The translations under genes were made by a program, and so were the position numbers. DNA of 33,563 nt from Lachnospiraceae bacterium (GTDB lineage: Bacteria > Bacillota > Clostridia > Lachnospirales > Lachnospiraceae), in the NCBI GenBank assembly GCA_021201095.1, contig JAJQFO010000234.1:1-33563 (forward strand). The letters are read 5' to 3'. The notes beneath the pieces were generated by a model. The model worked only from the letters and a program-made list of their open reading frames with translations. It was not told the origin of the DNA and ran no database searches. Below, piece after piece: positions 1-33,563 of this stretch. Numbering within the stretch: the stretch's first letter is position 1; every line of letters starts with the position of its first letter.

Positions 1-613
1 CCACCAGGATCTGATCTACCTCATAAGCAAGAATATCATCCAGAATATACAAGTAAAACTGATCCCCGATTTCCAGGAGATCCAGATCCGTAAAAAGCGA
101 AGCCGACGGCAGTCCCCGGTGCGCCGCGATGACCGCGTGCGTCCCCTCCCCGCCGACCGGCAGAGACGAGCCATACAAATGCCCGGCTCCTTTCGCCAGC
201 ACTTCATCATCCGTCCCATGGTAAATCGGGATCTTGATATCAATCTTTGGAATTTCAATATATCCCATAATACCGTCGCCGGCTGCGTTGAGAAGGCTTT
301 CGTACATCAGATACTCCTCGTCCTCCTCCTCGGCAAGCACTTCGCCCCCGGCAAACGCGTCCGGCACCTGGTACGGCGAATGCGTAGCATTGTACTCCCG
401 CGCCGCCTCCCACAATTCCTCATACTGATCCTCATCCAAGCTTTCCACAACTGCCTCATACGTATTCGCCAGCCGATGCTGCCGGTACGAATTCCAGAGG
501 TTGCCGGCCACCGGATACAGCACCAGCAGGAAGCCTGCTGCAAACAGCAGAAGCAGGGCCGGATTTCTTCCCTGGATTCCTTCAGTTTTCTCTCTCCGTC
601 TGATCTTTCTCAT
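1..613 (-). CDS. Class C (pilin-polymerising) sortase, N-terminal 204 residues; C-terminus outside the window
   Basis: Reading the minus strand from the ATG at 613 gives an open frame to the window edge. It has a basic N-terminus (MRKIRRREK), a membrane anchor at about residues 18-37, a helical stretch, then the sortase barrel start GYIEIPKIDIKIPIYHGT and the catalytic-His motif VIAAHRGLPSASLFTDLD (His165). This order is typical of class C sortases, which link LPxTG pilins on the outer face of the membrane. A DAF tripeptide in QVPDAFAG sits where the family lid usually has DPF/DPW, so the lid may be altered. The catalytic Cys and Arg lie beyond the edge. An in-frame stop at 629-631 fixes the start near 613, although the Shine-Dalgarno is weak. 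It probably serves the pilin at 4397 and the adhesin at 6626, but two ATPase genes now separate them. No clear promoter was found upstream. Confidence 0.9.
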   Translation of the reverse strand, partial: MRKIRRREKTEGIQGRNPALLLLFAAGFLLVLYPVAGNLWNSYRQHRLANTYEAVVESLDEDQYEELWEAAREYNATHSPYQVPDAFAGGEVLAEEEDEEYLMYESLLNAAGDGIMGYIEIPKIDIKIPIYHGTDDEVLAKGAGHLYGSSLPVGGEGTHAVIAAHRGLPSASLFTDLDLLEIGDQFYLYILDDILAYEVDQILV

Positions 614-644
614 TGTTTCAATCCAAGCTCAGTCTTTGCCTGCG

Positions 645-670
645 TCCTCGATTTTCTTCGAAAATCAGGA
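645..670. other. Perfect hairpin in the sortase leader
   Basis: GATTTTC (650-656) and GAAAATC (660-666) form a 7-bp stem with a 3-nt loop, extended by TCCT (645-648) and AGGA (667-670) with one bulged base. It lies 32 bases upstream of the sortase ATG and has no T-run on either side, so it looks more like a leader structure or protein-binding dyad than a terminator. Function unknown. Confidence 0.35.
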
Positions 671-679
671 CATAAAACA

Positions 680-731
680 TGTGCCACCGGCACACAGCAA
701 CAGCACAAAATAAAAATGATTTACATCATTT
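680..731 (-). terminator. Possible terminator hairpins after the 782-2446 gene
   Basis: Two small inverted repeats follow the stop codon at 782 on the minus strand. The first is AT-rich (arms 725-731 and 714-720, 7 bp, 4-nt loop) and runs into a T-rich tract. The second is GC-rich (TGTGCC/GGCACA, 680-694, 3-nt loop) followed by TGTTTT. Each is weak alone; together they plausibly end the ATPase transcript before the sortase. Confidence 0.35.
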
Positions 732-781
732 ATCATTTCCTATAACTGAGAGCGAATACCGTACTTCAGTTGAAAAATCCC

Positions 782-2446
782 TTATTTCCTTCCACGCAAA
801 ACCTCTACCTTGCACGTATGGCGCTTATTCGGATCCTTTCTGTCATACGCAATACCTACAGCAAGAATTCTGCCGGTGCATCTCGGTCTGTCTCCCAGTT
901 TACCGTCAAATCCCAGCACATAATTTCGGTCTTTGATTTGCTGAATCGCACTTTCCACGGTATCATCAACCTTCAGTTCTACAATAAAGCCATCATCCGT
1001 CTTCCGGTAAGGATAAAAGACAAAGTCCACATAGCCCTTTCCTGATCTGTCCTCCTGCCGTACGTCATAAAATTCACGTGCCTGGAGATATACAAACGTG
1101 ATCACTTTCGAAAGTTCCGCTTCATCGCTATAGCGAATCAAAGGGCTTTCTGTATCGTGTGCACGTTCAAGAATTTCAAGCATGGTTTTTGTATCACTGG
1201 CTAATGTTGCTTTCAGCATTCTTCCAGATTCAACGGCAAGCCTGTGCATGTATCCAAAATCTGATTTCTGCTTCACCATATCCGCGAATTTATCCATCAA
1301 TTCTTTGTTAGGAATAGATACACAGCCGTTTGCACAGGTGAGAAATCCATAAACAACCATTGCCGAATAAACCTCGTCTCTGGTAGTTAATGCCATAGAT
1401 GTCGACGCGTATTCCTGCACATTCGCAGGAACAGCCCCTCCGGCGATCAGCTCCGTAATCTCATCCCGTATCTCACCGATATCCTCCTTCACGTAATAAT
1501 AAATCTCATCATACGGTCCTGAGCTGGTCCAATAATTGGCCGCCTGATTGTTACTGAGTGCTCCAACCACCGAACGCGGATTATACAGCCGTATGCCGGA
1601 AAATGTCTGATATCCGTCATACCAGAATTCCAGGTCCTCTCTGGACAGCCTCGGATCCTTTTGCACATTCAGATATTTCTGATAAAGATCATCCACTTCC
1701 TCATCTGTAAAACCAAAGTACTCGCTGTATTTCGCTTTCGAGGCCATCGTGTATTCAAAAAACATATTCAGTTCCGAACCGCTGGAATACTTCGCGATCG
1801 GCAAAATCCCCGTCATATAAGCCATCTCTACATATGATTTATCCTTCAGAAGGTTACTGAGGAACTTCGTAAAAGCTTCCCGATCTGCGTCTGTGGCAAA
1901 ATCCTGATGATAAATATAATCCCATTCATCCAGAACAAAGATAAACCTCTCCCCACCGCAATATTCATAGACAGCCGTCAGCGCATCCCAGACGGCATCC
2001 TCTTTCTCAATCTCCGCTTCCGGAAACGCCATTCTCAAATCCTTAAGCAGGCGTTTCTTTATCCTGGCCATATAGCTTGCGTATGTCACAGGTTCATCCG
2101 GCAACTCGTTAAATGAAATACGGATGACATTATGCGTATTCAGATGCTTCTTATACCAGTCATATGACGCTGCCTGCAGCGTATCAAATTCCGCACTGCT
2201 ATCGATTCCTTTCCCGAAATAGGCAGCGATCATATTTGCAATCACGGTCTTTCCAAAGCGGCGGGGTCTGGTAATACACACATACTTTGGATCCTTCCCT
2301 TTTCCCCCGCCAATCTTCGCCGGGTTCTTTAATTCCAGAATCGGCACAAGTTCATTCAAAATACCCGATTTATCAACAAAATAAGTAAGCGAATAGTCTT
2401 CCTGAAACAGGCTGTACGCGCTTGTTCCGTTCAAATAAAATCCCAT
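782..2446 (-). CDS. AAA-ATPase-like protein with C-terminal PD-(D/E)XK nuclease-like domain (PF09820/PF08011 type)
   Basis: 554 residues from the ATG at 2446. The N-terminus MGFYLN...YFVDKSGIL is the usual start of this family. A P-loop RPRRFGKT (about residues 60-67) and a Walker B FIFVLDEWDYIY (about 172-183) give an ATPase core. Near the C-terminus GYVDFVFYP...GFIVELKV is the D...ExK pattern of the fused nuclease-like domain (PF08011). The frame stays open up to 2545, but a good promoter (2498-2526) lies inside that extension and AAGGGG precedes the ATG at 2446, so the shorter start is preferred. The family is common in many copies in Firmicutes and Bacteroidetes gut genomes; its cellular role is not settled. 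It forms a pair with the ATPase gene at 2609-3925 and sits inside the pilus locus. Confidence 0.88.
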   Translation of the reverse strand: MGFYLNGTSAYSLFQEDYSLTYFVDKSGILNELVPILELKNPAKIGGGKGKDPKYVCITRPRRFGKTVIANMIAAYFGKGIDSSAEFDTLQAASYDWYKKHLNTHNVIRISFNELPDEPVTYASYMARIKKRLLKDLRMAFPEAEIEKEDAVWDALTAVYEYCGGERFIFVLDEWDYIYHQDFATDADREAFTKFLSNLLKDKSYVEMAYMTGILPIAKYSSGSELNMFFEYTMASKAKYSEYFGFTDEEVDDLYQKYLNVQKDPRLSREDLEFWYDGYQTFSGIRLYNPRSVVGALSNNQAANYWTSSGPYDEIYYYVKEDIGEIRDEITELIAGGAVPANVQEYASTSMALTTRDEVYSAMVVYGFLTCANGCVSIPNKELMDKFADMVKQKSDFGYMHRLAVESGRMLKATLASDTKTMLEILERAHDTESPLIRYSDEAELSKVITFVYLQAREFYDVRQEDRSGKGYVDFVFYPYRKTDDGFIVELKVDDTVESAIQQIKDRNYVLGFDGKLGDRPRCTGRILAVGIAYDRKDPNKRHTCKVEVLRGRK

Positions 2447-2497
2447 ATATTTCCACACCCCTTCCCAATCGGACAAACAGCCTTTTGTAATAAACCT

Positions 2498-2526
2498 ATT
2501 CTGCTCAATCCGGTTGGAAATGTCAA
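2498..2526 (-). promoter_or_regulatory. Sigma-A-type promoter for the 782-2446 gene
   Basis: On the minus strand TTGACA (2521-2526) is followed after exactly 17 bases by CAGAAT (2498-2503). The start point would be near 2491, giving a leader of about 45 bases. It lies inside the longer open frame and therefore supports the ATG at 2446. Confidence 0.65.
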
Positions 2527-2608
2527 GGTTTCTTTTCTTTCTCAAACCAATAATTATTCCGATATTTATTCGCCAAATCGCCCCAAATGGAAAGAACCCG
2601 ACACACGA

Positions 2609-3925
2609 TCAGTCCCCCAGAAGAAAATCCATTGCCCGAATCACCTTAATGCCATCCTGCGGCTGTGGCATATCGCACTCCATCGCGATCACAATTTTTT
2701 CGTAGTTATCCTTGATCTTACGAAGCGGTGCCAGCTCCCGTTCCCGTGTTTCCGGGGCATTCATGCTCTCCGTGACCTGAATATACTTTTTCTCATCTGC
2801 CTTTGTCGCAATAAAGTCTACTTCTTTATTATCAATCTTACCTATCGCAATATCGTATCCCCGCCGCATCAGTTCGAAAAAGATAATATTTTCCAAAATA
2901 TACCCGGTGTCTCCATCCCGATATCCCAGGAGATAATTACGCAGCCCTGTATCAACAATATAGTACTTGCCAAGAGTGCGCAGATATTCTTTGCCACGGA
3001 TGTCAAAACGTTTTATCTCATAAAAAATATACGCTTCTTTTAATGCTTCAATATAAGCCTGTATTGTCCTGACCGCCGGTTTGCTCTTCCGTTTTCCTTC
3101 CTCCAGCAGCCCTTCGTTTGTAAGCGTATTTCCAATGGAGGTGGCAGAAACATTGCTCCCAATATTATCAGCAAGGAACATAATGATCTTTCGCAGCAAA
3201 ACGGAGTCTGTGATCATATGCTGCCCCTTACGCCGCTCCCGTTCCAGAATATCATTGACCACTGCCGCGGAATACACACCATCCAGCGCAGCCGCAACAC
3301 GGTCCGGTTCCAGACCGATATCAGCAAGCATGGGCATCCCGCCATAACGGGCATATTCTCCAAAGAGTTCTTTGGCATCATAGGCATCTCCGTCCGCATC
3401 GGTGATACGCTTCCGGACAGTGCCGGAGGGAGTCTTTTTTTCTGTCACGGTATATCCATGAAAATCCAGAAACTCCTTAAAAGACAATGGAAGCACCTTG
3501 ATTTCCACATATCTCCCTGACAGATAGGTAGACAGCTCCGAGGACAAGAGGTACGCGTTTGAACCTGTGATATAAATATCAGAATCAAAATCGACCCGGA
3601 ATGAATTCACTGCGTTTTCCCACCCGGTAATCCTTTGTACTTCGTCAAAGAACAGGTACATCCGCTTTTCCGGAATAATGCGTTCTTTCACATACTCATA
3701 AAAATCTCTGGACGTCATATCAGAAAACGCCATTGATTCAAAATTCATTTCAATGACCTGCTGATCCGGAATGCCGCTCTCTTTCAAATGGCTTATCATA
3801 AGCTTCATCAGACTTGACTTCCCGCAGCGGCGGATACCGGTGATCACCTTGATCATCTCCGTATCCTGAAAAGCAATCATTTTATCAAGGTACAGATCCC
3901 GTCTCTTCAATTCATGCCTGAGCAT
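2609..3925 (-). CDS. ATP-binding protein of the AAA_14/DUF4143 family
   Basis: 438 residues from the ATG at 3925; a GTG nine bases upstream is also in frame, but AGGTGG lies at good distance only from the ATG. The P-loop GIRRCGKSS is at residues 30-38, Walker B MYLFFDEVQRI at about 90-100, and GSNAYLLSSELSTYLSGR is a sensor-like segment. The C-terminal half has KYYIVDTGLRNYLLG, then a GYDIAIGK..NKEVDFIA segment with the VDF signature of the DUF4143 domain, which is nuclease-like. Such proteins are widespread in anaerobes and often vary between strains; the biochemical role is unclear. The gene has its own promoter (3953-3981) with an overlapping palindrome. With the 782-2446 gene it makes a two-ATPase block inserted between pilin and sortase. 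Confidence 0.9.
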   Translation of the reverse strand: MLRHELKRRDLYLDKMIAFQDTEMIKVITGIRRCGKSSLMKLMISHLKESGIPDQQVIEMNFESMAFSDMTSRDFYEYVKERIIPEKRMYLFFDEVQRITGWENAVNSFRVDFDSDIYITGSNAYLLSSELSTYLSGRYVEIKVLPLSFKEFLDFHGYTVTEKKTPSGTVRKRITDADGDAYDAKELFGEYARYGGMPMLADIGLEPDRVAAALDGVYSAAVVNDILERERRKGQHMITDSVLLRKIIMFLADNIGSNVSATSIGNTLTNEGLLEEGKRKSKPAVRTIQAYIEALKEAYIFYEIKRFDIRGKEYLRTLGKYYIVDTGLRNYLLGYRDGDTGYILENIIFFELMRRGYDIAIGKIDNKEVDFIATKADEKKYIQVTESMNAPETRERELAPLRKIKDNYEKIVIAMECDMPQPQDGIKVIRAMDFLLGD

Positions 3926-3939
3926 AGATGCCACCCCAC

Positions 3940-3954
3940 CTTTCTGACAGAAAG
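3940..3954. promoter_or_regulatory. Palindromic operator candidate
   Basis: CTTTCTG A CAGAAAG is a perfect 7-bp inverted repeat with one central base. It overlaps the -10 element (3953-3958) by two bases and covers the predicted start point of the 2609-3925 gene, the usual place for a repressor site. Confidence 0.5.
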
Positions 3955-3981
3955 TATGTCATAAAAGGATGTGAAAGTCAA
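3953..3981 (-). promoter_or_regulatory. Sigma-A-type promoter for the 2609-3925 gene
   Basis: Minus-strand TTGACT (3976-3981), a 17-base spacer, then CATACT (3953-3958). The leader to the ATG at 3925 would be only about 20-25 bases and contains the AAGGTGGGG ribosome site. Confidence 0.6.
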
Positions 3982-4033
3982 GGTTTGTTGCATTCGTTCC
4001 ACAAACTTATTAAATTTTTGAGTTTATGACATA
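3955..4033. repeat. 11-bp perfect inverted repeat spanning 79 bp
   Basis: TATGTCATAAA (3955-3965) and TTTATGACATA (4023-4033) are exact reverse complements, 57 bases apart, bracketing the region upstream of the ATPase promoter. This could be a pair of binding sites for one regulator or the ends of a small insertion. Only the left arm touches the promoter. Confidence 0.5.
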
Positions 4034-4042
4034 ATCATTGCA

Positions 4043-4328
4043 TCATGAGCACTTTTTTGCCTCATTACTCACTTGGATTTCATCCATATCCGGCTGAATA
4101 CTTTCGTATTCTCTGCGAAAGTCCTCATCTTCTGATTATCCCTGTAGAAAATCCTGAAATTCACTCGTTTTTCCATCTCCGGGAACTCCGTCTGAGTCAG
4201 AGTCCGTTCTTTCTCTTCCGTAATCAACAGCTGTAGCGCCTCATATTCTGGCCACAATCTTTCGTATTCCATCCTGAATTCATCAAATCCGCTTTCACTG
4301 CTTCAAACGAATTTCCCGGTTTACTCAT
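4043..4328 (-). pseudogene. Decayed antitoxin-like (HigA/XRE-type) remnant
   Basis: No intact frame runs through, but minus-strand pieces in different frames read like an XRE-family antitoxin N-terminal region. There is a start at 4328 (MSKPGNSFEAVKA), then after a shift FDEFRMEYERLWPEYEAL followed by TEEKERTLTQTEFPE, and after another shift DFRREYESIQPDMDEIQV ending at 4043. The pattern FRxEYExLxPEYxxLQ, then xxRxxxxLTQxEL, is what I know from this family. The two EYE...P pieces may be remnants of two genes or of a duplication. At least two frame breaks make a functional product unlikely. It sits just upstream of the ATPase pair. The identification rests on short motifs only. Confidence 0.35.
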
Positions 4329-4348
4329 TCGCTGTCACATTCCTTTAT

Positions 4349-4385
4349 CGGGCGTACTTCGCAGTATAGGCGAAGTACTGTCCCG
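4349..4385 (-). terminator. Strong hairpin after the pilin gene
   Basis: GTACTTCGC (4354-4362) and GCGAAGTAC (4370-4378) form a perfect 9-bp stem with a 7-nt loop, extended by CGGG/CCCG (4349-4352 and 4382-4385). It starts 12 bases after the pilin stop. No T-run follows, so it may stabilise the 3' end of an abundant pilin mRNA or partly terminate transcription. Confidence 0.5.
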
Positions 4386-4396
4386 AATCGTCACTG

Positions 4397-6193
4397 TCAT
4401 GCCTTCTTTGCTTTGCTCTTCCCCGAATTGATCAGCACCAGAGCCAGGATCATGATGATCACACCCGCGATGGTAAAGACGATGATGCCGATGCTGCCGG
4501 TGGCGGGGAGGGCGGAAATCTTCGTATCGGTGACAAACATGGTGAGCTTCGCGCTATTGTTTCCATCCTTAGCTGCTATCCATGTCATTCCGCTAGTCAA
4601 GGCAGCATTTGTTGCACTCGGATCATAAGTCGTATACTCATTAGCAGTTACTGTATCAATCGTTCCGGCTGTTGCTGAATCTTCCGTAATCTTAAATTTC
4701 AGAATATTCGTATTCAGCGAGTATCCAGACGGTGCCACGGACTCTACAATAAAATACTCCACCTCATCATCCAGGCCTGTCAGCGTAAGTGTTCCACCGT
4801 CTGTAGTTGTAACTGCTTCAAGAGATGCTCCGCTGTACGTGCTGTCTACTACGCTGTATGATCCATCTGAATTTTGAATAAATTTCAAATATGTCGGAGT
4901 TGTTTCACCATCTTTATAGTAATAAACCTTAAAGGACGCATTGGACAACCCATTCCGACTTTCTCCATACTTCGTCAGATCCAGTGAATAGGTATAAACT
5001 TTTGCTGTAGATTCTACATTTTTTGAATCATGATTATCATAATCATAGGTCATCGTCGCCGTATTGCTGTTGCCGCCATCAGAATAAGTCACCGCGGAAG
5101 AAAGCAGTTCCGCCTCATATGTAATGATGACATACGAATAAGGATAGGTACCACCTGAATAAAATGTACTATAATACTGGCTTGTAAAGTTAACTGTCAA
5201 AGTACTGACATTTGATGCAACTGTAACGCCTGCAGTGTAGTTGGTTATAGATTCCAATGCTGTTCTTGCCGTGTCACTCGAATCATACGGCGTCACGACA
5301 ACAGAACTTTCCTTAATCTTCAAATTATTCGCCACGTCCGTTACTGTGAATATATGTTCACTGTCGTTTGCTGCAAACTTCGGCACATACACTTTTATCG
5401 AGTAATACAGGGTGTCGCCAATCTGTACATCAGCGGTTTCACCATAGGATCCAGTATTTCCTGTCTCACTGACTGTTTTGTCGATTGATATTTTATTGCC
5501 TTTCAGTACCGCATCCTTTGCCGCGAGCAGCCATTCTTCGCTGCCCGTACCAGCATTCGTGTTTGTCGGAGTTTCAGATACATCCACACTCACCAGCATA
5601 TTCAGGAAAGACCAGTCCGTCGCAGTCGGAATCACTAAATAAGAACCAAGTTCGAGGTTTGCAGAATATATACTACTAGTAGCTGTTGACCATGTAGTAC
5701 TATATTCGTCGACAGGTGTACCCTGTGAATTCTGGTAGTTGATATACGCCGCCAGGCGATTAACAATTGTGTTCTGTTCTGTAGTACCGGATCCTGTCGT
5801 CAAGGCATTGGAACCTGTCAAACTGGAAATCGCCTCAATCGCTTCAGTTTCGTTGCCATACATTTTGGTCAAGCTATTCCAATCCGTTGTCAGTGCTTTC
5901 TCTGCCCAATCTGTCAGATGCCAGGTCAATTCGTTCGTTGTTTTATCATACGTAGCATAGATAACTTGATAGGTAACAAAACTTACTGTTGTGCCATCTG
6001 TCGGCGCTCCTGTGATTTCAACAGACGCAGAGTTCGTCACATAGTAATCCCCATCTGAGTTAGCTGTCTGTGAAACCTCCAGTGTCCCTTTTGCGCTCGT
6101 CGTAGCCTCCGCCGCTCCTGCGGTCGTTCCCATCGCCAGTACCATCGCCAGCATCATAAGCAGCGCCGCTGCTTTTTTCCATATCCTTTTCAT
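4397..6193 (-). CDS. Major pilin (backbone) with D2 isopeptide and SpaA domains, LPATG-anchored
   Basis: 598 residues from the ATG at 6193, which has AAGGAG seven bases upstream; the ATG at 6211 lacks such a site. The signal peptide (MKRIWKKAAALLMMLAMVLA...AGAAEA) is followed by an N-terminal domain, then a fimbrial D2-type region (DVQIGDTLYYSIKVYVPKF...FTVTDVANNL, roughly residues 250-400). A C-terminal SpaA/CnaB-like domain starts at YSLDLTKY and holds the E-box YFIVESVAPSGY. The end is LPATG, a hydrophobic helix and a KSKAKKA tail, the classic cell-wall sorting signal. Such proteins are polymerised by class C sortases into covalent pili. The usual pilin motif is not obvious; KVYVPK may replace it. 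The gene lies directly downstream of the giant adhesin (433 bases), matching tip-adhesin then backbone order. Confidence 0.9.
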   Translation of the reverse strand: MKRIWKKAAALLMMLAMVLAMGTTAGAAEATTSAKGTLEVSQTANSDGDYYVTNSASVEITGAPTDGTTVSFVTYQVIYATYDKTTNELTWHLTDWAEKALTTDWNSLTKMYGNETEAIEAISSLTGSNALTTGSGTTEQNTIVNRLAAYINYQNSQGTPVDEYSTTWSTATSSIYSANLELGSYLVIPTATDWSFLNMLVSVDVSETPTNTNAGTGSEEWLLAAKDAVLKGNKISIDKTVSETGNTGSYGETADVQIGDTLYYSIKVYVPKFAANDSEHIFTVTDVANNLKIKESSVVVTPYDSSDTARTALESITNYTAGVTVASNVSTLTVNFTSQYYSTFYSGGTYPYSYVIITYEAELLSSAVTYSDGGNSNTATMTYDYDNHDSKNVESTAKVYTYSLDLTKYGESRNGLSNASFKVYYYKDGETTPTYLKFIQNSDGSYSVVDSTYSGASLEAVTTTDGGTLTLTGLDDEVEYFIVESVAPSGYSLNTNILKFKITEDSATAGTIDTVTANEYTTYDPSATNAALTSGMTWIAAKDGNNSAKLTMFVTDTKISALPATGSIGIIVFTIAGVIIMILALVLINSGKSKAKKA

Positions 6194-6214
6194 CCTCAAT
6201 CTCCTTTTCATATT

Positions 6215-6234
6215 GGCAGCTCGTTTCGGCTGCC
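6215..6234 (-). promoter_or_regulatory. Hairpin in the pilin leader
   Basis: GGCAGC (6215-6220) and GCTGCC (6229-6234) pair around an 8-nt loop, 21 bases upstream of the pilin ATG and just before the ribosome binding site. On the plus strand it is followed by a T-run, so it could equally stop antisense transcription. Confidence 0.4.
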
Positions 6235-6314
6235 TGTTTTTGTGGGCGATCCCGTTTCGACCGCCAGATTTACAATTCCTTTTTGTTTGCGGTTGTTTGT
6301 CAGTTGCGTATTTC

Positions 6315-6344
6315 TGTTCTTTCTTGTTCTTTCTTGTTCTTTCT
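6315..6344. repeat. Three perfect 10-bp tandem repeats (TGTTCTTTCT)
   Basis: TGTTCTTTCT occurs exactly three times head to tail in a polypyrimidine stretch between the adhesin and pilin genes. On the coding (minus) strand this is AGAAAGAACA repeated. It lies in the predicted leader of the pilin gene and could change copy number. Confidence 0.85.
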
Positions 6345-6397
6345 ATTTTTTATCTTTTGTGTCTGATCGGGCGTGCGCCGCTCGCCCGGCATCTTTT

Positions 6398-6425
6398 ATT
6401 ATCCGTCACGGACTTTTTCTGTAAG
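6398..6425 (-). promoter_or_regulatory. Weak promoter candidate for the pilin gene
   Basis: CTTACA (6420-6425), 16 bases, GATAAT (6398-6403) on the minus strand. It is the best match in the 433-base gap before the pilin and would give a leader of about 200 bases. A GC-rich stem (CGGGCG/CGCCCG, 6368-6388) lies just downstream of the start. Read-through from the adhesin gene is the alternative. Confidence 0.3.
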
Positions 6426-6450
6426 TCTTTCACGCTCCTGTATTTTTCGA

Positions 6451-6642
6451 ATCTGTTTTTTATTCATCTGCCATCCTCCCCCGCCCGTATTCCTGCATCT
6501 GCTTCTCACATACCCGGTTCCCCAGAAATTTCATTTTCCGTATCTGCCTTACCCATGGCTGAATTTCATGTGTCCGGATTCCATGCATTTGTATTTCCCA
6601 CATCTGTCCTTCCAACATCTGTCTTTTACGCATCTGCCATCC
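6451..6642. repeat. 26-bp direct repeat copying the 3' end of the adhesin gene
   Basis: Bases 6451-6476 and 6617-6642 match at 23 of 26 positions. The second copy encodes the last residues (MADA) and stop of the giant adhesin; the first gives ATG GCA GAT GAA TAA after GGGGGAGG. The stretch between them holds several degenerate CATCTG units. This looks like a local duplication of the gene end. I see no gene in 6194-6625. Confidence 0.7.
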
Positions 6643-9600
6643 ACCTCTTTCTCTCGTTGATCACCAATGCCGCGAGCATCAGCGCAATGCCTGCAAGTGT
6701 CGGCCATACAATACCGACGGACCCGGTCTGCGGCAGAGCATAGATAATCTCGTTCGCCATCTGGAACGATAAGGTATACAGAGTGTAAGGATCCGCGCTG
6801 CCTGTAACACTTCCGTTCCTTGTCGATGCCACATATACGGTATCTGTATCTCCCGTCGTCGATGCAGCAGGTGAAGTAGACGCATCGGTCAGACTAAAGG
6901 TATCCGTTTGCTGCTTCGCTTCCGGTATTGCAGTCCCGTCCGCCTCCTGCACCAGCGTCACACTGATCTTGGGAACATAAGTCCAGTTCGAGTCATCATC
7001 CGTCGTGGTTGAGTCATTCTCATATTTGATCGTAATCTTCCAGATGCTCTGGTTCAACTCGTAGCCGGACGGCGCAACGGTCTCTTTCAGATAATAGGTA
7101 CCCTCGGTGAACTGGCCGATATAAAGCTTTCCGACATCAGTATCTGTGGTGCTGATGCCAGTCGTGCTGCTGACAGATGCCCCGGACGTACCGCTTGCTC
7201 CATTCGTGACCAGAGCAGCCTCTGTCGTACAGGCCTCATCTGTGTAGAGTGTAAATTCCGCATTGGAAAGGTACGATACCGTGTTGTTGCTTGTACTGAT
7301 TTTGTACAGTGCCAGTTCATACAGAACCTGCGTGTTGGTCGCAGTCACCGACATGATCGAGGATGACGCGCCATCGCCGCCGGTTGTCTCTACACTGGTC
7401 ACGAAGCCGGTGAGCTTCTGAGTTCCTGTCACTGTGCCGTTGGCGTCCTTCACCGGTTCCACTGCTGCTTCTGTGACGTCGTATGAGATCGTGGTAGCGG
7501 AGGACCCATTTGAGCCCTTTGCCTGCAGCACCACCGTTCCAAGGGTCCAGGTCACGGTGCGGTTCTCTGTATCTTCCGCCACCGTCACCGTCGGGGAAGA
7601 AGAGACTGGCGTGCCATTTTTCGAAACACTGACGGTATTCGATGTGCTCCCCTGCGTCAATGTATACGTATCATTTACCACTGTCGTGACAGTCCCACTG
7701 TTATCCGTCGTCGTTCCCGTGACTGTAAAGGTTACCGCCGTTCCTTCTTCAATATTGCTTATGATGTTCTCCCACTCTTTTTCCATATTCAGATTGATGA
7801 AATAGAACCCGGCGTTCAGGTTTGCAACAACATAAGGATTTTCGGAGGGGCTTGTCGGCAGCACAATGCCGCCTGTGCCGCTTGCTGTATTTTCATCCAT
7901 TACGACCGCCTGTGCAAGAGCCGCCGCTCCGCCGCTGTCGCTTTCAGCGTCTGTGTCATAATTGTAGTCTGCCTGCGCTTTGTTGGTCGCACCGGACTGA
8001 CTCGGTTCGGTTGTCACACTGAGCTTCGAAAATTCAATCGGACAATCTGTAGTACCGGCCAGATAATAGCTGCCGTCGGTATCTTTGAACACCACATAAT
8101 AAGTACCTGCAAACAGGTTCTCAAAGGTGTAAGAACCATTCGAACCTGTACTCACCGGAGCCACCAAGAGCCTGTTGGTATTGATCACCGGATACACCGT
8201 TGTCCCGTTTAAAAGTGACAGTTTAGTAGAGTAAAGCGTCGTTTTCCCGTCGGTCCAGTAATCTCCTGTACTGTCCGTCCCTGTCTTTACATTGGTGTAT
8301 GTTCCCGTATCAGGCTCTGTACTAGAGTATAAGTACACTTCTATCCCTTCAAGCAGCTGATCCGCGGAGCTGAGCGAATTGTATATGCCGTCCTGATCCT
8401 GATCCAGCCATGCAATGCCGGTAATCTTCCGGTTTATGATACCTCTGCTACCCGCGCTTCCCAGAACCGTCGAATTCTTAACTGTGCCGCTGGAATATAC
8501 CCTGTAAAAAAGGTTATCCCAGTAGACATTGCCGCCCTGCTGTGTGGAGCCGCTTGTTGTATCTATAATCATCTCAGTTCCCGAGCTGCCATCATTTTCC
8601 ATCACCATCGGGGAAAGAGTCACGTCAATCGCGACCGTCGTTTTTCCGGACACATAAGGGATATAGAAATACAATCCGAGTCCGCTGCCGGTGGATGCCA
8701 TCTGCGTAAGCGCCTGCTGTGCCTCTTTCGATAGCATATAGGTGACAGAATACACACCATTCGAGGTATCAGTAGTATAAGCACTATACGTAAGCGCTGT
8801 GCCATTAGCATCAAGGTTATCCAGTACATCCCCCAGTTTGGACGTATCCGTACAATCATAACCCGAGCCGTACTTTATAATACCGCACGTGTTGGCTGTA
8901 TTACCGACCTCAGCCAGAAACTCATTATAACTTTCCGCATCCTCAAACGTCAGCTGAATGGATGTCACACGATATCCTCCAGTGAACGACGTCCCACGTT
9001 TATCTCCATTGTAGGGCAGGATATCTCCCAGCTCGATTGTCCTGGCGGTATCTGTTTCATTTTTATAATACAGATGAAACAGAAGATCCGTGCCCAGCTC
9101 CTGCGTACCCTTCGCTTCAATCCAGATCAGACTTCCCTCCGATCTGAGTACTGTAATGGTGGTCTCTGCTTCCTTCGCGTAGGTACTGATCTGACCAATC
9201 TCCTCATATTCAATATTGATCGTCGCCGTGGTTGTCAGTTTTTCTCCTGTGGGCACCTCGCCAGCCTCACCTGCAGCCGCGCCGGGTGTTCCAATGGTCG
9301 TGCTGTAGCTGACAGTAGGAAGCGTTTTGCTGATATCGGTCACATTGGTGCAGAGCGTAATCGTAGTCGTTCCGTCAGCGTTCTTTACATAAGTAATATC
9401 CCAGCCAAGTTCTCCCTCCTGATAATCTGTATCCTCCGTACCGTAGTTAAACTGGAGCGACCCTTCGTTGTAGGTCAGATACTCTGGCAGTGTAATCGTA
9501 ATCTCCACCTTCGCCGACTGCGTACCGTTTGAAACCAGCTCATTGGCGATGGAGCTGGACGAAGCAAGCGTCGGTGTGACAAGGAAGTTCGCCGTCCGTT

Positions 9601-12600
9601 CTCCCTGGCCGATGTCGTACTGTGATTTCGGCAGGTTGGAGCCTGCCACGGTATCTGTGACCTGGATCGCAATGCTGCTCTCCATCGTATAGAGCAGCAG
9701 GCAGTTTCCCGAATACCAGCCGGAATGTGTCCCTTCGACGGACCAGCCTCCGGAGTATTCCGTCTTTACATACTTGGGTTCATAGACCGCTATCTTGGCA
9801 AAATCACATTGAGAGCTGCAGCCGTAGCCGGATTTTTCTGTATATGCCTCTGCCGCAGCTTTGCAGGCAGCCTGAAGCGTTTCCACTCCGCCTGCTCCAT
9901 ATGCAGTCACGCCGCTGACTGTGTCATCATATACTGTATCACTCCAGGAATACTGGTAGGACAAATCAATCCTTGTCGTAGTTCCATGTGACAGGTCGTA
10001 CGTATACGCATCTTTGTAATCCGGCCGGTAAGTACTCCACCCCAGTACGTCGTTTGTGATGCACCAGGTCTGACCGGTTTTGTTAAAATCATTGGTGACC
10101 GTCATCTCTGAGGTCACGGTAATGCTGCGGCCGTTGCGGATACAGCAGTCCCGGAACTCATAGAGGATTCCTACACATACGCCTGTTGTTCCTTTCCCTT
10201 CAAAATAAGCATACAGATCGTCGAGCGATGCAAAATAGATCAGATTCTCCTCGCCATACTGATCCATCTCCGGCGCTGGAGAATCGTATCCGTCGAGATA
10301 ATCATCAGATTTTGTCCAGTTAGTCCCATCCGGCTTCGCAGCATACAGCACCGTAAGGTCATAGGTCGTTGTTTTCGTGCCGGACCAGGTCGTTGCCGAC
10401 TCGGTCGTCGTAACCTTATAGGTACCGGTCGGGGTATAGGCGTCCGCATCGAACTTCTGCAGCAGATTCACCGCTGTCAGGTAATTGTACTCAATGGCGC
10501 TGTCCTCCTGCGGGTCGTAGCCTTCCCGCGTCGTCGCGTCTATCGCGGCACTGCCAAAGTTGATATCACTTCCCATATAAACCGTAGAGCCAAGCGGTGT
10601 GGAAGCCGTGCCCCCCGAACCGGAAAGCTTGCTGTTCGAAGCGTTGTTAAAATAATTGGTCTTGACAATCGTTTCCCCACTGCCTGCCGTTATATAGAGA
10701 CCGGTCTGATTCCCTACATAATTATCCAGATAAACAATTTCATTAGTCGCATAGCCTGTATATGCCGATTCCCCATACCAGCTCACAAAATGCTGGAGAT
10801 CTTCATCCTCCGGATCAGACGTATCCGCTGACACGATCCCGCCTGGTCCCGGTGTCAGATTAAGCTCTGAAACAATCCCTTTCATATAGATAGACAGATA
10901 TCCGTAATCGTCTTCTCCCACATCATCCGTATCGATCGGATACAGCATCTGTATATATCCGGCGGAAAAAGCTCTCGAATAGTTATTGTCAAAAACTTCC
11001 GAGGAATTGCCGTCCGACGTCTGTGTCGGATTTTTGGTGCTGTATGTACTGTCGATCGTATAGCCGCTGACAGAAAACTGTATGGTGGTGGTGGTACCGG
11101 TTCCATCTGGCTGACTTCCTGTCGCACTCCATGCGCCGCCGGAATAACAGCTGGACGTATTGGAACCGCGTGTATTAAAGGGCGCGCCATCGTATGCGTA
11201 CTGCGTCGTACTGGACGAATCATCCTCATCATTCCAGTTCATGTTGACATTGCGCAGCTCGTCATTCAGGCTGCTGCCGCTCTCCGTGTTCTCATTGGCC
11301 TTATATGCCCAGACATAAGGAGCCGCATCTATCGACAGATCGCTGCCTTCTGCTGTAGAGGAAAGCGTACCGGTCATGGCGAGGCTAAATGTAATCTCTC
11401 CTTCCGGTATTTCAAGTCCTTTCATCCCTTTACCTGTGTCATCATTCCACATGGACAATGTGATGCCGTAGCCCAAGATCGTGCCGTAGATGATCGTCCC
11501 GTTATCTCCCTGAGTCTCGTAGGCTGTCTTTGTCGTCTCCTCCCCTGTAGCCATATCAAAATATCCTGTGTAGGCCAGTTCTGAATTCGGAAGCAGTGTC
11601 ACATTATATTTTCCGGCAGCGGATACCGTCACCGCTGTGGGATCCATGGTAACCGGTTTTTCCTTGTTTGCCGCATTTCCCTCGATCCAGGCCGAAAAGG
11701 ACGGTTCTACCGTCTCGCCATTTTTCATCGCTTTCACATAAATTGTAAGGTCAAATGATGCGTCATTCTTGGCCGCTTCCGGAACATCGGAGTATCCCAG
11801 AAGGATCAAGGATTTCCCATCCTCCGATTCTTCGACCTCATAAGAATCCAGGCCTCCGGCTGCTATGCTCATTTCCGCCTCATCAGATGAAAGAGGAAGT
11901 GTCACCTGCACGTAAAGCCGGACTGTTTTCTTTACATCACCTTCAACAGCACCTTCGAAGCCCAGCGTAGCATTACAATGGTAAGTAATGCTGTCAAACG
12001 TACGAACCAGACCGTTTGACTCATCTGAATCATTTCCGGCCGTCCAGTCGCCTGCCACGGCATTTTCCAGTGAAGTGGCACTCCAGGTGCTGACCGTCTC
12101 CGTTTCTCCGGTATCCATTGTGTAGCTGGTCGGTGTATAGGTGAGACCATCTGACTTGTCAAAGTTTTTCGTTCCGTCTGTAATTCCTTTTCCGGTCAGA
12201 GTGAGACTCGTTACCGTCAATTCTGTGGTCTCAACCGTAGTCGCCTCCGTATCCCCATATTTCTCCGCCGTCAGCATCAGGTTATAACTGGTCGTGATCT
12301 TTTCCGTAATATATTGTCCGTCTCCGACATACTCTGCCGTGCGGTTTGTTCCCGTGTAGGTATCGTCTTTCCACACGTTATACGATGCAGTATATCCCTC
12401 ATCCGTATAATCCATATCCGCCGCGCGAACAAGCGTAGCCGTCGGATAGTTTGTGCCACTGTAGGTATAGCCAGACTCGGATATGGAGTACACATCATTA
12501 CCCGCACTGCTTAAATTGGAAGTGTTGTCGCACAACACACCGCCGGTCATGGTAAAGGTCCCTGCCTGTGTCGGGTACTGCACCAGACCGCCGCCGTAAT

Positions 12601-15600
12601 CTGCGCTATTGCCCGTGATCTGACCGCCAGTCATTTTGATGGTGCCGTTGTATTGGTAGATACCGCCGCCTCGTATGGCTGAATTTCCCGTAATCTCCAC
12701 GCCTGTCTTTATGTTCAGCGTGCCGCTATTCATGTAAATGCCGCCGCCTGCACCAATTGAAGCATCCGTCAAAATACTGCCTGTGACAGAGTTATCCGTC
12801 ACTTTTATTGAACCTGAGAGCGTAACCGTACCGCTGTTTATATAGATTCCGCCGCCGCGTCCTGTGGCAGTGTTTCCTGTAATGGAGCCGCCTGTGAGCT
12901 TCGCTGTACCGGCATAGACATAGACGCCGCCGCCATAGCCGCTGTAAGTGTTACTGTCAATGTTTCCTTCCGCCTTGTTCCCGGTGATGGTGCCGCCTGT
13001 CATCTTAAAGGTGCCGTTTCTCATATAGACAGCGCCAAAGTAGGAAGTGTTATCCTCAATCACTGCATCTTCCTCGAGGATAAATGTTCCGGAGGTACCC
13101 GCTATATAAACTGCTCCGCCGTAGGATTTCGTTGAGCAGTTGTTGATTGACGCTGTGCCGCTGAGGACAAAAGTACCGTTCTCCACGTATACGCCGGCAC
13201 CGCCGTAGGAGGCATTGTTTTTCGTCGTGCCGCCCGCAGTACAGTTTGCAATCTGGCCGCTTACCATTGTCACATAGCCGCCGGAATATACCCGGATGCC
13301 GCCGCCAAGAGTCGCCGTCGTACCGGTGATGGTGCCGGTGTATGCCGTGTCAGACTCATCAGCACCCGCGCCTGTTTTTGTCGTCACACCACTTTCATCC
13401 AAATGCAGACTCTGATTGACATTTTTCAATGCTTCATAATGCTCGCAATAGGTCTCCTCGCCTGATGCGGCATCAGACTTATACTGCACATCCTTTATGG
13501 TAAGCGTACCATAGCACGTGATGGCTGTGGTATTTCCTGTCAGCGTGTAACCATTCAGGTTAAGTGTAAGCGTCTGGCCGCCGGAAATCTCCACATCGCC
13601 CTTCGCGTCGGACACCAAGATGATCTCAGGGTCTGCGATATCGTTTGTGTAGTAATATCCCGTACCATTCGTCTTATCCGCCAAAAGCGCATCCACTGCC
13701 GCCTGAACGGATGTAAATGTCTGATATCCGCCGCTGCCCTCATTTAGAGAGGTATCCCATATTACCGCAACCACTGTGTTCGTCTCATATTCCAGTGTAA
13801 ACGGATACATCTTCTTTACCGGGTCGTAGTCAATGGATGTGGTGGTCACGACACTGGTGGACTCGTTCAGCCAGCCGATCCCTGCCATACCCTCATCGTC
13901 ACCAAACATATCCTCAGCCTTAATGAGCGCAAGGGAAGTGTTCGCATAGCTTGAGCTGTATTCCGCGTAAACGTCCTGCCCCAAAATCGCCGTATTGCCG
14001 TAGACCTGACCCACAGTGTCAGCCCCACTTGCAGCATCTGTTCCAGTGCCCAGCTCAAATGACGCATAATTACTGGCAACATACACACCGCCGCCCTGAC
14101 CGCTCGCGGTGTTACCTGTCACCGTGCCGCCGGTCATAACCAGCTTATTATAATTTCCTACATAGATTCCGCCGCCGGAATCCGTTGTAATGGTAGATGT
14201 GTTATTATAAATCTTACCGCCGGTGATGGTATCCGTTGCGGCTTCACCATAGGTAACTGAGCTTATAGTTCCGCCTGTATATGTATTAGCACTTTCAACC
14301 AGGTACACGCCGCCGCCACGGGGTGCCGTGTTGTTATAGATTTCACCGCCTGTCATGTGAAAATCCGTGTACTGCGCGTAGACACCGCCGCCATAGGAAG
14401 CACCCGTGTTGTCATGTATCTTTCCGCCTTTTATGTTTAAGGTGCCGTAGCCATTGGCGTAGATTCCGGTGTTTCCGTTGTTCGCGATTTCCATGCCGTC
14501 CTCTATATTCAGGACATAAGAATCACGGCCGTTGTAGAAGCTGTTCGACTGTCTCATGTAGATGCCATAGCCGCTATTTCCCTTGATGGACGTGTTTTTT
14601 ATTGTGACAATCTCACCCTGGGCACTGTCACCTTGTGTAAGCAGCTCCATGCCATATCCGCTGTTTGAAGAAAAATTACATTCATCAAATGTCACATTTC
14701 CCTGAACCGACGAGCTGGTGTCTGCCACATACACCGCCCCGACGCTTGCGGCTGTTTTATTTCCTGTCACAGTTACATAGCTTACTTCAACAGATGAATT
14801 TGCAATGTTTATTACATTTCCGCTTGTGGTTGTCTCATTATCAGTGAAGGTACAGTTGCTTATCGTGCTGCCGCTTAACACCGTGCTTATATAAAGCGCG
14901 GAAGCATTCGTTGACGCTTTATTTTCTTTAAAAGCACATTCACTTACCGTGACTTTTCCGTTTGCCACAGAAAGGCCGGCATAGCCGCTGGCTGCCGTGT
15001 TTCCGGTAAATTCCGAATCTGTTATGACAACCTCTGCATAATTTAGGGTATTACTGCTCTGTGAAATGTACATACCGCCAAAGTTGCCCGTCGAAGCATT
15101 TTTCTCCACAGTACAGCTATCTATGGTAACGTCCATAACGTATACCAGATAAGCGCCGGCGCTTTCAGCAGCAGTGTTTTCTGTAATGGTCGTACCCTCC
15201 ATGGTAACCATAGGCCAGGATCCTTTGCTGCTAATATCCGTGCTGTTCCAGCCGGTTACATATATACCGCCGCCTCGATAGGCTGCGGTGTTGTCGCTTA
15301 TCTTGGCCTCACCTATTGTCAAAGCTTCTTTGTAGCCATTATTACCTGTGCCGCTGGCAGAAAAGAAGATTCCGCCGCCATGGTAGGCTGTATTTTCGCT
15401 TATAACAACGCCGTCCTTTATGGTCAGATAGTTATTGTAGCCTTTTGAATAAATTCCGCCGCCCTGATAGGCGCAGCAGTCTGTGATCATTGTATTACCT
15501 TGCAGTGTAACAGAGTTATAGCTGTCCGCGTAAATTGCGCCTCCGGCGTAAGTGCTGCTGTAGCTTTCACTTGCATAAGCTTCGTTTCCAAAGCCGGTAA

Positions 15601-18600
15601 TCACGACACTGTCAACGATAAGATATGTTTCATAGGTACTGCTTCCTGATGCCATATAGATGCCGCGTGGGAAGTCGCTTAAATTCGATGAAGCTTTCGT
15701 GATGGTGCCTGCTGCATCTGTTTCCGTGTTTACAAAAGCATTCGTAGCCGTGCTTTGTATGGTAAGTGTCATGGAAACATTTTTATCGTACTTTATATAA
15801 ACCCCGTATTCTCCCGTGGAATAAAGAGTGTATCCGTTTAAGTCTATAGTCAGACTCGCCCTGTCTGCAACACCCGTGACGCTTACGCTCTCATATACGT
15901 CCGTGAGAAGATAGATGGTGTCGTTATTTCCGGCTGCGTTTATGGCACCCTGAAGTGTGGAGTAGGCGGTTCCGGCTTTGGATGTCACTGTGCTGCCTGC
16001 ACTCTGTGCTTCAGCAGCAGCAGTTGAATCCATCGTGTAGGAATATATCGTACTGCCGGTTTCTGAATCCGTGGTCGCAACCTGATATACGGTATTGCTA
16101 CTGCTGTCATTCGGAATGTATGCCACATAGCCGCCGGAGTAGTACGTGGCGGTGAGAGCAAAATCATGCTCGCTCGCCAAACTCACGCCGCTAATACTTT
16201 CTGTATAGTAATTTGGATAAGTGCTGTCATCCCCATTCGAATCAAACCAGCTGTTATAGGCATCATTTCCCATACTGACTGCGGCCAGAATGCTGATACT
16301 TCCGCCTTTCACTTTCGCGTAAATGTCATTTCCCGTGTTGCTGGTGGCGGTATTTCCGTAAATCCCTGCAGCATCACTGACGGTCAGACTGGAGTTTGTA
16401 TTATTGCTGTATAATCCGCCTCCGGTCACAGCGGTATTGCCTGTGATCAATCCACCTGTTACAGTGACTATACTTGTACTGTTCACAAAGATACCGCCGC
16501 CATTGGACGTGGCAGTATTGCCCGTAATACTTCCGCCGCTGATTTCAGCATTTAAATAGGTGCTGTACAAGTATACTCCGGCACCGCTCCCCGCCTTGTT
16601 GCCCGTGACAGAACCGGAGATCATGGTAAAATTGGGATCTGACGTGGTATAGGTCGAATTTGTGTACCCGCTCACCACGTAAACACCGCCGCCGTTATTT
16701 GTGGCGGTATTTGACGCAATCGTGCCTCCGTCAAGTGTAAATGTACCATTAGCTGTCACAAACACGCCGGCACCCAGCGCAGTCGTATTCCCGCATATTG
16801 TACCGCCCTTTAATATAGCGCTTCCGCAAACCAGGAGACCACCGCCGCAGTAAGCATTGGTTGTGCCAATGTAATTAAAATATGTTCCGTCACCGCCTGT
16901 GATGGTTCCTGTACCCTCCGTACTTCTGTCATCTATGATCAGGCTTGCGCCTGTTTCTACAGTAATTACGCTTTTTAAAAGTCCGGTAAGCGTACAGCCT
17001 GCCAGATCAAGCGTGACACTAACGCCCGCAGGGATGGTTATATCCTCGCGACTGTCGTCCAGCATAATGATGGTAATGGTATCATTCGAGCCATTTTCTG
17101 TTCCATACTTTGAAGCCGTGTCACCTGCCACAGCATCTACCGCCGCCTGAACAGAAGTGAAGGTTTCGTATTCGCCATTTCCGCTGTTAAGCGCAGTATT
17201 CCATATTTCTGCTATTGCTGCCCCAGTCTCCTTGTATATAAGTGTGTAATAATGGCCTGCTTCTTGTGACGAGCTGCTGCTCTCAGTGTTGAATGCTTCT
17301 TCATTGGTAGTGTCCCCCACCTCATCATACCAGGAGACACCGGTTATACCGTTTGCGGAATCTGTAAAGGTAGATGCCGCGCCCACCGTCATAAGTGCGT
17401 AACTGCCTGAATTTCCATTATAAGTACCGGAAGCGTTCACACTGGTGCTGCTATACCCCAGAGCCAGATCGTTGCCGTAATTGACAGCGGTTGCCGTATT
17501 GTCATATATGATACCCGACTTTCCATCCGCAATCTTTATCGTCGCGCTCTGCTTCACATAGCCGACGATATACACACCGCCGCCACGCTGCGCCGTGTTT
17601 CCTGTGATGGTTCCTCCATTAAAAACAAACAAATCCGTCCAGTATATACCGCCGCCGTAAGAGTAGGCTGTATTATCATATATTTCCACATCGTCTATAT
17701 ACAGGATGTTTATATATGAACTGGCATATATGCCTCCGCCGCTGCCGGTTCTGGCGGTATTATTATAAATCTTTCCTCTGGAGATATGACTCGCCACATT
17801 TGTGTCTGCACTGTTTCCTTGTGCGTCATAGATACCGCCGCCATTTGCGGCGCTGTTGTTATAAATCTCTCCGCCTTCCATCGTGACTTTTAAGGCAGCC
17901 ACACCGCCGCCGGAGCTTGTCGCGTAATTATCATGGATTTTTGCGCCATCCGCTATTTTTACTTCATATCTGCCGTAGACACCGCCGCCGTGCAGCCCAC
18001 ATGTGTTGTCAAAAATTTCCACGCCGTCATGCAGGTAAACCGTGCCGGTCGAATTGCTGCTGGAATAGATTCCTCCGCCGCCGTAATTACTTCCTTTCGC
18101 GTAGTTTTCGTAGATTTTGATGTTGCCCGACAGATCCATTCCGCCGGAGTCAACGCTTAAGCCGCCGCCGTTTGTTCCCGCGCTGTTTCCATTAATATTC
18201 ACATAACCGGTAGAAACTATGGCATAACTTGTTGATGTGCTCGAGTATGCACCGCCGCCCACGCCGGCTGTACATATATTGTTGCTAATGTAAATTGCCG
18301 TGGCTTCACTGTCTCCGCCGGTAAGCGTAAGCTTCCCTTGCGTGTAAATACCGCCGCCGGCATTATATGCTGTGTTGCCGTCTATTTTTGCTGCATCCTT
18401 TAGAACCAGGGACGAGGCTGCCGTTGTGACATAGAAAGCACCGCCGTAGTAGTCGGAGGTATTCCCGCTATATTTACCGCCGGAGACAACTACATCTCCC
18501 ACGCTGCTTGCGCCTATCCAGATACCGCCGCCATAGCCTGTGTTAGCCGTGGCAGATGCGACAGCTTTATTTTCTGAAACGGTAAGATCTGTCAGGGTGA

Positions 18601-21600
18601 TACTCTGTACATAGGTATTTACAGCGATACCGCCGCCATAGGTAGCGCCCGAGTTGCCTGAAACGGTTGTGTTCTCCATCGAAACTTTGGCATAGCTTCC
18701 GATATAGATACCGCTGCCGTAGCTATTGGTAGAATCCGTGCTGGTAAGCTTATTCCCTGAAATCTCACCGCCGGTGGACGTAAAGGTACTCCTGTAGCTA
18801 TTTGCGCTGTTTAAGTAAATACCGCCGCCGTACATGGCGCCTGCGGCTGAAATTTTGTTGTTGTTAATTTTGGTTGTATTAGTTTCGGAATTTTCCAGAG
18901 TCAGGCTTGTGCCCGAGGTGAGCCAGATACCGCCGCCGTAGCCAGCTGCGGAGTTACCCGATATGCTGGAGCCGCTGATGGCAGCTGTAGGAACAGCCAC
19001 GGCAAAATAAGCGCCGCCGCCCGCTGCGCCTGATGTGTTGCCATCAATGATTGCGTCTACTATGTTTAGAGTAGTAACCGTCGCGCCAAAATAGACACCG
19101 CCACCCTCACTGGTGGATGTGTTTCCTGAAATGGTTGATGAAATGGTGAGTGTTTCCAGCACTGTATTAAAGTAAACGCCGCCGCCATAACCGCCGGATT
19201 TGTTGCCGCTGATGGTCAGACCGCTTTGAAGAGTCAGCGCAGAGCTGGAGGCAGTATTGGCCGCTAAGCCGCCGCCTGAGAGGCTGGAGGTGTTGCCAGA
19301 TATAGTTCCCCCCGTCATGGAAGCTATCAGATTAGCATCATAGAGGAACACACCGCCGCCGTAGCCGCTCGCTGTGTTGTCAGATATGGTTCCACCCGTC
19401 ATGGCAAATGTTCCGCCGTTTTCCACCAGAACACCGCCGCCGTTACCGCCGGCTGAGAAGCCGGTGATGGTACCGCCCTCAAGGGTAAATGAACCGCCCT
19501 GCGCCACGTCAACGCCGCGGGCGTTACTGTACCCGTTATTTGTCACCTTACCACTACCGGCTGTACTGGTGTCTGTAAGGGTGAGAGTACCGAAAACTGT
19601 AATAGCATTTTTGCCGGTTCCCGCGGATGTGATGGTGTGACCGTTCAGGTCGATCGTGACCTTCACGCCATCCAGGATCATCAGATCTTCTGTGTAGTCC
19701 TGATTGAGTGTGATCGTTGTACTGTTCTCAGTAATTTCGTCACCGAGCGATGCCGTTGCGATGCCGCCTTCACCCGCAGTGCTGATCCCGCTGTCTGTAT
19801 CCGATGATAATAGAGCGTTGATCTGCCCCTGCAGGGTATCCGGATCATCCTCCGCAGCGGCCGCCGCCAGCTGCTCATAGGAAGCCACCGCCAGCATTTC
19901 CTCGCTGAAATAATACGCCTCGCCGTCCTCGGCAAATGTCACCTGTACCGTTGTCTTATAGTCCGCATTTGCCGTCACAGTAAACGCCGTCGTATCCGCA
20001 TCGTAGGCCGCGATCGTATTCCCCTCTTCATCCAACACGACAGCGCAGACATACGCATAGCCGTCATACGCTGTCACGGAAACCTCGACCGGCTCTGTCA
20101 CCGGCATGTTGACTTCAACGTCATAATCATCGCTCATCATATATGGCGAAATCGTCTCTGTATAACCGTCTGTATAGGTCAGGCAGATTTCGCCGCCCTC
20201 AGAGACCTCGTAGGCGATGAAATTGTACGCTTCCTCTTCTGTCTCTGTCTTGATCTCCGTTTCTGTTTCGGTCTCAGTCTCCTTTTCCGTCTCCGTTTCG
20301 ATCTCAGTTTCTGTTTCGCTCTCAGTTTCCGTATCCGTCTCAGCTTCAGTCTCTGTTTCGCTTTCTGTCTCTGTCCCCGTTTCCTTCTCTGAATCCACCT
20401 CAGTCTCCGATACAGTTGCACCCTTCGTATCTGTCTCCGTCTCTGCCTCGGTTTCTGTCTCACTCTCAGCTTCTGTCTCACTCTCAGTTTCCGTCTCCGC
20501 CTCGGTCTCGTTCTCCGCCAGCAGTTCCTCATTCTTCCACTTAATGATGGTCTGGTCTTCCGCCGTATTCGTAACCTGCTCCCCATCCACAAAATATAGA
20601 GCCGGCAGCTCGTCTGTTGTGGTGATTCCTTCCGCAATCGCCGCGTAGAAAACATACGTTTCCTCTTCTCCGCCGGCGATGGTCTGATCCGCCCAGACAA
20701 CAGCCGAAGCATACGGCTCCAGAACTTCTTCTGCACTTTTTGCAGCATTTGTATGATTTTCCACGTACTCTGCCAGCTCGTCCAGATCATACTTCTCCGG
20801 CACGTCCGTCAGATCCGAAATATCCTCAATAAAATACAGTGCATCCGTATCATCGTCCCGCTCATACCAGGACAGATTCTCCCCGAGCACTGCCTTCACA
20901 GTCACAGCCTCAGCGTCCGCATCCGCTGTCGTATTCGTTATTGTAATGGTATATTTAACCGCAAAAATATCATCTTCATCCGTATCGATGAAAATTTCCT
21001 GCTCAATCTTTGTTTTTAAAGCGTAATCCACCCCCCCCGACTTCGTCATTTTCTGACTCAGAGGTGAGTGCTGTATCCGTTTCTCCTGGCTGTGTCTCTG
21101 TATCTGCCGCCGCAGGGTCACTGCTGTCTCTGTCCGTATCGGAGGAGACTTCCTTCTCGCTCTCCGATGTTTCGGAAGCCGCGGAGGCTTCTGTCTCTGT
21201 CTGCGCACCTGCCGTCGTTTCGGATGCGGTACCCGTCTGCGATGCGGTCTCTGCGGATGCCGCAGCCGACTCTGACGTTTCTGCTGTTGTCCCCGTCTGC
21301 GCCGATGCTGCCGCATCCTGCTCCGTCGTCTGGCCTGTCGTTTCTCCTGCCGCTTCTGTCTGGGCTGCAGTTCCTGTCTGTGCTGCCGTTTCTGTGACCG
21401 TCTCTGCCTGCGTTGTGGTTTTTGCGGCTGATTCCGTCTGCGACGTCGTATCTGCGGCCGCTGCCTCTGTCTGCGCCGTGGTTTCTGCGGTTGCCCCGGT
21501 CTGTGCCGTAGTCTCTGCCGTTGCCACATCGGTCTGTGCTGTCGTTTCCGTCTGTGCCGCCGTCTCTGCGGCCGCTTCCGTTTGTTCATTGGTCTCCGCT

Positions 21601-21869
21601 GTAGTTTGCGTCTGTGCGGTCGTTTCCGCCGCCGCTTCTGACGACCCACTGCCTGATGATCCGGCTGCATCAGAAGAAACAGACTCTGTCTCCGACACGC
21701 TCACAGCCGCAGTCGCTTCCACATCTATATCAGAGCTGACCTCCGTCTCCGCCGCCAAAGTGTCCGTTGTCACAAGCGCACCAAAAGACTGGTTGCTCAA
21801 AATCATGGCAACCACCAGCAGCCAGGCCAGCCTTCTTTTCCATTTCCTGCAGCAATTACTTTCTTTCAT
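6626..21869 (-). CDS. Giant LPxTG beta-helix adhesin, about 5,080 aa, interrupted by a frameshift at a G8 tract
   Basis: Start is the ATG at 21869, with AGAAGGA six bases upstream. Residues 1-40 are an export signal (MKESNCCRKWKRRLAWLLVVAMILS...), then an ETTAQT-rich stalk to about residue 275. At 21031-21038 (eight G on the coding strand) this frame runs on to a stop after LRFKNKD (288 aa), while the rest continues in another frame from VDYALKTKIEQEIFID to 6626. Removing one G makes 15,243 bases, exactly 5,081 codons. Downstream are a DUF11-like domain, an ETESETE stalk, four beta-helix modules with roughly 45 GGG(V/I)Y turns (about residues 670-3120), a large beta-rich region with scattered cysteines, an SdrD-like domain (ITGIAWLDQDQDGIYN), CnaB and SpaA domains (E-box YYLKETVAPSGYELN), then LPQTG, a helix and KRKR-type tail. 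Likely a pilus tip or cell-wall adhesin. Confidence 0.88.
12330..19840 (-). repeat. Four duplicated beta-helix modules in the adhesin
   Basis: Each module opens with a cap of the form TLQxxINA or FTSVQAAVDA, then LDLNGxTLTG, followed by rungs of the type GGTISGNTA..GGGVY. Openings lie near 19,830, 17,170, 15,960 and 13,720 (minus strand). Modules 2 and 4 share a linker: IWNTALNSGNGEYETFTSVQ and IWDTSLNEGSGGYQTFTSVQ. The middle of module 3 lacks the triple-Gly turns and instead has CAFKEN, CTFTDN and CNFSSN, the FxxN pattern of polymorphic outer-membrane-protein (Pmp) repeats. Glycine turns show on the plus strand as frequent ccgccgcc. Confidence 0.85.
20229..20513 (-). repeat. Glu/Thr/Ser low-complexity stalk
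   Basis: About 95 codons of alternating Glu with Thr, Ser or Ala (ETETESETEAESETE style), encoded by near-repeats of GAAACAGAGA/GAGACAGAA. It separates two folded domains and probably acts as an extended, acidic spacer. Such tracts can change length by recombination. Confidence 0.8.
21031..21038 (-). repeat. G8 homopolymer at the frame break of the adhesin gene
   Basis: Eight C on the plus strand (eight G on the coding strand), followed by TGGATTACG. With 8 G translation stops after about 288 residues; with 7 or 10 G it joins the 4,800-residue downstream frame; with 9 G it stops within a few codons (WITL then stop). It is the only break in an otherwise open 15-kb gene. Confidence 0.9.
21190..21640 (-). 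repeat. ETTAQT-type repeat stalk
   Basis: About 150 codons built on variants of AETTAQT (AETAAQTETT, AETTAQTEAA, AKTTTQAETV), just after the signal peptide. It is low-complexity, Ala/Thr/Glu/Gln-rich and lacks Cys and aromatics, like wall-spanning regions of surface proteins. The opposite strand is open for 346 codons here only because of the repeat's composition. Confidence 0.8.
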
Positions 21870-21916
21870 ATCTCATCCTTCTTATCATCCTGGAGGCAAT
21901 ATTTCTAGGCAAAGTC

Positions 21917-21950
21917 CTAAAAAGTGTTTAATTATTTTCACACTTTTTAG
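21917..21950. promoter_or_regulatory. 11-bp perfect inverted repeat around the adhesin -10
   Basis: CTAAAAAGTGT (21917-21927) and ACACTTTTTAG (21940-21950) are exact reverse complements with a 12-base gap. The -10 hexamer lies in the gap and the start point at the edge of one arm, so a bound dimer would block RNA polymerase. Confidence 0.6.
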
Positions 21951-21962
21951 TAAAAAAGTCAA
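21934..21962 (-). promoter_or_regulatory. Promoter of the giant adhesin gene
   Basis: Minus-strand TTGACT (21957-21962), 17-base spacer, GAAAAT (21934-21939). The -10 is imperfect, as expected for a promoter needing an activator. Start near 21927 gives a leader of about 58 bases before the ATG at 21869. Confidence 0.55.
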
Positions 21963-21977
21963 TTGGTCTTGTGAGAG

Positions 21978-22014
21978 TTTCGTAAAATTTCGTAAGATTT
22001 TTCGTAGTTTCGTA
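21978..22014. promoter_or_regulatory. Four TTTCGTA repeats upstream of the adhesin -35
   Basis: TTTCGTA occurs at 21978, 21988, 22000 and 22008, spaced 10, 12 and 8 bases (30 bases, about three helical turns, in total). On the coding strand these are TACGAAA. The nearest copy ends 15 bases from the -35. Phased direct repeats here are typical of response-regulator binding sites. The rest of 22015-22230 is AT-rich without a gene. Confidence 0.6.
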
Positions 22015-22161
22015 AATTTCACCAATAGCCATAGCAATATTGATAAATAGAAAAATGCGCCGACCAATTCTGTCGTTCCTGTGCGCAGTAAAAATACCTC
22101 AGCGAAAATTGGCAGTTTTTAAAATTGTTTCAAATCTAATGAGGTTATTATAAATTATATA

Positions 22162-22190
22162 TTGCGTTTTATCTTATAATATGTTATTAT
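22162..22190 (+). promoter_or_regulatory. Weak promoter candidate before the nuclease remnants
   Basis: TTGCGT (22162-22167), 17 bases, TATTAT (22185-22190). The region is very AT-rich, so chance matches are likely. Confidence 0.2.
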
Positions 22191-22230
22191 CTCCACAGCA
22201 TAAAATAATTGCAAAATCGAAAAGCGGCTC

Positions 22231-22563
22231 TTGCGGGATGATATGTTTTTCACTATAATAAGCGCCATAGCAAAAATGATGCGCTATTTTAAAACTGCCG
22301 ATCCTGACGACATGAGCCAGGGTGAATTATCAAAACGGGTACAGTATTTAAAACGAGAGAAAGGGGGTTATGAACTGATGTGTGCTGAAGCGGAAAAATT
22401 GTATAAGCTCGGATTGGAGGATGCCAAGGAACAGAGCATGAAAAAAAAAGCGGAAGCGGTAATCCGAATGCTGCAGGATAAACTGCCTGTTGAAAAAATT
22501 GCAGTGTATCAAAATATGTCCATCGATGAAGTACGCGAAATAGAGGCTGAAATGCCAGCGTAA
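22231..22563 (+). pseudogene. C-terminal remnant of an Rpn-family PD-(D/E)XK nuclease/transposase
   Basis: An open frame of about 110 codons (TTG at 22231, ATG at 22243) reads ELSKRVQYLKREKGGYELMC, then a Lys/Glu-rich helix and RMLQDKLPVEKIAVYQNMSI. This is the tail of Rpn-type recombination-promoting nucleases, where a short dimer-forming helix follows the catalytic domain. The catalytic PD-(D/E)XK part, normally about 200 residues upstream, is missing: an in-frame stop lies at 22201-22203. No ribosome site fits well. I infer a 5'-truncated remnant, although small C-terminal products of this family have been proposed to be regulatory. A diverged copy follows directly. Confidence 0.65.
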
Positions 22564-22621
22564 GAGGAACAATTCGTGTACAGTGTACGGTATTTAAGTG
22601 AGAGAAAGGAGGCATGAGCAA

Positions 22622-22831
22622 ATGAGTGAAGAATCAGAAAAATTGTATAATCTTGGATTTGAGCATGGTCTGGAAGAGGGCATCGCGCTGTCAAAAATGG
22701 GCATATCTATAGAATGTGCAAAGGCAGTAACCCGAATGCTGCAGGACGATCTTCCTGTTGAAAAAATTGCACTATATCAAAATATATCCATCGATGATGT
22801 ACGCAAAATAGAGGATATAATGTTATACTAG
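22622..22831 (+). CDS. Small protein, second Rpn-type C-terminal tail (69 aa)
   Basis: The ATG at 22622 has AAAGGAGG about ten bases upstream; a GTG at 22598 is a less likely start. The product repeats the end of the preceding frame: EKLYNLGFEHGLEEG...VTRMLQDDLPVEKIALYQNISI against EKLYKLGLED...VIRMLQDKLPVEKIAVYQNMSI. DNA similarity begins earlier (GAGAGAAAGG), so this is a tandem duplication of roughly 230 bases that has since diverged. The amino-acid pattern is kept while many third positions differ, and the good ribosome site suggests translation. It lacks a nuclease domain. It could be an expressed dimerisation module or a dying fragment. Confidence 0.5.
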   Translation: MSEESEKLYNLGFEHGLEEGIALSKMGISIECAKAVTRMLQDDLPVEKIALYQNISIDDVRKIEDIMLY

Positions 22832-22926
22832 GACTTCTTCCTGCGTAAAATTCTCTGAGCACTACATGTCTCACGTCCAGACTCTTAACCGGAATATCTA
22901 TAATGTGCGCCCGCCAGAAGCACCCA

Positions 22927-22960
22927 GGGAAGCGAGAATGTCAGAATATCTGACCTTCCC
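22927..22960. other. Hairpin after the nuclease remnants
   Basis: GTCAGA (22940-22945) and TCTGAC (22949-22954) pair, extended by GGGAAG (22927-22932) and CTTCCC (22955-22960) with a 7-base bulge. Weak T content follows on the plus strand; it may end the remnant transcript. Nothing else is evident in 22832-23048. Confidence 0.35.
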
Positions 22961-23048
22961 GCTTTCATTATCATGTCTATTTTTTCAATCTGTAAATCAT
23001 CTGTCACTATACTCCCTGCCATTGACCGGGAGCACATTATCATCTCTG

Positions 23049-23086
23049 AAAAAAAATCCAGGATCCTGCCCCCGTCATTGGCAGGA
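23049..23086 (-). terminator. Rho-independent terminator of metY
   Basis: On the minus strand TCCTGCC (23086-23080) pairs with GGCAGGA (23070-23064), followed after seven bases by eight T (23056-23049). It starts 7 bases after the metY stop. Confidence 0.7.
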
Positions 23087-23092
23087 ACAGCA

Positions 23093-24379
23093 TTATCCGC
23101 GCACTGCCGCGAACCCTTTCTCCAGATCTGCGATCAGATCATCTACATGCTCGGTGCCGATGGACAGACGAATCGTGTTCGGCCGGATTCCCTGATCCAG
23201 GAGCTCTTCCGCAGAAAGCTGGGAGTGGGTCGTGGTGGCAGGGTGAATCACCAGGCTCTTGACGTCCGCCACATTTGCCAGCAGGGAGAAGATTTCCAGA
23301 TTGTCTATAAACTTCCACGCTTCCTCCTGGCCGCCCTTGATTTCAAAGGTAAAAATGCTGGCTCCGCCGTTCGGGAAATATTTCTGGTACAGCTCATGAT
23401 CCGGATGGTCAGGAAGCGACGGGTGGTTGACCTTCTCTACCTGCGGATGACCCGCCAGATATTCCACGATCTTTTTGGTATTCTCCGCGTGGCGTTCCAG
23501 CCGCAGGGAAAGGGTCTCTACCCCCTGCAGAAGCAAAAAGGCATTGAACGGTGAGATCGTTGCCCCGGTATCCCGCAGAAGAATCGCCCGGATATAGGTG
23601 ACAAATGCCGCCGGACCAGCCGCGTCTACAAAAGATACCCCATGATAGCTGGGATTCGCCGCCGCAATCGGCGCGTATTTCCCGGAGGCTTTCCAGTCAA
23701 AGTTTCCGGAATCCACGATGATGCCTCCGAGCGTCGTGCCGTGGCCGCCAATAAACTTGGTCGCGGAATGGACGACAATGTCCGCGCCATGCTCAATCGG
23801 CCGGATCAGATAGGGTGTGCCGAAGGTATTGTCGATCACCAGCGGCAGGCCATGCTTATGCGCTATTGCGGCAATCGCATCGATATCCGGGATATCGCTG
23901 TTCGGATTGCCCAGGGTCTCCAGATAAACTGCCTTCGTATTCTCCTGAATCGCAGACTCGACCTCAGCAAGGTTGTGCGCGTCTACAAAGGTGGTGGAAA
24001 TCCCGTACTGCGGAAGGGTGTGCGCCAGCAGGTTGTAGCTGCCGCCGTAGATGGTCTTCTGCGCGACAATGTGCTCCCCGGCCTGCGCCAGCGCCTGGAT
24101 GGTGTAGGAGATAGCCGCCGCGCCGGAAGCCACTGCCAGTGCAGCGACGCCGCCCTCCAGTGCCGCCAGCCTTTTCTCCAGCACGTCCTGCGTGGAGTTG
24201 GTCAGGCGTCCGTAAATATTTCCGGCGTCGGTCAGGCCAAAGCGCGCCGCCGCATGCTCGGAATTGTGAAATACGTAAGAGGTCGTCTGATAAATCGGCA
24301 CCGCTCTTGAATCAGTCGCCGGGTCTGCCTGCTCCTGTCCTACGTGAAGCTGAAGGGTTTCAAATCTGTATTCGCTCAT
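23093..24379 (-). CDS. metY: O-acetylhomoserine sulfhydrylase (aminocarboxypropyltransferase), PLP enzyme
   Basis: 428 residues, the normal length of MetY. It converts O-acetylhomoserine and sulfide (or methanethiol) to homocysteine (or methionine) in the cytoplasm. Recognised from [11 protein letters not shown]...[13 protein letters not shown] at the N-terminus, the substrate/PLP segment [21 protein letters not shown] and [10 protein letters not shown] in the cofactor-binding part, the Schiff-base lysine in [11 protein letters not shown] (K208), and [13 protein letters not shown] plus the typical end [17 protein letters not shown]. The ATG at 24379 follows AAAGGAACCAGG. It is a single-gene unit with a near-consensus promoter (24459-24487) and its own terminator. 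I see no SAM riboswitch or T-box in the 80-base leader; only a small UUCG-capped hairpin is present. Confidence 0.95.
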
Positions 24380-24420
24380 TTTCCTGGTTCCTTTCTTCTA
24401 TTATTAGTAAAATTTGAATG

Positions 24421-24438
24421 GAATGGCCGAAGCCGTTC
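24421..24438 (-). promoter_or_regulatory. UUCG-capped hairpin in the metY leader
   Basis: On the minus strand GAACGGC TTCG GCCATTC forms a 7-bp stem with one C/A mismatch and a stable UUCG loop, about 20 bases after the predicted start point. Probably an mRNA-stabilising 5' structure. Confidence 0.45.
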
Positions 24439-24458
24439 TCTGTTTTTGAACTGGAGCC

Positions 24459-24487
24459 ATCATAGCACGCTTTTCCTAGTATGTCAA
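24459..24487 (-). promoter_or_regulatory. Near-consensus sigma-A promoter of metY
   Basis: Minus-strand TTGACA (24482-24487), 17 bases, TATGAT (24459-24464), with TGC directly before the -10. Start point near 24452. Confidence 0.85.
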
Positions 24488-24574
24488 TAGGTATTCTGTG
24501 TTTTTATTCCGTTTTTTGTGTTAACGTTTTTATGTCACGATTCTTTTTCCCGGATTTCCGCAGAAAGGAGACGC

Positions 24575-24617
24575 AAAAATCCCAAACCGCCGGTTAAAAA
24601 GGCGATTCGGGATTTTT
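24575..24617 (-). terminator. Bidirectional terminator after the toxin-antitoxin pair
   Basis: AAAAATCCC (24575-24583) and GGGATTTTT (24609-24617) are exact complements with an inner CGCC/GGCG stem (24588-24591 and 24601-24604). T-runs follow on both strands. It ends the toxin transcript about 80 bases after the repaired stop. The 24618-24695 gap also has a 10-bp direct repeat AATGACGGTT (24641 and 24657). Confidence 0.75.
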
Positions 24618-24695
24618 CTGAATTAATTTCTTAAATAATAAATGACGGTTTCGTTGAATGACGGTTCCATCTTGCTGCCGGGTAAATCTATTCTT

Positions 24696-25026
24696 TTATG
24701 TATTTCTCCGAATCCATTGCTTTATTATTCTTTGCCAATCCATATCATCCTGTAATACTCTAAGCAAAGTAACTGTCGCTTTGTTCTCATTGACCGTATA
24801 AAACAGAATATGTCCATTTACCGGTTTCATATAAATATTGTAGCCCCTGTGAATACTTGTATCCGGACGGCATCGTTTTAAGCTTTTGGGCTGCTTCCTT
24901 TATCATCTGTGAATAATTTTCCGCATATTCTCGATATTTAAAATGCTGAATAATGTACTTCTTCTTTTGTGCAATGTCCTCTTTGCCACTTCTGGCAATC
25001 ACCACTTTATATTTTGGATAACCCAT
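24696..25026 (-). pseudogene. RelE/ParE-family toxin, frameshifted by one extra G
   Basis: The ATG at 25026 follows GGAG at six bases and opens YPKYKVVIARSGKEDIAQ, the start of a RelE/ParE-type toxin. The frame as written ends early at 24787 (YSVLYGQ). Shifting by one base at the run of four C at 24844-24847 restores SQGYNIYMKPVNGHILFYTV, then ATVTLLRVLQDDMDWQRII and a stop at 24696, which is the normal toxin C-terminus with its core strands and LRVL motif. The repaired gene has exactly 110 codons including the stop. So either the toxin is inactivated by a one-base insertion, with the antitoxin left intact, or the base is a sequencing error. In the family the protein is a ribosome-dependent mRNA interferase or gyrase poison; the subtype cannot be told here. 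Confidence 0.8.
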
Positions 25027-25052
25027 AATGTTCTCCATCGTGTAAACATTGC

Positions 25053-25211
25053 CTAAATAGAATCTATTTCCTCCCATGCGTCTTCAATTGTCTGAACTCT
25101 GCCCTGCTCCATGTCATCAATGGCATCATCCAGTTTTCGCTGTAAAGCATTTATTGCCTCTTCTGCTGGAACCATTGTCTTGTGAAATCTGGCGGTCTGT
25201 GATACTTCCAT
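25053..25211 (-). CDS. Small antitoxin of the type II pair
   Basis: 52 residues from the ATG at 25211 (MEVSQTARFHKTMVPAEEA...), with AAGGGGG about 11 bases upstream. The frame is open back to 25271, but the longer start would lie almost on the promoter. The protein is acidic and mostly helical, with DDAIDDMEQGRVQTIEDAW near the end; this DDAIxDMExGRV(L/Q)T(I/E)E pattern occurs in small antitoxins next to RelE/ParE toxins. It ends 26 bases before the toxin start, as expected for a TA operon where the antitoxin comes first and represses the promoter. No recognisable DNA-binding fold can be named from sequence alone. Confidence 0.7.
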   Translation of the reverse strand: MEVSQTARFHKTMVPAEEAINALQRKLDDAIDDMEQGRVQTIEDAWEEIDSI

Positions 25212-25254
25212 GCATTTATTTCCCCCTTTCTTCACACCTGCGTTCATGCGCTTT

Positions 25255-25283
25255 AGTATAACACAATTCAACTATATTATCTA
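25255..25283 (-). promoter_or_regulatory. Promoter of the toxin-antitoxin pair
   Basis: Minus-strand TAGATA (25278-25283), 17 bases, TATACT (25255-25260). The -10 is good and the -35 moderate, inside an AT-rich stretch. The remainder of 25284-25430 shows no gene. Confidence 0.5.
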
Positions 25284-25431
25284 TATAATTTTTCAAAAAT
25301 GCAGCCATTCAGTTTAAAAAAACACATTCTAAAAGATCAGTATTATTTCTGTCCGAATCATAATCCAAGCAGCAGACTGCCCCGTTATTTTCATCAGATT
25401 TTCTCCTCAGAATCGAAAATTTTTGTATCTC

Positions 25432-25460
25432 TTGACAGAAAAATCAGGAAGTGTTAAGGT
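25432..25460 (+). promoter_or_regulatory. Promoter of the hydrogenase operon
   Basis: TTGACA (25432-25437), 17 bases, TAAGGT (25455-25460); the -35 is perfect and the -10 keeps the three most conserved positions. Start near 25467, giving a leader of about 84 bases that contains a terminator hairpin. Confidence 0.6.
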
Positions 25461-25474
25461 ACAAGAGAAGTTGG

Positions 25475-25508
25475 GGCCAGGGGGGAGCGATTCTCTCCTG
25501 GCCTTTTT
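25475..25508 (+). terminator. Leader terminator (attenuator candidate) before the hydrogenase operon
   Basis: GGCCAGG (25475-25481) pairs with CCTGGCC (25497-25503), with an inner GAG/CTC, followed directly by five T (25504-25508). It lies between the promoter and the first gene, so transcripts would end at about 40 bases unless the hairpin is avoided. No upstream plus-strand gene nearby needs this terminator. Confidence 0.65.
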
Positions 25509-25550
25509 ATAGATTAGTCAAAGCGAACCGAAAGGAAGGAGTGAGTATTG

Positions 25551-27389
25551 ATGAGCAGACTGAGCATCATCACGAACAACAAAGCCCAGACGACGGTAGA
25601 ATCGCTCTACAAGGATCTGGAGCGGCGGATCAGCGCCAGCCCGCCAGGCCTGTGCCCGGTGGATCTGGCCGCGTCTTTTCTGAAAATGTGCCACGCCCAG
25701 TCCTGCGGAAAATGTGTTCCCTGCCGCATCGGCCTGGGGCAGCTGCAGGATCTGCTGGAAATGGTGCTGGACGGCAAAGGGACTCTGGAGACCATTGATC
25801 TGATTGAAAAGACAGCGCAAAACATCTTTTATTCCGCGGACTGTGCCATCGGCTACGAGGCAGCCAACATCGTCCTCAAAGGCCTGCGTGGCTTCCGCGA
25901 CGACTTTGAGGAGCACGTGCTGCGCCACAGGTGCAAATGCGAGCTCTACCAGCCTGTGCCCTGCGTGTCGCAGTGTCCGGCCGGGGTGGACATTCCCGGC
26001 TACGTCGCACTGGTGGCGGAAGGCCGCTACGGCGACGCGGTACGGCTGATCCGCAAGGACAACCCGCTCCCCGCTGTATGCGGACGGATCTGCGAGCATC
26101 CCTGCGAAGTGCGCTGCCGCCGGACATTGATTGACGATCCGGTCAATATCCGCGGCCTGAAGCGTTTCGCCGTGGACCATGCAGGCGAGGTGCCGCTCCC
26201 GGTACCTGCGGCGTCGACCGGCAAAAAGGTCGCCGTCATCGGCGGCGGTCCCGGAGGCATCAGCGCGGCGTATTACCTGACGCTGATGGGCCATAAGGTA
26301 ACGATTTTCGAGCAGAGAAAACAGCTGGGCGGCATGCTGCGCTACGGCATTCCGAATTACCGTCTGCCGCGCGAAGAGCTCGACCGGGAAATCAATCAGC
26401 TCTTAAGCCTGGGGATCGCTGTAAAAACAAACGTGACCGTCGGAGAAAATCCCAGCATTGTGGATTTGAGAAAAGAATATGACGCCGTCTACATCGCGAT
26501 CGGTGCGCACACTGACCGCAAAATCGGTATCGAGGGCGAGGACGCGAAGGGCGTGATCTCTGCCGTGGAGCTGCTGCGCGGAATCGGCGACAACGAAATG
26601 CCTGATTTTACCGGCAAGAGCATCGTCGTGATCGGCGGCGGAAATGTGGCGATGGATGTGGCCCGCTCAGCCGTGCGTCTCGGCGCAAGGCGTGTGCGCA
26701 TCGCCTACCGGAGAAGGTCGGTCGATATGACCGCCATGCCGGAGGAGGTCGAGGGCGCCATTGAGGAGGGCTGCGAGCTTCTGGATCTGCACGCGCCGCT
26801 TCGCATTGAGAAGGACGCCGAAGGAAAGGTTGCGGCGCTCTGGGTACAGCCGCAGATCATCGGACCAATGAAAAACGGACGGCCGACACCGGTCAATTCC
26901 TCCAACGACGAGGTACGGCTCCCCTGCGACATCGTATTGGTAGCCATCGGCCAGGGCATTGATTCCAGAGCCTTTGAGAAACAGGGCATTCCTGTCAAAC
27001 GCGGCGTCATTGAGGCTCTGAACTGGAGCGGGGTAAACGCAAAGGACCTCACCGGCGTATTTGCCGGAGGCGACTGCGTGACCGGCCCTGCGACTGTGAT
27101 CCGCGCCATCGCGGCAGGCAAGGTCGCGGCGGCGAATATTGACGAGTTTCTCGGGTATCAGCATCTGATCTCCGCGGATGTGGAGCTCCCGCAGGTGCGT
27201 CTGGACGACCGGAAAAACTGCGCCCGCATCAATCTCAAGGAGCGTCAGGCCTCCGACCGTGCCAGGGATTTCGAGCCCGTCGAATGCGGCATGACCTGTG
27301 AAGAAGCCAACCAGGAGGCGCGCCGGTGCCTGCGGTGCGATCATTTCGGCTACGGAGCGTTCAAAGGAGGGAGGACCGAGCAATGGTAA
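25551..27389 (+). CDS. NuoF/GltD-like FAD and Fe-S NAD(P)H oxidoreductase, hydrogenase partner subunit
   Basis: 612 residues from the ATG at 25551 (AAGGAGTG nine bases upstream; a TTG at 25548 is possible). Three parts are visible. Residues 45-110 resemble the Fe-S end of NuoF (SCGKCVPCRIG with Cys 52, 55, 58 and a later DCAIGY). A GltD-type N-terminal Fe-S region follows (CVSQCPAGVDIPGYV, CGRICEHPCEVRC). Then come two nucleotide-binding folds, VAVIGGGPGGISAAYYL for FAD and IVVIGGGNVAMDVARSAVRL for NAD(P)H, with AGGDCVTGPATVIRAIAAGK near the end of the flavoprotein domain. It overlaps hydA by 7 bases (ATGGTAA), so translation is coupled. By analogy with GltD-linked [FeFe]-hydrogenases it should pass electrons between NAD(P)H and HydA, possibly by flavin-based bifurcation; this is inferred. 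Confidence 0.88.
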   Translation: MSRLSIITNNKAQTTVESLYKDLERRISASPPGLCPVDLAASFLKMCHAQSCGKCVPCRIGLGQLQDLLEMVLDGKGTLETIDLIEKTAQNIFYSADCAIGYEAANIVLKGLRGFRDDFEEHVLRHRCKCELYQPVPCVSQCPAGVDIPGYVALVAEGRYGDAVRLIRKDNPLPAVCGRICEHPCEVRCRRTLIDDPVNIRGLKRFAVDHAGEVPLPVPAASTGKKVAVIGGGPGGISAAYYLTLMGHKVTIFEQRKQLGGMLRYGIPNYRLPREELDREINQLLSLGIAVKTNVTVGENPSIVDLRKEYDAVYIAIGAHTDRKIGIEGEDAKGVISAVELLRGIGDNEMPDFTGKSIVVIGGGNVAMDVARSAVRLGARRVRIAYRRRSVDMTAMPEEVEGAIEEGCELLDLHAPLRIEKDAEGKVAALWVQPQIIGPMKNGRPTPVNSSNDEVRLPCDIVLVAIGQGIDSRAFEKQGIPVKRGVIEALNWSGVNAKDLTGVFAGGDCVTGPATVIRAIAAGKVAAANIDEFLGYQHLISADVELPQVRLDDRKNCARINLKERQASDRARDFEPVECGMTCEEANQEARRCLRCDHFGYGAFKGGRTEQW

Positions 27390-29305
27390 ATGTGACAATC
27401 AACGGAAAACAATACAAGGTACAGGACGGTTCCACCATCCTCGAGGCTGCCAGATCGGTCGGCATCCACATTCCCACCCTCTGCTATCTGAAGGATATCA
27501 ACAGCATCGGCGCCTGCCGCGTCTGCGTGGTCGAGGTCGAGGGCTGTGCAAAACTGGTTGCTGCCTGCAACAATCAGGTCTGGGAGGGAATGGTTGTACA
27601 TACAAACAGTCCCAAGGTCCGCGAAAGCCGCCGCAACACCGTCGAGCTGATCCTTTCCCAGCATGACGGCCAGTGCGCGACCTGCGTCCGCAGCGGCAAC
27701 TGTACCCTGCAGACGATCGCGAATGATCTGGGCATTGTCGAGCTTCCCTTCCGCAAGAAAGTGCCGAAGTTCGAATGGCCGAAACGCTTCCCGCTGGTCC
27801 GTGACGCCAGAAAATGCATCAAATGCATGCGCTGCGTACAGATCTGCGACAAGGTGCAGGGCATGCACATCTGGGACGTCTCCGGCACCGGCTCCCGAAC
27901 AACCGTGGACGTCTCCCAAAACCGGATGATCAAGGAATCCGACTGCGCCCTCTGCGGCCAGTGCATCACCCACTGTCCGGTAGGTGCCCTCCGCGAATGG
28001 GACGACACCGACCGGGTACTGGATGCCCTCGCGGATCCGGACAAAATCACCGTTGTGCAGATCGCTCCCGCCGTGCGTGCGGCCTGGGGCGAAGCCTTCG
28101 GCCTCTCTCCGGAATTTGCCACCGCCAAACGCCTGGTGGCCGCCCTGCGGCAGATGGGCTTCGACTATATTTTCGACACCAATTTCAGCGCCGACCTGAC
28201 CATTATGGAGGAAGGAAGCGAGCTGATCGAGAAAATCAAGAGAGCTGCGGGGCAGGAAAAATTCCCTCTCTTTACCTCCTGCTGCCCCGGATGGGTGCGT
28301 TTCCTGAAATCGCAGTATCCGGACATGGTTGACCAGCTCTCTACGGCAAAATCACCGCAGCAGATGTTCGGCGCGATCACCAAATCCTACTATGCGCAGC
28401 TGCTCGGCGTAGACCCGTCCAGGATCTATTGCGTCTCCATCATGCCCTGCGTGGCAAAGAAGCACGAATGCGCGATTCCAGGGATGAATGACGGCGCACG
28501 CGTTAGCCAGATGGAGCAGGTGAATGCCTCCGATCCTGGCCAAAACAGTACAGCAGAAAAGCCCCTCGTCCCGGATGTTGACGTGGTGCTGACCACCCGC
28601 GAGGTCGACCGCCTGATCCGTGCGGAGCAGATTCGCCCGGAAATGCTGCCTGAGGAGGAATTCGACATGCCCCTCGGCGTCGGCTCCGGCGCCGGCGTGA
28701 TCTTCGGCGCGACCGGCGGTGTCATGGAGGCCGCCCTGCGCAGCGCCTACTATCTGGTCACCGGAAGAAACCCGGATCCGGATTCTTTCAAAAAAGTAAG
28801 AGCTATGGAAGCGCCCCCTCGCTCCGCTTCGGCGGATATCCCGCCCGAAGGGCGAGGATGCCACCCGGCGAGGGCAGATCGCGTCAGCCATGCTGAAAAC
28901 GCTTCGCGTTGGGCTGACGCTATGAATGGCTGGAAAGAAGCGGAATTCAACCTCGCCGGAACCCAGCTGAAGGTTGCAGTCGTCAGCGGCCTCGGGAACA
29001 CCCGCAAGCTGATCGAAGCACTCCGCAGAGGAGATGTGAGCTATCACTTTGTAGAAGTCATGGCCTGTCCGGGCGGCTGTGCCGGAGGCGGCGGACAGCC
29101 GATCAAGGACGGTGAAGAGCGTGCCTCTGACCGATGCGACGTGCTCTACGGTCTGGACAAAATCAACCAGCTGCGCTATTCGCATGAAAACCCGGCTGTG
29201 AAGCAATGCTATCAGGATTATCTCGGAGCGCCGCTCTCACACAAGGCACACGAGCTGCTGCACACCGATCATCACGCATGGCAAATGCCGCAGGAAACAA
29301 CATAA
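27383..29305 (+). CDS. hydA: [FeFe]-hydrogenase catalytic subunit with an in-frame insertion
   Basis: 640 residues from the ATG at 27383, with GGGAGG eight bases upstream. Cofactor sites in order: [2Fe-2S] Cys 34, 45, 48, 62; His-Cys3 cluster H94, C98, C101, C107; two [4Fe-4S] clusters (C145-x2-C-x2-C-x3-C155 and C188-x2-C-x2-C-x3-C198); H-cluster motifs TSCCPGW (298-304), MPCVAKKHE (354-362) and MACPGGCAGGGGQP (560 on); then the small-subunit-like end. All H-cluster cysteines (300, 356, 562, 566) are present, so the enzyme should be active in making or oxidising H2. Residues 476-514 are an extra 39-residue segment encoded by a palindromic element (see 28808-28924). A second, shorter family-atypical stretch lies near NASDPGQNSTAEK. 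A strong terminator follows. Confidence 0.95.
   Translation: MVNVTINGKQYKVQDGSTILEAARSVGIHIPTLCYLKDINSIGACRVCVVEVEGCAKLVAACNNQVWEGMVVHTNSPKVRESRRNTVELILSQHDGQCATCVRSGNCTLQTIANDLGIVELPFRKKVPKFEWPKRFPLVRDARKCIKCMRCVQICDKVQGMHIWDVSGTGSRTTVDVSQNRMIKESDCALCGQCITHCPVGALREWDDTDRVLDALADPDKITVVQIAPAVRAAWGEAFGLSPEFATAKRLVAALRQMGFDYIFDTNFSADLTIMEEGSELIEKIKRAAGQEKFPLFTSCCPGWVRFLKSQYPDMVDQLSTAKSPQQMFGAITKSYYAQLLGVDPSRIYCVSIMPCVAKKHECAIPGMNDGARVSQMEQVNASDPGQNSTAEKPLVPDVDVVLTTREVDRLIRAEQIRPEMLPEEEFDMPLGVGSGAGVIFGATGGVMEAALRSAYYLVTGRNPDPDSFKKVRAMEAPPRSASADIPPEGRGCHPARADRVSHAENASRWADAMNGWKEAEFNLAGTQLKVAVVSGLGNTRKLIEALRRGDVSYHFVEVMACPGGCAGGGGQPIKDGEERASDRCDVLYGLDKINQLRYSHENPAVKQCYQDYLGAPLSHKAHELLHTDHHAWQMPQETT
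28808..28924 (+). mobile_element. 117-bp palindromic element inserted in frame in hydA
   Basis: GCTATG occurs at 28802-28807 and again at 28919-28924, 117 bases apart, as a target duplication would. The DNA between is rich in dyads: CCCTCGC/GCGAGGG (28816-28822 and 28868-28874), CGCCC/GGGCG (28842-28846 and 28850-28854), CCGC/GCGG (28824-28835) and GCGTCAGCC/GGCTGACGC (28881-28889 and 28912-28920) with AACGC/GCGTT inside. Removing the 39 codons rejoins VRAM to NGWKEAEFNLAG, matching the family pattern VRGLEGIKEAEIDLNG. The inserted peptide is Arg/Pro/Ala-rich and unlike the rest of HydA. No second copy is in this window. Confidence 0.75.
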
Positions 29306-29324
29306 AACCAAAATAATAGATAGC

Positions 29325-29365
29325 AATCGAGCAGGAGACTGCTTTTCGTCTCCTGCTCGATTTTT
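29325..29365 (+). terminator. Strong terminator after hydA
   Basis: A perfect 15-bp stem (29325-29339 with 29348-29362, core CGAGCAGGAGAC) and 8-nt loop leads into TTTTT (29361-29365), 20 bases after the hydA stop. It also lies downstream of the convergent nagA and may block read-through both ways. Confidence 0.9.
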
Positions 29366-29394
29366 ATGATGCGCAGGGGCGCGCAAGGAACCGT

Positions 29395-30591
29395 TCAAAC
29401 CTTCCGCCCATGAATATACACCGCACGAATGCAAAGCTCCTGATCGAGTATTACCAGATTTGCATATTTCCCAGGCTCCAGACTTCCATATTCATCAAAA
29501 ATCCCTACTGCCTTTGCAGGATTGACCGCTGCTGCCCGGACGGCGCCCGAAAGAGGAATGCCCATCGTCTTCACTGCCGTGCGCAGGCAATCCATCAGGT
29601 TTGAAGCAGAGCCCGCCAACGTTCCATCCAAAAGGGTGGCGCGTTTTTGTTCGAGATAGAAATGCTGGCCGCCCAGCTCATATTCACCGTCCGGCATCCC
29701 GCACGCCCGCAGGCTGTCGCTGATCAGGATAACACGCTCCTCGCCAAAGAGCCGGAATGTGGCGCGCACCACCGCCGGATGAATATGGATTCCGTCGCAG
29801 ATCAGCTCCACCATGCAGGAGGGATCATCCGCAGCCGCCCCAATCGGTCCCGGGTCCCGGTGATGAAATCCCGGCATCGCATTGTAAAGATGGGTAATCT
29901 GAGAGGCACCCGCTTCGAGCGCTCTGCGCGTCGTCTCGTAATCAGCCGTCATATGAGCCAGAGAAACGTTCACCCTCCCGGCATGCGCACGGATAAACTC
30001 CAAAGCGCCGTCCGTTTCCGGCGCCAGCGCTACCGTACGGATACAACCATTCGCCGCCTCATTTAACCGTTGAAACAATTCCGCATCCGGTCTGCGGATA
30101 TAGCTTTCATTCTGCGCCCCTTTTTTCGCCGCACTGATGAACGGCCCTTCCAGATACAGACCGGCCAGAACAGCCCCGACGCTCTCCCCTTCCCCACGAT
30201 ACGCGGCGGAGCCCTGTGCTGCTTTGTCCATGCATCCAGACGCACGATATGCTGCGGCAGCCCGCGCCACCGCCATCAGCTGTTCTTCCGAAACTGTCAT
30301 GGTCGCGGGTGTAATCGTGGTGATCCCATGGGCTCCCTCATAGCGGGCGATTCTCCGTAACGCTTCGACCGTACCGTCACAGGCGTCGCTGCCGGCACAG
30401 CCGTGAAAATGGATGTCCGTAAGCCCAGGTATCACATAGCAGCCAGAGGCATCGAGCAGAGTATCCTCTCCCCTGCACGCCTCATATGCGTCGCGATCCA
30501 GAATACGCTCACCCGCCATATATACAGTCTTTTTTGCAAAGTAATTCTGTTCCGTATACACCATTCCGTTCAAAATCCGGTACTTCTTCAT
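29395..30591 (-). CDS. nagA: N-acetylglucosamine-6-phosphate deacetylase
   Basis: 398 residues, the usual length for NagA. It removes the acetyl group from GlcNAc-6-phosphate in amino-sugar catabolism and cell-wall recycling. Visible signatures: the metal-site start GLTDIHFHGCAG, LYLEGPFISAAKKGAQN with the metal-binding Glu, VSLAHMTADY and ITHLYNAMPGFHHRDPG with metal and substrate histidines, ICDGIHIHP, and the catalytic Asp in ILISDSLRACG; NPAKAVGIFDEYGSLEPGK closes the amidohydrolase fold. GGAG lies about 13 bases before the ATG at 30591, rather far. No nagB is next to it in this window. It is driven by a consensus promoter 250 bases upstream, so it has a long leader with repeats. The neighbouring plus-strand GTPase gene is divergent. 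Confidence 0.95.
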   Translation of the reverse strand: MKKYRILNGMVYTEQNYFAKKTVYMAGERILDRDAYEACRGEDTLLDASGCYVIPGLTDIHFHGCAGSDACDGTVEALRRIARYEGAHGITTITPATMTVSEEQLMAVARAAAAYRASGCMDKAAQGSAAYRGEGESVGAVLAGLYLEGPFISAAKKGAQNESYIRRPDAELFQRLNEAANGCIRTVALAPETDGALEFIRAHAGRVNVSLAHMTADYETTRRALEAGASQITHLYNAMPGFHHRDPGPIGAAADDPSCMVELICDGIHIHPAVVRATFRLFGEERVILISDSLRACGMPDGEYELGGQHFYLEQKRATLLDGTLAGSASNLMDCLRTAVKTMGIPLSGAVRAAAVNPAKAVGIFDEYGSLEPGKYANLVILDQELCIRAVYIHGRKV

Positions 30592-30610
30592 ATTTTATAT
30601 TCATCTCCAT

Positions 30611-30627
30611 TCCGGCATTGTGCCGGA
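30611..30627 (-). promoter_or_regulatory. Hairpin just upstream of the nagA ribosome site
   Basis: TCCGGCA (30611-30617) and TGCCGGA (30621-30627) form a perfect 7-bp stem with a 3-nt loop, about 20 bases before the nagA ATG. It could affect ribosome access. Confidence 0.5.
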
Positions 30628-30654
30628 GCCTGGCAATGCACGCGGTGTGTTGTG

Positions 30655-30783
30655 CTGCCAGGTACTGTCCGGCACTATGCGGAGTTGCCTGGATCTGTCA
30701 GACATTATCCGGCGCCATCTGCTGTGTCTGTCTCTGTCAGACGTTACCCAGTGCTGCCTGGAGCTGTCGGGCATTATCCGGCA
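30655..30783. repeat. Degenerate 30-bp tandem repeats in the nagA leader
   Basis: Units at 30655-30684, 30685-30714 and 30754-30783 share the pattern CTGCCTGGAnCTGTC then nGGCATTATCCGGCG; the unit at 30715-30753 is diverged and 39 bases long. All are multiples of three. Plus-strand frames read like decapeptide repeats (LPGSVRHYPA), but no start with a ribosome site is present, so I treat this as non-coding leader. The same region holds no recognisable riboswitch. Confidence 0.7.
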
Positions 30784-30847
30784 TCACCTGTCTTTGTCCA
30801 GCTCTGTCTGCCGAACGTCTCGTGTGCAAATCGTTCATTTGCCAATT

Positions 30848-30875
30848 ATTATACTCGCTCCTTCTTCCTTGTCAA
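30848..30875 (-). promoter_or_regulatory. Consensus sigma-A promoter of nagA
   Basis: Minus-strand TTGACA (30870-30875), 16 bases, TATAAT (30848-30853); both hexamers are perfect. Start near 30841, about 250 bases before the nagA ATG. Confidence 0.85.
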
Positions 30876-30987
30876 ACAAAAACAAAAGCGCGCGCGACAG
30901 GTCCTTGTTTGCCTGTATTTTTCAGGAAGCCCGCATAACTAACGGTTCGCTCGCAGGGTACAAACATACGCACTTTTGATAATTTGC

Positions 30988-31016
30988 TTGAACTGCAGCC
31001 AGATATATGCTATAAA
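30988..31016 (+). promoter_or_regulatory. Promoter of the GTPase gene
   Basis: TTGAAC (30988-30993), 17 bases, TATAAA (31011-31016). It is back to back with the nagA promoter, 112 bases away. Its position rules out start codons upstream of 31017 for the next gene. Confidence 0.65.
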
Positions 31017-31091
31017 AAATACCTAATACAAAAGAGAAAAATCGTAATCGTGAAGAAACTGAACAGTTACAAAAAGCACAGCGAGGTTCTT

Positions 31092-32291
31092 ATGACAAGA
31101 ATAGATTTAATCACCGGATTTCTGGGTGCGGGCAAAACGACCTTCCTTAAAAAATACGCAGATTATCTGCTGCGGAAGGGAATGCATATCGGGATTCTGG
31201 AAAATGACTATGGTGCGGTGAATGTAGACATGATGCTGCTGCAGGATCTCCTCAGCGATCAGTGCGAGCTGGAAATGGTTGCCGGCGGCTGCCACCGGGA
31301 CTGCCATCGCCGCCGTTTCAAGTCGAAGCTGATCGCGATGGGAATGTGCGGCTACGACCGCGTATTGGTCGAACCGTCCGGAGTCTTCGATGTAGATGAA
31401 TTTTTCGACATTCTCCATGAAGATCCCCTTGACCAGTGGTACGAGATTGGAAATGTGATCGCGGTCGTGGACGCAAAGATGCCTGCAGAGCTGTCGGAAG
31501 ACGCGGACTATCTCCTGGCCTCAGAAGCAGCCAGCGCCGGCTGCGTGGTTATAAGCAAAGCTCAGGAAGCATCCAGTGCAGAGATCGCGGCGGTGCTCTC
31601 GCATCTGAACCAGGCACTGGAAAAAATTCACTGCCAGCGGAGGTTTGACGCAGATATTCTGAATGCAGACAATTTGGGAGTTCATATGTATGATGAAAAG
31701 ATGCCGAAACCGGATATTTTGGCTCCTGATGCAAAGACATCAACGCCAGATATTTCAAAAGCAGACATTTTAGGTACCGACGATTCACTTCCTGTCGTTA
31801 AGGGTACTGACGACATTATCTGCCAAAACTGGGAGTCGCTGACCGATACGGATTTTGAGCGGATTGCGTCCTGCGGCTATGTGAGTGAGGACTTTCAGAA
31901 ACGAATCGTGCCGGAAGAAAAATTCTCATCGGTATATTTTATGAATGTGCAAATGTCAGTAGACGAGCTCTGCTCCGCCGCAGAACGGATTTTTAAAGAC
32001 CAGGCCTGCGGCAATGTCTGGCGCATCAAGGGATTTCTGCAGACATCCAGAGCAGCTGAGACTCAGACATCCAAAAGGACAGATAAATCTGCGGCGCTCG
32101 GAAAATCCGAAGAATATACACAAGAAATGCCGTCAAAAGCGCAGCAGACATGGGCTGAATTTAACGCCACCCGCCAGGACTTCTCCCTCCGGCCGGTCAG
32201 CACCGGACAGGAGGTACTGATTGTGATCGGAGAGAATCTGAATGAACAGGTGATCCGCCGGTACTTTTCAGAAGTGAAAAAAGATTCCTGA
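31092..32291 (+). CDS. COG0523/CobW-family GTP-binding protein (putative metallochaperone)
   Basis: 399 residues from the ATG at 31092 (GAGG five bases upstream); the frame is open from 30984 but the promoter lies inside that extension. The P-loop GFLGAGKTT is at residues 9-17, ILENDYGAVNVD follows as the switch region, and VLVEPSGVFDVDEFFD is the G3-type motif of the family. The usual CxCC metal motif is replaced by GGCHRDCHRRRFKSK, and the G4 NKxD by ISKAQE, so metal and nucleotide specificity may differ. A low-complexity, Asp/Pro/Lys-rich insert (about residues 205-240) and a CobW C-terminal domain with a second linker follow. COG0523 proteins deliver metals such as Zn or Co to target enzymes; the target here is unknown. 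The downstream hairpin ends the transcript. Confidence 0.85.
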   Translation: MTRIDLITGFLGAGKTTFLKKYADYLLRKGMHIGILENDYGAVNVDMMLLQDLLSDQCELEMVAGGCHRDCHRRRFKSKLIAMGMCGYDRVLVEPSGVFDVDEFFDILHEDPLDQWYEIGNVIAVVDAKMPAELSEDADYLLASEAASAGCVVISKAQEASSAEIAAVLSHLNQALEKIHCQRRFDADILNADNLGVHMYDEKMPKPDILAPDAKTSTPDISKADILGTDDSLPVVKGTDDIICQNWESLTDTDFERIASCGYVSEDFQKRIVPEEKFSSVYFMNVQMSVDELCSAAERIFKDQACGNVWRIKGFLQTSRAAETQTSKRTDKSAALGKSEEYTQEMPSKAQQTWAEFNATRQDFSLRPVSTGQEVLIVIGENLNEQVIRRYFSEVKKDS

Positions 32292-32302
32292 TTTTGCAGA
32301 GG

Positions 32303-32331
32303 ATTATGCGAAGTGTTTTTCTTCGCATAAT
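32303..32331. terminator. Shared bidirectional terminator of the convergent GTPase and acetyltransferase genes
   Basis: ATTATGCGAAG (32303-32313) and CTTCGCATAAT (32321-32331) form a perfect 11-bp stem with a 7-nt loop; GTTTTG follows on the plus strand. The stop codon of the minus-strand acetyltransferase (32304-32306) is part of the stem, so the hairpin is built from coding sequence. Confidence 0.75.
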
Positions 32332-32816
32332 GTTTTGTACATGACATGGATGTCTTCATAATGCCCGTCTTTCATTTGAAATCCTCCTGGAATTATACCA
32401 ACATCCACAAACCCTAATCTCTCATATAAATGTCTGGCGTGGATATTGCTATCTACGACAGCGTTGAACTGCATAATAGCAAAGCCATAGTCCCTCGCTT
32501 TTTCCAGACAGTCAGATACCAGCTTTTCCCCAATATGAAGTCCCCGTGCTTTAGAATTTACAGCATAGCTGGCGTTGGCAATATGCCCGCATCTTCCAAC
32601 ATTATTGGGGTGAAGAATATACATTCCCAATACAACATTTCTTTCTGTATCTACTGCAATACCAGTATAAGTCTGTTCATTAAAAAAAGCATCTGCCTCC
32701 GTTTCGTCCAATCTGTTTAGCTGGGGAAACGCAATACCTTCTTCAATTACCTCATTCCAGATATTCATTGTTTCCAACAAATATGAGTTTTCAAATTTTT
32801 TTATTACAACTGACAT
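32304..32816 (-). CDS. GNAT-family N-acetyltransferase
   Basis: 170 residues, the full length of a single GNAT domain. VLGMYILHPNNVGRCGHIANASYAV is the central strand region, followed by the acetyl-CoA loop NSKARGLHIGEKLVSDCLEKA (the R/Q-x-x-G-x-G/A position reads ARGLHIG), then FNAVVDSNIHARHLYERLGF, the typical helix and strand before the C-terminus. The substrate cannot be told from sequence; the closest general type is a phosphinothricin/amino-acid-like acetyltransferase. The ATG at 32816 follows GGAG at seven bases. The promoter is embedded in two palindromes, suggesting tight regulation. Downstream of the LoaP-like gene by 87 bases, it could also be read from that gene's transcript. Confidence 0.88.
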   Translation of the reverse strand: MSVVIKKFENSYLLETMNIWNEVIEEGIAFPQLNRLDETEADAFFNEQTYTGIAVDTERNVVLGMYILHPNNVGRCGHIANASYAVNSKARGLHIGEKLVSDCLEKARDYGFAIMQFNAVVDSNIHARHLYERLGFVDVGIIPGGFQMKDGHYEDIHVMYKTLCEEKHFA

Positions 32817-32838
32817 GGCTGTTCTCCATTTTCCGATT

Positions 32839-32862
32839 GTTTGGTCCCATTGTAAACCAAAC
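32839..32862. promoter_or_regulatory. Inverted repeat around the acetyltransferase -10
   Basis: GTTTGGT (32839-32845) and ACCAAAC (32856-32862) are perfect complements with a 10-base gap that contains most of the -10 hexamer. A dimeric repressor site is the simplest reading. Confidence 0.55.
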
Positions 32863-32878
32863 GCCGGGGCGTTGTAAA
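32849..32878 (-). promoter_or_regulatory. Promoter of the acetyltransferase gene
   Basis: Minus-strand TTTACA (32873-32878), 18 bases, TACAAT (32849-32854). Start near 32842, leader about 26 bases. Confidence 0.6.
32860..32873. promoter_or_regulatory. 14-bp palindrome in the promoter spacer
   Basis: AACGCCGGGGCGTT (arms AACGCC/GGCGTT, two central bases) occupies the spacer between -10 and -35 and overlaps the neighbouring inverted repeat by three bases. It could be a second operator or a weak terminator of the upstream gene. Confidence 0.5.
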
Positions 32879-32903
32879 GAGGAAATGCTGCCGCTCTATC
32901 GGC

Positions 32904-33473
32904 TTACGGTATTCTCTCTGTAAGTTCCAGCCCGGCTATCAGTGCATCTGTGCCGTATTTTGTAAAATTTCTGATCTCTTTTTCGGAAATTCTCAGCCAT
33001 GCCAGACGTTTATGACGGTCAACACGCATAATCTGGCTGTCGTGTCCAGTCAGCGGACCTTCTGTGACATGAGCCTTGCCACTTTTGATAATTCCTTTCG
33101 ACATGGGAATGTGATGCTGCCTGTCACTTAATTCATACAAAAGCTTTGCCAGTTCGTCCGGAATCGAAATCAACGGGACATGATTCTCCTTTAATTTTTC
33201 AGCCTCATCATTCTCACAATAAAGAAAACGAAACTTTGGGAAAGCCGCTACCGTCATGGAACGCCATTCCCCCTGCACATGTCGCATACGTTCCACCGTG
33301 AACTGGAAAGATTCTGAAATAGCAATAGAAAAAGCATCCTGATCCTGTGGGGATTCAGATGCTTTCTTATCTGCCATTTCGATTCCATTTTCAACGTGGA
33401 TTTTGGATTCCGTTGTTCTTCCGTTATTCCCGGCATCCTCTGTTTCCTGAGGATAATATAGTGCGTACAGCAA
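32904..33473 (-). CDS. LoaP/UpxY-like NusG paralog (specialised transcription antiterminator)
   Basis: 189 residues from a TTG at 33473 with GGGAGG seven bases upstream and an in-frame stop nine codons back at most; a later ATG at 33377 has a weaker site and would lose the first strand. The N-terminal part (LYALYYPQ...FQFTVERMRHVQGEWRSMTVAAFPKFRFLY) follows the NGN domain pattern, with the F-P-x-F/Y-x-F strand. The C-terminal part GKAHVTEGPLTGHDSQIMRVDRHKRLAWLRI is the KOW motif with the VTEGPLxG...IxxxDRHKRxAxL signature of LoaP-type NusG homologs. These proteins bind RNA polymerase, often at long surface-polysaccharide or secondary-metabolite operons, and prevent termination. The leader upstream is outside the window. 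Target operon unknown; the GNAT gene is the only candidate seen here. Confidence 0.8.
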   Translation of the reverse strand: MLYALYYPQETEDAGNNGRTTESKIHVENGIEMADKKASESPQDQDAFSIAISESFQFTVERMRHVQGEWRSMTVAAFPKFRFLYCENDEAEKLKENHVPLISIPDELAKLLYELSDRQHHIPMSKGIIKSGKAHVTEGPLTGHDSQIMRVDRHKRLAWLRISEKEIRNFTKYGTDALIAGLELTERIP

Positions 33474-33563
33474 GCGCAGTCCTCCCTCCTACTGTTATTT
33501 GTGCTTTTGGCTCTTCGGGAAATGACGGAAAAGCTTCAGGATTCCTCGGTATTTCAACCTCCG

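Follow-up and report, generated by a model that had tools for sequence, protein, structure and literature searches.

The window, by which we mean the whole stretch of 33,563 nucleotides analysed from a Lachnospiraceae bacterium (contig JAJQFO010000234.1 of assembly GCA_021201095.1), carries the gene of an [FeFe]-hydrogenase, HydA, inside which a short piece of hairpin-forming repeat DNA is found with the reading frame kept (Table 1). When the protein was compared to the NCBIfam models, the top one was that of the NADH-dependent group A6 [FeFe] hydrogenases, with 747 bits, a score that narrowly misses the cut-off of the model (765). The alignment to the solved electron-bifurcating HydA1 (8a6t_A) stops at residue 476 of the query and restarts at residue 514. 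The insert is 117 nt long (about 28805-28924) and lies between two GCTATG repeats placed 117 nt apart. An earlier analysis of this DNA, made from its letters only (hereafter the sequence-only reading), had described an in-frame palindromic insertion of 117 bp in this gene, and repeats, spacing and position in the frame were found to be as described; the fold, of -60 kcal/mol (z -3.03), was better than those of 198 out of 200 shuffles and was equalled by the other two.

HydA of the window contains another in-frame loop expansion, at residues 370 to 397 approximately (28490-28575), which is hydrophilic, of variable length and, as far as read, not palindromic. Hydrophilic in-frame expansions of variable length, also not palindromic as read, are present near residue 290 in the HydA proteins of loci L061, L071, L137, L062 and L069. 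A giant surface protein is probably encoded on the minus strand of the window (6626-21670) by an ORF of 5014 aa, in which right-handed beta-helix and SpaA-like domains were recognised.

Table 1. Features of hydA and of the element inserted in it (positions in the window).
Feature	Position	Strand	Basis
hydA, [FeFe] hydrogenase, 640 aa, carrier of the insert	27383..29305	+	group A6 is the best NCBIfam match
Left GCTATG	28802..28807	+	GGN codon replaces GCT in 17 empty relatives
Palindromic element, long form, 115 nt (GGAAGCGCC...GACGCT)	28807..28921	+	R1 match, 135.7 bits (the window copy is itself one of the 12 rows of R1)
5' module, common to the short (GA-cis) form	28807..28835	+	sequence comparison of copies
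Nested hairpin cassette, 39 nt (13 codons)	28836..28874	+	115 minus 76 nt; end-less copies elsewhere in the genome
3' module, terminal hairpin and conserved end GCT	28875..28921	+	copy alignment, base pairs
Co-varying terminal stem, 5' arm (GCGTCAGCC)	28881..28889	+	pairing, co-variation
Conserved inner hairpin AACGC-TTC-GCGTT	28898..28910	+	base pairs
Co-varying terminal stem, 3' arm (GGCTGACGC)	28912..28920	+	pairing, co-variation
Right GCTATG	28919..28924	+	GCT is the conserved element end; ATG repeats the left ATG

Ends and modules of the element

The ends of the element were set at GGAAACGCC and GCT because the flanks differ between copies. The element proper thus measures 115 nt, and the extra DNA relative to the empty HydA site amounts to 117 nt in total. 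As regards the terminal inverted repeats and the constant target-site duplication that mark a MITE of a DDE transposon, no clear terminal repeat was seen by eye between the ends GGAAACGCC and GCGCT, and the duplication is of 3 bp in the window and of 0 in L062. The GCTATG pair, regarded by the sequence-only reading as direct repeats flanking the insert, is present, but it does not exceed chance, given that 15 exact 6-mer repeats at spacing 117 were counted in the window as compared to 8.5 expected. In the empty HydA genes of relatives, the place of the GCT of the window is taken by a Gly codon (GGN) in 17 cases out of 17, followed by ATG in 11, including L074. The GCT of the left repeat is therefore not ancestral, and the target duplication consists at most of ATG. 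Empty sites, which the sequence-only reading proposed to look for with a single GCTATG, exist in 17 genes, with GGN for GCT in all of them. A regular target-site duplication made of GCTATG was rejected, since the flanks vary among copies and the empty relatives have GGN; no consistent duplication was seen, ATG being repeated at the HydA site of the window and nothing at that of L062. The claim that removal of the insert restores the family sequence exactly needs a slight correction: the segment is absent from 17 of the 20 HydA genes compared, but residue 474 is Ala in the window, where Gly occupies this position in at least 90% of 33 aligned rows (the row of the window counted).

A scan of the window copy against Rfam gave a match to GA-cis on the minus strand (28803-28924) with 26.9 bits, below the gathering score of 34.7. 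We read the window copy as the GA-cis core, i.e., the short form, plus a nested hairpin cassette of 39 nt, and this cassette would be what lowers its GA-cis score under the cut-off. The middle cassette also occurs without the ends of the element: 22 of the 56 matches in the genome of the window are confined to positions 29-85 of the query, although two of them (L016 and L017) are full variants according to R1, a model derived from 12 long copies.

Among copies, the inner hairpin and the 5' module show conservation, and the terminal hairpin shows strong co-variation. In the 12 long copies, double changes with the pair kept were observed at 10 of the 35 predicted pairs. The 137 short copies contain 91 different outer arms, which pair at 9.23 positions out of 10 with their own partner and at 7.18 with swapped partners (G-T pairs allowed).

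Copies in the genome of the window and in its relatives

Many dispersed copies of the element were found. The search of the genome from which the window derives, in which 40 of 126 candidates were scored, yielded 56 matches to the insert, 14 of which (window included) at E below 1e-19, so that the further copies anticipated by the sequence-only reading do exist. When the GA-cis RNA model (RF02987) was used, 30 matches, 26 of them over the cut-off (34.7), were obtained in this genome and none in 14 control genomes; the own-genome copy counts are slightly inflated, since this is a draft genome with 5.35% contamination and one copy occurs twice with identical flanks (contigs C9 and C36). The core element corresponds to the Rfam family GA-cis RNA, to which the short form is assigned by score, and the HydA copy of L062 has 48.6 bits as compared to the gathering score of 34.7. 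GA-cis is listed as a cis-regulatory RNA lying upstream of genes, and its source paper is presumably Weinberg 2017. No paper naming "GA-cis RNA" or "GA-cis motif" was found among the open-licence PMC papers.

The distribution of the family is patchy. GA-cis matches were present in 24 of 47 genomes of the genus, in 22 of 299 of the family and in 5 of 391 of the class, the sole one outside the family being below the cut-off (stricter filters were applied and the counts are hence lower bounds; the own genome is counted in each). The relatives in the carrier clade that have names are uncultured Lachnospiraceae or Clostridiales MAGs. A plasmid- or phage-borne repeat was discarded, since no similar copy was found at E 1e-3 in 72,556 plasmid records and 50,697 phage records. 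In genomes G038 and G042, GA-cis copies (L171, L172, L188, L189, L193-L201) lie within a larger composite palindromic repeat, several of them near contig ends. An autonomous parent element was considered for the near-identical copies of these two genomes, which sit in the composite repeat and share repeat flanks, and was not retained.

Filled and empty sites and the genic context of copies

Empty sites were found at three genes. At the nucleotide level, 17 of the 20 HydA genes are empty and three are filled, with 117 nt in the window, 147 nt in L061 and 75 nt in L062. The insert of L061 contains a further hairpin and is 10 codons longer than the window copy, and that of L062, in the short form, exceeds the GA-cis cut-off; one site of a catalytic gene thus offers a natural series of inserts of 25, 39, and 49 codons. 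In the HydA tree the three filled genes do not form one clade: L062 is placed among empty relatives, and the window and the empty L074 are sisters (98/87), with L061 adjoining. The inserts of the window and of L061, the latter being nearly that of the window, have the same ends and the same 3' arm; these two look like one event and L062 like a separate one. Since L074 is empty though sister to the window, and the more distant L061 is filled, loss, allele exchange or repeated insertion is needed; if the window and L061 inserts are one event, the empty L074 must derive from loss or allele exchange. In L074 (G008:C158), hydA is divided into two ORFs by an apparent frameshift near codon 99.

The TatD gene of genome G015 has 75 extra nt, and that of G018 is contiguous across the same site. 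A class I tRNA synthetase, which we take to be IleRS, has 24 extra residues in G010 and none in G007, G011, and G014. The class I tRNA synthetase of G016 has a different insert. Ala/Gly/Asp-rich loop expansions, similar to the variable loops of HydA, are also seen in the tRNA synthetase of the clade of the window.

Model R1 gave 188 matches, of which 107 came from 80 loci and 81 from 60. Of these rows, 164 were carried forward and, after removal of 2 identical ones, 162 copies remained; the 24 rows not used comprised 8 that repeated matches of overlapping loci, 3 that were partial, and 13 that were weaker or of odd length. Based on a coding-context score, which was trained on eight genes of the window including hydA, with a cut-off of our own choice, and which would under-count gene-killing insertions, 48 copies are in frame and free of stops, 1 is in frame with a stop, 4 are on the same strand out of frame, 1 lies between opposite strands, 51 have one coding side, 53 have no coding side, and 4 are at contig edges. 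The 48 in-frame copies include orthologues and paralogues, about 41 being left after merging evident pairs by eye; they use all six frames of the element, with 27 on the element strand and 21 on the other. Among the copies of the own genome, only 14 of 43 were scored in frame. The number of open frames per copy was on average 4.33 out of 6, as compared to 3.02 in mononucleotide shuffles (highest shuffle 3.35). The proposal that a small mobile palindromic element tolerates translation and enters genes in frame in the manner of the Rickettsia elements is thus supported by the 56 own-genome matches, the empty sites, the absence of the segment from most HydA relatives compared and the 48 stop-free in-frame copies.

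In-frame use was observed in many unrelated genes, those of glycosidases among them. When 20 of the proteins with an in-frame copy were searched with Pfam, a domain match spanned the insert in six of them (L271, L253, L240, L252, L239, and L235), the domains being those of a class I tRNA synthetase, TatD, UvrD (helicase type), CobW, lacto-N-biose phosphorylase and rhamnosidase. A broad AAA match also spans the insert in L232; L160 gave no Pfam match, and in the remaining 12 proteins none of the best stretches listed covers the insert, which is located between them or beyond them. AAA-ATPase-like proteins (assigned by Pfam for L150 and L257, by likeness for L146, L154, and L242) repeatedly contain elements, which in L146 and L154 are at the same site. 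Within an ORF of L263 (685-2601), the element separates EF-G domain IV and C-terminal domains from a YacP-like NYN domain located after them.

Origin of the insert and comparison with known repeats

The insert in hydA is very probably a copy of a small non-autonomous mobile palindromic element with a core of about 75 nt, belonging to the GA-cis family and kept in frame as a loop. Such an element would spread through the genomes of one Lachnospiraceae clade, and its copies would persist within genes where the added length is divisible by three; thanks to the scarcity of stop codons in every frame of the element, they would be read through as an Arg/Ala/Pro-rich loop. The window copy would hold, nested within it, another palindromic repeat, 13 codons long, and its sister copy in another genome has 10 codons more. 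We infer that copies spread by insertion of hairpin DNA, with the enzyme supplied in trans; no transposase linked to the element was found when Y1 transposases were surveyed in 47 genomes of the genus. The hydrogenase with the insert presumably stays active, and the loop is likely to be neutral. The constraint on the hairpin and the lack of a strong strand preference inside genes suggest that the fold matters at the DNA level.

If GA-cis were a cis-acting RNA regulator upstream of genes, the intragenic copies would be accidents. The conserved fold agrees with this explanation, as does the fact that, in other Lachnospiraceae genera, 25 of 40 copies are followed within 60 nt by the start codon of an ORF measuring 70 aa or more; in 7 of the 40, an ORF extends across the copy (both counts with no chance control). 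It is nonetheless unlikely in view of the copies in the clade of the window, which a reading of GA-cis as regulatory RNA does not fit: they use all six frames and both orientations (27 and 21) in unrelated genes, they form a tandem array in L203 (G012:C52) with a spacing of 78 nt, that is 26 codons, and they are polymorphic at orthologous sites and patchy in distribution. A REP-type element mobilised by a tyrosine transposase of the Y1 (RAYT) type, which the hairpin shape, the tandem copies and the high copy number recall, is still less probable. The Y1 domain is found in 14 of the 24 genomes with a GA-cis match, but also in 11 of the 23 without it, so that no co-occurrence is seen and Y1 was rejected as the mover; 10 of the 24 carriers have no Y1, including G008, G010, G015, G016, and G020 with 23-55 copies, and the own genome has one partial Y1 match.

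There is hardly any likelihood that a loop of HydA expanded in the ordinary way, without the involvement of a mobile element: other variable loops, not palindromic in appearance, do exist in HydA and in the tRNA synthetase of the clade, but the presence of the same DNA at many unrelated places, and of the exact ends and the co-varying stem of the element in the insert, refutes it. The insert might instead have been taken into use and affect how active or stable the hydrogenase is, or which partners it has. Two HydA clades have this site occupied, and a Rickettsia palindromic element in guanylate kinase is described as changing substrate affinity with respect to an element-free control (PMC2229807). 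Against this, the insert is absent from most of the HydA relatives compared (17/20) and is of a different length and sequence in each of the three carriers, which makes such a use quite improbable.

A doubtful, though not negligible, addition to the mobile-element reading is that, at insertion, the target serves as the template for the outer arm of the terminal hairpin. The conserved inner hairpin would snap back and prime synthesis of the complement of the target, and each copy would then consist of target, inverted target and body, with the native target coming after it. In the other genera, the outer arm resembles the ribosome-binding site that comes right after its own copy: 27 of the 40 copies (8 having been dropped as tandem and 5 as near-duplicates) scored 7.52 as compared to 5.81 upon swapping (sd 0.23; no more than 6.67 in 1000 swaps), and 22 copies (the 27 minus tandem copy L378 and four near-duplicates) scored 7.73 as compared to 6.01, with 0 of 1000 swaps as high. 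In L375 and L377 the repeats are long and exact. Against copying, the upstream flank is slightly raised too (4.91 vs. 4.43, 5/1000), and the arm does not equal the target at HydA and TatD. In the clade of the window, the arm-to-left-flank signal fell from z 6 (117 of 162 copies) to z 3.1 (107 copies) when tandem-copy remnants were removed more strictly. Target copying was set aside as the main reading, as these remnants confound the signal.

With respect to the sequence-only reading, the identity of the core with Rfam GA-cis and the second, nested palindromic cassette in the window copy are new. Among the protein-coding palindromes of which we found descriptions, most belong to Rickettsiales; a similar load is seen here in a clade of gut Lachnospiraceae, and it affects enzymes as conserved as the [FeFe] hydrogenase and a class I tRNA synthetase. 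No literature on such elements in this bacterial group was found among open-licence PMC papers. Since filled and empty sites coexist in near relatives, the cost and the fate of the inserts can be followed directly.

Rfam treats GA-cis as an RNA; the core element reaches its gathering score (26 own-genome copies and the HydA copy of L062), whereas the polymorphic intragenic copies point to a dispersed DNA element, which suggests that a family listed as RNA consists of mobile DNA elements. The REP elements of the GTAG and CGTC families are likewise short hairpins present in many copies, and some are reported inside genes (PMC3733652); the element described here is longer and shows no tie to Y1 transposases. 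PARCEL repeats are described as palindromic and protein-coding, with Coprococcus eutactus among their hosts, and as tandem amphipathic repeat domains (PMC2996958). By that description (PMC2996958) they are set apart from our element, which occurs as single insertions in housekeeping genes.

The palindromic elements of Rickettsia are described as in-frame palindromes in unrelated genes (PMC2229807; PMC10969869; PMC3733652), with a size of 105-146 bp (PMC2229807). Like these elements and their Wolbachia equivalents, the one found here is palindromic, of similar size, hairpin-forming, and located both between genes and in frame in unrelated protein genes. We know of no enzyme that mobilises the Rickettsia elements. 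The element of the window differs from them, as far as a comparison by description goes, in its 75-nt core matching Rfam GA-cis, in the co-varying terminal stem, and in the nested cassettes with lengths that are multiples of three; moreover, its host belongs to another phylum, being a lineage of Lachnospiraceae MAGs and not of Rickettsiales. The hallmark of the Rickettsia elements, namely a dispersed palindromic repeat found in frame in unrelated protein genes, is displayed also by the element in hydA, which in this sense works like them in another phylum.
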